Source: Bacilli bacterium
Lineage (GTDB): Bacteria > Bacillota_I > Bacilli_A > RF39 > UBA660
Direction: 5' to 3'
Length of the DNA: 54,867 nucleotides
Assembly (NCBI GenBank): GCA_028691955.1
Contig: JAQUYH010000009.1
Coordinates: forward strand, 1-54,867
Shown here: piece after piece, positions 1 through 54,867 of the stretch
Layout: each line of letters opens with the position of its first letter
Position numbering within the stretch: position 1 is the first letter of the stretch
Program-made: the position numbers and the translations under genes
Notes under the pieces: generated by a model
Told to the model about the DNA's origin: nothing
The model's database searches: none
What the model saw: only the letters and a program-made list of their open reading frames with translations

Positions 1-1615
1 GAATATGTATACTATAATTAAAAATATTTTCTTTTCTATTACTTATTGTTATGATATTAGCTCCTCTTGCTTCTGTTTCTTTTAAGTTGCTAATCGTTTT
101 TTCTAAAATTGATTCATCAGTTAATATGCCAATAACAGGCATATTTTTTTCTATTAGAGATATCGTTCCATGTTTTAATTCACCAGCTGGGTAGGCTTCA
201 CTATGAATATAAGATATTTCTTTTAGTTTAAGGGATCCTTCCATAGCTAGAGCAAAGTCTATTTTTCTTCCAATAAAGAAAATATCTTCATTTTTGTATA
301 GTATTTTAGCTATAGCTTTATAATCAAAATTGATTAGTTTTTCCATTAACAAAGGAAGTTCTTTGATTGCTTCTTTTTCTATTTTTACTTTACCTAATTT
401 AATGGTCAATAGTATTAATATTGCAATTTGTGCAGAATAGGCTTTAGTTGTGGCAACGGCTATCTCAGGTCCAGCATTAGTATATAAAACTGTATCAGCT
501 CCTCTTGCTATTGAGCTATTAAAAACATTAACTATAGCTAAGGAATCTATTTTATTTTCTTTTACTAGATTTAGGCAAGCTAAGGTATCTGCAGTTTCGC
601 CAGATTGCGAAATAAATATTACTAATTTGTTTTTAGTATTTAGTAACTTCTTATATCTATATTCACTAGCTATTTCTACATTAACAGTAATATCTGCAAA
701 TTCTTCTATCAATGATTTAGCAATAAGACCTGTATGATAAGCACTACCGCATGCTACTATATCAAATTGTTTATATTTTTTGAAAGGTATTTTATTAATT
801 GTTTTTAGTAAAGAAGCGTTATTAAATATATTTCTAATTATTCCGGGTTGTTCGTGTATTTCTTTTAACATATAATGATCAAACCCTTTTTTATCAATGG
901 TATTTAATTTGTAATTGCACTCTTCTATTTGCCTATTTACTTTATTTAGCTGATTGTCATAAATAGTAATTTCATCTTGTTTTAAAACACCAATATCATG
1001 GTTTTTTAAGATAATGTATTGATTGGTATTTTTGATGAAGGCACATATATCAGAAGCTAAGAAAGTCTCTGCTTTTCCTATTCCTAAAACTAAAGGACTG
1101 TCTTTTTTCATACAGTATATATTGTTTTCATTTTCAAAGAGAATACCTAAAGCATAAGAACCTGTCAAAAGTTCTTGAGCTTTTTTTAAAGAAATTATTT
1201 CGTTATTTGTTTCTTTATAGAAATTATCAATTAAAGCAGCTATTACTTCAGTATCTGTATCCGACTTAAATGTGTAACCATCTTTAATTAAATTTTGCTT
1301 TAAAAGTTCATAGTTTTCAATTATACCATTATGAACAATAGTAACTTTTCCAACTTTATGTGGGTGAGAGTTTACTATACTAGGTTTTCCATGAGTAGCC
1401 CATCTAGTATGTCCAATACCAATAAGCGAATTACTATCTTTTATTTTATTTTTTAAATCAATTATTTTTCCCACTGATTTTGTTATTTTAGTTTTATTAT
1501 TTTCAATGTATGCTATACCTGCTGAATCATATCCTCTATATTCTAGATTAGAAAGAGAGTCTATCAAAACAGGGATAGCTTTTTTGTGGCCTATGTAGCC
1601 AGTTATTCCGCACAT
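1..1615 (-). CDS. glmS: Glutamine-fructose-6-phosphate aminotransferase, C-terminus beyond the window
   Basis: GlmS makes glucosamine-6-phosphate from fructose-6-phosphate and glutamine, the first step towards UDP-GlcNAc for peptidoglycan and capsule. Read on the minus strand, the protein begins MCGITGYIG, so Cys2 is the N-terminal glutaminase nucleophile after Met removal. It continues with EYRGYDSAG, GHTRWATHG and HNGIIENY of the glutaminase domain. Two SIS isomerase domains follow, with SQSGETADT and a later GSLKLKEISYIHSEAYPAGELKHG stretch. About 538 residues are present of a usual ~600, so the last ~60 lie off the left edge. The ATG at 1615 has a GGAGG site 6 bases upstream. A glmS ribozyme sits in its leader, so glucosamine-6-phosphate should repress it. 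Identity is secure. Confidence 0.97.
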   Translation of the reverse strand, partial: MCGITGYIGHKKAIPVLIDSLSNLEYRGYDSAGIAYIENNKTKITKSVGKIIDLKNKIKDSNSLIGIGHTRWATHGKPSIVNSHPHKVGKVTIVHNGIIENYELLKQNLIKDGYTFKSDTDTEVIAALIDNFYKETNNEIISLKKAQELLTGSYALGILFENENNIYCMKKDSPLVLGIGKAETFLASDICAFIKNTNQYIILKNHDIGVLKQDEITIYDNQLNKVNRQIEECNYKLNTIDKKGFDHYMLKEIHEQPGIIRNIFNNASLLKTINKIPFKKYKQFDIVACGSAYHTGLIAKSLIEEFADITVNVEIASEYRYKKLLNTKNKLVIFISQSGETADTLACLNLVKENKIDSLAIVNVFNSSIARGADTVLYTNAGPEIAVATTKAYSAQIAILILLTIKLGKVKIEKEAIKELPLLMEKLINFDYKAIAKILYKNEDIFFIGRKIDFALAMEGSLKLKEISYIHSEAYPAGELKHGTISLIEKNMPVIGILTDESILEKTISNLKETEARGANIITISNRKENIFNYSIHI

Positions 1616-1644
1616 ATTTTCCTCCATTATAAAAATATGTGTTA

Positions 1645-1773
1645 ATATACTTTTTGTTGCAATGTTAATTTTGCTTTTTTTTATATATTTGTCGTCTACA
1701 CTAAGTCCGTAACAGTATCCGCCGAATTCTCGATAACTATTATCCTCGTCACCTATTTAAAGGTCTGGCGCTA
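1645..1773 (-). ncRNA. glmS self-cleaving ribozyme/riboswitch
   Basis: On the minus strand the leader carries the conserved core of the glmS ribozyme: AGCGCC at 1772-1767, GTGACGAGG further on, then TTATCGAGAATTCGGCGG and a following GGATAC. Self-cleavage in this family falls just before GCGCC, here between 1772 and 1771. The 3' part can form the P4/P4.1 element: outer ATATA/TATAT ending near 1645, inner GCAA/TTGC. Glucosamine-6-phosphate is the cofactor, and cleavage destabilises the glmS message. It lies about 30 bases ahead of the glmS start. The 3' boundary is approximate. Confidence 0.95.
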
Positions 1774-1810
1774 ATTATAAATACCCTTTCTATTTATATA
1801 ATTTTATTTA

Positions 1811-1839
1811 ATTATAATATATTACTTATTATTTATCAA
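1811..1839 (-). promoter_or_regulatory. Sigma-A-type promoter of glmS
   Basis: On the minus strand, TTGATA (1839-1834), a 17-base spacer and TATAAT (1816-1811) lie about 40 bases upstream of the ribozyme cleavage site. It is divergent from the priA promoter. Confidence 0.8.
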
Positions 1840-1846
1840 GAACTAT

Positions 1847-1880
1847 ATTCGTTTACAAACGAATGTTTTTATTATATAAT
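1847..1880 (+). promoter_or_regulatory. priA promoter overlapped by an 18-bp palindrome
   Basis: A -35 TTTACA (1852-1857) and a -10 TATAAT (1875-1880) are 17 bases apart; the priA ATG is 15 bases further on. The -35 is embedded in ATTCGTTT-AC-AAACGAAT (1847-1864), an inverted repeat with 8-bp arms. This looks like an operator for a dimeric repressor. It also sits just upstream of the divergent glmS -35, so it could affect both genes. The regulator is unknown. Confidence 0.6.
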
Positions 1881-1895
1881 TAAATAGGTGATAAT

Positions 1896-4055
1896 ATGCA
1901 AGTACAAGTTTTAACAGAAATCAAATCTAAAAAACTGGACAAAACGTTTACTTATAAAGTTCCTTTAGAAATGGAGGATTTAGTAAGTGTTGGACAGCGT
2001 GTATTAATACCATTTGGTTCTAAAGAGTTAGAAGGCTTTATTTTAAAAATAGAAGATGATCAAGAGTTAGATTATGAAATCAAAGATATAAAAGAATTAA
2101 TTGATGATATTCCAATATTAAATGATGAAATGTTAGAACTTGGTTCGCTTTTAGCTAAAAGAACTTTTTCAAGCTTAATGTCTATTTATGAAACAATGTT
2201 ACCAAAAGCGTATAAAGCTAAAAGTAATTATAAAGCAAATAAGAAATACGTTACTTATGTTGTTTTAAATAAAGAAGATAATAATGTAACAGGAAAGCAA
2301 AAAGAGATATTTGATTTAGTTAAAAATGGTAGAGTTCTAAAAAAAGAAGCACAAAATGTTTCATTGTATGCTTATAAAAAATTAAAAGAAACTGGTGTTA
2401 TAAAAGAAATTGATGAAGAAGTTTATAGATTATGTGATGATAATTGTTATCAAGATAAAGACGTTGTTTTAAATGATGAACAAAATAAGATCGTAAATTT
2501 AGTCAAAGATAATTTGTGTTGTTATAAACCATATTTATTATATGGAGTAACGGGTAGTGGTAAAACAGAAGTATATATGCATATTATAAGTGAGGTTTTA
2601 AATAGTGGTAAAGAAGCTTTAATACTTGTTCCTGAGATTAGTTTAACGCCGCAACTTACAGGTGTATTTAAAGCTAGGTTTAAAAGTAATATTGCTATAA
2701 TGCATTCTAGACTTAGTGATGGTGAAAGATATGATGAATATCGTAAGATTTTAAGAAGGGAAGTTAAGATAGTAATAGGAGCAAGAAGTGCTGTATTTGC
2801 TCCTTTAAATAATTTAGGAATTATTATTATTGATGAAGAGCATTCTCAAACTTATAAGCAGGAAAATAATCCTACATATAATGCTATTGATGTTGCTTTA
2901 TATAGAGCAAAAAAACACGATATTCCTGTTATTATGGGAAGTGCTACACCTAGTATTGAATCTTTTACGAAGGCTAGACTAAATAAATATGAACTTTTGA
3001 CTTTAAGAAATAGAGTTAATAATACTAGTCCTAAGGTTCATATTGTTGATATGCAAAAGGAATCTAAAAAAGGTAATAAATTGATATCTAAAGAGCTATT
3101 AAGTTCTATTAGTGATAGGTTAGATAAAAAGGAACAAGTAATTTTACTTTTAAATAGAAGAGGATACAATACTATAACTACTTGTCATGATTGTGGTTAT
3201 GTTGATAAGTGCCCTAATTGTGATATTCCTTTGATTTATCATAAGTCTTCTAATACAATGAGATGTCACTATTGTGGCTATGGAGCAAGAGTTTTAACAG
3301 TCTGCCCAGAATGCAATAGTAAAAATATAAATATGTATGGAATTGGAACACAAAAGTTGGAAGAAGAAATTAAAAAGTTATTTCCTAATTCTTCTGTTGT
3401 AAGAATGGATGTTGACTCTACTAGTAAAAAGGGTATGCATGAGAAAATAATTAATGATTTTAGAGATAAAAAATATGATATTTTAATTGGAACACAGATG
3501 ATAGCTAAAGGGTTGGATTTTGATAATGTTACTTTAGTTGGTGTGATAAATGGTGATGCTAGTTTGAATATTCCTGATTTTAGGAGTTCTGAGAGGACTT
3601 TTCAGTTACTTAATCAGGTGTGTGGTAGAACGGGTAGAAGTGATAAGGAGGGTGTTGCTTTTATTCAAAGTTTTAATACTGATCACTATAGTATTAGATT
3701 TGCTGCAAGTAATGATTATGAATCTTTTTATAATTATGAAATGAATATTAGAAAAAAATTAAAATATCCTCCGTTTTTGAATTTAGCTTTGATCAAGTTT
3801 AAAGGAAAAGATTATGATTTAGTTAGTGTAGAAGCTAATAAAGTTAAAAGTTATTTTGATGGTAAGAGCAATATTCAATTATTAGGGCCAACAAGTGCTA
3901 GTATGCTTAAGGTAAATAACGTTTATAATATACAAATTATAATAAAGTATAGAAGTTTTAAGGATATAGATAGTGATTTATTATATGTTTATAATAAGTA
4001 TAAAGCTAATAATAAAGTAAATGTTGATATTGATATTAACCCTGTTAAAATTTAA
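1896..4055 (+). CDS. priA: Primosomal replication restart helicase PriA
   Basis: PriA is the 3'-5' superfamily 2 helicase that recognises stalled forks and reloads the replisome. The 719-residue protein has the N-terminal DNA-binding part (about 1-110), Walker A GVTGSGKT at 217-224, the DEEH box at 313-316, and GSATPS near 348. A zinc-binding insert has eight cysteines (430, 433, 439, 442, 457, 460, 470, 473). Motifs V and VI are IGTQMIAKGLDF and VCGRTGRS; the usual Ala/Gly before GR is Cys-Gly here. The length is normal. AGGTG lies 5 bases before the ATG. It is followed after 32 bases by fmt, as in many Firmicutes. All motifs look intact. Confidence 0.97.
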   Translation: MQVQVLTEIKSKKLDKTFTYKVPLEMEDLVSVGQRVLIPFGSKELEGFILKIEDDQELDYEIKDIKELIDDIPILNDEMLELGSLLAKRTFSSLMSIYETMLPKAYKAKSNYKANKKYVTYVVLNKEDNNVTGKQKEIFDLVKNGRVLKKEAQNVSLYAYKKLKETGVIKEIDEEVYRLCDDNCYQDKDVVLNDEQNKIVNLVKDNLCCYKPYLLYGVTGSGKTEVYMHIISEVLNSGKEALILVPEISLTPQLTGVFKARFKSNIAIMHSRLSDGERYDEYRKILRREVKIVIGARSAVFAPLNNLGIIIIDEEHSQTYKQENNPTYNAIDVALYRAKKHDIPVIMGSATPSIESFTKARLNKYELLTLRNRVNNTSPKVHIVDMQKESKKGNKLISKELLSSISDRLDKKEQVILLLNRRGYNTITTCHDCGYVDKCPNCDIPLIYHKSSNTMRCHYCGYGARVLTVCPECNSKNINMYGIGTQKLEEEIKKLFPNSSVVRMDVDSTSKKGMHEKIINDFRDKKYDILIGTQMIAKGLDFDNVTLVGVINGDASLNIPDFRSSERTFQLLNQVCGRTGRSDKEGVAFIQSFNTDHYSIRFAASNDYESFYNYEMNIRKKLKYPPFLNLALIKFKGKDYDLVSVEANKVKSYFDGKSNIQLLGPTSASMLKVNNVYNIQIIIKYRSFKDIDSDLLYVYNKYKANNKVNVDIDINPVKI

Positions 4056-4087
4056 TTGTTTGTGATATTATGGATATGGTGATAAAA

Positions 4088-5053
4088 ATGAATATAGAAG
4101 ATATAAAAGTAAATAAAAAAATTAAAGTTGTTTTTATGGGAACACCTGAGTTTGCTGTTCCTATTTTAGAAGAATTGATTAATAATTATGATGTTAGAGG
4201 CGTTATTACGCAACCAGATAAACCTTTTGGACGTGATGGTAAGTTAGCTAGTCCTCCTGTTAAAAAGATAGCTAGTGCTAATAATATATTGGTTTTTCAA
4301 CCTTTAAAAGTAGGGGATATTTTAGAAGATATTAAAGGACTTGATATTGATATAATTGTGACTTGCGCTTATGGTCAAATTGTTCCTAGTTCAATTCTTA
4401 ATTTACCTAGACTGGGATGTATTAATGTACATGCTTCTTTGTTACCTAAGTTAAGAGGTGGAGCTCCTATTCATAGAGCTATTATAGAAGGGCACTCTAA
4501 AACAGGTATTACTATTATGTATATGAATGAAAAAATGGATGCTGGAGATATTATCGCGCAAGAAGAAATGCCTATTTTAGAAAATGATACGGCTTCTTCT
4601 ATGCATGATAAGTTAAGTAATTTAGGGGCTAGTTTATTAATTAAAACTCTACCTAGTATAATTGACGAGACTAATGAGAGAATTAAGCAAGATTCATCAT
4701 TAGTTACATATGCATTTAATATTAAAAGAGAAGATGAAAAATTAGATTTTTCTAAAACGGCAAGAGAGATTTATAACCAAGTAAGAGGACTTAATTCATG
4801 GCCTGGAGCATATTGTTTATTTGAAGGAAAAGTTCTTAAAGTTTGGGAATGTCGTGTTACTAATAATTATTTTCCTGAGAAGTTTGACGGACAAATTACT
4901 AATATATATGATGACGGTATTGGAGTTAAGGTGTCTAATGGCGAAGTAGTACTTACTTTAATTCAATTAGAAGGTAAGACTAAAATGCCAGCTAGTCAAT
5001 TTGTAAATGGTATTAATAATAATGGTGATTTGATAGGAAAAGTATTGGATTAA
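4088..5053 (+). CDS. fmt: Methionyl-tRNA formyltransferase
   Basis: Fmt transfers a formyl group from 10-formyl-tetrahydrofolate to Met-tRNA(fMet) for translation initiation. The sequence shows KVVFMGTPEFAVPIL at the N-terminus, the folate/active-site segment NVHASLLPKLRGGAPI, ITIMYMNEKMDAGDII, and a C-terminal OB-like domain (REIYNQVRGLNSWPGAYC onwards). An in-frame ATG exists at 4070, but a GGTGAT Shine-Dalgarno site lies just before the ATG at 4088, so I prefer the 321-residue form. The gene lies downstream of priA in the same direction and ends in a bidirectional terminator facing recD2. Confidence 0.95.
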   Translation: MNIEDIKVNKKIKVVFMGTPEFAVPILEELINNYDVRGVITQPDKPFGRDGKLASPPVKKIASANNILVFQPLKVGDILEDIKGLDIDIIVTCAYGQIVPSSILNLPRLGCINVHASLLPKLRGGAPIHRAIIEGHSKTGITIMYMNEKMDAGDIIAQEEMPILENDTASSMHDKLSNLGASLLIKTLPSIIDETNERIKQDSSLVTYAFNIKREDEKLDFSKTAREIYNQVRGLNSWPGAYCLFEGKVLKVWECRVTNNYFPEKFDGQITNIYDDGIGVKVSNGEVVLTLIQLEGKTKMPASQFVNGINNNGDLIGKVLD

Positions 5054-5076
5054 AAAAAGAACAGTTGTTCTTTTTT
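5052..5076. terminator. Bidirectional terminator between fmt and recD2
   Basis: A near-perfect inverted repeat AAAAAAAGAAC-AGTT-GTTCTTTTTT gives a GAAC/GTTC stem flanked by A and T runs, so it can end transcription from both sides. The recD2 stop codon (5077-5075) overlaps it. Confidence 0.8.
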
Positions 5077-7261
5077 AGTTTGTATTAATGATTTTATTTT
5101 TTAAATCGGTTTTTCTAATCATTTCGCTATTATTTTCAATGCTATGAATAAAAGCACTTTTACTTCCAACTAAGAATAGTTTCTTTTTAGCTCTAGTAAT
5201 TCCTGTATATATTAGTTTTCTATAAAGCATTCTATTATAAGCGCTAGTAATAGGAATAATAACATTATCAAATTCACTACCTTGTGATTTATGAATACTT
5301 ATAATAAAACCATGTTTGATTTTATTTAAGTCTTTTGGCTCATATGTTATAACGTTTGTTTCAAAATCAATATCTAAAAATATCTTTTTTTCTTTATAGT
5401 AAATATCTTTAACTACTCCTATATCGCCATTAAAGACGTTGTCATCAGGCATATTTTCAAGTTGTAGTACTTTATCGTTTACTCTAAATGTAACATCGCC
5501 ATAAACATATTCTTTTTTATTATTCTCACTGGGATTAAATATATTTTGTAAAATAATATTTAGATTATCAATACCGTTTTCTCCTTTATACATAGGAGCT
5601 AAAAATTGAATGTTTTTATATTTTTTTTCTTTTAATTTAATAGCTAAAGCTTTAATGGTCTCTCTTAATTCAAGATTAGTGCATTCTAAAAAGTTATAAT
5701 CATTATGCTTTTTTAAAAAATTATCGGATAAATTGTTATCTTTTATTTCTTTAGCTAAAATGTTTATATAAGAGTTTTCATCTTGCCTATATAATAAATC
5801 TAAAACAACAGTATTTATTTTATTTGATTCAATTAAGTCTTTTAATATTTGTCCTGGACCAACACTTGGTAGCTGATTATAGTCACCAACTAAAATAAGC
5901 TTTACATTACTATTTAAACCAGCTAGTAAACTGCTTAATAAATTGATATCTATCATACTTACTTCATCAACTATAATCAATTTGTGCATAGCTTTATTGT
6001 ATTCATTAATGGCAAAACTATTGTTTTCTTTATTCCACTTTAAGTATCTATGGATAGTGTAACTAGGTAAGTTAGTTGCTTCACTCATCCTTTTACTAGC
6101 TCTACCTGTTGGAGCGAGTAGAGCAATTTCTTCTGTTACTTCTTTAGCTCCTATATTATTTATTATTTGATATAAAGATGTAATTGCTTTAATGATGGTT
6201 GTTTTACCAGTTCCAGGTCCTCCTGTTATGATTAATAAGTTTTCTGTTAATGCTTTTTTGATGGCTTCTATTTGTTTGTCATTATAATTAATATTAAGTT
6301 TTTCTTCTAAGTCTTTAATATAGAAATCTAGGTTTTTATATTTTATTTGATCATTATGAAGAAGTCTTCCTATTTTAGAAACGATTTCTTTTTGATTTTC
6401 ATACATATAATATAGGTAATATTTAGAATCATCATTGTATAGTTTCTTTTCATTGATTAAAGAATATAAATAGTTATTAAATTCATCAAATTCAAACTCA
6501 TGGTTTAAATATTTACAAGTTGTATTATAAATGTCTTCATATTCTAAGTATGTGTTTCCTGTTTCGTATATTAGTTTATTAAAAAGATATATAATTAAGG
6601 CTTTTATTCTTCTAGAATCTAATAAATCAAAGTCTAGAGTTTTAGCTATTGAATCTATTTTGTTAAAACTAATTTCGGCTTCTTCTACTAAATCATAGAT
6701 GTTTGTTTTTACTTTATCTATAGTATTATCTTTATATTTGTTGTATATAGTTAAAGCATCTTTTAAAGTAAAACCCATATCTGTTAAGTAAATAATGGTT
6801 TCATGGCTTTCAGTGTATTTATTTAAGGTATTATAAATTAGTTTCATTTTGTCTTCACTTAGTTTGGGGATTCGATATAGACAATTTTGATTTTCTAATA
6901 TTTCATTTAAAGCATTTTCTCCTAATATTTTAACTATTTTTTTTGCTATGGCTTTACCAACGCCTTTAAATAAATCACTACTTAGAAATTCAATAATTCC
7001 GTCTTCATCACTTGGTAGTATTTTTTTATATTCATTTACGCTATATTGATATCCATATTTTGGATGATTAATTAGTTCTCCTTTTAGGATATACATATCT
7101 TCTTCATTTAAATCACAGAAGTAGCCTGTAAATGTTATTGTTTTGGATTCCATATCTTTTAATATATCATTATCGGTTTCTGAAATCTTTAATATGCCTA
7201 CAGTATAGCCTTTATCTGTCTTATATATTGCTCTTTTAAATGTTCCTTTTATATAGCTCAT
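5075..7261 (-). CDS. recD2: RecD2-type superfamily 1 DNA helicase (YrrC family)
   Basis: RecD2 is a 5'-3' helicase acting in DNA repair and fork maintenance in bacteria that lack RecBC partners. The protein has an N-terminal OB-like region, helix-hairpin-helix-like segments (for example DLFKGVGKAIAKKIV near 96-110), and Walker A GGPGTGKTT at 347-355. Further motifs are LLAPTGRASKRM, the Walker B IIVDEVSMID, GDYNQLPSVGPGQ, HGFIISIHKSQGSEFD and the C-terminal YTGITRAKKKLFLVG. At 728 residues it is close to family length. A GTG at 7270 is in frame but is part of the AAGGTG ribosome-binding site, so the ATG at 7261 is the start. Confidence 0.95.
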   Translation of the reverse strand: MSYIKGTFKRAIYKTDKGYTVGILKISETDNDILKDMESKTITFTGYFCDLNEEDMYILKGELINHPKYGYQYSVNEYKKILPSDEDGIIEFLSSDLFKGVGKAIAKKIVKILGENALNEILENQNCLYRIPKLSEDKMKLIYNTLNKYTESHETIIYLTDMGFTLKDALTIYNKYKDNTIDKVKTNIYDLVEEAEISFNKIDSIAKTLDFDLLDSRRIKALIIYLFNKLIYETGNTYLEYEDIYNTTCKYLNHEFEFDEFNNYLYSLINEKKLYNDDSKYYLYYMYENQKEIVSKIGRLLHNDQIKYKNLDFYIKDLEEKLNINYNDKQIEAIKKALTENLLIITGGPGTGKTTIIKAITSLYQIINNIGAKEVTEEIALLAPTGRASKRMSEATNLPSYTIHRYLKWNKENNSFAINEYNKAMHKLIIVDEVSMIDINLLSSLLAGLNSNVKLILVGDYNQLPSVGPGQILKDLIESNKINTVVLDLLYRQDENSYINILAKEIKDNNLSDNFLKKHNDYNFLECTNLELRETIKALAIKLKEKKYKNIQFLAPMYKGENGIDNLNIILQNIFNPSENNKKEYVYGDVTFRVNDKVLQLENMPDDNVFNGDIGVVKDIYYKEKKIFLDIDFETNVITYEPKDLNKIKHGFIISIHKSQGSEFDNVIIPITSAYNRMLYRKLIYTGITRAKKKLFLVGSKSAFIHSIENNSEMIRKTDLKNKIINTN

Positions 7262-7278
7262 ACTTTTCACCTTAGTTA

Positions 7279-7307
7279 AGTATACTATATAAAACAGATG
7301 TTTGCAA
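7279..7307 (-). promoter_or_regulatory. recD2 promoter
   Basis: On the minus strand, TTGCAA (7307-7302), 17 bases, and TATACT (7284-7279) lie a few bases before the ribosome-binding site, implying a very short leader. Confidence 0.65.
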
Positions 7308-7325
7308 GAAAACTTACAAATAGAG

Positions 7326-7354
7326 TAGACAAAATGATAAAAATAGTTTATACT
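7326..7354 (+). promoter_or_regulatory. RNase J promoter
   Basis: TAGACA (7326-7331) and TATACT (7349-7354) with a 17-base spacer precede the RNase J start by about 40 bases. The region between 7279 and 7354 is a divergent double promoter. Confidence 0.55.
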
Positions 7355-7395
7355 TGTATAGTTAAATTCAAAATTAAAAAGAAAGGAGAATTTTT

Positions 7396-9051
7396 TTGAA
7401 AAATAATGATGACACCAAGATATTTGCTCTTGGTGGGTTATGTGAAGTCGGTAAAAATATGTATTGTGTAATGCATAAAGACGAAATTATTATAACGGAT
7501 GCAGGTGTTATATTTCCTGAAAGTGATTTACTTGGTATTGATTATGTTATACCTGATTATACTTTTTTAAAGCAAAATCAAAGCAAGATTAAAGCTTTGG
7601 TTATCACACATGGACATGAAGACCATATAGGAGGGATTCCGTATTTACTTCAAACAGTAGATATACCTTTTATATATGCTCCAAGACAAGCTGTAGGCTT
7701 GATTAGAAGAAAACTAGCTGACCGTAATGTTAAATATAGTAAGTTAGTTATATATGATGAAAGTACGGTTTTAAAGTTTCATCATATGAAGGTGGAATTT
7801 TTTAGAACAACACATTCTATTCCTGATTCGCATGGAATATGTATAACAACACCTAATGGTGTGATAGTAACTACGGGGGACTTTAAGTTTGATTTAACGC
7901 CTATTGGCCCTGTAGCTGATATTCATAAAATGGCTGAAATTGGAAGTAGAGGAGTTACTTTATTATTAAGTGATAGTACTAATGCTTTGAATTCTGGATT
8001 TTCGATGAGTGAATCTAAAGTAGATGCGGCTTTATCTAATATATTTATGAAACATAAAGGTAGAATTATTATTGCTACTTTTGCATCTAATATTTATAGA
8101 CTTAAACATATTGTTGATACTTGTAAAAGAAATAATCGTAAGATTTTAACTTTTGGAAGAAGTATGGTCAACAATATAGAGATTTCTATTGAAGGCGGAT
8201 ATATTACTAATAAAGAAATTTTTATTACTAATGAGGAAGCTAAAAAATTAACTGATGATCAAATTTGCATTTTGTGTACAGGAAGTCAAGGAGAACCTTT
8301 AGCGGCTTTATCTAGAATAGCTAATGGAAGTGATAGACAAATTAAGTTACAAGATGATGATTTAGTAATATTTTCATCTTCAACAATTCCAGGAAATGCT
8401 TTAAGTGTTTCTAAAACTATTAATAAGTTATATTTAAGGGGAGTAGAGGTTTATACTAATACTTTACTTAAAGATATTCATACGTCAGGTCATGCGAGTG
8501 AAGAAGAGCTTAAATTAATGTTAAGATTAATCAATCCTAAGTATTTTATGCCTTTTCACGGTGAATATCGTATGCTTAAAAAACATGCTGATATAGGAGT
8601 TCTTTGTGGTATTCCAAAAGATAACACTTTTGTTTTATCAAATGGCGAAGTGCTTTCTATGCATAATGGGGTTGTTACTAGAGAAGGTAATGTACAAGCA
8701 GGTGATGTTTACGTAGATGGTAATAGAATTGGTGAAGTATCTGGAGCTGTTATGAAAGATAGAAAAGTAATGGCTAATGATGGTATAGTAGTTGCTATAG
8801 TAAATATGGATGCTAATCATAAGATGCATGGTAAGCCTAATATAATGACTAGAGGCTTTGTATTAGTAAATGAAAACCAAATATTAATAAATGATTTAGA
8901 GAATTTAACAGTTAAATCTGTAACTAATTTAAAATGGAATAATTATGTAGATTTAAAAAACAATATTATAAGTGATTTATACCCTTATATTTTTGATAAG
9001 ACTGGAAGAAAACCACTTATTTTACCGATTGTTATGGACATAAAAAAATAA
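7396..9051 (+). CDS. rnj: Ribonuclease J (metallo-beta-lactamase/beta-CASP)
   Basis: RNase J is a 5'-3' exo- and endoribonuclease central to mRNA decay and rRNA maturation in Gram-positive bacteria. The metal site is visible: HGHEDH at 72-77, His140 in TTHSIPDSHG, Asp162 in GDFKFD, and a late FHGEYRML. The beta-CASP region holds TFASNIYRL and CTGSQGEPLAAL. The 551 residues match the family. The start is TTG at 7396 with GAAAGGAG 8 bases upstream; no better ATG exists. The usual LGGLGE(I/V)GKN reads LGGLCEVGKN, with Cys16 replacing Gly. Only one RNase J gene is seen here, so J1 and J2 cannot be told apart. Confidence 0.95.
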   Translation: MKNNDDTKIFALGGLCEVGKNMYCVMHKDEIIITDAGVIFPESDLLGIDYVIPDYTFLKQNQSKIKALVITHGHEDHIGGIPYLLQTVDIPFIYAPRQAVGLIRRKLADRNVKYSKLVIYDESTVLKFHHMKVEFFRTTHSIPDSHGICITTPNGVIVTTGDFKFDLTPIGPVADIHKMAEIGSRGVTLLLSDSTNALNSGFSMSESKVDAALSNIFMKHKGRIIIATFASNIYRLKHIVDTCKRNNRKILTFGRSMVNNIEISIEGGYITNKEIFITNEEAKKLTDDQICILCTGSQGEPLAALSRIANGSDRQIKLQDDDLVIFSSSTIPGNALSVSKTINKLYLRGVEVYTNTLLKDIHTSGHASEEELKLMLRLINPKYFMPFHGEYRMLKKHADIGVLCGIPKDNTFVLSNGEVLSMHNGVVTREGNVQAGDVYVDGNRIGEVSGAVMKDRKVMANDGIVVAIVNMDANHKMHGKPNIMTRGFVLVNENQILINDLENLTVKSVTNLKWNNYVDLKNNIISDLYPYIFDKTGRKPLILPIVMDIKK

Positions 9052-9067
9052 TTTTATGTCTTTTTTT
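9037..9067 (+). terminator. RNase J terminator
   Basis: A 9-bp stem GACATAAAA (9037-9045)/TTTTATGTC (9052-9060) with a 6-base loop is followed by a 7-T run. The RNase J TAA lies inside the hairpin. Confidence 0.85.
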
Positions 9068-9068
9068 G

Positions 9069-9097
9069 TTGAAATAAAATAAATTTAATTATATAAT
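9069..9097 (+). promoter_or_regulatory. Promoter of the ribbon-protein pair
   Basis: TTGAAA (9069-9074), a 17-base spacer and TATAAT (9092-9097) directly follow the RNase J terminator and precede an AGGAGG site. Confidence 0.65.
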
Positions 9098-9123
9098 CAA
9101 TTATAGGAGGGTAATCTTGTAGT

Positions 9124-9660
9124 ATGGGGGATAATATTGAGACTCTTTTAAGAAGGAAAGGGCTTTTGACATGTTGGATTGAAGAAAGAACTAAGCTTGT
9201 TTTAAATGATAGTATTTCAGAAGTTGAACTTGATAAAATAAGAATAGAACTTTTGTCATTTGGAATGTGTTTGGATTTTATAAATCAAGAAATTTGTAAG
9301 ATTGATAGCGTTAAATGTAGTCACTTATTTGTTTTAGATGGCAGAAATAAAGGGCGAATTGAATGTTTGAAATGCGGTATTAGCAATGATGGGCTTAGTC
9401 ACCATGTTTTACCAATTGATAGTAGTCAAATTAAACAATTATTTAATGATATTAAAATTCATGAGCATTGTCTTAGGGTTGATGGTAAAGCTGAACTTAA
9501 TTTTGATTTGGTTTTTGCTATATATTGTAAACTTATTAGTAAATTTCCTGGAATTATTGATGATGATTTGCAACATTATATAGAAGCAGCTTATTATCAT
9601 AGTATGAATAATAAAGTGCCAGCTAGTAGAGAAAAAAGACTTGGTTTAGGTAAAAGATAA
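9124..9660 (+). CDS. Hypothetical protein with CxH...CxxC ribbon-like motif (paralog A)
   Basis: No family is recognised. The 178-residue soluble protein has a possible metal ribbon: Cys65-x-His67 and Cys81-x-x-Cys84 (CSHLF...CLKCG). The C-terminus holds an acidic DDDLQHYIEAAYYHS helix and ends REKRLGLGKR. The next gene shares all of these landmarks, so the two are paralogs. The start is uncertain: the strong AGGAGG site lies 13 bases from this ATG, while GGGGGA within the first codons could serve an in-frame ATT (codon 5). It has its own promoter after the RNase J terminator. A regulatory or adaptor role would be guesswork. Confidence 0.7.
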   Translation: MGDNIETLLRRKGLLTCWIEERTKLVLNDSISEVELDKIRIELLSFGMCLDFINQEICKIDSVKCSHLFVLDGRNKGRIECLKCGISNDGLSHHVLPIDSSQIKQLFNDIKIHEHCLRVDGKAELNFDLVFAIYCKLISKFPGIIDDDLQHYIEAAYYHSMNNKVPASREKRLGLGKR

Positions 9661-9698
9661 TAAGGGAATTTATTGCTTAAGTAGTAGTAGGGGGAATC

Positions 9699-10202
9699 AT
9701 GAGTAGTAAAAATGTTTTTTTATTAATATCTGCTTTATTTAATAAAGCACAAGAAAAACGTAGAAAAAGGAAAGAAGAAAAATTAGTTTCTTTATTAGAA
9801 TGTGATCATTTATGGCTTGTTGATGTTGATAAGTTTGCAACAATAGACAATGAAAAAAAATTTTGTGTTAAATGCGGTTTATATATTGATTATGGTCAAG
9901 GAATATGTGTTGATTGTCATGGAATAGTTAATTGTTTAGATGATATTTTTTTAAGTAAACTTAAGAGTGGAGTTGCCTTATCGAGAGTATATAATCAAAG
10001 AGTGAGCCTTGATTTATCAACTTGCTTTCATATAAGGGATAGAATATTAATGAAAAATCCTGATATTGATGATGATATATTAGTTAGCTATTTTTTGGCA
10101 GCGTGTCATAATATAGAAACTAGGGGAACTGAAACGGAAAGAAAAAATAGGGCAAAAAGATTGGGTATTGATCATAGACATTTAAAAATAAGCTGTAATT
10201 AA
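9699..10202 (+). CDS. Hypothetical protein with CxH...CxxC ribbon-like motif (paralog B)
   Basis: This 167-residue protein is a diverged paralog of the one before it. Shared landmarks are Cys35-x-His37-L and Cys56-x-x-Cys59-Gly, a C-terminal (F/N)P-x-I-x-DDD segment followed by an AA(Y/C) helix, and a terminal R-x-KRLG. It has an extra Cys70/Cys73 pair and a strongly basic segment (KRRKRKEEK, near 20-28) after a short hydrophobic start, which may contact nucleic acid or the membrane surface. A GGGGGA site precedes the ATG. It is probably co-transcribed with paralog A. Function unknown. Confidence 0.7.
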   Translation: MSSKNVFLLISALFNKAQEKRRKRKEEKLVSLLECDHLWLVDVDKFATIDNEKKFCVKCGLYIDYGQGICVDCHGIVNCLDDIFLSKLKSGVALSRVYNQRVSLDLSTCFHIRDRILMKNPDIDDDILVSYFLAACHNIETRGTETERKNRAKRLGIDHRHLKISCN

Positions 10203-10226
10203 AAAGATGGTTATTTACCATCTTTT
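10202..10226. terminator. Bidirectional terminator
   Basis: A 10-bp stem AAAAGATGGT (10202-10211)/ACCATCTTTT (10217-10226) with a 5-base loop lies between the convergent ribbon-protein gene and the HIT gene and serves both strands. The HIT stop codon lies within it. Confidence 0.85.
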
Positions 10227-10582
10227 ATTATGTTATAAATTTCTTCTGCTTGTAGCTTTTCTAAAGAACACTTGTATACTGGTTTTAAGTGAACGTGAAA
10301 ATGTTTTACTTCTTGAATTATTCCATTGTTTTGGACTAGTGTTAAACCATCAATATTAAGTTTCTCTTCTAAAATATTTTTAACACTTTTAATAGCTATA
10401 AGCATTTTACTAAAAGTATTTTTATCCATTTCATTGATATCTAAGATATGTTTTTTGGGAATAAGTAGTGTATGTCCATTAACGTCAGGATTAATGTCTA
10501 AAAATCCTAAAAAGAACTCATCTTCGTAGATTTTAAAACAAGGTATTTCATTATTAATTATTTTACAAAATATGCAATTCAT
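10211..10582 (-). CDS. HIT-family nucleotide hydrolase/transferase
   Basis: HIT proteins hydrolyse nucleotidyl phosphoramidates and related dinucleotides. The histidine triad H94-F-H96-V-H98 is intact, preceded by QNNG and followed by LKPVYK. The N-terminus CIFCKIINNEIP and the central GHTLLIPKKH are typical of the bacterial Hit/HinT type. The usual AGQ before the triad is replaced by IQE, a mild divergence. At 123 residues the length is normal. AGGAGG lies 6 bases before the ATG, and a TATAAT -10 is seen upstream on the minus strand. It stands alone, converging on the preceding gene. Confidence 0.9.
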   Translation of the reverse strand: MNCIFCKIINNEIPCFKIYEDEFFLGFLDINPDVNGHTLLIPKKHILDINEMDKNTFSKMLIAIKSVKNILEEKLNIDGLTLVQNNGIIQEVKHFHVHLKPVYKCSLEKLQAEEIYNIIKDGK

Positions 10583-10683
10583 ATATGCCTCCTGATATTA
10601 ATTATACAATAAAATTTTAAATATATAAACTATACCTTTTAATTAAAATGAAAATCTGTTAAAATACTTATGGGGATGATTGT

Positions 10684-11433
10684 ATGCACATTTTAAAAAT
10701 AAATGATTTAAAAGTTAGTATAGATAATAAAATTATATTAGACGGTTTTAATTTAACTATTAAAAGTGGCGAAATTCACGCTATTATGGGGCCTAATGGA
10801 GTTGGTAAATCAACTTTAGCTAAGGTTATTATGGGTGACGATAATTATAAAATAATTAGTGGAGAAATACTTTTTGATGACGTATTAATTAATAATTTAA
10901 AAGTTAACGAAAGAGCTAATTTAGGAATGTTTTTAGGAATGCAAATGCCTTTAGAAATAGAAGGAGTTAGTAATGCTGATTTTTTAAGAACGGCTATTTC
11001 TAGTAAAGAAAAAGAAACATTTAAATTAATGAGTTTTATTAAAGAGTTGAATCAAAATGTGGAAAAGCTTGATATGGATAAGGAAATGATACATAGAGGT
11101 ATTAATCAGGGATTTTCTGGTGGTGAGCGTAAGAAAAATGAGATACTTCAAATGTATATGTTAAAGCCTAATTTTGTTATGTTAGATGAAATTGATTCAG
11201 GGCTTGATGTTGATAGTTTAAAAATTGTTGGAACTTCGGTTATGAATTATTTTGAATTATATAAACCGTCTATTTTGTTAATAACGCATTATCAAAGATT
11301 ACTAGATTATATTAAACCTACTCATGTTCATATAATTAAAAAGGGAAGAATTGTAAAAAGCGGTGGATCTGAGTTAGTCTCTCTTATAGAAGAAAAAGGT
11401 TATAATTATTTTGACGAGGCAATAGATGAATAA
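10684..11433 (+). CDS. sufC: Fe-S cluster assembly ATPase SufC
   Basis: SufC is the soluble ABC-type ATPase that drives the SufB/SufD scaffold in iron-sulfur cluster assembly. Visible motifs are Walker A GPNGVGKS (36-43), the SufC-specific MGMQMPLEIEGVSN region (about 83-97), signature SGGERKKNE (145-153), Walker B with DEIDSGLD (168-175), and the switch His202 in THYQRLLDYI. The 249 residues match the family. GGGGATGAT precedes the ATG. It overlaps the next gene by 8 bases, so translation is probably coupled. It opens a three-gene cluster sufC-sufD-sufS. Confidence 0.95.
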   Translation: MHILKINDLKVSIDNKIILDGFNLTIKSGEIHAIMGPNGVGKSTLAKVIMGDDNYKIISGEILFDDVLINNLKVNERANLGMFLGMQMPLEIEGVSNADFLRTAISSKEKETFKLMSFIKELNQNVEKLDMDKEMIHRGINQGFSGGERKKNEILQMYMLKPNFVMLDEIDSGLDVDSLKIVGTSVMNYFELYKPSILLITHYQRLLDYIKPTHVHIIKKGRIVKSGGSELVSLIEEKGYNYFDEAIDE

Positions 11434-12208
11434 GCTAGTAATTAAAGATAATATAACAAGTGATTTTAATGATAGTTTATATATAAAGACTTATGATAAT
11501 GAGTGTATTAAAAAAATAACAGTAGATGTTTTAAAAAAAACAAAACTTTATATAGAATTAGATGTAAGTGATTCTAAAATTAATGTTGAGATTAATGTTA
11601 AAAAGAATGTTGATTTTAAGTTGTTTGAAATTAAAAAAGGTGAAAGACTTAAAATTCAGTATGTTTATAATTTAGAAGAAAAAGCAAAAATGTTTGTTTT
11701 TAAGTTTAATAATACATCTTTAATTAAAGAAAGAAGTATATTTAATTTAAATGAAAAAGCTAAATTAGAATATAATTTTAAAACAATTGTTACTACTTTA
11801 GAAGAGTATGATTATTTAGTAAATCATAAAGGTATTAAATCTAAAAGTGATTTATATTTAAATGGTGTATCTAAAGAAGAAGGAAAATTATCTTTTAATA
11901 TAACTGGTGAAGTTTTAAAATATATTACAGGCTGTGAGATAAATGAAGAGTCTAGAATTATTACTTTAAATGATAATGAATGTATTATAAAACCTAATTT
12001 GTTAATTGAGGAATACGATGTTATAGCTAATCATTCGTCTTTAATTGGTGGGTTTAGTAATGAAGAATTATTTTATTTAATGAGTAGAGGAATAAGTGAA
12101 GATGAGGCTACTTATTTACTTATTAAGGGATTTTTATTAAGTAATATTGAAGTATTTAAAGGCAAAAAAGGTATGATTGAAAAGATAATAAATAAATATT
12201 GGAGGTGA
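11426..12208 (+). CDS. sufD: Short SufD/SufB-family scaffold protein
   Basis: The C-terminal third carries the SufBD core signature NHSSLIGGFSNEELFYLMSRGISEDEA. The His in NHSS matches the conserved SufD His, while the position of the catalytic SufB Cys (after FY) is Leu, so it is SufD-like by residue. At 260 residues it is far shorter than the usual ~420-440; the N-terminal domain is absent and a beta-rich core remains. It lies between sufC and sufS, overlapping sufC by 8 bases. No sufB or sufU lies in the cluster. Alternatively it is the single SufB-like subunit of a minimal SUF-like (SmsCB-type) system. The family is sure, the exact subtype is not. Confidence 0.8.
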   Translation: MNKLVIKDNITSDFNDSLYIKTYDNECIKKITVDVLKKTKLYIELDVSDSKINVEINVKKNVDFKLFEIKKGERLKIQYVYNLEEKAKMFVFKFNNTSLIKERSIFNLNEKAKLEYNFKTIVTTLEEYDYLVNHKGIKSKSDLYLNGVSKEEGKLSFNITGEVLKYITGCEINEESRIITLNDNECIIKPNLLIEEYDVIANHSSLIGGFSNEELFYLMSRGISEDEATYLLIKGFLLSNIEVFKGKKGMIEKIINKYWR

Positions 12209-12212
12209 CGCT

Positions 12213-13406
12213 ATGCATAGAGAAGATTTTAGTATGTTAGATGGTAATTTGATTTATTTTGATAATGGAGCTACTACTTTAAAACCTAAGGTAATTATGG
12301 AGCCAATTCATGAATATTATAATACTTATACAGCTAGTGCTCATAGAGGAGACTATGATAATAGTTTAATAGTTGATACTAATTATGAAGAGGTTAGAAC
12401 TTTAGTAAAAGATTTTATTGGAGCTTCTAGTGAAAAAGAAATAGTTTATACAAGTGGAACAACGGATTCTATTAATAAAATTGTTTTTGGATTTTTTAAA
12501 AATTATTTAGTTAAAGGTGACGAAGTTTTATTAACTAAATCTGAACACGCTTCTAATGTTTTGCCTTGGTTTTTACTTCAAAAGGAAATTGGAATTAAAG
12601 TTAATTTTATAGAGTTAGATAATGATCATAAAGTAACTTTAGACAATGTTAGAAAGTCTATTAATAGTAATACTAAAGTTATTAGTATAGCTCATGTTAC
12701 TAATGTAATAGGAGATGTTCGTGATATTAAATCAATAACTAACTTAGCTCATCAAAATAATATCTTAGTATTAGTTGATGGAGCGCAAAGCGTTCCTCAT
12801 ATTAAAGTAGATGTAGTGGATGCTGATATTGATTTTATGGCTTTTTCAGCTCATAAGATGTGTGGACCTACTGGAGTGGGGATTCTTTATGGAAAAAAGG
12901 ATTTACTAGATAAAACGACACCTATTATTGTAGGTGGAGGAATGAATAATTTCTTTGATATTGATGGCTCTTATGAGTTTAGAGAAACACCTAATAAGTT
13001 TGAAGCAGGAACACCTAATATTGAAGGCGTTATTGCTTTTGGTAGAATAATTAAATATTTGAATTCTATTGGAATTTCTAATATCTATAATTATGAACTG
13101 GAACTTAGAGAATATGCAGTTAATAAATTAAAAGAAATTGAAAATATTGTTATATATAATTCTAATAGTGATAGCGGTGTGATTGCTTTTAATTATAAGG
13201 ATATTTTTGCTCAAGATTTGGCTATTTATTTAAATAAATATCGTATATGTGTAAGAGCAGGAAATCATTGCGCGAAGATATTGAAGGAAGAACTTGGCGT
13301 TAAAAATACTTGTCGTATTAGCTTGTATTTTTATAATACTAAGGAAGAAGTAGACTATTTAGTTAAAGTTTTAACTAATTCTAATATAAAAGAAGAATTG
13401 TTTTAA
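12213..13406 (+). CDS. sufS: Cysteine desulfurase SufS
   Basis: SufS is a PLP enzyme that releases sulfur from cysteine as an enzyme persulfide for Fe-S assembly. The PLP-binding lysine is K215 in SAHKMCGPTG, and the catalytic cysteine is C353 in RAGNHCAK, where most relatives have RAGHHCAQ. Other markers are YFDNGATTLKP at the start, YTSGTTDSIN, and VDGAQSVPH near 188-196. The 397 residues are normal for group II desulfurases. A strong GGAGGTGA site overlaps the end of the sufD-like gene. Group II enzymes usually need SufU or SufE for activation; neither is nearby. Confidence 0.95.
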   Translation: MHREDFSMLDGNLIYFDNGATTLKPKVIMEPIHEYYNTYTASAHRGDYDNSLIVDTNYEEVRTLVKDFIGASSEKEIVYTSGTTDSINKIVFGFFKNYLVKGDEVLLTKSEHASNVLPWFLLQKEIGIKVNFIELDNDHKVTLDNVRKSINSNTKVISIAHVTNVIGDVRDIKSITNLAHQNNILVLVDGAQSVPHIKVDVVDADIDFMAFSAHKMCGPTGVGILYGKKDLLDKTTPIIVGGGMNNFFDIDGSYEFRETPNKFEAGTPNIEGVIAFGRIIKYLNSIGISNIYNYELELREYAVNKLKEIENIVIYNSNSDSGVIAFNYKDIFAQDLAIYLNKYRICVRAGNHCAKILKEELGVKNTCRISLYFYNTKEEVDYLVKVLTNSNIKEELF

Positions 13407-13416
13407 AGGGGCATTT

Positions 13417-13812
13417 ATGATTAAAAAAATAATGATGAAATATGAAGAAATTATTAAATATGTGATAGCTGGAGTTTGTACTACTATTGTTAGTTTACTT
13501 GTTTATAATTTACTTAGAAATATTAATGTAGATTATCAAGTATCTAATGTTATTTCTTGGATATGTGCGGTGACATTTGCTTATTTTATTAATAAGTATT
13601 ATGTATTCAAAAATAAAGAAAAAAGTTTAATAGAGTTTTTTAATTTTGTTAAATATAGAATTCTTTCTTTAGGCATTGAAATAGGTAGTATGTTTATATT
13701 AGTTAGTATGCTATCTATAAATGATCGTATATCTAAATTAATAGTACAAGTAATAGTTCAAGTGTTAAATTATGTGTTTAGTAAGTTATTTGTATTTAAA
13801 AAGAAGATATGA
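13417..13812 (+). CDS. GtrA-family membrane protein
   Basis: This 131-residue protein has four predicted membrane segments and the GtrA pattern: EIIKYVIAGVCTTIVSLLVYNLL near the start, then SWICAVTFAYFINKYYVFK (the conserved N(K/R)-x-(Y/W)-x-F element) and a C-terminal NYVFSKLFVFKKK. GtrA proteins act in cell-surface polysaccharide modification, probably moving lipid-linked sugars across the membrane. It starts 10 bases after sufS with AAAGGGG upstream. No partner transferase adjoins it; the GT2/GT-C pair at 22894-25254 is the nearest candidate. The family call is good, the substrate unknown. Confidence 0.85.
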   Translation: MIKKIMMKYEEIIKYVIAGVCTTIVSLLVYNLLRNINVDYQVSNVISWICAVTFAYFINKYYVFKNKEKSLIEFFNFVKYRILSLGIEIGSMFILVSMLSINDRISKLIVQVIVQVLNYVFSKLFVFKKKI

Positions 13813-13844
13813 TATTATAGATTTATTATTTTTAAGGGGGATTT

Positions 13845-14678
13845 ATGGCAAAATTAACGATTGCAAGTGTTGAAATGTTAGAACGTACTAATGTTATTTT
13901 ATCAAAGAATGGTTATAATTTAAGTAAAGCTTATATAACAGATTTTGCTCGTACTTTAGGTGGTAAAGGATATGGAGCAAGTCCTTTTGCTGAGGTAAAT
14001 AATAGTCTTTTGCTAGGAACTTATTTTGCAGTTGACTCTTACGGTTATTCTGTTGTGATTGATGAAAATGGATTTGTTAAGAGTATACCGCAGTGTTTTG
14101 AAACGACTGTTGGTGTAAGACCGGCTATTTTATTAAATGATTTAGAAAAAGAAAAGTTAAAAGGGAAAGAAACTTTTGTCTATTATGAGTCTTATCCAAT
14201 GTCAGCTGTAGATGAGACCATAAGTAAAGAATTAAATTATCGTTATCTTTCTAGTAATTTAATTTATAAGGGAAAAACATTTTATATTCCAGAAGGTAAA
14301 GGTATTTTGGCATCAGTTCCTTTATCTATATATGAGTATAATGGTAGTAAATATATTTGTGTTCCGTTTAATACTAATTTAGGTAATAAACAGTGTTTAA
14401 CGAATGGTTTGATTTATGATAAAGGAGACTCTGTTTGGATAAAGGTAGAAATGATTCCATGGATTGTAGATGCTGCAAATGGATATATGTTAAGTGAGAA
14501 GATTTTATTCTCAGGTTTAAATTTTAATGAAACAAAAGTCCAAGCAAACCTATTCGATGGTTCAGCAATAAGAAGATTAGAAGAGTCAAATATAGATAAA
14601 TTTTTACAAAATAGTTTTTTGCCTAATGTTGATTTAGTATCAGATGATGTAGTTTCAAAAGTTTATGTAAAACAATAA
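13845..14678 (+). CDS. DUF6273-like hypothetical protein
   Basis: The protein has 277 residues and no signal peptide or membrane segment. Two stretches recall DUF6273 (a formylglycine-enzyme-like fold of unknown role): GVRPAILLND near residue 90, and a later block with VWIKVEMIPWIVD, LSEKILFSGLNFN and SFLP (about 200-265). In common DUF6273 proteins the VRPA element is C-terminal; here it comes first, as if the blocks were permuted. A strong AAGGGGG site precedes the ATG. It lies upstream of the serpin gene, which has its own -10. Function unknown; the domain assignment is tentative. Confidence 0.5.
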   Translation: MAKLTIASVEMLERTNVILSKNGYNLSKAYITDFARTLGGKGYGASPFAEVNNSLLLGTYFAVDSYGYSVVIDENGFVKSIPQCFETTVGVRPAILLNDLEKEKLKGKETFVYYESYPMSAVDETISKELNYRYLSSNLIYKGKTFYIPEGKGILASVPLSIYEYNGSKYICVPFNTNLGNKQCLTNGLIYDKGDSVWIKVEMIPWIVDAANGYMLSEKILFSGLNFNETKVQANLFDGSAIRRLEESNIDKFLQNSFLPNVDLVSDDVVSKVYVKQ

Positions 14679-14723
14679 TTTTTGTTTTGCTTTTTTTATG
14701 CTATAATATTTTTAAGAAGAGTG

Positions 14724-15968
14724 ATGGATATGGAATGGATTAAAAAGCATTGTAATTTTATTATTGTAATTTCAATTATAATTGTTATAGTTTCTTTTAT
14801 GCTGATTATATATTTTTATAAAAGAGGCAGCTTTACTCCGGAAGAAGAAGTAAAGGATAAAGGTTTTTACTATAACTTGATTGAAGAGGTTAATAGAGAA
14901 ACAGAAGAAAATGTTAATTATTTAATAAGCCCATTATCAGTTGGTAATGTTTTATCTGTTTTAAGAGATGGGGCTAGTGGTGTTACATACGATGAACTTA
15001 ATAATGCTTTAAAGAGTCAAACGTTTATTAAGAATATAAATGTTAATGATAAAATAAGTATAGCTAATGCTTTATTTATTAATAATGCTTTTAAAGATTT
15101 AATTAGTAATAGTTATATAGATAAAATAGAAAATAACTATAATAGTGATGCTATATTTGATGATATGCAAAACCCTGATGTGATAAACAATTGGGTTGAT
15201 GATAAAACTTATGGGATGATACCTAATTTAGTAGATGAAATATCAAATGATTTTGTTATGGGAATTGTTAATGCTATCGCACTTGATGTTAATTGGAAGG
15301 AATCTTTTAATTGTAATTTCACAAAAGATGAAGATTTTACTAAAGTTGATGGAAATAATATAGAAGTATCAATGATGTATGAACCTGATAGAGATGGTGA
15401 TTTATCTTATATTGAAAGTGATAAAGCAGTTGGAATAATTAAACCCTATGCTACTTATGATGGGGTTGATTTAGAATATGTTGCAATACTTCCTAATGAT
15501 AATGTGTTTGATTATGTAAACCAATTTGATGAGAATGAATTTAAAACTTTAATGGATAGTGAAGTGAGCTCTTCTAGCAGTATTCATATTGATTTATCTT
15601 TGCCAAAATATTCGTATGATTATAATATGGCTAAGTTTAAAACAGTTTTGTCTCATTTAGGTCTTAACAGTATGTTTGATGTTAATTTAGCTGACTTTAG
15701 TTTGATGACAGGTGGCGTTAGTACTTTGTTTGTTGAAGATGCTATTCATAAGACTAAAATAGAATTAAATGAGATGGGGACTAAAGCAGCAGCAGCAACT
15801 TATGTTAGTTTGGATTTAAAGACAATTGAATCTCCTGAATATTACAAAACAATTAGTGTTACTTTTAACAAACCTTTTGTATATTTAATTAAAGAAAAAG
15901 ATAGTAATGATATTATTTTCTTTGGTGTAGTATATGCTCCAGAAAGTGAAGATAATACTTGTAGTTAG
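14724..15968 (+). CDS. Membrane-anchored serpin (serine protease inhibitor)
   Basis: Serpins trap target proteases by inserting a cleaved reactive loop into a beta sheet. The protein has one N-terminal membrane helix (FIIVISIIIVIVSFMLIIYFY) and then an exported serpin domain. Shutter and signature segments are visible: NYLISPLSVGNVLSVLRDGASG, IVNAIALDVNWKESF, VEDAIHKTKIELNEMGTKAAAAT (the hinge of the reactive loop, about 345-365) and FNKPFVYLIKEK...FFGVVYAPE. The alanine-rich hinge fits an inhibitory serpin. An in-frame ATG at 14682 lies before a TATAAT (14702-14707), so the start is the ATG at 14724 after AAGAAGAG. It may protect the cell surface from host or neighbour proteases. Confidence 0.9.
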   Translation: MDMEWIKKHCNFIIVISIIIVIVSFMLIIYFYKRGSFTPEEEVKDKGFYYNLIEEVNRETEENVNYLISPLSVGNVLSVLRDGASGVTYDELNNALKSQTFIKNINVNDKISIANALFINNAFKDLISNSYIDKIENNYNSDAIFDDMQNPDVINNWVDDKTYGMIPNLVDEISNDFVMGIVNAIALDVNWKESFNCNFTKDEDFTKVDGNNIEVSMMYEPDRDGDLSYIESDKAVGIIKPYATYDGVDLEYVAILPNDNVFDYVNQFDENEFKTLMDSEVSSSSSIHIDLSLPKYSYDYNMAKFKTVLSHLGLNSMFDVNLADFSLMTGGVSTLFVEDAIHKTKIELNEMGTKAAAATYVSLDLKTIESPEYYKTISVTFNKPFVYLIKEKDSNDIIFFGVVYAPESEDNTCS

Positions 15969-15976
15969 GGGGTATT

Positions 15977-16912
15977 ATGGCTAGTAATTTACGCTTTTTA
16001 AAAGAATGCCGAAAATTAGTGTATAGTTGTAGTGATGAAGTAAGAAATTATTATTGTATTTTTTTCTGTACTGATTTTGATAGTTCTATACAAAAAAAGT
16101 ATGATGATATATTGAAACAAGCATTAGAAGGTAAGGACTTATCCTTGATTGATGCTGTTTCAATTATTAGAACAATATTTAGAAATTTTGGTGAGCAAAC
16201 AATATCTATACAAATAAAAAAAGAAACTCAGATTGAAGAGGTTAAATATGGTTTTGGTAGATTAACATATTATAAATTAAAAGGTGATAATATTGCTATT
16301 TTATATCAAGATCATGAAGCCGTTAGAGATTCTATAAATGGTGATGAGCATACTAAAGATAGACTTGAATATCGTTTGAGTGCATATTTAAAGCGCCTTT
16401 CAGGGGTAAAACCTATTTCTTTTGAAGAACGTATGTCTAAAGTTTGTTTTATTTATTATTGGTTTTATAAATCAATACCTGATTTTTCTAGTACGAGTGA
16501 AAGAAAAAAAGCTAATTTTTTATTTCTGCTTCTTAGTAAAATAGGTATTATTATTGATGGCAATATAGTGTTTGAAAGAATAGATCATGATCATTTTGAA
16601 TCGTCATATTTAAATGGCATAATTAATAAAATAGCTTGTTTGTCTTTTGTTGAGCCAGTAGATGAAATGAATTGTATTTGTTCTTCACTTGATAAATATA
16701 AACCTATTTTACTTAGATTATCAGAAGTGGTTAGTGAAGTTTTATCTTTAAAAACAGGTACTGATGAAATTATTAGACTTTTATATTTAAATAAGTTGTC
16801 AGTAGATGATATGGTTGATGATCCTATTGCTAATTTTCATAGATTATTTGGTAATCAATTGACAAAAAAAGGAGAAAATGCTAAAATTTCTAGTAGTAGT
16901 GATGACGAGTAG
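15977..16912 (+). CDS. Hypothetical protein, 311 residues
   Basis: I do not recognise this protein. It is soluble, mostly alpha-helical by composition, with several cysteines in its first 30 residues (ECRK, SCSD, YYCIFFC) and an acidic Ser/Asp tail SSSSDDE. It starts 8 bases after the serpin stop with GGGGGT upstream, so it probably shares the serpin transcript. Its last codons contain a consensus promoter for the downstream T-box. No catalytic motif is apparent. Confidence 0.65.
   Translation: MASNLRFLKECRKLVYSCSDEVRNYYCIFFCTDFDSSIQKKYDDILKQALEGKDLSLIDAVSIIRTIFRNFGEQTISIQIKKETQIEEVKYGFGRLTYYKLKGDNIAILYQDHEAVRDSINGDEHTKDRLEYRLSAYLKRLSGVKPISFEERMSKVCFIYYWFYKSIPDFSSTSERKKANFLFLLLSKIGIIIDGNIVFERIDHDHFESSYLNGIINKIACLSFVEPVDEMNCICSSLDKYKPILLRLSEVVSEVLSLKTGTDEIIRLLYLNKLSVDDMVDDPIANFHRLFGNQLTKKGENAKISSSSDDE
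16859..16887 (+). promoter_or_regulatory. Promoter of the pheST T-box transcript
   Basis: A consensus TTGACA (16859-16864), a 17-base spacer and TAAAAT (16882-16887) lie inside the last codons of the upstream gene, about 42 bases before T-box stem I. Confidence 0.75.
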
Positions 16913-16928
16913 CTAAGTAGTTATTTAT

Positions 16929-17121
16929 AAGCTTTTAGAGAGGAATTATTTTGCTGAAATTAATTCTAAGATGTTATAAATAATGAATTTCAATACTTTG
17001 AGCTTAACTTAATTGTTACGTATTAAATGCGTTAAATTTTAAAGAGCCATATTTGATGGAATTTGGGTGGTACCGCGGATTTTACAGTAATTCGTCCCTT
17101 GTGGATGTTTACTGTTTTTTT
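16929..17121 (+). promoter_or_regulatory. T-box leader, tRNA-Phe specific (UUC specifier)
   Basis: This tRNA-sensing leader controls pheST. Stem I closes AAGCT (16929-16933) with AGCTT (17001-17005). It holds the AGAGAGG motif, a distal loop containing GCTGAAA, and a specifier loop GAA-T-TTC-A with the Phe codon TTC at 16989-16991. The T-box TGGGTGGTACCGCGG is at 17064-17078 and the TTCGTCCC arm at 17091-17098. The competing terminator is ACAGTAA (17084-17090)/TTACTGT (17109-17115) followed by T residues. Uncharged tRNA-Phe should favour the antiterminator. Reading this leader as protein gives a false GWYRG-like extension to PheS. Confidence 0.95.
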
Positions 17122-17133
17122 ATAGGAGGAAAT

Positions 17134-18174
17134 ATGTTGGAAGAAATAGCTAAAATAAAAGAAGAATTAAATAGTAAAATGAGTGTGAATTCTTTAAAGG
17201 AACTTAATGATTTAAGAGTGGAATATTTAGGCAAAAAAGGACCTGTTTCATCTCTTTTAAGTCAAATGGGTAGTTTATCTATTGAAGATAAAAAAGAATT
17301 TGGTAAATTAGTAAATGATTTAAAAAATGAAATTACTACTTTAATTGATGAAAAAAAGATTAGTTTAGAAAATGATATGATTGATAAAAAATTAGAAGAG
17401 GAATCTATTGATATAAGTTTGCCTGCTACTAAAATGAGCGTAGGTAGTCCTAATATTTTAGAAAAATTAATTGAAGAGGTAGAAGAGTTAATGATGAGTA
17501 TGGGCTATGATGTTGTTGAGGGGCCTGAAGTTGAAAAGGATTTATATAATTTTGAACTTTTAAATTTACCTCAAGGTCATCCAGCAAGAGATGCTCAAGA
17601 TACTTTCTATGTTAAAGGTGAAGAGATTTTACTTAGAAGTCAAACTTCTCCTGTTCAAGTAAGAACAATGCTTGCTAATCTTGAAAAAACACCTATTCGT
17701 ATTATTTGTCCCGGTAAGACATATAGAAGAGATGATGATGATGCTACTCATTCTCATCAATTTACTCAAATTGAAGGATTATTAGTTGATAAGAATGTTT
17801 CTTTAGCGAATTTAAAAGCTACTTTTGATGTTATTGCTAAAAAGTTGTTTGGAAGTGATAGAGATACTAGATTTAGACCTAGTTTTTATCCATTTACTGA
17901 GCCTTCAGTAGAACTTGATATTAGTTGTTTTAATTGTGGCGGAAATGGTTGTAATATTTGTAAGGGAACTGGCTGGATAACAGTTGGTGGAGCTGGTATG
18001 GTTCACCCTAATGTACTTAAAAATTGTGGTTATGATCCAGAGATATTTACAGGTTTTGCTTTTGGATTTGGAGCGGAGAGACTTGCAATGCTTAAGTATG
18101 GTATAACGGACATTAGAACTTTTTATACAAATGATTTAAGAAATTCTAATATATATGATAGAAGGGATGTGTAA
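17134..18174 (+). CDS. pheS: Phenylalanyl-tRNA synthetase alpha subunit
   Basis: PheS is the catalytic subunit of the (alpha-beta)2 enzyme that charges tRNA-Phe. It has an N-terminal coiled coil (about 1-90), class II motif 2 [18 protein letters not shown], a cysteine-rich [17 protein letters not shown] insert typical of Firmicute PheS, and motif 3 [14 protein letters not shown]. The ATG at 17134 follows AGGAGG; an in-frame ATG at 17053 lies inside the T-box and is rejected. That gives 346 residues, the normal length. pheT follows after 2 bases. Confidence 0.97.
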
Positions 18175-18176
18175 TA

Positions 18177-20531
18177 ATGAAAATAAGTACTAATTGGATT
18201 AAAGATTATGTTGATATTGATGAAGATCTACGCTCTTTAGCTAATAAGGTAACAGTAGCTGGAGTTAATATTGAAAAAGTAGAGTCTTTTGAAATTAATA
18301 ATTTAGTTGTTGGGCTTATAACAGAAGTTAATAATCATCCTGATTCTGATCATCTGCACTTACTTAAAGTAGATGTGGGAGATGAAGTATTAGATATTGT
18401 ATGTGGAGCAAGTAATGTTTTAGTTAATAAAAAGGTTATTGTAGCTAAAGTAGGAGCTATCTTACCAGGTGATTTTGAAATCAAACAAAGTACAATTAGA
18501 GGACAAATTTCTAACGGAATGGTATGTGCTTTATTTGAGCTTGGCATAGAAGAAAAAACAGATGAAAATTATAATAAAGGTATAGCTATATTAGATGATA
18601 GTGCGCCTGTTGGCGGATATGCTTTAGAATATTTGGGATTAGATGATACTGTTTACACGCTAGATTTAAATCCTAATAGAAATGATTGTTTAAGTCATTT
18701 GGGATTTGCTTATGAAGTTGCTTCTGTTACGGGTAAGAAAGTAAGAATGCCAGAAGTAGGTTATACTGAAATAGATGAAGAAATGAATTTAGATTTAAGT
18801 GTTGTAACTGATAATTGTTATATGTATGACACTAAAGTAGTAAAGGATGTTGTTATAAAGGAAAGCCCAATGTTCATTCAAAATAGACTAAAGAGTGCTG
18901 GCATGCGCCCAATTAACAATGTTGTAGATATATCTAATTATATAATGCTTGAATATGGTCAACCTTTGCACTTCTTTGATTATGATAAGTTAAGTAATAA
19001 TATTAAAGTAAGAATGGCTTATGATAATGAAAAGACTTATACTTTGGATAAAAAGGAACGCATTTTAAACTCTAAAGATATTGTTATTACATCAAATGAT
19101 AAAATAGTAGCTATTGCTGGTGTGATGGGTGGACTAGATAGTAGTGTTACAGGTAATACTAGAAATATATTAATTGAATCAGCTATATTTAATCCATATA
19201 ATATTAGATATACTTCTATTAATTTAGATTTAAGAAGTGAAGCTTCTTTAAGACTTGAGAAAGTATTAAATTATGAATATACTAATTTGGCTTTAAAAAG
19301 AGCTTGTTATTTACTTAATAAATATGCAAGTGGTCAAGTTCTTAAAGGTGAAGTATGTTATTCTAAAGTAAATACTGAAAGTAAGAAGGTAAGTCTTAGT
19401 TTAAATGATATTAATTCATTATTAGGAATGAATTTAACTGATGATGATGTCAAAGTATCTTTAAATAATTTGCAGTTTGATTATGTTATGGAAAATGATA
19501 ATTATGTTGTAACAATACCTAATAGAAGAATGGATATTGAAACTAATAAAGCTGATATGGTTGAAGAGATTGGAAGACTTTATGGCTATGATAAAATTGA
19601 AAATATTTTGCCAGTTAGTCCTACTAAACCAGGAAGTTATATCGGTAATACTTTAGTTAGAAAACAAGTTAGTAAACGTCTTAGAAGTTTAGGGTTAAAT
19701 GAATGTCGCACTTATACTTTAGAGGGAACAAATAATTTATTTAATTATAATTTTGGCGAAAATATTAATTTATTAAAACCAATGAGTGAAGATAAAAAAA
19801 TAATAAGACAATCTATATTGCCAGCTTTATTAAATGTTTATAACTTCAATAAAACTAGGGGTATGAAAGATGTAATGATTTATGAAATATCTAATGTTTA
19901 TAGTAATGAAATGGATGAGGAAGTAAAGATTGCTATTTTAATGAAAGGTAATTATATAGTTAATAATTGGCAAAATAATAAAATAGAAGCTGATTTTTAT
20001 ACTTTGAAAGGTATAGTATCTAATTTGCTTGATTATTTAGGTTTTAAAAACAGGTATTCATTTATTAAAAAAGAAATAAATGATATGCATAAAGGAATAT
20101 GTGCGGAAGTTTTATTAGATAGAGAACCTATTGGATTTCTAGGCAAAACTGACCCTCGTGTAAGTGATGTTTTTGTATCTGAATTATCTTTGAGTAAATT
20201 AATGAGCAAGAATGTTAAACCGATTAAACATAAAGAAGTTTCAAAATATCCATCTATAACTAAAGACTTAGCGTTTGTTATGAATAAAAATATTGCAAGC
20301 AGTGATGTTTATGATATTTTAAGAAGAGTAGGTGGAAGATTAGTTACTAATATTGATGTTTTTGATGTTTATGAAGGAGATAATGTTGGAACGGATATGA
20401 AGTCTATTGCTTATACTATTACTTTTCAAGATGATAGTAAAACATTAACTGATGTTGAAGTAATGGACGTATTTAATAAGATTATTAGTGAAGTTACTAA
20501 TAAATTAGGAGTAGAATTAAGAGACAAGTAG
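18177..20531 (+). CDS. pheT: Phenylalanyl-tRNA synthetase beta subunit
   Basis: PheT supplies tRNA binding and editing of Tyr-tRNA-Phe. The domains appear in order: an N-terminal segment (MKISTNWIKDYVDI), an EMAP-like tRNA-binding domain (about 40-148, with PDSDHLHLLKVDVG and NGMVCALFELG), the B3/B4 editing region (LDLNPNRNDCLSHLG, NVVDISNYIMLEYGQPLHFFDYDK), the B5 domain, the catalytic-like domain, and a C-terminal FDX-ACB domain (KYPSITKDLAFVMNKNI). At 784 residues it is complete. It is separated by 2 bases from pheS and by one base from the next gene, so all three are probably one operon under the T-box. Confidence 0.97.
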   Translation: MKISTNWIKDYVDIDEDLRSLANKVTVAGVNIEKVESFEINNLVVGLITEVNNHPDSDHLHLLKVDVGDEVLDIVCGASNVLVNKKVIVAKVGAILPGDFEIKQSTIRGQISNGMVCALFELGIEEKTDENYNKGIAILDDSAPVGGYALEYLGLDDTVYTLDLNPNRNDCLSHLGFAYEVASVTGKKVRMPEVGYTEIDEEMNLDLSVVTDNCYMYDTKVVKDVVIKESPMFIQNRLKSAGMRPINNVVDISNYIMLEYGQPLHFFDYDKLSNNIKVRMAYDNEKTYTLDKKERILNSKDIVITSNDKIVAIAGVMGGLDSSVTGNTRNILIESAIFNPYNIRYTSINLDLRSEASLRLEKVLNYEYTNLALKRACYLLNKYASGQVLKGEVCYSKVNTESKKVSLSLNDINSLLGMNLTDDDVKVSLNNLQFDYVMENDNYVVTIPNRRMDIETNKADMVEEIGRLYGYDKIENILPVSPTKPGSYIGNTLVRKQVSKRLRSLGLNECRTYTLEGTNNLFNYNFGENINLLKPMSEDKKIIRQSILPALLNVYNFNKTRGMKDVMIYEISNVYSNEMDEEVKIAILMKGNYIVNNWQNNKIEADFYTLKGIVSNLLDYLGFKNRYSFIKKEINDMHKGICAEVLLDREPIGFLGKTDPRVSDVFVSELSLSKLMSKNVKPIKHKEVSKYPSITKDLAFVMNKNIASSDVYDILRRVGGRLVTNIDVFDVYEGDNVGTDMKSIAYTITFQDDSKTLTDVEVMDVFNKIISEVTNKLGVELRDK

Positions 20532-20532
20532 T

Positions 20533-21345
20533 ATGTATAAATTATATAATGAAAAAAGGTGTAAAACGGTTATACCTGGCGATGATAGTCGCTTTTTTCT
20601 TCAAAATTTTATTTTTCAAAAATATTTTTTTAAGTCTAAGAATAAGTTATCATGCTTAAGAGAGCTTTTAGCAGCTAAGATAGCAGATAAATTAGGTCTT
20701 GAGCACATAGAGTATAAGCTTGCTTGTTATAATGGAATTTATGGACTTCTTTCCAAAAGTTTTTTTAAACGAGGCTATGATTATTTATCGCTTAATGATC
20801 TTGTAATAAGTTATACAGATAGGCGCGATGATTTTGATACTAATGCTATTGAAATATATTTTATGACAATTCAAAAACAATTTTATCTTATTCCTAATTT
20901 TCAAAAGTATTTTGAAAAATTTAAAAATGATTTTCTTAATATGATTTTGTTTGATATGATTATTGGAAATTGGGATAGACATTTAAATAATGTTATAATT
21001 GAATATAATTCAAAAAAGTTTAGAATGATCCCTATTTTTGATAATGATCATGGATTTGAATCTTTTAATAAAACTGATATTCATACGTTAGATAGTAGTT
21101 TTTTCGAAAATGCAGAGGTCTTAAAGATGTTGATTAAAGCTTATCCAGATTTAAAGGAAAGAATGGCTTCTTTTTTAAAAATTGTAGATTGTGAATGTTT
21201 TTCTTCAATATTAAGGGCATTACTAAAGGAAAATATTACTTATTTTTCTAAAGATGATATATCAGGAATCTTTGATAGTTTTGTTAATGGTTATGTATCT
21301 ATAAAAGATTGTATAGATTCATATGAATGCAAAAGAAGCAAGTAA
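20533..21345 (+). CDS. HipA-fold kinase-like protein in the pheST operon
   Basis: The 270-residue protein resembles the C-terminal kinase part of HipA. CLRELLAAKIADKLGL (41-56) supplies the helix Glu; GNWDRHLNN (145-153) matches the catalytic N-x-D-x-H-x-x-N loop with Asp148; and IPIFDNDHGF (167-175) matches the metal-binding Asp segment. The HipA N-terminal domain is missing and no HipB-type repressor lies near. The ATG begins one base after the pheT stop with no clear separate promoter, so expression should depend on the Phe T-box and translational coupling. HipA relatives phosphorylate aminoacyl-tRNA synthetases, which makes PheRS a tempting but unproven target. A paralog follows. Confidence 0.65.
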   Translation: MYKLYNEKRCKTVIPGDDSRFFLQNFIFQKYFFKSKNKLSCLRELLAAKIADKLGLEHIEYKLACYNGIYGLLSKSFFKRGYDYLSLNDLVISYTDRRDDFDTNAIEIYFMTIQKQFYLIPNFQKYFEKFKNDFLNMILFDMIIGNWDRHLNNVIIEYNSKKFRMIPIFDNDHGFESFNKTDIHTLDSSFFENAEVLKMLIKAYPDLKERMASFLKIVDCECFSSILRALLKENITYFSKDDISGIFDSFVNGYVSIKDCIDSYECKRSK

Positions 21346-21365
21346 AGTTTTACTTGTTTTTTTTT
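21339..21365 (+). terminator. Terminator of the pheST operon
   Basis: An 8-bp stem CAAGTAAA (21339-21346)/TTTACTTG (21349-21356) around the stop codon is followed by a long T run. Confidence 0.8.
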
Positions 21366-21381
21366 GATGTTTTGTTATAAT
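21354..21381 (+). promoter_or_regulatory. Promoter of the second HipA-like gene
   Basis: A perfect -10 TATAAT (21376-21381) is preceded at 16 bases by a weak TTGTTT (21354-21359) embedded in the terminator T run. The start codon follows an AAAGGAG site. Confidence 0.5.
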
Positions 21382-21402
21382 AGTTTAATTAAAGGAGATT
21401 CT

Positions 21403-22200
21403 ATGAAATTAACAATGATTAATGATGCATATAGTTTTGAAAATAGAGTAACATTATGTGAAGATATGTTTGGGAAGAGATATATTATGAAAGCTTCAAG
21501 TATTGATGCAATGATACGTGAACTTTTAGCAGATTATATAGCTACATTACTAAATCTTAATCATGTTAATTATTTTAGATATAAAAAAGGATTACTTTCA
21601 CCTGATTTTAGAAAACCTAATACTGTTACTAAAAGTGGCAGAAAGTTTATTAGTGATATACCAGAAAATGTTATTGAAAGTAAAAGATATCCGGGAGTTT
21701 ATGATGTAGAATTAGCTTTAAATTTTAGATTTATTTATTATCAAAATTTTGAAAAACAGAAAAATGATATGTTATTCAATATAATTGATATGATTTTATT
21801 TGATCTTTTGATTGTTAATCCAGATCGTCATACTTTAAATTGGGATATATTTTTTGATTACGAACAATTTGGATTGATTCCTATATTTGATAATAATGCT
21901 GCATTTTCTGATTCTAATTGTTGTATATTTAATTTATTTGGAGGAATAGAAGAAAATGAAAATGTTATGCGCCAATTATTGGATAGTAAGTTTTCTGATT
22001 ATGCGCTTTTTAGAATGCAAGAATTCATGAATATTATAAATCCTGATACAATTGATGGCATCATACGTAATGTGTTAGTTAAAAATGGTTTGTTCTTTCA
22101 ATTGGGAATAGCAAATGAAATAAGTAAAAATTTTAAAAAAAATTATAATGATATATTTAGTGCTTTGTCTAAAAGTCAAAAGAGCTTTTTATTATCGTAG
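21403..22200 (+). CDS. HipA-fold kinase-like protein, paralog 2
   Basis: This 265-residue paralog of the preceding gene has the same order of kinase-like elements: KRYIMK (a candidate ATP-binding Lys30), RELLADYIATLLNL (Glu40), ILFDLLIVNPDRHTLNWD (N139-x-D141-x-H143...N146), and LIPIFDNNAAF (Asp163). It is separated from the pheT-linked copy by a terminator and has its own -10, so the two copies should be regulated differently. An in-frame ATG at 21364 lies before the -10 and is rejected; the ATG at 21403 follows AAAGGAG. No antitoxin gene adjoins it. The fold is inferred from motifs only. Confidence 0.6.
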   Translation: MKLTMINDAYSFENRVTLCEDMFGKRYIMKASSIDAMIRELLADYIATLLNLNHVNYFRYKKGLLSPDFRKPNTVTKSGRKFISDIPENVIESKRYPGVYDVELALNFRFIYYQNFEKQKNDMLFNIIDMILFDLLIVNPDRHTLNWDIFFDYEQFGLIPIFDNNAAFSDSNCCIFNLFGGIEENENVMRQLLDSKFSDYALFRMQEFMNIINPDTIDGIIRNVLVKNGLFFQLGIANEISKNFKKNYNDIFSALSKSQKSFLLS

Positions 22201-22231
22201 AATAAAGATTTTTAATTATAATTTTGTTTAT

Positions 22232-22257
22232 ATTAGAGTTTTTACTCTAATTTTTTT
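22232..22257 (+). terminator. Terminator after the second HipA-like gene
   Basis: An 8-bp stem ATTAGAGT (22232-22239)/ACTCTAAT (22244-22251) with a 4-base loop is followed by a run of T residues. Confidence 0.8.
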
Positions 22258-22295
22258 ATTTGTTTTGTGTTAAAATAATTGAAGAGGTATTTATT

Positions 22296-22901
22296 ATGAA
22301 TTATCAAAATGAATTAGATAAAGCTATATTAAGTTTAGATAAAATTCCAACCTTATTACTTCATTCTTGTTGTGGACCATGTAGTAGTTATGTTTTAGAA
22401 TATTTGTCGAAATATTTTAGTATTACGGTATTTTATTATAATCCTAATATTGATACTAAAGATGAATTTGAAAAAAGACTTCAAAACCAAATTAAAGTTA
22501 TTAATGAAATGCCTTTTGCTAATAAAGTGTCTTTGATTGAAGGAGAATATGACTCTAGTTATTTTCTAAATTATATAAAGGGTTTAGAGGATAATGTAGA
22601 GGGTGGAGAAAGATGTCATAAGTGCTACTTAATGAGATTAGAAGAAACGGCTAAATTAGCTAAAGAAAAAAATTTTGATTATTTTTGTACAACTTTAACA
22701 GTAAGCCCTTATAAGAATGCTTTTGTTATGAATGAAATCGGTAGATCTTTAGAAAAAAAGTATGGTGTTAAATATTTGTATTCTGATTTTAAGAAAAAAG
22801 AAGGATATAAAAGAAGTATTGTTTTATCTAAGGAATATGATTTATATAGACAAGATTATTGTGGTTGCGTGTTTAGTAGAAGGGATAATATAGATGAATA
22901 A
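22296..22901 (+). CDS. queH: Epoxyqueuosine reductase QueH
   Basis: QueH reduces epoxyqueuosine to queuosine in tRNA, the non-cobalamin alternative to QueG. Cysteines expected for its metal clusters are visible: C25-C26-x-x-C29 in HSCCGPCSS, C107-x-x-C110 in ERCHKCY, and C189/C191 in DYCGC near the end. LTVSPYKNAFVMNEIG and SDFKKKEGYKRSIVLSKEY are typical. 201 residues is family length. The upstream in-frame ATG at 22260 overlaps the -10 region (TTAAAAT), so the ATG at 22296, with a GAGG site upstream, is used. No other queuosine gene is in the window. It overlaps the next gene by 8 bases. Confidence 0.93.
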   Translation: MNYQNELDKAILSLDKIPTLLLHSCCGPCSSYVLEYLSKYFSITVFYYNPNIDTKDEFEKRLQNQIKVINEMPFANKVSLIEGEYDSSYFLNYIKGLEDNVEGGERCHKCYLMRLEETAKLAKEKNFDYFCTTLTVSPYKNAFVMNEIGRSLEKKYGVKYLYSDFKKKEGYKRSIVLSKEYDLYRQDYCGCVFSRRDNIDE

Positions 22902-24306
22902 AATTAAAGAAAAATTTATATCTTTTTATAACAGTGAAAATCCTACTAAAATAGAGTATGGTTTTGTTATTTTAGTTTGCTTTATTATGTTAATTACTTA
23001 TGCTTATAATGACTTGAAGAGTTTAACTATTTGGTCTACTAATATTTTAGACGTGGTATATGATTTTAAAATTCAAGATTATTTTTCTTATACAGCTCTT
23101 AATATTTATAATGCTCCACATCAATATGTGTCCGGAACAGTATATAATTTAATTCCTTGGGCTATATGGAATATTCCTATATGGATAATGCAGAGGTTCT
23201 TTAATAATCCAATATTATTTAATCCTATATCTTTAATATATTCCAATATGTTTTTAGTAGCTTGTTTGGTATTTACTTTATATTTTACTTATAAAATAGT
23301 AATGAAATTAACTAATGATTTGTCTAAAGCTAAATGGGTTATATTTTTATCCCTTAGTTTTATATATACTTTGATTGGTATATTTTATGCTGGTCAAACA
23401 GACATAATGATTTCTTTGTTATCAGTAATGGGTTTATATTTTTTGATAGAAAAAAAAGAAAAATATTTTTTAATTTTATCTAGCTTTGCTATATCAATTA
23501 AATATTTCTTCTTTTTCCCTTATATTGCAATTATATTGCTAACAGAAAAGAAAATATCTAAAATATTTTATAAATTATTTATTGGTTTAATTCCAACTAT
23601 AGCAAGTTTCTTAGTATTTCACTTTATGCCAATGTATAGTGTATCAAGTGAGGCTAATCCCTTTTATTGGATGATTAATGATTTTGTAAATGGCTTTGTT
23701 GTAGTTAATAATGGTAATACTTTATCTATGTTTATTTTGGGATTACTTTTTATCTATTTTATGTCTTATATTACTAAAGTAAAAGATGAAAAAGAAAAGA
23801 TACATTATATTATTTATTTAATTGTTGCAAGTTATTCTATGATATTTATGTTTTCAACTTATGAATTTTATCGAATGATTTTATTAATGCCTTTTATTTA
23901 TATTTTATTTTCTTTAAGTAAAAGGTGGAATCTTAATATAATACTTGAGACTGTTTTATCTTTAACTTCTATATTTTTAATGATAAATCATAATCAAAAC
24001 TATTTCTTTTCTAATGTTAATTCCTTAAATGGAGGACTATTAGCTAGCATGCTTAATATAACTAACTTTAATGATTATAGTGTTTATATGGTGGCTAATA
24101 GTATTCCTTTTTATGGTGTTTTATCTAGTGTAGCATCTTCTATATTAGTTGGGGTATTTATAATTATATTGGTAATAAATCATCCTAGATTTAAAGATAG
24201 TTTAATTCAAATTAAGGATGATATTAATGTTAGGGGTTTAATTTGGTTAAGATTGTTTATAATTGTTCCATTTATTATGTATAATATTATTATGTTGTTG
24301 AGGTGA
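22894..24306 (+). CDS. GT-C-fold membrane glycosyltransferase
   Basis: A 470-residue integral membrane protein with about ten or more hydrophobic segments and short loops, in the style of polyprenyl-phosphate-sugar-dependent GT-C transferases (ArnT, PIG-M or GT87-like). Supporting features are an acidic residue pair in the first outer loop region (NILDVVYDFKIQDYF) and a GQTDIMISLLSVMGLYFLIEKKE...FAISIKYFFFFPY segment characteristic of the group. It probably uses a lipid-linked sugar made by the next gene to decorate a surface polymer. The start overlaps queH by 8 bases, and the downstream GT2 gene follows within 4. The exact family is not settled. Confidence 0.7.
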   Translation: MNKIKEKFISFYNSENPTKIEYGFVILVCFIMLITYAYNDLKSLTIWSTNILDVVYDFKIQDYFSYTALNIYNAPHQYVSGTVYNLIPWAIWNIPIWIMQRFFNNPILFNPISLIYSNMFLVACLVFTLYFTYKIVMKLTNDLSKAKWVIFLSLSFIYTLIGIFYAGQTDIMISLLSVMGLYFLIEKKEKYFLILSSFAISIKYFFFFPYIAIILLTEKKISKIFYKLFIGLIPTIASFLVFHFMPMYSVSSEANPFYWMINDFVNGFVVVNNGNTLSMFILGLLFIYFMSYITKVKDEKEKIHYIIYLIVASYSMIFMFSTYEFYRMILLMPFIYILFSLSKRWNLNIILETVLSLTSIFLMINHNQNYFFSNVNSLNGGLLASMLNITNFNDYSVYMVANSIPFYGVLSSVASSILVGVFIIILVINHPRFKDSLIQIKDDINVRGLIWLRLFIIVPFIMYNIIMLLR

Positions 24307-24309
24307 TTT

Positions 24310-25254
24310 ATGAAAAAAATTAGTTTTGTGATTCCGTGCTACGGTAGTGAGCTTACTATTGGTGGAGTAGTAGAAGAAATTATTAGCAAAGTAAAAGAAA
24401 AGAAAGAATATGATTATGAAATTATTTTAGTTAATGATCAATCGTACGATAATGTATGGGAGGTAATTAGTAAGATAGCTCATAAAAATGATAAAATTAA
24501 AGCTTTAAATCTTTCTAAGAATATGAATAAGCCTGGAGCTTTAATGGCGGGATTATCTATTGCAAAGGGAGACTTTGTAACTTTACTAGATGACGATGGA
24601 CAATGTCCAATGAATGAATTTTGGACAATGTTTGATTGTGCTTTAAAACATGATGTTGTTATGGCGAAGTATCCTGTTAAGAAGCAGAGTGCTTTTAAAA
24701 ATTTTGGAAGTTTTGTTAATAAAAAAATGGCTGAAGTTTTAATAGGTAAACCTAAAAAGTTATATTTTAATAATTTTTCTATTATAAAAAGTTATGTTGT
24801 AAAAGAGATTATTAAGTATGATAAACCATATCCTTATGTTGAAGGCTTAATTTTAAGAGTAACTAATGATATTGTAAATGTTACTGTAGAAGAGAGAAAA
24901 AGAAGCATAGGTAAAAGTAATTTTACTTTTAAGAAAATGCTTAAAATGTGGATTAATGGTTTTACTTCTTTTAGTGTTAAACCTCTTAGGTTGTCTACTT
25001 ATATAGGTTTTATATGTGCTTTTATAGGTTTTATTTATGGCATTTATATTGTAATAGAGAAATTTACTAATTCTATTACGGTAGTAGGTTATAGTTCTTT
25101 AATGGCAGCTATTTTATTTATTGGTGGGCTTATTTTAATGATGTTAGGTTTAATTGGCGAATATGTTGGAAGAATCTATATTAGTATTAATAGGGCCCCA
25201 CAGTATGTTGTTAAAGAAAGCATTAATGTAGGAGATAGTGATGAGAAAGTTTAA
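24310..25254 (+). CDS. GT2 polyprenyl-phosphate glycosyltransferase (GtrB/ArnC-like)
   Basis: Enzymes of this type transfer a sugar from a nucleotide donor to undecaprenyl phosphate on the cytoplasmic face. The GT-A domain begins KKISFVIPCYGSE, has VNDQSYD and the metal-binding D94-D95-D96 in LLDDDGQCP, and the conserved EERKRSIGKSNFTFKKMLKM. Two C-terminal membrane helices follow (about 230-255 and 265-290), then VGRIYISINRAPQYVV. The 314 residues and the layout are those of GtrB/ArnC/DPM1-type enzymes. It lies 4 bases after the GT-C gene and just upstream of two SMR genes, giving a full synthesis-flip-transfer set. Confidence 0.9.
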   Translation: MKKISFVIPCYGSELTIGGVVEEIISKVKEKKEYDYEIILVNDQSYDNVWEVISKIAHKNDKIKALNLSKNMNKPGALMAGLSIAKGDFVTLLDDDGQCPMNEFWTMFDCALKHDVVMAKYPVKKQSAFKNFGSFVNKKMAEVLIGKPKKLYFNNFSIIKSYVVKEIIKYDKPYPYVEGLILRVTNDIVNVTVEERKRSIGKSNFTFKKMLKMWINGFTSFSVKPLRLSTYIGFICAFIGFIYGIYIVIEKFTNSITVVGYSSLMAAILFIGGLILMMLGLIGEYVGRIYISINRAPQYVVKESINVGDSDEKV

Positions 25255-25579
25255 GGATTTGTTTTCTTTACATATTCTACTTTTTTTCTTTTCTTTGACT
25301 AGCGTTTTTTCTAAGTTAGCAAGTAATGAAATATTTTTATCTTTTAAGTTTATATTATATTATGGTATATCTATTTTAATTTTAGGGGTATATGCTGTAA
25401 TGTGGCAACAAATACTAAAGAAATTTTCTTTATCTTTTGCTTTTATAAATAAAGGCATTACTGTTATATGGGGAATGGTATTTGGATACTTTATTTTTAG
25501 TGAAGGCATTACTATTAATATGATAATAGGCTCTGTTATTGTTTTAGTAGGTATTAGTATGGTGGCTACTAATGAATAG
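25241..25579 (+). CDS. SMR/EamA-type four-helix membrane protein (flippase subunit 1)
   Basis: 112 residues with four membrane helices, similar in size and pattern to half-transporters of the ArnE/ArnF/EmrE group. It has a central WQQILKKFSLSFAFINKGITVIWGM and a last helix GSVIVLVGISMV. The ATG at 25241 follows AGGAG by 6 bases; a GTG three bases earlier is less likely. It overlaps the GT2 gene by 14 bases and the next SMR gene by 8. Paired SMR proteins next to a lipid-sugar synthase and a GT-C transferase usually flip undecaprenyl-phosphate-sugar outward; that is my inference here. Confidence 0.75.
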   Translation: MRKFKDLFSLHILLFFFSLTSVFSKLASNEIFLSFKFILYYGISILILGVYAVMWQQILKKFSLSFAFINKGITVIWGMVFGYFIFSEGITINMIIGSVIVLVGISMVATNE

Positions 25580-25913
25580 TTTATTTTATGCGGGAATTTA
25601 TTTATTTGGAATTATTATTTCGTCTATTGCGCAAATAATGCTTAAACAAGCGGCTTTAGTTAAAAAGGATAGTATAATTAAAGAATATTTAAATTTTAAA
25701 ACGATGCTAGCTTATTTTGTATTTTTTTGCGCGACTTTAATTACGGTATTTGCTTATAAGGGATTACCTTTAATGTATGGAGTATTACTTGGAACTAGTG
25801 AGTATATTTTTGTGTCAATTTTATCAGTAACTATTTTAAAAGAAAAGATGCCTTTAAATAAGATAATTGGTTTATCTTTAGTTGTAATAGGTGGTATAAT
25901 ATTTTTTATATAA
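25572..25913 (+). CDS. SMR/EamA-type four-helix membrane protein (flippase subunit 2)
   Basis: 113 residues, four helices. SSIAQIMLKQAAL in helix 1, the mid-chain GLPLMYGVLLGTSEYIFVSILSVTILKEKM and the final GLSLVVIGGIIFF match the EmrE-like fold, with the KE-x-hydrophobic turn typical of EamA halves. It overlaps its partner by 8 bases, which suggests coupled synthesis of a heterodimer as in ArnE/ArnF. A terminator follows, closing the queH-GT-C-GT2-SMR-SMR operon. Confidence 0.78.
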   Translation: MNSLFYAGIYLFGIIISSIAQIMLKQAALVKKDSIIKEYLNFKTMLAYFVFFCATLITVFAYKGLPLMYGVLLGTSEYIFVSILSVTILKEKMPLNKIIGLSLVVIGGIIFFI

Positions 25914-25915
25914 CA

Positions 25916-25937
25916 AAAGGCTAATATAGCCTTTTTT
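25916..25937 (+). terminator. Terminator of the GT/SMR operon
   Basis: A 7-bp stem AAAGGCT (25916-25922)/AGCCTTT (25928-25934) with a 5-base loop runs into T residues. Confidence 0.8.
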
Positions 25938-25985
25938 ATTTTGGTGTTTTATAGTATAATTAATATAATTGTGGATGGTGATATA

Positions 25986-28900
25986 GTGAGGGTAGATCAT
26001 AACTATAAAAATGATGTTAGAAAGATAGAAAAGTATAGAGCAAAGCTTATTTTTATGATCAAAAAAAATAAGTCTATTGATAGTATTAATGAGTGGTTAG
26101 TAGATAATTATTTTATTCTTTTAGAAAATAGAAAATGTATTATTGATGAATTAAGTTTTAATGAGCTTGAAAAGATTAAAAGAAAAAGAAAAAATTTCTT
26201 AATTCATTTGGTTGAAGAGATTTTAGAAAAAACTGGATATGCTTTTAATTCTAAAAAGATATATAGTGATATTTATAAGTTTCAAGAAAAAAATAATGAC
26301 TATTTTTCTTATTCTGAACTTAGCTATATTTTTGTTATGTTTAAAATTGTTTTAATTAAACAGCTTCGTGATCTTTCAATGCGTTTAAATGAAAGATTAG
26401 AAATAAAAATGAAAATGGTTAATAAGTATAATAAAATTATAAAGAATTCTAATAGAAGAAATTTCAAGTTATCTAATTATTTGAAAATAGATGAAGAACT
26501 ATTAAATAATGATTATTATGTTGAACAATTAAACCATTTACTTAGAAGACTTGGAAGTGTTTCTGAAGATGAGTTTATTAAATTAAATAAAATATTTGAT
26601 GAAAAAAATTTATCAATGAAAGATATGATTGACAATGCTCATAAGAAGTATACTGAAGATAGCATTTTAATGTCTAATATTTTTAATTTTTTAAAGGGTA
26701 TTATTAGAGTAGAGTTTCATAACTTTTTAACGGAAACTAGCCATGTTGAAAGAGTCCTTTGTAGTGAGAAAGTAAATATATATGAAAATATGTACGAAAA
26801 CAATAAAGTAGAATACAGAAGAAAAGTATTTAAGAATGCTAAAAGGAAAAAGGTTACACAGTACAAGTATGCTATGGATTTAGTTAAAAAGTCTGATGAG
26901 GAAAATAGACATATTGGTTTTAATTTATTTAAAAAGAAAAACATTAAATTAAGAACTTATATTTATATATTCTTTTGCTTGCTTTTTACAATAAGTGCTT
27001 CTTATGGTTTTTCACTACTTTTACATGGTTTTACTTTTTTCTTGTTATTAATACCAATGAGTATTGTTTCAATAGAAATTATAAATCAAGTGCTTATGCA
27101 TTTTATAAGACCTAATACTTTAAACAAAATTAAGTTTGAAGATAATATTATTCCTTTGGAATATTCTACAATGGTTATTATTCCAACTATTTTAAATAGT
27201 GAGGATAAAGTTAATAAAATGTTTGATCATTTGGAAGCTTATTATCTTTCTAATAAAAGTAAGAATTTGTATTTCACTTTATTGGGGGACTGTACTAGTG
27301 CGAAAGAAAAAGATATCCCCTTAGATGAAGTTATAGTTAAAGCTGGTCTTAAGAAAGTAAGAGAACTTAATCAAAAGTATAATGAGAGATTATTCTACTT
27401 CATTTATAGAAATAGATTTTATAATGAAGGAGAAGGAGAGTTTTTAGGGTTAGAAAGAAAAAGAGGCGCTATTAATCATTTTAATAAATTAATATTAGGA
27501 CAGTTAAGTGAGGAGGAAACTGAAAAGTATTTTAGATGTGAAACATTTAAAAGATTTAATAAGAAAATTAAATATGTTATTACTTTGGACTGTGATACTA
27601 AAATAGTTTTAAATACAGCTATTAAGATGGTTGGAACTATGGCTCATCCTATGAATCAAGCTGTTTTATCAAGTGATAAAAAGGTTGTTGTTAGTGGGTA
27701 TGGTATTATGCAACCAAGAATTAGTATTGATGTAGAAGTTACTAATAAGAGTCAATATTCGCAGTTATTTGCGGGTCTTGGAGGATTAGACATATACACA
27801 ACGGCATTTTTTGAATTATATCAGGATGTTTTTGGTGAAGCTAATTTTGCTGGTAAGGGTATCTATGATTTGGAAGTATTTAATACTGTTTTAGATGGAA
27901 GATTTCCTGATAATTTGATTTTAAGTCATGATTTACTTGAAGGAACGCATATAAGAGCAGGCCTTATTGATGATTTGGAGGTATTTGATGAATATCCTTC
28001 TAGTTATTTAAAAGATTCTGCTAGACATCATAGGTGGAATAGAGGGGATTGGCAGATAATATCTTGGTTATTTCCTAAGGTTCGTGATGCTAAAAATAAA
28101 AAGATTAAAAATGAAATTAATGCTTTATCTAAATGGAAGATTTTTGATAATTTAAGAAGAAGTACGGTTTATTTCTTTTTGATGTTATTTTTGTTTTTTG
28201 GAATTACTTTTGGTGGGGAATGTGCTGTATATTATTTTATAATTACTTTGTTTATTATATTTATACCATCATTTTTCTATCTTATTTCTAAATTGTTTTA
28301 TAGAAGTAAGAAGGATCCTTTCTTAAAATATTATTTGTTTTTATTCAAAGGTTTTATTGCAACTGTTGATAGGGCAGTAGTTACTTTTTCTGTTTTACCT
28401 TATGAAGTTTTTACTTATTTTGATAGTAGTGTGAAAGCATTATATAGAATGTTTGTAAGTCACAAAAAGCTTTTAAACTGGGTTACTGCTGAAGAGTTGG
28501 AAAGCAGAATGAATGATAAATTTATTACTTATATTAAAGCTTTTAAAATTAATTATATTTCAGCTCTTTTACTTGTAATACTATCAATTCTTTTTAATAA
28601 ACAAGCGTTACCAATAGCTATTTTAACAAGTTCTTTATGGATACTTGCTCCTATAATTATGCATAGAATGAGTAAAAGTATTGTTGATAACAAGCCTGAA
28701 CTTAATGGCTTTGAAAAAGAAAATGTTAAGGAATTGGCTTTAAAAACATGGAAATATTTTAGTGATAATTTAAATGAAAGCAATAATTATTTAGTGCCAG
28801 ATAATTATCAAATTAATAGATATGAAAATTTTGATTATAAAACGTCTCCTACTAATATTGGTTTTTCTTTAGTTAGTATAGTGAGTGCTTATGAGTTAGG

Positions 28901-31900
28901 ATTTATTGATGAGAAAAAAGCTGTTTTCTATATTAGTAATATAATTGATACGGTTGAGAGACTTGAAAAATGGAATGGGCATTTGTTTAACTGGTATAAT
29001 ATTTATGATTTAAAGAAATTACCTAATTATTTTGTATCTACTGTAGATAGTGGAAACTATACTTCAGCTTTGTTTGTTGTTAAAGCATTTTTAACTAAAT
29101 TAAAATATCCTACTTTGGTTAAAAAGATAAAAGGTTTGATTGATGAAGTTGATTTTTCTAAATTATATAACTCTGACTTGGATGTTTTTAGTATTGGTTA
29201 TGATTATACAGAAGATAAATTAATTCCTTATAATTATAATAATTTTGCTAGTGAATCTCGCTTAGCTTCTTTTGTTGCGATAGCTAAAGGTGATGTACCA
29301 TTTAAACATTGGTTTTGTTTAGATAAAACACTTACAAAGTATAAAAGGTATAAAGGTGTTGTTTCTTGGAATGGTACTGCTTTTGAATATTTTATGCCTT
29401 TAATATTTATGGATACTTTTAAGCATACGATATTAGATGAGAGTTATCATTTTGCATTGTTTGCTCAAAAAAGATTTATGAAAAAAATTGATAAACGTCT
29501 TCCTTGGGGAATTAGTGAGTCTGGTTATAATGAATTAGATGACTCACAAAGTTATAAGTATAAAGCTTTTGGTGTACCTTTTCTTAAGTTTAAAGAGGAA
29601 CAAAATAGTCCAATCGTTTTATCGCCATATAGTTCTATTATGGCTATTGGTCTTGATGAAACTTCTGTTTATCAAAATTTAGAAAAGTTTATTAAATTAG
29701 GTCTTTATAGTGAATATGGTTTTTATGAATCTTATGATAATGATGATAAAGCTGTAGTTAAAGCATATTATGCTCATCATCAGGGTATGATACTTTCTTC
29801 TATAGCTAATTATTTGAAGAAAAATGTTATAAGAAATTATTTTCACAATAACAAAGAAATTGATTCTGTTGAAATGCTTTTAAAAGAAAAAGTTCAACTT
29901 GATGTTTATATTAATTTAAAAGATACTAAGTATAGACGATATGACTATAATGTTGAGAATGAAGATTATGATATTAGAGAATTTAATGAAATTAATGAAG
30001 TCGATGAGTATTCGGTTTTAAGTAATGGCTTTTATTCTGTATTAATGGATGATAAAGGTAGAGGTATAAGCAAATATAAAAATCTTCAAATTAATAGGTA
30101 TAGAAATATTACTGATCAAGATTATGGTATGTTTTTATATATTAAAAATAAGAAGAATAATCATTTTTGGTCTAATACTTTTGCGCCAACTTATAAGGAA
30201 CCTGAAAAGTATAAAGTAATTTTTTCTGGCGATAAGGTTAAGTATATTAGAGATGATGAAGGTATAGCTACTACTACTGAAGTTGTTGTTCCAAGAAAAG
30301 ATAATGCTGAAGTTAGAAAGATAACTATTAAAAATAATAATAAAAAAAGTGTTATTTTAGAATTAACTTCTTATTTTGAAATGATTATGTGTAGAAATGA
30401 AGAAGATATTGCTCATAGAACTTTTAATGCTTTAAGTATTACTAGTGAAGTAGAGAATGATTCTTTAATATTTAAAAGAAAATCTAGAACTAAAGATAAT
30501 ACTAATTATTTTATTATTAATAAAATGTTTATCGATAAAAGTAGTGTTAAAACTTATTTCGAAAATGATAGAACTAGATTTATTGGAAGAAATAATAGTA
30601 TTTTAAGGCCTGATGCACTAACAAAAAACTATAAGTTTTCAGAGAGTGTTATTCCTTCAGTTGATCCTATTTCAAGTATTAGAAAAACAGTTACTTTAGA
30701 GCCTTCTAAGAGTATAGAGTTATATTTGATATGTGGCTTTGGTAAGTCAAAAATACAGGTTTTGGATATTGTTAATTCTTATGATTCTAAAGAGAAAATA
30801 GAAAACATGTTTAATGATACGGCTGTTTACAATCATATGATTGATAGTTATTCTAATATTACTTTGGATCAAAAGAGAATATATAATAAAGTATTAAAGT
30901 ATATTTATAGTAAGAATTTTAATAAAGTTAATTTCTATAATGATTTAAGTAAAATAGATAATTTGGATAAGAAAACACTTTGGAAGTATGGTATTTCTGG
31001 TAATTTACCAATAGTACTAGTAGAGGTTTATGATTCATCGGATTTATATTTAATTGCTGAACTTTTAAAAATGTTTGAGTTTTTTAAAACCAAAACAATA
31101 TATATAGATGTTGTTATTTTAAATAATCAAACTAGTGAAGATATGACAATTGTTAAATATATTAATAAGTTTATTTACAGAATTAATCATTTAAATTATT
31201 TTGAAAATACTTTAGGTAATATTTATAATATTGCCAAAAGAGATTTAAGTACTCTAGAAGAAGAGAAGATTAAATTATTTTCTTTGGTTAGTTTAACTTC
31301 TAAATATTTAGGGTCATTTGAAGATCAAATTGATAGTTCTTTTGATTTTGTAACTTATGATGATTTTAGAAATTTTGAATATATTAAAAATATTAGAAAT
31401 GATTTTACTAAAAAATTAGATTTTGATAATAGTTTTGGTGGTTTTACTAATGATGGTAAGGAATATTTAATTAAAAATGTTTCTACTCCTATGCCTTGGA
31501 TTAATGTACTAGCTGGTAATCACTTTGGTAGTATAGTAAGTGCTGGAGCGGGTGGATTTACTTATGTTAATAATAGTAATATGTTTAAGTTTAGCTCTTG
31601 GAGTAATGATATAACAAGAGATAACATTAGTGAAAAGATTATTATTTCAGGTAAAGTATTTGTGCCATCTATTGTTAAACATGGCTTTGGTTATACAGAA
31701 ATGTTTGCTGAAACAAAAGACTATAAAATATGTATTACTAATTTTGTTGGTTTGAACAGTAAAAAGAAATACTTTAAAATTGATATTAAAAATAAAACGG
31801 ATTATAAAAAAGAATTAGATATTGATTTATTGGTTAAGATGGTTTTAGGTAATAATGAAGAATATACTAGTAAATATATAATGGGTGACTTTGATAAGGA

Positions 31901-33635
31901 TAGAAATATATTTGTTATTCAAAATAAAGCAAGTGATGTATATTCAGAAATTTTAACTTATATGACATCTAGTTTAGATATTGAAAGATATCAAAGTGAT
32001 TTATATTATAAAACGATAGGCGTTTCATTTGAGCTTAATAAGTTAGAGTCTAAGAAATTCTCTTTTACAATGGGTGTTTTAAATGATGATGAAAAGAGTA
32101 TTGATGAAGAGTATAGAGAAATTACTAATTTCTGGGATGATAAGCTTGGTTCTATTTTAGTTGATACTCCTGATAAAAGCTTTAATTATATGATTAATGG
32201 TTGGTCTCTTTATCAAGTATATTCATCTAGAATCATGGCTAAAGCTGCCTTTTATCAAACGGGTGGAGCAATTGGTTTTAGAGATCAATTACAAGATATG
32301 ATGGGTATTATATATAATGATCCTAATGCGGTTAGAAATCAGATTATTGAACATGCTAAACATCAATTTTTAGATGGATCTGTTCTACACTGGTGGCATG
32401 AAGATGTTATGTTTGGTAGTAGAACGACTTTCTCAGATGATTATTTATGGCTTATTTATGTTACTAATGAATATATTAGAATAACAGGTGATAATAGTAT
32501 ATTAAAAGAAAATGCTTGCTTTGTTAAAGGAGAAGAGTTAGGTGGACGTAGTGAGATGGGTTTAACTTATTCTTACATTAATGAAGAAAAGACTATATAT
32601 GAGCACATGAAGTTATGTGTTTCAAGAGCCTTAAATAGATTTGGTCAACATAATTTACCTTTAATGGGATGTGGTGACTGGAATGATGGTATGAGCCATG
32701 TTGGAAGAGGCGGAAAAGGTGAAAGTGTTTTTGTAGGTTTCTTCTTATATGATATTCTTCAAAAGATGAGTGATATTTCTACTTCTTTAAATGATAAGGA
32801 GTTTGCTGTAACTTGCAACAATAAGGCGGTTTCATTAAAGAATGATCTGAATAATTATGCATGGGATGGAGATTGGTATTTAAGGGCTTTCTATGACAAT
32901 GGAGACTCTATTGGATCTAGAAATAATATGGAATGTAATATTGATTTACTTAGTCAAACTTGGAGTATTTTATCTGATGTAGCTCCAACTGATAGAAAGA
33001 AGAAAGTCTTAGAAGAGGTTTCTAATAAGTTAGTTGATAATGAGAATAAGATTTTGAAGTTATTAACGCCTCCTTTTGAAAATTCTATTAATTATCCAGG
33101 TTATATTAAAGATTATATTCCAGGAACTCGTGAGAATGGTGGACAATATACTCATGCTAGTTTGTGGTATATCCTCTCTTTATTAAAAGAGCATGACACG
33201 GATAAAGCTTATGAATATTATAGTTGGATTAATCCAATTAACAGAACTAAAACTTTTGAAGATGTATTAAAGTATAAGGTTGAGCCTTATGCGATTGTAG
33301 CTGACATTTATTCTAATCCTGATCTAGTAGGTAGAGGTGGATGGAGTTGGTATACTGGTTCTGCTTCTTGGTTTTATAAGATTGGTATTGAAGAAATACT
33401 TGGATTTAAAAAAGAAGGTAATAAGTTAAAAATTGTACCTAATATTTGTAGTAAATGGAGTAAATATTCTATTAAATATAAATATGAATCTTCTGTTTAT
33501 GAAATATTTGTTATTAATGGTGTAAGTAGTGGTAAAGTAGAAATGGTTTTAGATGGTAAGGCTATTAGTGATGAATTTATTACTTTAAAAGATGATGGAT
33601 TGGTTCATAAATTAGAAGTTAAGATCAAAGGATAG
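25986..33635 (+). CDS. Giant cyclic beta-glucan synthase-like protein (GT84 + glycoamylase-like + GH94)
   Basis: A multidomain protein of 2549 residues in the NdvB/ChvB style. Those enzymes build beta-1,2-glucan from UDP-glucose, cyclise it and trim it. In order: a helical N-terminal region (1-320); membrane helices (about 325-380); a glycosyltransferase domain with LDCDTK (DxD near 535) and HHRWNRGDW (near 680); more helices (about 725-780 and 857-893); a glycoamylase-like domain with LPWGISESGYNELDDSQ (near 1171) and YYAHHQGMIL (near 1259); then beta-rich regions and a GH94 phosphorylase domain with GGAIGFRDQLQD and GCGDWNDGM, catalytic Asp near 2234. The start is GTG at 25986 after GGTGAT; a TATAAT -10 (25955-25960) rules out the ATG at 25941. 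Confidence 0.88.
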   Translation: MRVDHNYKNDVRKIEKYRAKLIFMIKKNKSIDSINEWLVDNYFILLENRKCIIDELSFNELEKIKRKRKNFLIHLVEEILEKTGYAFNSKKIYSDIYKFQEKNNDYFSYSELSYIFVMFKIVLIKQLRDLSMRLNERLEIKMKMVNKYNKIIKNSNRRNFKLSNYLKIDEELLNNDYYVEQLNHLLRRLGSVSEDEFIKLNKIFDEKNLSMKDMIDNAHKKYTEDSILMSNIFNFLKGIIRVEFHNFLTETSHVERVLCSEKVNIYENMYENNKVEYRRKVFKNAKRKKVTQYKYAMDLVKKSDEENRHIGFNLFKKKNIKLRTYIYIFFCLLFTISASYGFSLLLHGFTFFLLLIPMSIVSIEIINQVLMHFIRPNTLNKIKFEDNIIPLEYSTMVIIPTILNSEDKVNKMFDHLEAYYLSNKSKNLYFTLLGDCTSAKEKDIPLDEVIVKAGLKKVRELNQKYNERLFYFIYRNRFYNEGEGEFLGLERKRGAINHFNKLILGQLSEEETEKYFRCETFKRFNKKIKYVITLDCDTKIVLNTAIKMVGTMAHPMNQAVLSSDKKVVVSGYGIMQPRISIDVEVTNKSQYSQLFAGLGGLDIYTTAFFELYQDVFGEANFAGKGIYDLEVFNTVLDGRFPDNLILSHDLLEGTHIRAGLIDDLEVFDEYPSSYLKDSARHHRWNRGDWQIISWLFPKVRDAKNKKIKNEINALSKWKIFDNLRRSTVYFFLMLFLFFGITFGGECAVYYFIITLFIIFIPSFFYLISKLFYRSKKDPFLKYYLFLFKGFIATVDRAVVTFSVLPYEVFTYFDSSVKALYRMFVSHKKLLNWVTAEELESRMNDKFITYIKAFKINYISALLLVILSILFNKQALPIAILTSSLWILAPIIMHRMSKSIVDNKPELNGFEKENVKELALKTWKYFSDNLNESNNYLVPDNYQINRYENFDYKTSPTNIGFSLVSIVSAYELGFIDEKKAVFYISNIIDTVERLEKWNGHLFNWYNIYDLKKLPNYFVSTVDSGNYTSALFVVKAFLTKLKYPTLVKKIKGLIDEVDFSKLYNSDLDVFSIGYDYTEDKLIPYNYNNFASESRLASFVAIAKGDVPFKHWFCLDKTLTKYKRYKGVVSWNGTAFEYFMPLIFMDTFKHTILDESYHFALFAQKRFMKKIDKRLPWGISESGYNELDDSQSYKYKAFGVPFLKFKEEQNSPIVLSPYSSIMAIGLDETSVYQNLEKFIKLGLYSEYGFYESYDNDDKAVVKAYYAHHQGMILSSIANYLKKNVIRNYFHNNKEIDSVEMLLKEKVQLDVYINLKDTKYRRYDYNVENEDYDIREFNEINEVDEYSVLSNGFYSVLMDDKGRGISKYKNLQINRYRNITDQDYGMFLYIKNKKNNHFWSNTFAPTYKEPEKYKVIFSGDKVKYIRDDEGIATTTEVVVPRKDNAEVRKITIKNNNKKSVILELTSYFEMIMCRNEEDIAHRTFNALSITSEVENDSLIFKRKSRTKDNTNYFIINKMFIDKSSVKTYFENDRTRFIGRNNSILRPDALTKNYKFSESVIPSVDPISSIRKTVTLEPSKSIELYLICGFGKSKIQVLDIVNSYDSKEKIENMFNDTAVYNHMIDSYSNITLDQKRIYNKVLKYIYSKNFNKVNFYNDLSKIDNLDKKTLWKYGISGNLPIVLVEVYDSSDLYLIAELLKMFEFFKTKTIYIDVVILNNQTSEDMTIVKYINKFIYRINHLNYFENTLGNIYNIAKRDLSTLEEEKIKLFSLVSLTSKYLGSFEDQIDSSFDFVTYDDFRNFEYIKNIRNDFTKKLDFDNSFGGFTNDGKEYLIKNVSTPMPWINVLAGNHFGSIVSAGAGGFTYVNNSNMFKFSSWSNDITRDNISEKIIISGKVFVPSIVKHGFGYTEMFAETKDYKICITNFVGLNSKKKYFKIDIKNKTDYKKELDIDLLVKMVLGNNEEYTSKYIMGDFDKDRNIFVIQNKASDVYSEILTYMTSSLDIERYQSDLYYKTIGVSFELNKLESKKFSFTMGVLNDDEKSIDEEYREITNFWDDKLGSILVDTPDKSFNYMINGWSLYQVYSSRIMAKAAFYQTGGAIGFRDQLQDMMGIIYNDPNAVRNQIIEHAKHQFLDGSVLHWWHEDVMFGSRTTFSDDYLWLIYVTNEYIRITGDNSILKENACFVKGEELGGRSEMGLTYSYINEEKTIYEHMKLCVSRALNRFGQHNLPLMGCGDWNDGMSHVGRGGKGESVFVGFFLYDILQKMSDISTSLNDKEFAVTCNNKAVSLKNDLNNYAWDGDWYLRAFYDNGDSIGSRNNMECNIDLLSQTWSILSDVAPTDRKKKVLEEVSNKLVDNENKILKLLTPPFENSINYPGYIKDYIPGTRENGGQYTHASLWYILSLLKEHDTDKAYEYYSWINPINRTKTFEDVLKYKVEPYAIVADIYSNPDLVGRGGWSWYTGSASWFYKIGIEEILGFKKEGNKLKIVPNICSKWSKYSIKYKYESSVYEIFVINGVSSGKVEMVLDGKAISDEFITLKDDGLVHKLEVKIKG

Positions 33636-33654
33636 TGATGAACTATTCTTTTTT
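33629..33654 (+). terminator. Terminator after the glucan synthase gene
   Basis: An 8-bp stem AGGATAGT (33629-33636)/ACTATTCT (33642-33649), one G-U pair, 5-base loop, then T residues. The stop codon is within the stem. Confidence 0.7.
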
Positions 33655-33656
33655 CG

Positions 33657-33685
33657 TTGACTTTTAATTTGATAAAATATATAAT
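33657..33685 (+). promoter_or_regulatory. Promoter of the repeat-protein cluster
   Basis: TTGACT (33657-33662), a 17-base spacer and TATAAT (33680-33685) follow the terminator by two bases. The start codon at 33707 has AAAAAAGGAG before it. Confidence 0.8.
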
Positions 33686-33706
33686 AGCGGTAAAAAAGGA
33701 GAATAT

Positions 33707-34516
33707 ATGGGAAGAAGAGAAGAAAAACTTTATTTAACGCCTTTAGAAATTTATCGTTTAGTTAAAGAAACTGATGCTTCTGCACGTTTACATCCTGAAA
33801 ACTCGATAGTTAGCGATTTAGAAAGCAGAGTAAGAGGATTTGATGAAACGATTGATATTAATATTTTACCTTCAATCTTTAGAATTGTTGCTTTGAGACT
33901 TAATGGTTTATTGCTTAGTAAATTAAAAAGTGTGAATGATGATGAAATTAAAGCAGCATTAGAACAAAATGGTTTAGCAATTTATTATGTAGAAAAACCA
34001 ACAGTTGAAATGCAAATAATGGCCGTTACACAAAATCCTTTGGCAATTCTAGCTATTAAGAATCCTTGCGAAAGGGCTATTGAAGTAGCTGTTGCTACAT
34101 ATGGCGTTCTGATTAAAACAATTAGTAATCCTGCTAATCCAGCTATAAGAATAGCTATTGATAATATGGCAGTTAGGAGTATTACAAAATATTTTCCTAA
34201 TTATGACAAAGACAGTGAAGATTTTTGTGAATATGCTGACCGCAATCTTGGTAAACAAATATTAGAAAAATATGCACTAATTCAAACCGTGGCGTTAAAA
34301 ACGGATACGAAACCTTTAGTTTCTTCGGAATTAACTCAAATGGTTGAAAATTATAATGATGTTTATAATGTATATGTTGGTATTGCTACCGCTTATGTTT
34401 TAGATAACTCACAAAATACTGAATATGATACAGAGTTAGCTTTTTTAAGAAATAGATATTATAGTACTTTAGGTATAACACCAGAAGAAGAACAAAAAAG
34501 ATTTGAAAAAAAATAG
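33707..34516 (+). CDS. DUF4116-like repeat protein, paralog 1
   Basis: First of four tandem paralogs. The 269-residue soluble protein has the shared core near residues 78-130: an NGLAIYYVEKPT-x-EMQ block followed by AV-x-QNPLAI-x-x-IKNPCE. A weaker upstream copy (RIVALRLNGLLLSKLKSV, about 59-76) suggests two or more repeats of one helical unit, reminiscent of DUF4116 repeats (A-x-K-Q-N-G...). The C-terminus ends in RNRYYSTLGITPEEEQKRFEKK, also shared. No signal or membrane helix. It probably shares a transcript with paralog 2, whose start lies 8 bases after this stop. Function unknown. Confidence 0.65.
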   Translation: MGRREEKLYLTPLEIYRLVKETDASARLHPENSIVSDLESRVRGFDETIDINILPSIFRIVALRLNGLLLSKLKSVNDDEIKAALEQNGLAIYYVEKPTVEMQIMAVTQNPLAILAIKNPCERAIEVAVATYGVLIKTISNPANPAIRIAIDNMAVRSITKYFPNYDKDSEDFCEYADRNLGKQILEKYALIQTVALKTDTKPLVSSELTQMVENYNDVYNVYVGIATAYVLDNSQNTEYDTELAFLRNRYYSTLGITPEEEQKRFEKK

Positions 34517-34524
34517 GGGGATTT

Positions 34525-35052
34525 ATGGATAAAGTTTCTAATGGTATTGAAAAAGAATTTGCTCCAGGAGTAGCAGATGAGGAAATTATTGAATCATTAA
34601 AAGAAAATGGTTTGCGTATTTATTATGTAGAAAAACCAACAGAAGAAATGCAGAGAATAGCTGTTAGACAAAATCCATTGGCTATAATAGGCATTAAGCA
34701 TCCTTGTGAAGAAGTCTTTAAAATTGCTTTTAAAGCTTTAGGATATTTGGTTTTTATGTTTCCAGAATTAGAAGAAAATTTAAAAAATATAGCTATAGAA
34801 AGTATTTTGGAATCTAAAATAGATGAGGAATTTAGTGAAGAAGGATTAAGACTTACTGTTGATGAAGTGGATTGTAGAATTAGGAAGTCTCGCCTTAGAA
34901 TTAATGGTGATTTAATAGGTAGAGTTTTATTTAATCAACCCATTAATGAAGATCTTGATAAATTAGAAAACCTAAAGAAAGCTTTTTATAGAACTTTAGG
35001 AATAACAGAAGAGGATTATCAAAAGGAAATGCATTTGAGAAACAATGCTTAA
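34525..35052 (+). CDS. DUF4116-like repeat protein, paralog 2
   Basis: 175 residues. The conserved core starts earlier (about 20-70: DEEIIESLKENGLRIYYVEKPTEEMQ, then AVRQNPLAIIGIKHPCEE), so this copy lacks the N-terminal extension of paralogs 1 and 3. The C-terminal helix KKAFYRTLGITEEDYQKE matches the others. AGGGGGA precedes the ATG. It is followed by a terminator and a new promoter, so paralog 3 is separately transcribed. Function unknown. Confidence 0.65.
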   Translation: MDKVSNGIEKEFAPGVADEEIIESLKENGLRIYYVEKPTEEMQRIAVRQNPLAIIGIKHPCEEVFKIAFKALGYLVFMFPELEENLKNIAIESILESKIDEEFSEEGLRLTVDEVDCRIRKSRLRINGDLIGRVLFNQPINEDLDKLENLKKAFYRTLGITEEDYQKEMHLRNNA

Positions 35053-35076
35053 GCACATAATATGAAGTGATATATT

Positions 35077-35112
35077 AAAAGTAGACAGGAAAAAAGAACT
35101 GTTTACTTTTTT
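35077..35112 (+). terminator. Terminator after paralog 2
   Basis: A 12-bp stem AAAAGTAGACAG (35077-35088)/CTGTTTACTTTT (35099-35110), one G-U pair, with a 10-base A-rich loop, ending in T residues. Confidence 0.75.
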
Positions 35113-35113
35113 A

Positions 35114-35142
35114 TTGACTTTATTTGCTTTAGTATATATAAT
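35114..35142 (+). promoter_or_regulatory. Promoter of paralog 3
   Basis: TTGACT (35114-35119), 17 bases, TATAAT (35137-35142), just after the terminator. The -35 is identical to that of the paralog 1 promoter, so the two units may have been copied with their control regions. Confidence 0.75.
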
Positions 35143-35166
35143 AACTAGCAAAAAGGGGGAAATATT

Positions 35167-35811
35167 ATGAAAAAAAATGTAACTCTTACAACGCAAGAAC
35201 TTTTGAGTGTTCTTTTTGCTCATAAAAAAGATTCTAGTATTGTAGAGGTTATAAAAGATCCAAAGCGAATAGAGAGTGTTCAAAATCCTTGTGCGATTTT
35301 AAAAAAATTAGCGTTACAACAGGATGGATTATTGTTAGGAAGCATCAATGGTGGTGTGACTGATGAAGACATAGATATAGCTTTAACACAAAATGGATTA
35401 GCTATTTATTATGTAGAAAAGCCAACGGATGAAATGCAAGTAAAAGCTGTTAAACAAAATGTTTTAGCGATTTTTGGAATTAAAAATCCGTGTGATAAAG
35501 CTATTACAGCAGTTGTTAATGTATGTGGCTATTTAATTTTTTGTTATAAAGATGCTGGTGATGAGGCTAAAGTGTTAGCGGCGCAGAGCTTAGCAAAAGC
35601 GAAAATGTTTGAAGATTTTGAAAATTCAGATGGAGATTATTATATTTTTACTAATGAGTCTTTTTCAAAGTATTTGTCTTATTTTATGGACTTAGTTTAT
35701 AGTGGTAATCCAACAATTGATGAAACACTTGAAATTTTTGATAAAAGATCAGCTTTTTGTGAAGCTATTGGCATTGATCCTATAACGGATGAAAAAGTAA
35801 AAAATAAGTAA
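35167..35811 (+). CDS. DUF4116-like repeat protein, paralog 3
   Basis: 214 residues. Two adjacent units are clear: NPCAILKKLALQQDGLLLGSING, then DEDIDIALTQNGLAIYYVEKPTDEMQ with AVKQNVLAIFGIKNPCDKA. The C-terminus (RSAFCEAIGIDPITDEK) matches the family tail. AAAAGGGGGAA precedes the ATG. The broken paralog 4 starts 9 bases after this stop and would be read from the same transcript. Function unknown. Confidence 0.65.
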   Translation: MKKNVTLTTQELLSVLFAHKKDSSIVEVIKDPKRIESVQNPCAILKKLALQQDGLLLGSINGGVTDEDIDIALTQNGLAIYYVEKPTDEMQVKAVKQNVLAIFGIKNPCDKAITAVVNVCGYLIFCYKDAGDEAKVLAAQSLAKAKMFEDFENSDGDYYIFTNESFSKYLSYFMDLVYSGNPTIDETLEIFDKRSAFCEAIGIDPITDEKVKNK

Positions 35812-35820
35812 GGAGAATGT

Positions 35821-36419
35821 ATGGCAGCTACTGTTACAGATTATTTAAACTGTATAGATATTTAGCAATTTACAAGAATGCTTGGTGGGAATGTTGTTAT
35901 TTATGAAGAAGGAAATCCAGTCGGATTTTATCCATTATCAACTGATAATTCAATAAAATTGTCATTGAAACAAAATGGATTACTTATTTATTTTATAGAA
36001 AAGCCAACAGAAGAAATGCAAATTATAGCGGTTAGACAAAACCCTTTAGCAATTTTATTAATTAATAATCCTATAGAAGAAGCCAAAAGAATAGCTGTTT
36101 CTATTTGTGGGTTATTAATTTATAGCTTATCTGATTTAGATGATTTTACTAGAGAAATAGCTATTGAAAATATGGCAGAATGGAAGCTTGGAATAATTCT
36201 GTTGCAAGTAAAAGATATAATGTTAGTAATACTAGTAATTATTTGTTTTTTAAATATAATGAAGTTATAGGTGGCGTTAGAGAAAGAGTTTTATCTAAAG
36301 CTCCCAATGCTTTAGATAAAGTTCAATTTGAAGAAATGATTAAAAGAGTTTGCCTATTGTTAGGTATTACTATGGAAGATTATAAATTTAAAAATAAAGT
36401 AATGTTTTTACAAAAATAG
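35821..36419 (+). pseudogene. DUF4116-like repeat protein, paralog 4, disrupted
   Basis: The reading frame opens at the ATG at 35821 (AAGGAG upstream) but hits TAG at 35863-35865 after 14 codons. The same frame continues with an intact core (SLKQNGLLIYFIEKPTEEMQIIAVRQNPLAILLINNP) up to about 36180. There the family C-terminal part is found in a different frame, ending RVCLLLGITMEDYK at 36419. An early nonsense codon plus a frameshift mark a recently decayed copy, since the core is still well preserved. A restart at 35878 could yield a truncated product. Confidence 0.8.
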
Positions 36420-36447
36420 ACATATATGAATAAATATGCCTATTTTT
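36413..36447 (+). terminator. Terminator of the repeat-protein cluster
   Basis: AAAATAG-a-CATAT pairs with ATATG-c-CTATTTT (36413-36425 with 36434-36446), one mismatch, followed by T residues. Confidence 0.7.
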
Positions 36448-36448
36448 A

Positions 36449-36478
36449 TTTACAATTATATTCAAAATCTGTTATACT
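36449..36478 (+). promoter_or_regulatory. Probable promoter of the capsule locus
   Basis: TTTACA (36449-36454) and TATACT (36473-36478) with an 18-base spacer lie directly after the terminator and before the first gene of the polysaccharide locus. Confidence 0.6.
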
Positions 36479-36500
36479 TAATAAGGAAATGGTGAAGGTA

Positions 36501-37118
36501 ATGAAGAATAATTTTGATAGATATATTTTACTTTTAATAATTGCTTTACTATTGTTTTTTTTAGGTGATTATGTTTTAAAGACTTTTAAATCAGAAAATG
36601 CTATAGCTCAAAATACGGAAGTAAAAGAAACTATTACTAATTATGGATATTCTTTAAGTAGTAATGATACAAATATATATAGTGATTATTTTAGTGAATT
36701 AAAAAATTTATTAAATGAAAATAATTTTAATGAAGAAGAGTATGCTGAATTAGTTGCCAAATTATTTGTTATTGATTTTTATACTTTAGATAATAAAATG
36801 AATAATAGTGATGTAGGTGGTTTAGAGTTTGTTTATTCAGATATTGTTTCTAATTTTAAACAAAAAGCAGAAGATACAATATATAAATACATTGAAAGTA
36901 ATATATATGGCAAAAGAGAACAAGAATTACCAATTGTAACTGATGTTAGTGTTGAAAGCATTAAAAATGTTATTTATAATTATGATGGCTTAACTGATAA
37001 GAATGCTTACGAAGTAGAAGTTAGTATTAGTTATTATGAAGATTTAGGCTATGATACAAGTCTTACTTTGTATTTTGTACATGAGGACAATAAATTAAGT
37101 TTAGTCGAAATGGGGTAG
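36501..37118 (+). CDS. Hypothetical exported protein with one membrane anchor
   Basis: A protein of 205 residues with one N-terminal helix (YILLLIIALLLFFLGDYVL) and an outward-facing acidic domain with a predicted alpha/beta C-terminal part (YEVEVSISYYEDLGYDTSLTLYFVHEDNKLSLVEMG), recalling small DUF-type lid or NTF2-like domains. No family is recognised. An earlier in-frame ATG at 36426 precedes the -10, so the start is the ATG at 36501, with GGTG 6 bases upstream. The capsule glycosyltransferase gene follows after 4 bases, so it belongs to that operon and may assist polymer export, but this is inference. Confidence 0.6.
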   Translation: MKNNFDRYILLLIIALLLFFLGDYVLKTFKSENAIAQNTEVKETITNYGYSLSSNDTNIYSDYFSELKNLLNENNFNEEEYAELVAKLFVIDFYTLDNKMNNSDVGGLEFVYSDIVSNFKQKAEDTIYKYIESNIYGKREQELPIVTDVSVESIKNVIYNYDGLTDKNAYEVEVSISYYEDLGYDTSLTLYFVHEDNKLSLVEMG

Positions 37119-37122
37119 AAAT

Positions 37123-38343
37123 ATGAAAATATTATTTATATCATCCGATTATCCAAGACCGGAAAAAGGCTCAAATATTTATACTGATTTAGCTCAAGAG
37201 CTTAATAATAGTAATCATGTTATTAAGGTGGTTGTTTCAGAAGAAAAAAAGAAGATTGATAAAACGGAACTTTTTGAAGAATATGGAGTTCCGGTTTTAA
37301 GGGTTAGAAGTGGTAATTTATATGAAGTAGGCTTTGTAGAAAAAACTTGGACTTTTTTAAATATTAGTAGACATTTAAAAAAAGGAATAAGAAAGTTTTT
37401 TTCGGGTGAAAGCTTTGATTTGATTTTATTTCAATCACCACCTGTTACTTTTAATAGATTAATTGCTTGGGCAATGAGAAAGTATAAGTGCAAATCTTAT
37501 TTAATGATGAAAGATATTTTTCCTCAAAATGGTGTTGATATTGGGCTATATTCAAAAATTAATCCAATATATTGGTACTTTAGGAGTCAAGAGAAAAAAC
37601 TTTATAAAACTAGTTCTTATATTGGATGCATGTCACAAGGGAATATTGATTATTTGCTTTCTCATAATAAGTATTTATCACCAGATAAAATGGAGCTTTT
37701 TCCAAATACGGTTAAAGTTGGAAGAATTCCAACTATAGATCCTCTGGAAAAAGAAAAAATAAGAGGAAAATATGGACTTAATAAAGATGATGTTGTAGCT
37801 ATATTTGGAGGTAACTTTGGTAAGCCTCAGGGTTTGGATTTTTTACTGAATATTTTAAATGAGTATAAATATTCAAAAAGAGTTAAGTTTATACTTATTG
37901 GTAGGGGAACAGAAAAAAATCGAATATTTGGTGAAATAAAGGAAAAAGGATATTCTAATGTTTATACTTTTGATTTTGTTCCAAGAAGTGATTATGAAAA
38001 GTTAACACTAACATGTGATATTGGCTTGATTTTTTTAGATAGTAGGTTTACTATTCCTAATTATCCATCTAAAACTTTATCTTATTTTGAAAGTTCATTA
38101 CCTATAATGGCAGCAATTGATTCTAATACTGATTATGGTAAAATGCTTGAGGTAAGTGAATCTGGATTTTGGGTAGAAAATGGAAATATAAAAGCGTTTA
38201 AGAATAAATTTGATAAATTAGTAAGTGATAAAAAGTTAAGAATTTTAATGGGAAAAAACGGAAGAAGTTATTATGAAAAGGAATGTAATGTTGAAAAATC
38301 CGTTAAAATAATAGAAAGTCATGAGGAGAAGAAAAATGTTTAA
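37123..38343 (+). CDS. GT4 glycosyltransferase (WbuB/fucosaminyltransferase-like)
   Basis: A 406-residue two-domain GT-B protein. The N-terminal domain begins MKILFISSDYPRPEKGSNIY and has FQSPPVTFNRLIAWAMRKYKCKSYLMMKDIFPQNGVDIG, a stretch characteristic of the WbuB/WcaI group. The C-terminal donor domain has FGGNFGKPQGLDFLL and IPNYPSKTLSYFESSLPIMAAID. Members next to fnlABC/capEFG often transfer N-acetyl-L-fucosamine, which fits the next three genes. It overlaps capE by 8 bases. The donor sugar is inferred from context. Confidence 0.85.
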   Translation: MKILFISSDYPRPEKGSNIYTDLAQELNNSNHVIKVVVSEEKKKIDKTELFEEYGVPVLRVRSGNLYEVGFVEKTWTFLNISRHLKKGIRKFFSGESFDLILFQSPPVTFNRLIAWAMRKYKCKSYLMMKDIFPQNGVDIGLYSKINPIYWYFRSQEKKLYKTSSYIGCMSQGNIDYLLSHNKYLSPDKMELFPNTVKVGRIPTIDPLEKEKIRGKYGLNKDDVVAIFGGNFGKPQGLDFLLNILNEYKYSKRVKFILIGRGTEKNRIFGEIKEKGYSNVYTFDFVPRSDYEKLTLTCDIGLIFLDSRFTIPNYPSKTLSYFESSLPIMAAIDSNTDYGKMLEVSESGFWVENGNIKAFKNKFDKLVSDKKLRILMGKNGRSYYEKECNVEKSVKIIESHEEKKNV

Positions 38344-39331
38344 GGATAAGGTTTTATTAATTACAGGAGGAACAGGGTCTTTTGGAAATGCTGTTTTGAA
38401 AAGATTTCTAGATTCTGATTTAAGTGAAATTAGAATATTCTCAAGAGATGAGAAAAAACAAGATGATATGAGAAAGAAATATAACAATCCTAAAATCAAA
38501 TTTTATATAGGTGATGTTAGAGATTACAATAGTATTGAAGATGCTATGGATGGAGTTGATTTTGTATTCCATGCGGCGGCTTTAAAGCAAGTACCATCAT
38601 GCGAGTTCTTTCCAATTGAAGCTGTTAAAACTAATGTATTAGGTACTAATAATGTGTTAGAAGCTGCTATTAATCATAAGGTTAAAAAGGTTATTGTACT
38701 TAGTACTGATAAAGCTGCATATCCAATTAATGCTATGGGTATGAGTAAGGCTATGATGGAGAAAGTGGCTGTAGCTAAAGGAAGAAATTTAGGTGATGGC
38801 TCTACTGTTATTTGTAGAACTAGATATGGTAATGTAATGGCTAGTCGTGGTTCTGTTATACCACTGTTCTGTGAGCAAATAGAAGATGGTAAGGATTTAA
38901 CTATTACTAATCCTGATATGACTAGATTTATGATGACTTTAGATGATGCTGTTGATTTAGTTATTTATGCTTTTCAGAATGGTGAGCAAGGAGATTTGTT
39001 TGTTCAAAAAGCGCCTGCTGCTACTATTGATGTTTTAGCTCAAGCTGTTAGAAATTTGAAGAAAAGTAATGTTGGAATCAAGAATATAGGAACTAGACAT
39101 GGTGAGAAATTATATGAGGTTTTAGTTACTAAAGAGGAAATGGTTAAGGCTATTGATTTAAAAGATTATTATAGAATTCCAGCTGATAATAGAGATTTAA
39201 ATTATGAGCAGTATGTTTCTAAAGGAAATGCTAAGTTAGATGAAATAGAGGAGTATAATTCTCATAATACTAAAAGACTTGATGTTAAAGGAATGGAAGA
39301 TTTATTAAAAAAATTAGATTTATTTAAGTAG
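38336..39331 (+). CDS. capE: UDP-GlcNAc 4,6-dehydratase/5-epimerase, CapE type
   Basis: This enzyme starts UDP-N-acetyl-L-fucosamine synthesis by converting UDP-GlcNAc to a 4-keto-6-deoxy intermediate with C5 epimerisation. It is an extended SDR with TGGTGSFG (10-17), FSRDEKKQDDMR, HAAALKQVPSCEFFP and LSTDKAAYPINAMGMSK (122-138). The usual catalytic Tyr of YxxxK is Met134 here with Lys138, the replacement that marks CapE/WbjB/FnlA enzymes, with Lys126 in STDK. The start is ATG at 38336 after GAGGAG, giving 331 residues; the upstream ATG at 38321 overlaps that site. capF follows after 7 bases. Confidence 0.93.
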   Translation: MFKDKVLLITGGTGSFGNAVLKRFLDSDLSEIRIFSRDEKKQDDMRKKYNNPKIKFYIGDVRDYNSIEDAMDGVDFVFHAAALKQVPSCEFFPIEAVKTNVLGTNNVLEAAINHKVKKVIVLSTDKAAYPINAMGMSKAMMEKVAVAKGRNLGDGSTVICRTRYGNVMASRGSVIPLFCEQIEDGKDLTITNPDMTRFMMTLDDAVDLVIYAFQNGEQGDLFVQKAPAATIDVLAQAVRNLKKSNVGIKNIGTRHGEKLYEVLVTKEEMVKAIDLKDYYRIPADNRDLNYEQYVSKGNAKLDEIEEYNSHNTKRLDVKGMEDLLKKLDLFK

Positions 39332-39338
39332 GTGAATT

Positions 39339-40439
39339 ATGAAGGTATTAGTAACTGGTTCAAATGGTTTTATTGGTAAAAATTTAGTTTCGCATTTAAA
39401 AGAAAAAGATTTATCTATTGTTACTTTTGATGTAGATGATGATTTTAGTAAGATTGAAAATAATATTAATGATATTGATTTTATTTTCCATTTGGCTGGT
39501 ATTAATAGGCCTACTAATGTAGAGGATTTTTATAAAGGTAATACTGATTTTACTAAGAGATTAGTTGATTTAGTAAAAGACAAAAGTATACCAATTTTAA
39601 TTACTTCTAGTATTCAAGCTGAAATTGATAATGATTATGGTAAAAGTAAGAAGTTGGCTGAAGATTATATTAAAGATAATTTAAATAATTTTTATATTTT
39701 TAGACTTCATAATGTGTTTGGTAAGTGGTGTAGGCCTAATTATAACTCTGTTATAGCGACTTTTTGCTACAACAGGGCAAATGATTTAGATATTGTTGTA
39801 AATGATCGTAGTGTGGAAATTAACTATATTTATGTTGATGATATTGTAGAAGAGTTTATTAATATTTTATATGGAGCTAAACCTAGTGAGATAATTGATG
39901 AGTATTGTTATATAAATCCTAGATATAATGTTTCTTTAGGCTTTATAGTTGATAAGTTGGAAGAGTTTAAGAAGTGTGACAGTTCTATATTGGTTCCTGC
40001 TACAGGAAATGATTTTGTTAAGAAATTATATTCAACTTATGTAAGCTATTTATCTAAAGAAAAGCTAGCCGTTTCGCTTGATAAAAAAACGGATGAGCGG
40101 GGATCATTTGTTGAGTTAGTTAGAACTAATACTAATGGGCAATTTTCTCTTTCTTATAGCAAGCCTGGTATTGTAAGAGGTAATCATTATCACCATACTA
40201 AATTGGAAAGATTTATTGTTGTAAAAGGAAAAGCAAGAATAAATTTCTCTAGTATCATAAATGATGATAAGTATTCTATTGTAGTAGATGAAGATGATAT
40301 TAAAGCTGTTACTATTCCTGTAGGATATACTCATAATATTGAAAATATTGGCGATGATGAAATGATTTTAGCTATTTGGTGCAATGAGTTATTTGATGCT
40401 GATCATCCAGATACATATTTTAAGAAAGTAGGGGAATAA
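39339..40439 (+). CDS. capF: CapF-type bifunctional reductase/epimerase
   Basis: CapF (FnlB/WbjC) carries out the second step to UDP-N-acetyl-L-fucosamine: epimerisation by a C-terminal cupin domain and NADPH reduction by an N-terminal SDR domain. The SDR part (1 to about 245) has VTGSNGFIGKN and a FHLAGINRP segment. The cupin (about 250-366) has DERGSFVELVRT, SYSKPGIVRGNHYHHTKLERF with the metal-ligand histidines, and VGYTHNIENIGD. The 366 residues are the family length. It overlaps capG by one base. Confidence 0.93.
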   Translation: MKVLVTGSNGFIGKNLVSHLKEKDLSIVTFDVDDDFSKIENNINDIDFIFHLAGINRPTNVEDFYKGNTDFTKRLVDLVKDKSIPILITSSIQAEIDNDYGKSKKLAEDYIKDNLNNFYIFRLHNVFGKWCRPNYNSVIATFCYNRANDLDIVVNDRSVEINYIYVDDIVEEFINILYGAKPSEIIDEYCYINPRYNVSLGFIVDKLEEFKKCDSSILVPATGNDFVKKLYSTYVSYLSKEKLAVSLDKKTDERGSFVELVRTNTNGQFSLSYSKPGIVRGNHYHHTKLERFIVVKGKARINFSSIINDDKYSIVVDEDDIKAVTIPVGYTHNIENIGDDEMILAIWCNELFDADHPDTYFKKVGE

Positions 40440-41557
40440 TGGATAAGTTAAAAGTTATGGTTGTTGTTGGAACAAGGCCTGAAATTATAAGACTTTCTGC
40501 TGTTATTAAAGCAATTGACAAATATTTTAATTTAGTTTTGGTTCATACTGGACAAAATTATGATTATACTTTAAATCAAATATTTTTTGATGAGTTTGGT
40601 TTAAGAAAACCTGATTATTATTTGGATTCTCCAGGTAAGCATTTAGGTGAAACGGTAGGAAATATTATTTCTAAAAGTTATGAAGTTATTTCAGAAGTAA
40701 AGCCTGATGCTCTATTAGTCTTGGGAGACACCAATAGTTGCTTAGCTGCTTATTCTGCTAAGAGATTAAAGGTACCGATCTTTCATATGGAAGCTGGTAA
40801 TAGATGTTTTGATTTTAATGTCCCAGAAGAAATTAATAGAAGAATAGTTGATCATATAAGTGATATTAATATGGCTTATACAGAAAATGCTAGAAGATAT
40901 TTAATTAACGAAGGAATTAAGAATGATTTCTTATATGTAACTGGTTCTCCTATGAAGGAAGTACTTTATTCTAATATGAAGTCTATTGATTCATCTGATG
41001 TATTAAAGAGACTTGATTTAAAAGAAAAAGATTATTTTGTAGTAAGTGCTCATAGGGAAGAGAATATTGATATAGATGCTCATTTTATGAGTTTAGTTGA
41101 TAGTTTAAATAAGGTAGCTTCAAAATATAAGAAAAAGATTATTTTTTCTACTCATCCTAGAACTTTAAAAAGAATTAAAGAGAAGAATATTAAGTTTAAT
41201 GATTTAATTGTTAATTTAGAACCTTTAGGATTCTTCGATTATGTTTGTTTGCAAAAACATGCTTATTGTGTTTTGTCTGATAGTGGAACTATTCCTGAAG
41301 AATCAGCTATTTTAAATTTTCCTGGTGTTTCTTTAAGAACTAGTACCGAAAGACCTGAAGCACTTGATGCTGGAAGTATTGTACTTGGTGGGATTAATGA
41401 AAAGGATATTATTAATTCTATAGAACTTGCTGTTGCTTCTTATGTTGAGGGTAGAGAAAATCCTGTAAAGGATTATCGTGATGATGTTTCTTTAAAGGTT
41501 GTCAAAATTATTCAAAGTTATTATAATATTGTTAATGAAAGAGTTTGGAAGAAATGA
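40439..41557 (+). CDS. capG: CapG-type UDP-sugar 2-epimerase
   Basis: CapG (FnlC/WbjD) is a WecB-family 2-epimerase that makes UDP-N-acetyl-L-fucosamine in the third step. Motifs include VVVGTRPEIIRLSAVIKA, HTGQNYD, LGDTNSCLAAYSAKR, FHMEAGNRCFDFNVPEEINRRIVDH, SAHREENID and SDSGTIPEES. AGNRCFDFNVPEE distinguishes it from WecB proper (AGLRT). The 372 residues are complete. The start overlaps the capF stop, and the stop overlaps the next start (ATGA), so this is a tightly coupled operon. Confidence 0.93.
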   Translation: MDKLKVMVVVGTRPEIIRLSAVIKAIDKYFNLVLVHTGQNYDYTLNQIFFDEFGLRKPDYYLDSPGKHLGETVGNIISKSYEVISEVKPDALLVLGDTNSCLAAYSAKRLKVPIFHMEAGNRCFDFNVPEEINRRIVDHISDINMAYTENARRYLINEGIKNDFLYVTGSPMKEVLYSNMKSIDSSDVLKRLDLKEKDYFVVSAHREENIDIDAHFMSLVDSLNKVASKYKKKIIFSTHPRTLKRIKEKNIKFNDLIVNLEPLGFFDYVCLQKHAYCVLSDSGTIPEESAILNFPGVSLRTSTERPEALDAGSIVLGGINEKDIINSIELAVASYVEGRENPVKDYRDDVSLKVVKIIQSYYNIVNERVWKK

Positions 41558-42747
41558 AGAAGAAATTAGTTCAAATTAATGTTGTATGTAATGGCTCTAC
41601 TGGGAGAATAATGTGCGATATAGCTAAAAAGGCTACAGAAGAAGGCTTTGAAGCATATTGTTTTTATGGTAGAGGAAATCCAAATAAAGATGTAAATTGT
41701 ATAAAAATAGGCAATAAATTAAGTGTTTATTACCATGTTTTTTTGACTAGATTATTTAATTTACATGGACATGGATCTTATTTCGCAACTAAAAAAATGA
41801 TAAAACAAATAAAAAATATAGATCCAGATGTTATTCATTTACATAATATACATGGTTATTATTTGAATTTCAAAGTTTTATTTAAATATTTAAAAAGTGA
41901 TTACAAGGGTAAAATTATTTGGACTTTACATGATTGCTGGGCTTTTACTGGGCATTGTGCACATTTTACAGTAGCAAAATGTAACAAGTGGAAAAACTGT
42001 TGTGGTAATTGTCCCCAAATTAAATCATATCCTAAAAGTTTGTTTATTGATAATTCTAAAAAACAGTTTTTATTAAAGAAAGAAATGTTTTCAAATATAG
42101 AAAACTTGATAATTGTAACACCATCAAATTGGTTGAAAAGTTTGGTTGAAAAATCTTTTTTAGGAGAATATGAAATAAAAGTTATAAATAATGGTATAGA
42201 TACAAATATATTTAAACCAACTTATGATGAAAGGATATATGATAAATACAATATTCCAAAAGGTCAAAAAATAATATTAGGAGTAGCTAATAATTGGTAT
42301 AATAAAGGGTTAAATTACTTTCTCAATTTAAATAATGTTTTATCTTCGGAATATACTATAGTTTTAGTTGGCGTAAATAATAAACAATTAGATGAATTAC
42401 CTAAAAATATAGTTGGAGTTATAAGAACAGATAACATTAATGATTTAGTAAATATTTATTCTATTTCTACTGTATTATTTAATCCATCACATGAGGAAAC
42501 TTTTTCAAAAGTTACTATTGAAGCAAAATATTGTGGCACCTCTGTTATAGTTTTTGACACAACCGCGCCAAAAGAAATAATAGATAAAACAGATTGCTTA
42601 ATAAAGAATGCTTTAAACAAAACTGAAAATGAAATTTCTAAAGAAGTATTTGAATACATTTCTAAAAATTTGAAGGAACCAATTATTAATAACAAAAAAT
42701 ATGATAAAGATATAATGATATCAAATCATTTATTATTATATAAATAG
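41554..42747 (+). CDS. GT4 glycosyltransferase, capsule variable region
   Basis: A GT-B protein of 397 residues. The N-terminal part has KLVQINVVCNGSTGRIMCDIA and HNIHGYYLNFKVLFKYL, then TLHDCWAFTGHCAHFTVAKCNKWKNCCGNCPQ, a cysteine-rich loop common in WcaC/WcaL-like colanic-acid transferases. The donor domain ends with NPSHEETFSKVTIEAKYCGTSVI. The ATG at 41554 overlaps the capG stop as ATGA and follows GGAAG. From this gene onward codon use changes: 8 of its 11 proline codons are CCA, against 7 of 8 CCT in sufS. This suggests a separate origin for the serotype-like segment. Confidence 0.85.
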   Translation: MKKKLVQINVVCNGSTGRIMCDIAKKATEEGFEAYCFYGRGNPNKDVNCIKIGNKLSVYYHVFLTRLFNLHGHGSYFATKKMIKQIKNIDPDVIHLHNIHGYYLNFKVLFKYLKSDYKGKIIWTLHDCWAFTGHCAHFTVAKCNKWKNCCGNCPQIKSYPKSLFIDNSKKQFLLKKEMFSNIENLIIVTPSNWLKSLVEKSFLGEYEIKVINNGIDTNIFKPTYDERIYDKYNIPKGQKIILGVANNWYNKGLNYFLNLNNVLSSEYTIVLVGVNNKQLDELPKNIVGVIRTDNINDLVNIYSISTVLFNPSHEETFSKVTIEAKYCGTSVIVFDTTAPKEIIDKTDCLIKNALNKTENEISKEVFEYISKNLKEPIINNKKYDKDIMISNHLLLYK

Positions 42748-42757
42748 GAGGAATATT

Positions 42758-45199
42758 ATGAGCATATTTTATATTTCAACAGTTTGTTCAAATAAAAAAT
42801 ACAAGGAACTTTGTGATCTTAATAATGAAATAATATATCCTTCAAATCAAAAATTTCATTCAGCAATTTTGAGAGGTTTAATAGAAAACAATTGTAATAC
42901 TATAGTTTTTTCTGGATTGCCAACTTCAACAAAGAAAACAAAAAAAAGATTATTTACGTTTCAAAAAGAGGAAGAAAAAAACGTCAAATATTATTATCCG
43001 TTTTTTCTTAATTTGAAAATTTTGAAAAAGATTTTAGTTATATTACAATTTATTTTTATTTTTATATTTTGGCTTTTTAAAAATGTTAGAAATGAAAAAA
43101 GTGTATTAATAGATTCTGCCTATATATCAATTTCTCCAGTGGCAATTTTCTTGGCAAATGTTTTTAATATTAAAATAGGAACTATTGTTGCAGATATATA
43201 CGACTATACTTCATCTAAAGTATTACCAAAATCAAAAAGAAATCCAATAAAAAAAATTTCTTGTAAAATTTCAAATTATTGTTGGAAAAATTATGACTTT
43301 TTTGTCCTTTTGACAGAAGAAATGAACAAAATAGTTAATATAAATAATAAGCCTTATATTATTATGGAAGGCATAATTGATTTAAATAAAATATTAGATA
43401 ATAAAAAGAAATCATTAAATAAAGAAATGATTTTTATGTATGCCGGTGGTTTAAAGGAAAAATATGGTTTAAAAACTTTTATTGAAGCTTTTAACAAAAT
43501 AGAAAACAATAAAGCAAAGTTATGGATATTTGGATTTGGTGAACTTGAATCATATATTAGATTATTAAAAAATAAAAATATAATTTATTATGGTTCTGTA
43601 ACTAATGAAGAAGTATTAAAGATGGAAAAAAAGGCTGATATTCTTGTAAATCCTAGATTTACAAATGAGGAATACACTAAGTATTCATTTCCTTCAAAAA
43701 CAATTGAATATATGGCATCAGGTACTCCCGTTTTAACTACAAAATTGACTGGTATTCCAAAAGAATATGATGATTTTTTGTATTACTTTAATGAAGAAAC
43801 AGTTGATGGCTTTTATAATAAAATTTTAGAAATTTTAAACATTTCTAAAGATAAATTATTTGAAAAAGGAAAAAAAGCAAAAGAATTTGTTTTAAATAAA
43901 AAAAATAGCATTACTCAAACAAAAAAAATAGTTAATATATTAAAGGAAGATAATCAAAATAATAAATCTTTATTTTTATTTCAAGCCTTTTCTTTAATGA
44001 TTATTTCATTTATAACAATTGTTCCGAACAGTTCAAACAAATATATATTTTTCTTTTCTTTTATACTTTGGCTATTATCTACTTATTTTATGGATAAAAA
44101 ATTTTTTATAAATTTCTTTTCTTTTAAAAACATTCCATTTATAATGATTATTATATGGATTATTTCTTATTGTATATATTGGATAATTGGAAGAGCAGAT
44201 TTATTATGCCTTTATTTTACAACTTATGTAAGGATCATAATTACGATTCTTATAGGACTTTATCATTTGAAAAAAAGTGATAAAAGGATTATTCATTTTA
44301 TTGTGGTTTTTTCAGGTTTTTTAATTTTAATTATTAATTTGTACACAATATATTGTAATATAAATTACTATAATTTATCTAGAATTTTATCTACTGGAAC
44401 TGATATAGGCATGAATTTATACGGAATAGCAAGTTATTCTTATATTTACGGATTAGTTTTTTTACAAATTCCTTTAATATATTTATTTTTTAAAGGACCT
44501 TCAAAACACAAATATTTTTATTTTGCTTTAATATTATCCTCAATTGTCACAATATTAGTAACAGAGTTTTTAATTGGAATTATATTATTGGTATTAGGGG
44601 TTATTATGTATATATTTAAGATATACAATATAAAGAGACTTTTATTATTTTTGTTTTTTGGAATTATATTACTACTATTATTGATAAATCCTCTGTCAAG
44701 TTTGTGTGAAAATCTTTCAAAAAATATAAATAGTTATAATATTAGTATGCGTTTAAATGATATATATTTATTATTGAATAATCGTATTGACGAAACAACA
44801 GATATAAAGGCTAGATTTGAGGTTTATGATATATCTATTGATTCTTTTAAATCAAGTCCAATAGTAGGAGTTGGATTTAAAGGTGATGAAAAATTTATTA
44901 TAAATGTAGGGAAGCATTCAACAGGACTGGATGAATTGGCAAAATTTGGTATTATAGGAGGAATAATTTTATATTCCTTATTTATAATTTTAATAAAAAA
45001 TTTGATTTCTTGTATTAATAGTAAGGAAATAAAAAATATTTTGTTTATATCGTGTTTCTTGTTTTTGATTTTTTCTTTTATAAATAACTCTTTATTTGCT
45101 ACTATTATATTTTTTACATTTTTACTAATTCCTTTTGTTTTAAAAAGTTTTGAATTATTATATGAGGAGGACAAAAATGAAAATAGTTTGGATAGTTAA
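42758..45199 (+). CDS. Fusion of a GT4 glycosyltransferase with a Wzy-like O-antigen polymerase
   Basis: One uninterrupted frame of 813 residues. Residues 1 to about 395 form a GT4-type transferase (MIFMYAGGLKEKYGLKTFIEAFN, IFGFGELESYI, VNPRFTNEEYTKYSFPSKTIEYMASGTPVLTT). From about 405 to 800 there are ten or so membrane helices with a large outer loop containing RFEVYDISIDSFKSSPIVGVGF...GKHSTGLDELAKFGIIGG, the typical Wzy/O-antigen-ligase pattern. These two activities are usually separate proteins. AGGAGGA precedes the ATG. The next gene overlaps the 3' end by 23 bases. No other polymerase is in the locus, so this is probably the capsule repeat-unit polymerase. Confidence 0.82.
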   Translation: MSIFYISTVCSNKKYKELCDLNNEIIYPSNQKFHSAILRGLIENNCNTIVFSGLPTSTKKTKKRLFTFQKEEEKNVKYYYPFFLNLKILKKILVILQFIFIFIFWLFKNVRNEKSVLIDSAYISISPVAIFLANVFNIKIGTIVADIYDYTSSKVLPKSKRNPIKKISCKISNYCWKNYDFFVLLTEEMNKIVNINNKPYIIMEGIIDLNKILDNKKKSLNKEMIFMYAGGLKEKYGLKTFIEAFNKIENNKAKLWIFGFGELESYIRLLKNKNIIYYGSVTNEEVLKMEKKADILVNPRFTNEEYTKYSFPSKTIEYMASGTPVLTTKLTGIPKEYDDFLYYFNEETVDGFYNKILEILNISKDKLFEKGKKAKEFVLNKKNSITQTKKIVNILKEDNQNNKSLFLFQAFSLMIISFITIVPNSSNKYIFFFSFILWLLSTYFMDKKFFINFFSFKNIPFIMIIIWIISYCIYWIIGRADLLCLYFTTYVRIIITILIGLYHLKKSDKRIIHFIVVFSGFLILIINLYTIYCNINYYNLSRILSTGTDIGMNLYGIASYSYIYGLVFLQIPLIYLFFKGPSKHKYFYFALILSSIVTILVTEFLIGIILLVLGVIMYIFKIYNIKRLLLFLFFGIILLLLLINPLSSLCENLSKNINSYNISMRLNDIYLLLNNRIDETTDIKARFEVYDISIDSFKSSPIVGVGFKGDEKFIINVGKHSTGLDELAKFGIIGGIILYSLFIILIKNLISCINSKEIKNILFISCFLFLIFSFINNSLFATIIFFTFLLIPFVLKSFELLYEEDKNENSLDS

Positions 45200-46433
45200 T
45201 ACAATTTTTCCATACCCATCAGAAGCTTTAAATTTGCCAAAACAAGTATTTGGAGGATGGCTTAATTCGCTATTTGAAGAATTAGTAAAAACAGAAAATA
45301 TTCAAATGATAATAATAACAGTATCTGATAAAATAAAATACACAAAAATTGAAAATAAGAATGTTTCATATTATATCTTACCAACTAAAAATAAATTAAA
45401 ACTTGATAATAATTTAAATAAATTTTATCAAGATATTATAGGCTCATTTAATCCTGATATTATTCATATTCATGGAACCGAGTATCCGATGGCATTGCCA
45501 TTATTAAATAATATAAAAATTAAACCAGTTGTTTCAATTCAAGGTATGTTATCAGTTTATTCAAACTATTATTTAATTGGACTAAAATGCAAAGAAATTA
45601 TTCGAAATATTTCTTTGAGAGATGTTATAAAATTTGATAATATATTTATACAAAAGAAAAAAAGTATTAAAAGAGGAAAATATGAAAAAGAAATAATAAC
45701 AAAGGCAAATAATATTATTGGAAGAACCTCTTGGGATTATTCAAATACATATGCAATATCTAATAATATAAAATATTATTTCTGTAATGAAAGTCTAAGG
45801 AATAGTTTTTATAAAAAGACTTGGAATCATGAAGAAATTGAAAAACATTCTATTTTTATAAGTCAAGCTTCTTATCCAATAAAAGGATTTCATTTGTTTT
45901 TAGAAGCTTTAACAATTTTAAAAAAAGATTATCCAGATGTAAAAGTATACGTAGCTGGTAATAATATTTTGTTAAGTGAAACATTAAAGCAAAAATTAAA
46001 AATTTCTGGATATTCTAAAATTATTAAGCAAAAAATAAATTATTATAATTTGAAAAAGAATATTATTTTTACTGGATTATTATCTGAAGATCAAGTTGTA
46101 GAAAGACTTTTAAAAAGTAATGTTTTTGTACAAGCTTCTTTAATAGAAAATAGTCCAAATTCTCTTGGGGAAGCAATGTTATTGGGTATGCCTTGTGTAG
46201 CTTCTAATGTTGGAGGCACTAGTGATATGCTAATTGATAAAAAAGAAGGATTGCTATACCCTTTTACAGAGCCGGCAATGTTAGCTATGTATATATCAAA
46301 AGTATTTGATAATGATAAGTATGCTTTAGAATTGGGTAAAGAAGCTAGAAAACATGCTTTAATAACACACGATAGAGAAAAAAATGCTAAACAAATGTTA
46401 AATATTTATGACCAAATAATTAAAGGAGAATAA
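45177..46433 (+). CDS. GT4 glycosyltransferase, capsule variable region
   Basis: A 418-residue GT-B protein. It begins MKIVWIVNTIFPYPSEALNLP and has IIHIHGTEYPMALPLL. The donor domain has FISQASYPIKGFHLFLEALTILKKDYPDVKVYVAGNN and VQASLIENSPNSLGEAMLLGMPCVASNVGGTSDML, the EX7E-type segment of GT4. GAGGAGG sits before the ATG at 45177; an earlier in-frame ATG at 45150 overlaps this site. It starts inside the end of the fusion gene and is followed by wzx after one base. The acceptor and donor are unknown. Confidence 0.85.
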   Translation: MKIVWIVNTIFPYPSEALNLPKQVFGGWLNSLFEELVKTENIQMIIITVSDKIKYTKIENKNVSYYILPTKNKLKLDNNLNKFYQDIIGSFNPDIIHIHGTEYPMALPLLNNIKIKPVVSIQGMLSVYSNYYLIGLKCKEIIRNISLRDVIKFDNIFIQKKKSIKRGKYEKEIITKANNIIGRTSWDYSNTYAISNNIKYYFCNESLRNSFYKKTWNHEEIEKHSIFISQASYPIKGFHLFLEALTILKKDYPDVKVYVAGNNILLSETLKQKLKISGYSKIIKQKINYYNLKKNIIFTGLLSEDQVVERLLKSNVFVQASLIENSPNSLGEAMLLGMPCVASNVGGTSDMLIDKKEGLLYPFTEPAMLAMYISKVFDNDKYALELGKEARKHALITHDREKNAKQMLNIYDQIIKGE

Positions 46434-46434
46434 A

Positions 46435-47796
46435 ATGTTAAATAATATCAAAAAAAAGATAATTGCATTTAAAAATAATGATTTATTTAAAAAAGCATTT
46501 ATGAACAGTAGCTGGTTAATGCTTCAAAATATATTCTCTTTAGTAACTGGTTTATTTGTAACTGCAGTAGTTGCAAGATATCTTGGAGCAACAAATTATG
46601 GAATATTTAATTATGCTTTATCTATAACTTCTTTGTTTTCCGGAATAGCATCTTTTGGAATGAATCATATTGCTATAAAAGATTTAGCAATTAAACCAGA
46701 GGACCATTCAAAAATAATGGGAACAGTTTTGATTTTAAGACTTATATTTGCGGTAATATTGTTTATTGCGTGTCAACTTGTTTTATATTGGTTATGTTAC
46801 CAAGACCAATTGACATTTATTGTTGGTACTATTTTATCTGGTTGTATGTTATTTAATATTTTTAATATAATAACTTATTATACTCAAGTAACACTTAACT
46901 CAAAATTTGAAGCTATTTCTAAAATATTATCTATGAGTATTTTAATGATTTTAAAATTATTGGTAGTATATTTTAGCTTAAATTTAAAAATGTATGCCTT
47001 TTCTTATTTAATTGAATCTATAATTTATGTTTTAATTTTATTTATTTCATATAAAAAAATAACAAAATCAAAAAAATTTAAACCTTGGTATTTTGATAAA
47101 AGTTATGCTAAAAAACTTTTATCATCGTCTTGGTATTTTGCTCTTTCTTCTATAATGGTTATTATATATTTAAGAATAGATCAGGTAATGATAGGAAAAA
47201 TGATTGCTGATAAATCACAACTTGGAATATATTCAGCAGCTGTTAGAATAACAGATCTTTGGACTTTTGTTCCCTTGGCTTTAATTAGTTCATATAGACC
47301 TATAATTATAGAAAAGAAAAAAGAAGGAGAAATAAAATATTACAATAATTTACAAAGACTATATTATATAGTTTCATTTATTTGTTTTATATTTTTAATT
47401 TTTATAATAATATTTTCTAAAATAATTGTTATAATATTATATGGAAGTGAATTTATAGATGCTGTTAATCCTTTAAAAATTCTTATATTTGGAACATGGT
47501 TTGGTGTTTTAGGCAATATTCATTATATTTGGATGTCATGTGATAATAATCAAAAATATAGTTTGTTATATTCAGTCATCGGGGCTTCAAGTAATATAAT
47601 ATTAAATTTATTTCTTATTCCTATATATGGGATAATGGGTGCTGCAGTAGCAACTTTAATAAGTCAAGTTTTATCTAATATAGTTTCATTTGCCTTTTTA
47701 AAGAAAACAAGAATATTATCAAAAATGATTTTAAAATCTATTTTTTTACCAAATTATTTTATAAATTTAAAAAGAAGAAGTTTAAAAAATGAATGA
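46435..47796 (+). CDS. Wzx-type polysaccharide flippase
   Basis: A 453-residue MATE/MOP-superfamily membrane protein with about 12-14 helices. The start (FMNSSWLMLQNIFSLVTGLFVTAVVARYLGATNYGIFNYALSITSLF) is the classic Wzx N-terminus, and GMNHIAIKDLA follows. It should move undecaprenyl-linked capsule repeat units across the membrane for polymerisation by the Wzy domain two genes upstream. AAAGGAG precedes the ATG, and it overlaps licD by 8 bases. Confidence 0.92.
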   Translation: MLNNIKKKIIAFKNNDLFKKAFMNSSWLMLQNIFSLVTGLFVTAVVARYLGATNYGIFNYALSITSLFSGIASFGMNHIAIKDLAIKPEDHSKIMGTVLILRLIFAVILFIACQLVLYWLCYQDQLTFIVGTILSGCMLFNIFNIITYYTQVTLNSKFEAISKILSMSILMILKLLVVYFSLNLKMYAFSYLIESIIYVLILFISYKKITKSKKFKPWYFDKSYAKKLLSSSWYFALSSIMVIIYLRIDQVMIGKMIADKSQLGIYSAAVRITDLWTFVPLALISSYRPIIIEKKKEGEIKYYNNLQRLYYIVSFICFIFLIFIIIFSKIIVIILYGSEFIDAVNPLKILIFGTWFGVLGNIHYIWMSCDNNQKYSLLYSVIGASSNIILNLFLIPIYGIMGAAVATLISQVLSNIVSFAFLKKTRILSKMILKSIFLPNYFINLKRRSLKNE

Positions 47797-48622
47797 TGAA
47801 ATTTTAAAAAAAATGCAAAAACATGAATTGAAAATATTAAAGGAATTTGCGAGAGTTTGTGAACTGATCGGAGTAAAATATTATTTAGATGGTGGGACAA
47901 TGCTGGGAGCAATAAGGCACAAAGGATTCATCCCTTGGGATGATGACATAGATGTTTTTATGCTAAGAGAAGATTATGAGAAACTTTTAGCTGCAGCTCC
48001 GAAACATTTAAAAAAACAATATTTTTTACAAACTTTTATTACTGATAATGGATACTTAAATAATTTTGCAAAAATTAGAGATAATGAAACCACTTTTATT
48101 GAAAAGACTGTTAAAAATTCTGATATTAATCATGGAATATATATAGATATTTTTCCAATTGATAATTATGACATTAATAAAAAAGCAAGAAATTTTATTT
48201 TTAATAAATTAATAAATTATTATATTTTAAAATTATATAGAAATTATTCTGTTGATACTAAGAAAAGAAAACTAAAAAAATTTATTTCGCTTTTAATACC
48301 ACATAGCAAGAAAACAAATTTAAAAACTATTATAAAAAAAGAAAATATTTTTGTTAAAGATAGAAAAAATAGGTGTAAATATCTTAGAAATTACGCTTCT
48401 GTATATTCTTTAGATAAAGCAATATTTAAATATGAATGGATTGGAAATGGAAAACTAGTAGACTTTGAGGATATGAGAGTATATGTTCCAGAAAATTATG
48501 ATATGTGGCTAAAGACAATCTATGGAGACTATATGAAATTGCCACCCGAAGAAAAAAGAAAACCTCATCATGATTATGAGAAAATAGATTTTGAAAAATC
48601 ATATACTGAGTTTACTAAATAA
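47789..48622 (+). CDS. LicD-family phosphotransferase
   Basis: LicD-type enzymes attach phosphocholine or a similar phospho-substituent to surface glycans. The signature YYLDGGTMLGAIRHKGFIPWDDDIDVFM (31-58) is intact, with the nucleotidyltransferase-like DDDID triad, followed by IYIDIFPIDNY and a C-terminal KPHHDYEKIDFEKSY. The 277 residues match the family. It is the last gene of the capsule operon and is followed by a terminator. No choline uptake or activation genes (licA-C) are seen, so the substituent may not be choline. Confidence 0.92.
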   Translation: MNDEILKKMQKHELKILKEFARVCELIGVKYYLDGGTMLGAIRHKGFIPWDDDIDVFMLREDYEKLLAAAPKHLKKQYFLQTFITDNGYLNNFAKIRDNETTFIEKTVKNSDINHGIYIDIFPIDNYDINKKARNFIFNKLINYYILKLYRNYSVDTKKRKLKKFISLLIPHSKKTNLKTIIKKENIFVKDRKNRCKYLRNYASVYSLDKAIFKYEWIGNGKLVDFEDMRVYVPENYDMWLKTIYGDYMKLPPEEKRKPHHDYEKIDFEKSYTEFTK

Positions 48623-48640
48623 CAACAAATTAAAACTTAA

Positions 48641-48667
48641 AAGTCTATAATTTATAGATTTTTTTTT
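48641..48667 (+). terminator. Terminator of the capsule operon
   Basis: AAGTCTAT (48641-48648) pairs with ATAGATTT (48654-48661), one G-U pair, 5-base loop, followed by a T run. Confidence 0.75.
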
Positions 48668-48706
48668 CAAAAAAATGTATATATGATATATTATAAATAG
48701 AAGTAT

Positions 48707-48925
48707 ATGAATAATATGAACTTAATAGAATTTAAAACACAACATAAAAATTTACTTAAAAAACATACAAACCTAGAAAATGAAATAGTTATTGAAGTAA
48801 CTCTGAATTTTGTAGAAATGTGGGTATATGAATACAAAAGACCTGTAGTATATAATTATACCTTTTTGATAGATAAACTAATTAGAAGCGACTATTCTAT
48901 GAATATAGACATGCATTTAAATTAA
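48707..48925 (+). other. Short open frame of doubtful status, joined to a decayed ASCH gene
   Basis: This frame gives 72 residues (MNNMNLIEFKTQ...SDYSMNIDMHLN) with no clear ribosome-binding site. The same frame continues past the TAA at 48923-48925 into ASCH-like sequence, so it may be the upstream part of the same broken gene rather than a separate protein. I recognise no domain in residues 1-68. Confidence 0.35.
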
Positions 48926-49175
48926 ACTCCATTTAATATTATAAAAAATGATCAAAAGGATATAGAATATCGGGTAAACGATGAAAAAAATAATTAGAGT
49001 AGGGGATGTAATATCATTTTATAAAAGACTTGAAGAAAAGCAAATCGTTAGAGCAAAAGCAATAAAAATAAAATATTATAAAACTCTATTAGAAATGTAT
49101 ACAGACAATTTTGATAAAGATTTTAAAGATAAATATAAAATCCCGATTCAGTATAAAACCAAATTGGGATTCTAA
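48911..49175 (+). pseudogene. Decayed ASCH-domain gene
   Basis: Reading from the ATG at 48911 gives MHLN, a TAA (48923-48925), then TPFNIIKNDQKDIEYRVNDEK, which matches the ASCH start (PF-x-x-IK-x-G-x-K-x-IE-x-R). At the 7-A run (48974-48980) the frame is lost; with six A residues it would continue IIRVGDVISFYKRLEEKQIVRAKAIKIKYYKTLLEMY, the GD-x-I-x-F core of ASCH. One nonsense codon and one single-base slip thus separate the pieces. The frame opening at 48981 is only the 3' half. ASCH proteins are RNA-binding-like; this copy is probably inactive. Confidence 0.6.
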
Positions 49176-49235
49176 AGTTTTTTAAACGTGTCTACTGTTT
49201 GTTGACTAGTTCAATATTTTAAAATAATTCTTTTT

Positions 49236-51080
49236 TTATTCTGTTGTATCATTGCTCTCATCATTAGTTGTCTCATCATCCGTAGTATCACTAGTAGTAG
49301 CTAAACTACCATTTGATATATATAATGTAATACTTCTATTACTAATTTTATCTAGTCTTTTTAAAGCTACTATTGATTGATCAATAATAGTTCCTACAGG
49401 CTTTGAACTATCTTTTTCTACATAGTCATAGTTAAATCCATTTTTAGATAACCAACTATTAGCGTAACTTTGGCTATAAACTGTGAAATTAGGTAAAGTA
49501 GGGAAGTAAGTATAAGCTGTATATTCAGATCCTACTGCAACATATTCATATGGATAATCAATTGAATAAGTAAATGTCTTAATATAGTCTTGCGTAATAT
49601 TTAAATTGTTTTTCATGGCATTAGTTACAGCAGTAACACTATCTTCATTTAAGATATAATCCCATAAAACTAAATTCATGTTTTCATCATATATCATTTG
49701 ACCATTACCTTGTAATAATAAAGACTGGATATTAATTTCGTTATTATGTGTAACTAACATATCTTTAGCTATATTATAAAAAGATAATATTTGATTTGTA
49801 GTAAAATTAGTATCAATATTGTTAGATATTGTATTAAGGACACTAGTTATTTGATCAATACTATTTATATCTTTTAATTTGTTTAAAATAGATTCTATTA
49901 TTAATTGTTGATTTTGCTCTCTATCTAGGTCACCGTTAGCTAAATCGTGTCTATTTCTTGCTAAAACTAGAGCTTGTTCACCATTTAAAGTTTGTAATCC
50001 TGCACTAATACATACTTCGCTTTCTCTACTACTATCATTTGTGCATAGGGCTTGTGGAACGTTTACTTCAATACCACCTAGAGCATCTACTAATCCAACA
50101 ACACCTTTAAAGTTTATTTTAACGTAATAATCAATTGGAATATCAAAATAATTTTGAATTGTATTTATCATACATGATGTACCTTGCCAAGCAGCATGAG
50201 TTATTTTATTTTCTATTTGGTTTGTAAAACAAGCAATAGGTACATAGCTGTCTCTTGGAATACTTACCATTGTTATATTAGAAGTATTTGGGTTAAAGGT
50301 TACAACAATTAACGAGTCACCATTAGAAGCTGCTGTATTATCTAATCCATCTACTTCAGAGTCAACACCCATAAGTAATATAGAGAAAGGTTCAGCTAAA
50401 CTTTTAGTAGAAGTTATTTCTTCTTTTTTTACTTTTTTTGTTTGAGTTGTTAATACTTTTGTTTCAGAATCAATATTAGCAAATTTATCAATAGTTATAT
50501 ACATTGATGAGTAATTACTTGTAACAAATATAGCTTCTATTTCTTTATTGTATAAAGCGTTTAATAGAGCAGTGAAGCTATCATATTCTACTAAATCTAA
50601 AGTTAAATTATTTTTATCTATTATTTCTTTGCTGATGATATAGCCATCAATAGATTCAGTATCACTTACGATACCAACTTTTTTATTATTTAAATCATCA
50701 ATATTAGTAATTCCTGAGGTGGAAAGGGTTACTAAACTAGTAGAATAGGTAGTGTAGTCTTTATTCACACTATCTATTGTTGAATATAGTCTATTAATAG
50801 CAAAGCCTATTGCCATATTAACAATTATATAAAGAACTAATAAAGTATAAAAAATAGTATGTTTTTTATTTTTAACTTTCTTTTTTATAAACTTTAACCA
50901 CTCAGTTATAATTAATGCATCAAAGGTTATTAAAAGAGCAATAAATAAATATCGACCTTTATTTTCTATACCATTTAGTAAATATATTGTATGTATTAAA
51001 TAAAAGTTTGTAGCAAGGGCTATCAATGATAGAAATGTTACAAACAATTTAGGAAATTTAATTTTAGTTTTTTTTGCCAT
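49236..51080 (-). CDS. LytR-CpsA-Psr (LCP) wall glycopolymer transferase with SBP-like and PASTA-like domains
   Basis: LCP enzymes join capsule or teichoic acid to peptidoglycan. The 614 residues hold three membrane helices (about 10-35, 43-62, 76-97). A periplasmic-binding-like segment follows (LNNKKVGIVSDTESIDGYIISKEII, about 120-210), then the LCP domain from ~230: SILLMGVDSE, NGDSLIVVTFNPNTSNITMVSIPRDSYV with R276-D277, LVDALGGIEVNV and LARNRHD. A PASTA-like repeat (about 525-588: LPNFTVYSQSYANSWLSKNG, VGTIIDQSI, ITLYISNG) and an acidic Thr/Asp tail follow. AGGTGAT precedes the ATG and a TATAAT lies upstream. It faces the capsule operon and is the likely capsule ligase. Confidence 0.92.
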   Translation of the reverse strand: MAKKTKIKFPKLFVTFLSLIALATNFYLIHTIYLLNGIENKGRYLFIALLITFDALIITEWLKFIKKKVKNKKHTIFYTLLVLYIIVNMAIGFAINRLYSTIDSVNKDYTTYSTSLVTLSTSGITNIDDLNNKKVGIVSDTESIDGYIISKEIIDKNNLTLDLVEYDSFTALLNALYNKEIEAIFVTSNYSSMYITIDKFANIDSETKVLTTQTKKVKKEEITSTKSLAEPFSILLMGVDSEVDGLDNTAASNGDSLIVVTFNPNTSNITMVSIPRDSYVPIACFTNQIENKITHAAWQGTSCMINTIQNYFDIPIDYYVKINFKGVVGLVDALGGIEVNVPQALCTNDSSRESEVCISAGLQTLNGEQALVLARNRHDLANGDLDREQNQQLIIESILNKLKDINSIDQITSVLNTISNNIDTNFTTNQILSFYNIAKDMLVTHNNEINIQSLLLQGNGQMIYDENMNLVLWDYILNEDSVTAVTNAMKNNLNITQDYIKTFTYSIDYPYEYVAVGSEYTAYTYFPTLPNFTVYSQSYANSWLSKNGFNYDYVEKDSSKPVGTIIDQSIVALKRLDKISNRSITLYISNGSLATTSDTTDDETTNDESNDTTE

Positions 51081-51095
51081 AATATCACCTAACTA

Positions 51096-51101
51096 ATTAT
51101 A
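51096..51101 (-). promoter_or_regulatory. -10 element of the LCP gene
   Basis: TATAAT on the minus strand lies 15 bases before the ATG, with AGGTGAT between. I see no strong -35. Confidence 0.5.
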
Positions 51102-51185
51102 TCATAACTATAAACTAATTGATAAAAAAATTAGAAGATGTGATATAATTTAATTGTATATAATTATTAAAGGATGTGTGTATAT

Positions 51186-51881
51186 ATGTATGACTCAAGG
51201 TATGAAGGGAAGTCTTTAGATTATCTTCAACGAGCTAAATCATCTATTCAAAAACAAATTGAACAATTAAGAATAGAAGAGGAAAAGTTAAGAAATTTAA
51301 GTCAAGTAACACATAGAAGAACAAGCGAACAAAATGTTTATGAAAAAAGAGTGAATAATAACAAAAAAGTAATGAAAGAAACAATATTAAAAATTGGTGC
51401 GAGAACTGTTATATTATCTTTTGTTTTCTTTTTCGCTGGTAGCATACTTATTACTAATGTTGTACCACTATTGATTGGTTCTGTAGCTGCTGGATTAGGA
51501 ATATCCGTTCCTTTATCTTTAGGTGAATCTATTTGGAAAATGGGTAGTTATGATAGAAAAAATAATAGGAGATTGCAAAATAATAGCAATACAGATTATT
51601 TGGCAATTAGTAGTGAAATTAATAAATTAAGTCTTGAATTAAGAGAAATTGATAGACAGATTAGACATATAAATCCTGTAGATTATAACAAAAGTCAACC
51701 AAGACAGCAGGTTGTAGTGACATATGAAGATGCACCTAAAAAACAAAGATGTAGTGAAATGCCTGGCTTAACGGTATACCAATCAGACCTATATGGGGGA
51801 AATATGGCTCTTTATAATTCACCTCCTAAGCAAATTAGGCAAGGATATAGCAATTCTAATAATGGTCATCATAGAATATAA
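51186..51881 (+). CDS. Hypothetical membrane protein with coiled coils (architecture pair, member 1)
   Basis: A protein of 231 residues with three parts: an N-terminal charged coiled coil (about 8-65, DYLQRAKSSIQKQIEQLRIEEEKLRN), two central hydrophobic helices (about 72-112), a second coiled coil (ISSEINKLSLELREIDRQIRHI), and a Gln/Ser/Asn/Gly-rich tail. The next gene has the same plan. The ATG at 51186 follows AAAGGAT; an ATG at 51174 overlaps that site. No family is recognised. The soluble arms and tails could recruit partners to the membrane, but nothing in the sequence shows which. Confidence 0.65.
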   Translation: MYDSRYEGKSLDYLQRAKSSIQKQIEQLRIEEEKLRNLSQVTHRRTSEQNVYEKRVNNNKKVMKETILKIGARTVILSFVFFFAGSILITNVVPLLIGSVAAGLGISVPLSLGESIWKMGSYDRKNNRRLQNNSNTDYLAISSEINKLSLELREIDRQIRHINPVDYNKSQPRQQVVVTYEDAPKKQRCSEMPGLTVYQSDLYGGNMALYNSPPKQIRQGYSNSNNGHHRI

Positions 51882-51907
51882 TAATAAAATAAAGGAAAGT
51901 GATATTT

Positions 51908-52546
51908 TTGAAAAATAATAATTTGGAATATATGCAATTATTAAACAAGCAAATAGAAATATCAAGAAGAATTACTTTTTTAAAAGAAAAACTTGGTACT
52001 GATAAATATCAGATAAATAAAAAAGATGATTTTTTTAAAACGGGAATAAAATATTCTACAATATCTTTGATTGAACAGACAATTTTAGTGGCTACTATTA
52101 TATTAGTAGGAGCTACTATTGTTGAAATTGGGGCTTTTGCTTTGTCAAATTGGGCATCATCTATATTAACAGAAATTGGGATTATTTCAGGTGGTGCTTC
52201 TGTTATTGTAGGTCCGACAGCTTTTTATATAAAAAAAATAAGGGAAGAAAAGCATAAAATAAAGAAATATAAATTAGATGACGACCTTTATCAAAAAAAA
52301 GTCTACGAAACGGAATTAACTGATTTGGAAAAAAAATTAAAAAGAATTAACTTGATGATTCAAGTACATCAATCATCAGCAATAATAAATAGTAGGGAAA
52401 AAGAAGTTACTCCAGAATTTGATTATACCATTGTTGGTGGTGAGACTGGTAAAATTGATGTTTTGCCAAGAGAAGATGATATGCAAGCAGGAATGCAACC
52501 AGGTGATCCATATGATCCACATAATTTTGGAGGAAGAAGCAGATAA
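51908..52546 (+). CDS. Hypothetical membrane protein with coiled coils (architecture pair, member 2)
   Basis: 212 residues in the same plan as its neighbour: coiled coil (YMQLLNKQIEISRRITFLKEKLG), two hydrophobic helices (about 50-105: ILVATIILVGATIVEIGAFAL and IISGGASVIVGPTAFYI), a long charged coil (KKIREEKHKIKKYKLDDDLYQKKVYETELTDLEKKLKRINLM), and a Gly/Pro/Asp-rich tail. I choose the TTG at 51908, which follows AAAGGAAAG at a spacing like that of RNase J; a GTG at 51899 is too close to that site. Its stop lies inside the left 16-base repeat flanking the toxin-antitoxin module. Confidence 0.6.
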   Translation: MKNNNLEYMQLLNKQIEISRRITFLKEKLGTDKYQINKKDDFFKTGIKYSTISLIEQTILVATIILVGATIVEIGAFALSNWASSILTEIGIISGGASVIVGPTAFYIKKIREEKHKIKKYKLDDDLYQKKVYETELTDLEKKLKRINLMIQVHQSSAIINSREKEVTPEFDYTIVGGETGKIDVLPREDDMQAGMQPGDPYDPHNFGGRSR

Positions 52547-52558
52547 AAGTAGAATTAA
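52543..52558 (+). repeat. Left copy of a 16-base direct repeat flanking the type III TA module
   Basis: ATAAAAGTAGAATTAA is found here at the stop codon of the coiled-coil gene and again, perfectly, at 53301-53316. In the right copy it forms the 5' arm of a terminator; here the 3' arm is missing. Confidence 0.7.
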
Positions 52559-52655
52559 AATAAAATCAGCAATGATATTTACTTTTGGTTTAAAATGTGA
52601 TATATTAAATATGCAGTTGAGATAATATCAATATATTTGCGGATATTATTATAGT

Positions 52656-52759
52656 AAATGTTAATCGCTCTCGGATGGTGCGAACAATAAATTATTCCGA
52701 ATGAGAAATGTTAATCGCTTCTAGATGGTGCGAGCAACAAATTATTCTAGACGAAAATG
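52656..52759 (+). ncRNA. Type III antitoxin RNA: two 50-base pseudoknot repeats (CptI/ToxI-like)
   Basis: Two direct repeats (52656-52705 and 52706-52755) each start with AAATGTTAATCGCT. A third AAATG at 52755-52759 closes the array. Each unit can form an H-type pseudoknot. Stem 1 is TCGC/GCGA (52665-52668 with 52680-52683; 52715-52718 with 52730-52733). Stem 2 is TCGGA/TCCGA in copy 1 (52671-52675 with 52696-52700) and TCTAGA/TCTAGA in copy 2 (52720-52725 with 52746-52751). Three adjacent stem 2 pairs change on both sides between copies, direct evidence of pairing. AAAU at each boundary fits the A-rich cut sites known for type III toxins. The toxin gene follows. Confidence 0.8.
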
Positions 52760-52761
52760 AT

Positions 52762-52797
52762 GAAAACTTTGCCGAATAGGTAGAGTTTTCTTTTTTT
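52762..52797 (+). terminator. Attenuating terminator between antitoxin RNA and toxin gene
   Basis: GAAAACT (52762-52768)/AGTTTTC (52784-52790) with an inner TGCC/GGTA stem (52770-52773/5279-52782 region) is followed by seven T residues. In type III systems such a hairpin makes antitoxin RNA exceed toxin mRNA. Confidence 0.85.
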
Positions 52798-52830
52798 GTA
52801 TGATAAAATTATTTAAAAGGAGATATCATA

Positions 52831-53304
52831 ATGGAAATAAGAACAGGATTTATTTATCATATAAAAGACTCTTATTTTTTAAAAGTTAATGATACATCAC
52901 TAATGGCTAATCATGAAGCTGGACATTCTAGACCAACATACTTTACTATTAAAGATGAAGATGTTTTGTGGTTTATTCCATTAAGTAGTAAAGTTGAAAA
53001 ATACCAGAAAATCGTAAATAAAAAGGTATCAAAATATGGTGATTGTAAAACTATATTAATAAGAAAAATTGCTGGTAAATATTCGGCTATTTTATTACAA
53101 AATGCTTTTCCTATTTTGGAAAAATATATAGATCATCCTCATATAATTAATGGAAAGCCACTTAAGGTTATTGAATCTTTAAAAGAAGAAGTTCTTGATG
53201 ATTTTAAATATATGATGTCTATGAAAGAAGAGGGAAATAACTTATTTTTTACAGATATTGATAATTTAAAAAAAATAATGCTAGAAGAATTATTAACAAC
53301 ATAA
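52831..53304 (+). CDS. Type III toxin-antitoxin endoribonuclease toxin, CptN/ToxN-like
   Basis: The 157-residue protein resembles the CptN branch of the ToxN/AbiQ superfamily. It begins RTGFIYHIKDSYFLKVND, then LMANHEAGHSRPTYFTIKDEDVLWFIPLSSKVEKYQKIVNKKVSKYG (about 27-75), with the family pattern of a RP-(T/C)-(Y/F) strand followed by W-x-IP-(L/I)-SSK-x-x-KY. LLQNAFPILEKYI (about 90-102) follows. Toxins of this group are endoribonucleases held inactive by the pseudoknot RNA they process. AAAAGGAGAT precedes the ATG, and an antitoxin-like repeat RNA and terminator lie directly upstream. The call rests on remembered family pattern plus the RNA context. Confidence 0.8.
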   Translation: MEIRTGFIYHIKDSYFLKVNDTSLMANHEAGHSRPTYFTIKDEDVLWFIPLSSKVEKYQKIVNKKVSKYGDCKTILIRKIAGKYSAILLQNAFPILEKYIDHPHIINGKPLKVIESLKEEVLDDFKYMMSMKEEGNNLFFTDIDNLKKIMLEELLTT

Positions 53305-53316
53305 AAGTAGAATTAA
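53301..53316 (+). repeat. Right copy of the 16-base direct repeat flanking the TA module
   Basis: Identical to 52543-52558. It begins at the toxin stop codon and forms the 5' arm of the toxin terminator. Confidence 0.7.
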
Positions 53317-53328
53317 TTTTCTACTTTT
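53303..53328 (+). terminator. Terminator of the toxin gene
   Basis: A 10-bp perfect stem AAAAGTAGAA (53303-53312)/TTCTACTTTT (53319-53328) with a 6-base loop. Confidence 0.85.
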
Positions 53329-53329
53329 A

Positions 53330-53358
53330 TTGTTTCATAATATAAAAAATGATACAAT
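53330..53358 (+). promoter_or_regulatory. Promoter of the second polysaccharide cluster
   Basis: TTGTTT (53330-53335), 17 bases and TACAAT (53353-53358), about 22 bases before the glycosyltransferase ATG at 53380. Confidence 0.55.
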
Positions 53359-53379
53359 GTTATAAGAAATAGGTGATTT

Positions 53380-54573
53380 ATGAAAAAAGCATTATTTATA
53401 GTTCATGAATATTATCCTGTAGGAAGCGCAATTACAAATTGTTTAAAGCCTATTATAGATGAAATGTTAAAAGAGAATATTGAAGTAAATGTATTAACAA
53501 GAAAGTTTCCTTTAAATTTAAGAGATTTTGATGTTATTGATGGAGTTAAAGTATATAGAGTAGAAGACAAATATTTAGAAGTTTTAAATAAAAGAGATTC
53601 TTTTAAGAAGAAAAGTTTAAAGTACTTATTTTATAAAATATATTTTCATTTATTATTTATTAAGAAGAATAAAAGTATAGAAGATGGATTTTATGATAAA
53701 AAAGCTATGATTAAGCAAGGTGGTAAAATAATTGATGGAGTTGATACTATAATTTCTTGTTCTTTTCCCTTTACATCACATAAAATTGCTTATGCGTTAA
53801 AAGGAAAAAGAAAGTGGATTGCTTATCAGTTTGATCCATATACTTATAATTATACTTTGAATAAAGAACAAAAAGATAATAGATTAAAAGTTGAATTAGA
53901 ATATTTAAAAAAAGCTGATAAGATTTTTATTACAGAAGAATCATATAATGAGAATATTAAAACAGAATTAGTTGAACTTAAAAATAGATATGTTGTATTA
54001 CCTTATGCTTTAATTAAAAAAAGTCAAATAGATGTTACAAGTAAAAAGGAAGATAGTATTAGTTTAACTTTTGCTGGAACTTTGTATAAAAATTTAAGAG
54101 AACCTTTTAAAATGTTAGATATATTACTTAGTTTAGACATAGATATTAAAATTAACTTGTATTATAGTAGTGAGATAGAAATAATTAAATGTTTAGAAAA
54201 ATATAAAGATAAAGTTAATTTGTATTTTAAGAGTAGCAAAGAAGAATGTGATAAAGCTTTAGCTAATACTAATATTATTTTAAATATAGGAAATACTATG
54301 ATTAATCAAACACCAAGTAAGGTTTTTGAATTGATTTCTTTAGGAAAACCTATAATAAACTTTTATACTAATAAATTGGATACTAGTATGAATATGCTTA
54401 AAAACTATCCTTTAGTTTATAATGTATGTGTTGATGAAGTTGATTTATTAGAACTTAAAAAATTTGTTATAGAAAATAAATATGTAGTTAAATCATTTGA
54501 AGAGGCAACAAAAGGCTATTTAAAAGCAGATGAAGTTGCTCATAAATTTATTGAGGAATGTGATAAAAAATGA
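53380..54573 (+). CDS. GT4-like glycosyltransferase, second polysaccharide cluster
   Basis: 397 residues in the GT-B style. The N-terminus MKKALFIVHEYYPVGSAITNCLKPIIDEML and TIISCSFPFTSHKIAYALKGKRKWIAYQFDPYTYNY belong to the acceptor domain. SLTFAGTLYKNLREPFKMLDILL and IILNIGNTMINQTPSKVFELISLGKPIINFYT form the donor side. It is more diverged than the capsule GT4 genes, so the exact family is not certain. AGGTGATTT precedes the ATG. Its stop overlaps the next start (ATGA), so it is coupled to a flippase gene. Confidence 0.8.
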   Translation: MKKALFIVHEYYPVGSAITNCLKPIIDEMLKENIEVNVLTRKFPLNLRDFDVIDGVKVYRVEDKYLEVLNKRDSFKKKSLKYLFYKIYFHLLFIKKNKSIEDGFYDKKAMIKQGGKIIDGVDTIISCSFPFTSHKIAYALKGKRKWIAYQFDPYTYNYTLNKEQKDNRLKVELEYLKKADKIFITEESYNENIKTELVELKNRYVVLPYALIKKSQIDVTSKKEDSISLTFAGTLYKNLREPFKMLDILLSLDIDIKINLYYSSEIEIIKCLEKYKDKVNLYFKSSKEECDKALANTNIILNIGNTMINQTPSKVFELISLGKPIINFYTNKLDTSMNMLKNYPLVYNVCVDEVDLLELKKFVIENKYVVKSFEEATKGYLKADEVAHKFIEECDKK

Positions 54574-54867
54574 AAACAGATAAAACAAAAAGTAGCTTAT
54601 TAAATGCCATTACGATGATTTTACAAACAGGAATCATTAGTATTTTATCTTTAGTTTCAACTAATTTAATTTTAACAAATTATGGCTCTGATTTTAACGG
54701 CGTAGTTGCTACTGCTAATCAAATTATTAATTTGTTATTGATTGTTGAAGGAGGATTTTCTTTAGCTATTAATGTAGCTTTATTTAAGCCTTATGTTAAT
54801 AATGATACTAAAAAAATAGACGCTATAATGAGTGCTTCTAAGAAAATTTTCTTTAAAATTGGATTTG
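54570..54867 (+). CDS. Polysaccharide flippase-like membrane protein, 3' end beyond the window
   Basis: Only the first 99 codons are present. The sequence MKTDKTKSSLLNAITMILQTGIISILSLVSTNLILTNYGSDFNGVVATANQIINLLLIVEGGFSLAINVALFKPYV has the two-helix start of a Wzx/MOP-type exporter. Later residues (NDTKKIDAIMSASKKIFFKIG) fit the loop before helix 3. It overlaps the preceding stop as ATGA. It is distinct from the Wzx at 46435, so it marks a second polysaccharide system extending to the right. Confidence 0.8.
   Translation, partial: MKTDKTKSSLLNAITMILQTGIISILSLVSTNLILTNYGSDFNGVVATANQIINLLLIVEGGFSLAINVALFKPYVNNDTKKIDAIMSASKKIFFKIGF

Follow-up and report, generated by a model that had tools for sequence, protein, structure and literature searches.

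DUF4116 (PF13475) repeats span bacteria, jumbo phages and giant viruses and have no known function; contact-based modelling in the literature gave DUF4116 an alpha-solenoid fold (PMC8078820). In the literature that we searched DUF4116 is named, but no DUF4116 protein with an assigned function was found. Repeat-profile matches were found at 31 places in the 440-kb genome of the jumbo phage Salicola phage SCTP-2 (MF360958.1, L094), many of them in clusters of small genes, and at 6 places in Agrobacterium phage Atu_ph07. One Bacilli genome (L123) contains two long tandem DUF4116 genes (58% identical); together with the clusters in the two phages, this makes tandem sets of DUF4116-like genes a recurring pattern. 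DUF4116-like proteins are also found in ordinary chromosomal contexts. DUF4116 arrays behind an N-terminal WCTA-motif region unnamed by Pfam were observed in two Bacilli genomes (L043, 5259-7058; L044, 7104-9185) and on a phage contig (L012, 7122-8324), and a 166-aa DUF4116-like gene lies right behind a gene that looks by eye like a J-domain-protein gene (L124, 1768-3115).

We analysed a 54,867-nt stretch of the genome of an uncultured gut Bacilli member (the window), which contains a cluster of four paralogs at 33707-36419, all on the same strand (+), with copies 1-3 intact and copy 4 broken (Table 1). The cluster consists of small, distant DUF4116-like members of an already known kind of repeat protein. 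The copies have in common with DUF4116 the 22-residue register, the profile similarity and the alpha-solenoid fold (predicted for the copies), whereas the DUF4116 relatives that we saw are mostly longer arrays, and the window copies have 4-5 units, a C-terminal bundle of their own and an IYYVEKPT motif. In other Bacilli, the long DUF4116 proteins (L046, L038 and L123) carry the same repeat as the window copies in many more units and are not of their subfamily. SCTP-2 and Atu_ph07 encode numerous small DUF4116-like proteins whose repeats are similar and whose genes often lie close together in clusters; the proteins are phage-borne and ~27-38% identical to the window copies (tblastn).

Table 1. 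Features of the paralog cluster (window coordinates).
Feature	Position	Strand	Description
Copy 1 control region	33625..33706	+	terminator-like hairpin, sigma-70 promoter, ribosome-binding site
Copy 1	33707..34516	+	ORF, 269 aa; DUF4116-like solenoid, N-terminal extension and C-terminal helical bundle
Copy 2	34525..35052	+	ORF, 175 aa; ~4 repeats, then C-terminal bundle
Copy 3 control region	35071..35166	+	terminator-like hairpin, promoter, ribosome-binding site; resembles that of copy 1
Copy 3	35167..35811	+	ORF, 214 aa; five 22-residue repeats (~residues 39-153), C-terminal bundle
Copy 4 (pseudogene)	35821..36419	+	TAG at codon 15, one frameshift near 36180-36190

The gene upstream of the cluster (25941-33635) encodes a 2564-aa GH94-type glycan enzyme (Pfam GH94 domains), and downstream lies a widely kept membrane-protein gene (36426-37118) followed by polysaccharide genes. 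No partner gene was found to co-occur with the cluster.

The first-pass annotation, made from the sequence alone, had described four adjacent genes with a common block, and the block is, by sequence comparison, shared far beyond chance: the copies match each other by BLASTP with E-values of 1e-23 to 1e-27, and the cores of the other copies are 46-49% identical to that of copy 3, with 27 invariant columns. The block (the IY-Y/F-V/I-EKPT-x-EMQ region) turned out to be two units of a 22-residue repeat, of which each protein contains 4-5. The repeat character proposed earlier was borne out, as a lag of 22 gave the best self-similarity in each copy (autocorrelation, lags 10-44), with the lag-22 score matched by 4, 0, 0 and 0 of 2000 shuffles for copies 1-4, respectively. 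Conservation is highest in repeat 3, with 75% identity between pairs and 15 invariant positions out of 22; in repeat 5 the pairwise identity is down to 25%. The N-termini have one extra repeat in common and are otherwise unrelated. The C-terminal helix, which had been described as common to the family, is clearly shared between copies 1 and 2 (0/1000 shuffles) and between copies 2 and 4 (1/1000 shuffles), and only weakly between copy 3 and the others.

A relation to DUF4116 had been suggested tentatively. The Pfam scan gave no match for copies 1-3 and, for copy 4, a match to PF13475 of 16.3 bits (curated cut-off: 24.9 bits). Using hhalign against bona fide DUF4116 arrays, the copies reached an E-value of 1e-7 (probability 94%), as compared to a best E-value of 0.0096 among 40 column-shuffled controls, and the repeat register of DUF4116, a 22-residue period, is present in all four copies and eight relatives. 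Relatives with clean 22-residue DUF4116 arrays occur in the same bacterial family, and those that were scanned exceed the Pfam cut-off. Profile comparison thus upholds the suggestion, and points to a kinship that is real but distant.

AlphaFold2 predicted copy 3 with a mean pLDDT of 85.4 (mostly >90 in the repeats) and a pTM of 0.76, using a shallow alignment of 22 rows composed of repeat windows; two models out of the five had low scores (61.7 and 54.4), and our confidence in the prediction is therefore moderate. In the copy 3 model, helices of ~10 and ~6 residues alternate at 22-residue spacing and are followed by longer C-terminal helices, and copy 1 was predicted with the same layout (76.3). 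With moderate confidence, the predicted fold of copies 1 and 3 is an alpha-solenoid with a C-terminal helical bundle, in line with the earlier expectation that modelling would return a repeat structure. A fold search of viral models matched mostly DUF4116 proteins and some annotated as F-box, none with an E-value below 0.001, and nothing significant was found among solved structures (PDB), either by sequence or by fold.

The promoter of copy 1 (TTGACT, 17 nt, TATAAT) is located at 33657-33685 and that of copy 3 at 35114-35142. Across the 1.04 Mb of the genome, the exact pattern TTGACTTT-N15-TATAATA is present just twice, once ahead of copy 1 and once ahead of copy 3. Among 435 pairings of upstream regions from the window, the 80 bp ahead of these two copies, from terminator to ribosome-binding site, gave the best match, with an alignment score that was reached by 0/1000 shuffles. 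The unique promoter pair and the 80-bp match support the idea, already raised in the first-pass annotation from the near-identical promoters right after terminators, that gene and control region were copied together. Copy 2 starts 8 nt downstream of copy 1, and no promoter of its own was seen. Duplication of a two-gene unit is unsupported, as a tree of the four genes lacks resolution and pairs copies 2 and 3.

Copy 4 has a start at 35821 with a strong Shine-Dalgarno sequence ahead of it, a TAG at 35863-35865, an otherwise well-kept repeat core (35878-36190), and a frameshift after which the other frame (36180-36419) runs into the family's C-terminal motif. The early TAG, the frameshift and the well-kept core had been read from the sequence before. 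Reassignment of TAG to sense is unlikely, as intact genes here end in TAG (e.g. copy 1). Copy 4 is 46-56% identical to the intact copies, which are 41-47% identical among themselves, and its decay is young, given that its similarity to them equals theirs to each other. Translation of copy 4 from an internal ATG at 35878, which lacks a Shine-Dalgarno sequence of its own, might still yield 130 aa that include the repeat core. Because the assembly is a draft (26 contigs), the lesions might conceivably stem from an assembly error.

All four copies in the genome are at the cluster and nothing comparable was found elsewhere. The sampled congener (n = 1) has no copy, so that the refuting case named earlier, close relatives with one conserved copy and no expansion, does not apply. 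The core profile matched 10 of 291 genomes of the bacterial family, including the source genome, with the other nine matching weakly. Searches for closer relatives returned none in GTDB genome contigs and one phage protein in IMG/VR, and only distant relatives were found in ~1,700 whole genomes (the core profile was run on part of these). The genome contigs that best match a neighbouring gene belong to rabbit-gut and goat-gut MAGs that carry the label Bacilli (rabbit was taken from 'Lapin' in the bin names), which suggests the host.

We consider that the cluster is probably (roughly 55%) an accessory set of tandem paralogs that are old, have similar promoters and code for small DUF4116-like alpha-solenoid binding scaffolds in the cytoplasm, one copy being lost. 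The repeat period, the predicted fold, the DUF4116 kinship, the shared control block, the lesions and the patchy occurrence are observed, and from there we infer the cytoplasmic location, the binding role and the partner; the binding role is suggested by the solenoid fold, with no enzyme family matching the copies and no strong or clear transmembrane stretch in them. Each protein would consist of 4-5 divergent DUF4116-like two-helix repeats of 22 residues and a C-terminal helical bundle. Two similar strong promoters would drive expression, one of copy 1 and then copy 2, the other of copy 3 and then the remains of copy 4. The conserved central repeats (IY-Y/F-V/I-EKPT-x-EMQ) would hold a partner common to the copies, and the variable ends would set specificity. 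Alternatively, the genes could be cargo of a phage or mobile element, e.g. one that adjusts host proteins or counteracts defence in the course of infection, which we regard as possible and rather unlikely: PHROG 5925 matches all four copies (E-values of 6e-13 to 2e-9), the two jumbo phages contain the many matching places given above, and in the congener, which has no copy, the same downstream flank is kept with other genes upstream of it, but neither an integrase nor a phage structural gene could be recognised among the flanking genes (translations read by eye), the phage homologs are just ~27-43% identical (tblastn), and DUF4116-like proteins occur in ordinary chromosomal contexts as well. 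None of the four copies matched the PADLOC anti-phage defence models. It is improbable that they represent a new subfamily of small phage-derived DUF4116-like scaffolds, serving as adaptors with a common core and exchangeable ends in a reduced-genome gut bacterium.

The first-pass annotation had read the locus as a local expansion under diversifying selection. On this reading, the copies would turn over in step with a changing partner. The variable N- and C-termini, the number of copies and the fresh break in copy 4 would fit, but pairwise dN/dS is ~0.3-0.7 (dN 0.34-0.59, dS 0.66-1.3; a simple Nei-Gojobori count over the alignable part, without the variable N-termini, with dS rough because of the AT-rich composition), and conservation is highest in the central repeat. 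With ratios below 1, there is no sign of such selection over the part that can be aligned, and we hold this explanation to be very doubtful. Nor is the expansion recent: the copies are old (41-56% identity in pairwise local alignments), and this divergence rules out a recent duplication. Neutral accessory genes in decay, with no important function, are an equally doubtful account; the loss of copy 4 and the absence of the genes from the congener agree with it, but the three frames have stayed intact at 41-47% identity, with dN/dS below 1 and consensus promoters kept. Being short and clearly conserved in the middle, the copies lend themselves to solving a first structure and to a search for partners.

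Local duplication seems common in the window, which also contains two adjacent HipA/CtkA-type kinase-like genes (by eye), apparent paralogs in tandem (20533-21345 and 21364-22200), and two more adjacent pairs of look-alike small proteins (9124-10202 and 51174-52546). A 428-aa protein encoded at 14682-15968 looks by eye like a bacterial serpin.

What the first reader, a model, noticed from the sequence alone, without database searches (positions are those of the whole stretch)
52656..53304. Type III toxin-antitoxin locus with a two-unit pseudoknot RNA supported by in-locus covariation
Seen: two 50-base repeats, an intrinsic terminator, then a 157-residue gene. Each repeat can form interleaved stems (5' arm 1, 5' arm 2, 3' arm 1, 3' arm 2), an H-type pseudoknot. 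In stem 2 three consecutive pairs differ between copies and stay paired: U-A to C-G, C-G to U-A, G-C to A-U. The loop between them is nearly unchanged. Known: ToxIN, CptIN and TenpIN have exactly this order, and ToxI units are pseudoknots cut at A-rich boundaries. Inference: this is a CptIN-type system in an uncultured lineage, with a unit sequence I do not recall from described examples.
Basis: partly seen in the sequence, partly recalled or inferred. Interest (0 to 1): 0.9.

Follow-up and report, generated by a model that had tools for sequence, protein, structure and literature searches.

The report
Toxin gene with RNA antidote
This is a bacterial toxin gene held in check by two small knotted RNAs, a new example of a known kind of system (CptIN); following it up turned up similar antidote RNAs, without any toxin, in phage genomes, where they may disarm the bacterial toxin.

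Summary
Window 52656-52755 holds two 50-nt units, each able to form an H-type pseudoknot, then an intrinsic terminator, then a 157-aa protein that passes NCBIfam's CptIN cut-off (156.2 vs 90 bits) and matches solved E. rectale CptN. It is a chromosomal type III toxin-antitoxin locus: a new member of a known kind, present in 58 of 291 genomes sampled from its family.

Added here: (1) 125 distinct homologous units keep the pseudoknot (97.2% of cells paired, changes on both sides in 7 of 9 pairs); the six strongest covarying column pairs are its base pairs, and the next two link loop to loop and loop to stem, where the E. rectale crystal has contacts. (2) Pattern scans of viral contigs, and one named phage (Geobacillus virus E3, complete record), gave CptI-type units in 14 records with no credible CptN; 7 of the 14 have tRNA genes nearby. 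I read these as decoy antitoxins, which would mean that CptIN meets phages in nature, although published tests in E. coli saw no anti-phage effect. The decoy role is inferred, not shown, and lies outside the window.

The parts
52656..52705 (+). CptI unit 1 (50 nt): S1 52665-52668 with 52680-52683, S2 52671-52675 with 52696-52700; A-rich L2 between the two 3' arms
   Evidence: repeat; pseudoknot counted on 125 homologous units
52706..52755 (+). CptI unit 2: S1 52715-52718 with 52730-52733, S2 52721-52725 with 52746-52750; differs from unit 1 by three compensated S2 pairs
52762..52797 (+). intrinsic terminator between array and toxin (12-bp stem, T7)
52831..53304 (+). cptN, 157-aa CptN-family endoribonuclease toxin; AAAAGGAG ribosome-binding-like stretch just upstream (by eye)
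53301..53330 (+). 12-bp hairpin with T-rich 3' arm over the toxin stop; its left arm repeats 52543-52558 exactly
   Evidence: fold -12.0 kcal/mol, z -6.54; repeats D2, I4
52578..52626 (+). two weak promoter-like matches upstream of the array (52578-52606, 52597-52626); promoter not settled
   Evidence: 15 promoter-like sites in the region against 7.8 expected; low weight

Best explanation
A chromosomal CptIN type III toxin-antitoxin module. A promoter upstream of the array should make an RNA of two CptI units; the terminator stops most transcripts, so antitoxin is in excess, and read-through gives CptN. CptN is an endoribonuclease that cuts its own precursor RNA at the A-rich unit boundaries into roughly 50-nt pseudoknots, which bind it and cover its active site, probably as a ring of two proteins and two RNAs. 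When the short-lived RNA is lost (loss of the module, or shut-off of host transcription by a phage), free CptN cuts cellular RNA and stops growth. Shown here: gene order, terminator, family membership of the toxin, conserved pseudoknot. Inferred from the solved relative: cutting site, ring, neutralisation, toxicity. The anti-phage trigger is inferred from toxin-less CptI units in phages.
For: NF047359 156.2 bits over a cut-off of 90; PDB 4rmo 3.8e-19; repeats; terminator; two units upstream of 86 of 98 homologous toxins; pseudoknot covariation; 4rmo active-site Ser51 kept in 100 of 100 clade toxins and position 52 Ser or Thr in 99; in E. rectale the crystal gives a 45-nt H-type pseudoknot from two repeats, a 2:2 ring and a cyclic phosphate at the cut (PMC4627078, Results read).
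Against: No expression, cutting or toxicity data. Of the residues named for 4rmo, Arg53 is Lys in the window (97 of 100 in the clade), Asp81 is Gly (Asp in only 18 of 100), and the adenine-holding Tyr104 is His (94 of 100); Ser85 is kept in the window but in only 59 of 100. No promoter could be fixed. The loop between S1 and S2 is two bases here as I draw it (U14, then 15) against one in E. rectale.
Confidence: 0.93

Rival explanations
1. The locus is a decayed CptIN remnant that no longer works as a pair.
For: Broken CptN copies are common in the family: of 126 distinct toxin loci, 23 did not give one frame of at least 140 residues (some of these are cut by contig ends).
Against: In the window the frame is open over 157 residues, the profile is covered from 3 to 150 of 150, both units pair fully in S1 and S2 and the terminator is intact.
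Confidence: 0.05
2. The locus is a ToxIN or TenpIN system, or the gene is a ToxN-fold RNase unrelated to the repeats.
For: Pfam ToxN_toxin gives a weak match at 0.00053, as expected for a distant fold relative.
Against: That match is under the gathering score (20.6 vs 25), while the CptIN equivalog model is far over its cut-off; units stay upstream of homologs in 86 of 98 loci.
Confidence: 0.02
3. For the toxin-less phage units: relics of CptIN modules that lost the toxin, or RNAs with another phage role, not decoys.
For: Single units exist (L227, L255, L280, L299). One viral contig, L151, has a unit next to a broken toxin. L285 keeps a terminator-like hairpin behind its units (by eye). Two different units in a row are not special to orphans: toxin-linked L290 and the window also have them. 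Rfam families of unknown role (drum, skipping-rope, 6A) lie near some of them.
Against: In 15 toxin-less units 5 of 6 S2 pairs show changes on both sides; several are close to toxin-linked units (40, 39, 38 of 44), though others are as low as 27 of 44; complete two-unit arrays persist in unrelated records including Geobacillus virus E3.
Confidence: 0.35

Closest known systems
CptIN of Eubacterium rectale (PDB 4rmo; PMC4627078: abstract, passages and Results read)
   Same: Toxin family, gene order, two repeats, terminator, H-type pseudoknot with a very short L1 and long A-rich L2
   Different: Unit of 50 nt against 45; other stem sequences; Lys for Arg53 and His for Tyr104 in the toxin; uncultured host lineage
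ToxIN (PhiTE host Pectobacterium, B. thuringiensis, AbiQ; PMC5086642, passages read)
   Same: Principle: repeat RNA antitoxin cut and bound by an RNase toxin
   Different: Shorter units (34-36 nt), 2.8-5.5 repeats, trimeric ring; Pfam ToxN model not passed here
pseudo-ToxI of phage PhiTE (PMC3475682, passages read)
   Same: A phage RNA that imitates a type III antitoxin; precedent for the toxin-less units reported here
   Different: Imitates ToxI, not CptI. Wild-type PhiTE has 1.5 repeats and no full unit; escape mutants expand it. The units here are complete as found, and two-unit copies have different S2 arms

Membership tests
CptIN | toxin passes the CptIN family model | tested here: met
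   156.2 bits against a cut-off of 90; 4rmo at 3.8e-19
CptIN | tandem repeats directly upstream | tested here: met
   two 50-nt copies
CptIN | Rho-independent terminator between repeats and toxin | tested here: met
CptIN | repeat RNA is an H-type pseudoknot with short L1 and A-rich L2 | tested here: met
   covariation of both interleaved stems in 125 units; three-dimensional fold not tested
CptIN | active site Ser-Ser-Arg, Asp81, Ser85, Tyr104 (4rmo numbers) | tested here: inconclusive
   window has Ser, Ser, Lys, Gly, Ser, His at these columns
CptIN | 2:2 protein-RNA ring; toxin cuts and is neutralised by its own repeats | not testable with these tools
   needs biochemistry
ToxIN | toxin passes Pfam ToxN_toxin | tested here: not met
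   20.6 bits against 25
TenpIN | toxin matches a TenpN model | tested here: inconclusive
   only the CptIN model was hit in NCBIfam; whether that library holds a TenpN model was not checked
phage antitoxin mimic (pseudo-ToxI kind), for the toxin-less phage units only | antitoxin-like RNA without the toxin in the phage genome | tested here: met
   no CptN in 13 records and one non-credible 12-bit match in L285; most are contigs that may be fragments, E3 is recorded as complete
phage antitoxin mimic (pseudo-ToxI kind), for the toxin-less phage units only | neutralises a host toxin during infection | not testable with these tools
   needs kill/rescue and plating tests

The most novel reading that the evidence does not exclude
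Phages carry complete, toxin-less CptI arrays, several with two units of different specificity in one RNA and about half with tRNA genes close by, that act as multivalent RNA decoys against host CptN toxins. CptIN, the window's system included, would then be a phage-defence system in nature, and the fast compensated change of CptI stem 2 would be the trace of that arms race.
Probability: 0.58. Interest if true: 0.8.

Novelty: new member of a known kind. Interest (0 to 1): 0.55.

Why it matters
The locus itself adds a small-genome uncultured gut lineage to the CptIN map and yields a large covariation set for CptI, for which no Rfam family matched. That set supports the crystal pseudoknot in relatives and points to loop-loop and loop-stem contacts. 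The larger gain is a lead from it: toxin-less CptI units in phages. The CptIN systems tested so far showed no anti-phage effect (PMC4627078, PMC5086642). If phages keep decoys against CptN, phages are part of what CptIN is for, and a named phage, Geobacillus virus E3, offers a direct test.

Tried and rejected
Rfam on the locus: one chance match far under its gathering score. PADLOC: only SspF at 0.022. The exact 16-bp repeat around the module (52543-52558, 53301-53316) as an insertion scar: the one other genome of the genus lacks the gene on either side, so no empty site could be shown. In a test of flank similarity 16 of 98 loci beat all 60 shuffles; one of these, L003, is an artefact of the window of DNA I took, and the window's own pair (30 against a shuffle maximum of 32) did not beat its shuffles. 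An exact-repeat version ran on 99 loci. A strict ppdK motif found 4 of 102 loci and was replaced by clustering. PF13958 over phage records: nothing rang, controls included, so it says nothing. The second unit type in 392 genomes around the window's class: none, so I have no bacterial host for it. Isolated phages: tblastn of CptN found none; blastn with the window's units gave one weak hit (E 0.3); with L145, L227 and L282 units only weak hits. Plasmids: 7 records under 60% identity, not followed. L279, L281, L283 and ten stretches were dropped as chance matches without S2. L167, L170, L211, L228, L230 fit the descriptor but stay leads only. No structure prediction was made.

Full report
OBSERVATION. 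The sequence at 52656-53304 is as described: two copies 50 nt apart, a 12-bp hairpin with a T-run, a 157-aa ORF. Each copy has interleaved arms S1 (10-13 with 25-28) and S2 (16-20 with 41-45); the three consecutive compensated S2 differences are real.

IDENTITY. The protein scores 156.2 bits against NCBIfam NF047359 (CptIN toxin, cut-off 90) and matches E. rectale CptN, PDB 4rmo, at 3.8e-19 over residues 3-139. Pfam ToxN stays under its cut-off. No Rfam family matches. The genome has one copy. Of 291 genomes sampled from its family 58 match and 47 pass the cut-off. A scan of named genomes returned 79 loci, mostly uncultured Bacilli, Tenericutes, Erysipelotrichaceae and Candidatus Onthousia by record title; L139 and L140 (E 7e-4) are not credible relatives.

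ANTITOXIN. From 140 loci I took 126 distinct toxin loci (broken ones and L139, L140 included). Of 98 with a frame of at least 140 residues and at least 300 nt upstream, 86 have two units by nhmmer, 2 one, 3 more, 7 none. The seven are L133, L134, L136-L140: L139 and L140 are spurious, L133 shows one and L134 two units by eye that the profile missed, and in L136-L138 other repeats begin at the end of the printed stretch. L077 has a single unit and an open toxin frame. A regular expression gave 218 units, 147 distinct. I left out two false positives and 20 of other length or register; the remaining 125 align without gaps over 51 columns (A1). The pseudoknot pairs in 97.2% of cells, 7 of 9 pairs have changes on both sides, two S1 pairs never vary. 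The weakest pair is 16-45: 28 of 125 unpaired. With average-product-corrected mutual information the top six column pairs are pseudoknot pairs; the seventh is 15-38 (mostly C:U or U:G; L1 base with the 3' part of L2), the eighth 28-31 (S1 with L2). Effective number of sequences 29, so relatedness remains a caveat. In E. rectale the L1 base G13 stacks on G35 at the end of L2, and L2 runs in the minor groove of S1 (PMC4627078, Results read), so the extra signals fall where contacts are known.

TWO UNITS KEPT APART. In 62 distinct two-unit arrays of equal unit length, using pseudoknot columns only, the nearest unit in another array sits at the same position for 82 of 94 untied units (30 of 124 tied); the sister unit is nearer for 16 of 124. 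With positions swapped at random the share averaged 0.48, at most 0.63 in 20 trials. The units are inherited as two distinct positions. Simple descent would explain that; so would a ring that uses one of each.

TOXIN. In 100 clade toxins, by 4rmo numbers: Ser51 in 100, Ser or Thr at 52 in 99, Lys for Arg53 in 97, His for Tyr104 in 94; Asp81 kept in 18 and Ser85 in 59. The adenine-holding Tyr is thus mostly replaced.

MECHANISM. From the solved relative: array transcript, terminator, some read-through; CptN cuts at A-rich boundaries and is held by the products. The cutting, binding and toxicity steps are inferred.

PHAGES. A scan of IMG/VR with a unit pattern gave 16 stretches. In eight (L143, L145, L148, L151, L152, L153, L154, L157) at least 4 of 5 S2 positions pair although S2 was not in the pattern; in the other eight at most 2. 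A second pattern gave 16 contigs: 13 have an S2 stem, three have none. A third gave 24; of the 14 new ones L290, L293 (E3 itself), L299 and L300 have S2 and ten do not. NF047359 over whole records passes its cut-off in L143, L152, L159 (same contig as L154), L232, L282, L284, L290, L300, which serves as positive control. It finds nothing up to E 10 in L145 (128 kb), L148 (53), L153 (61), L179 (43), L180 (8), L225 (71), L227 (122), L255 (28), L256 (9), L278 (17), L280 (9), L299 (79) and Geobacillus virus E3 (141 kb). L285 (99 kb) has one 12-bit match at 0.007 inside a 3618-residue frame, which I do not count. L151 has a broken toxin. That makes 14 records without credible CptN; L145/L148, L227/L256 and L255/L278 are near-copies, so about eleven cases. 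L180, L256, L278, L280 are short, and L179 rests on one unit with five S2 pairs. IMG/VR records may be fragments. E3 is recorded as a complete genome; I take it to be an isolate but did not confirm it.

CONTEXT. tRNA genes lie in the stretch held for L145, L148, L153 (14 tRNAs), L227, L255, L256, L299; none in L179, L180, L225, L278, L280, L285, E3: 7 of 14. Rfam finds drum RNA beside the units of L145 and skipping-rope and two 6A RNAs near those of L227 and L256. Of 20 proteins from six of these stretches 16 match a PHROG, among them terminase (weak), exonuclease, DnaB helicase, integrase, transposase; L179, L180, L278, L280, L299 were not tested. Two units in a row with different S2 arms occur in L145, L148, L153, L180, L225, L285 and E3. 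This is not special to orphans: toxin-linked L290 and the window have it too, while L282 has identical arms. In E3 the units lie in an unannotated gap between a PhoH-like gene and gp7.

WHY DECOYS. Identity to the nearest toxin-linked viral unit is 40 of 44 (L227), 39 (L280), 38 (L145), down to 27 (L225). In 15 toxin-less units 97.0% of cells pair and 5 of 6 S2 pairs have changes on both sides; the rows had been chosen for a stem of at least five pairs, so the variety of pairs is the evidence, not the percentage. CptI-CptN recognition was strictly cognate in the three systems tested (PMC4627078), which would favour several units per phage. pseudo-ToxI of PhiTE is the precedent (PMC3475682, passages read). 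Library searches listed no report of toxin-less CptI in phages; I saw titles and abstract starts only, and the library lacks most subscription journals.

VERDICT. The window locus is a sound new member of CptIN. On checking this report I found that tRNA genes are near 7 of 14 records, not most, and that unlike neighbours also occur in toxin-linked arrays; I lowered the decoy probability from 0.62 to 0.58 and interest from 0.57 to 0.55.

Noticed in passing
L145 1684-1786, L153 2699-2799, L225 801-883, L227 7616-7669, L255 11031-11084, L280 8898-8951, L285 4838-4938, L299 2188-2241, L286 2947-3046 (Geobacillus virus E3): CptI-type pseudoknot units with no credible CptN in the record; possible phage decoy antitoxins.
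   Followed up: partly
L170 about 1105, L167 about 980, L228 about 354, L230 about 3964, L211 about 10579: Single pseudoknots of the same descriptor in other viral contigs: L170 and L167 beside tRNA genes, L228 and L230 just upstream of what looks like a uvsX-like gene (name recalled). No CptN in these records. May be decoys or something else.
   Followed up: no
L002, L004, L006, L010, L013, L029, L044, L058, L093, L102, L111 and others: 18 of 102 CptIN loci have the same gene family upstream (pyruvate phosphate dikinase by its C-terminus, name recalled, no family search). In 11 the array lies within 160 nt of its stop, and 7 of these 11 carry, by eye, a copy of the gene's 3' end after the toxin stop: a possible insertion hot spot with site duplication.
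   Followed up: partly
window 52543-52558 and 53301-53316: Exact 16-bp direct repeat on both sides of the module; the right copy is the left arm of a hairpin over the toxin stop. Could be an insertion scar; no empty site found.
   Followed up: partly
L013, L111, L114: Two CptIN modules in tandem, the first and second toxins related.
   Followed up: no
L077, L133, L050: Open CptN frames with what looks like a single upstream unit, although two is the rule.
   Followed up: no
window 51174-51881 and 51899-52546: Two neighbouring genes with no credible Pfam or NCBIfam match, each with hydrophobic stretches by eye; the second is absent from the one other genome of the genus.
   Followed up: no
L145 1539-1654; L227 6792-7013: Structured RNAs of unknown role (drum; 6A twice in tandem, skipping-rope) near the phage units.
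   Followed up: no
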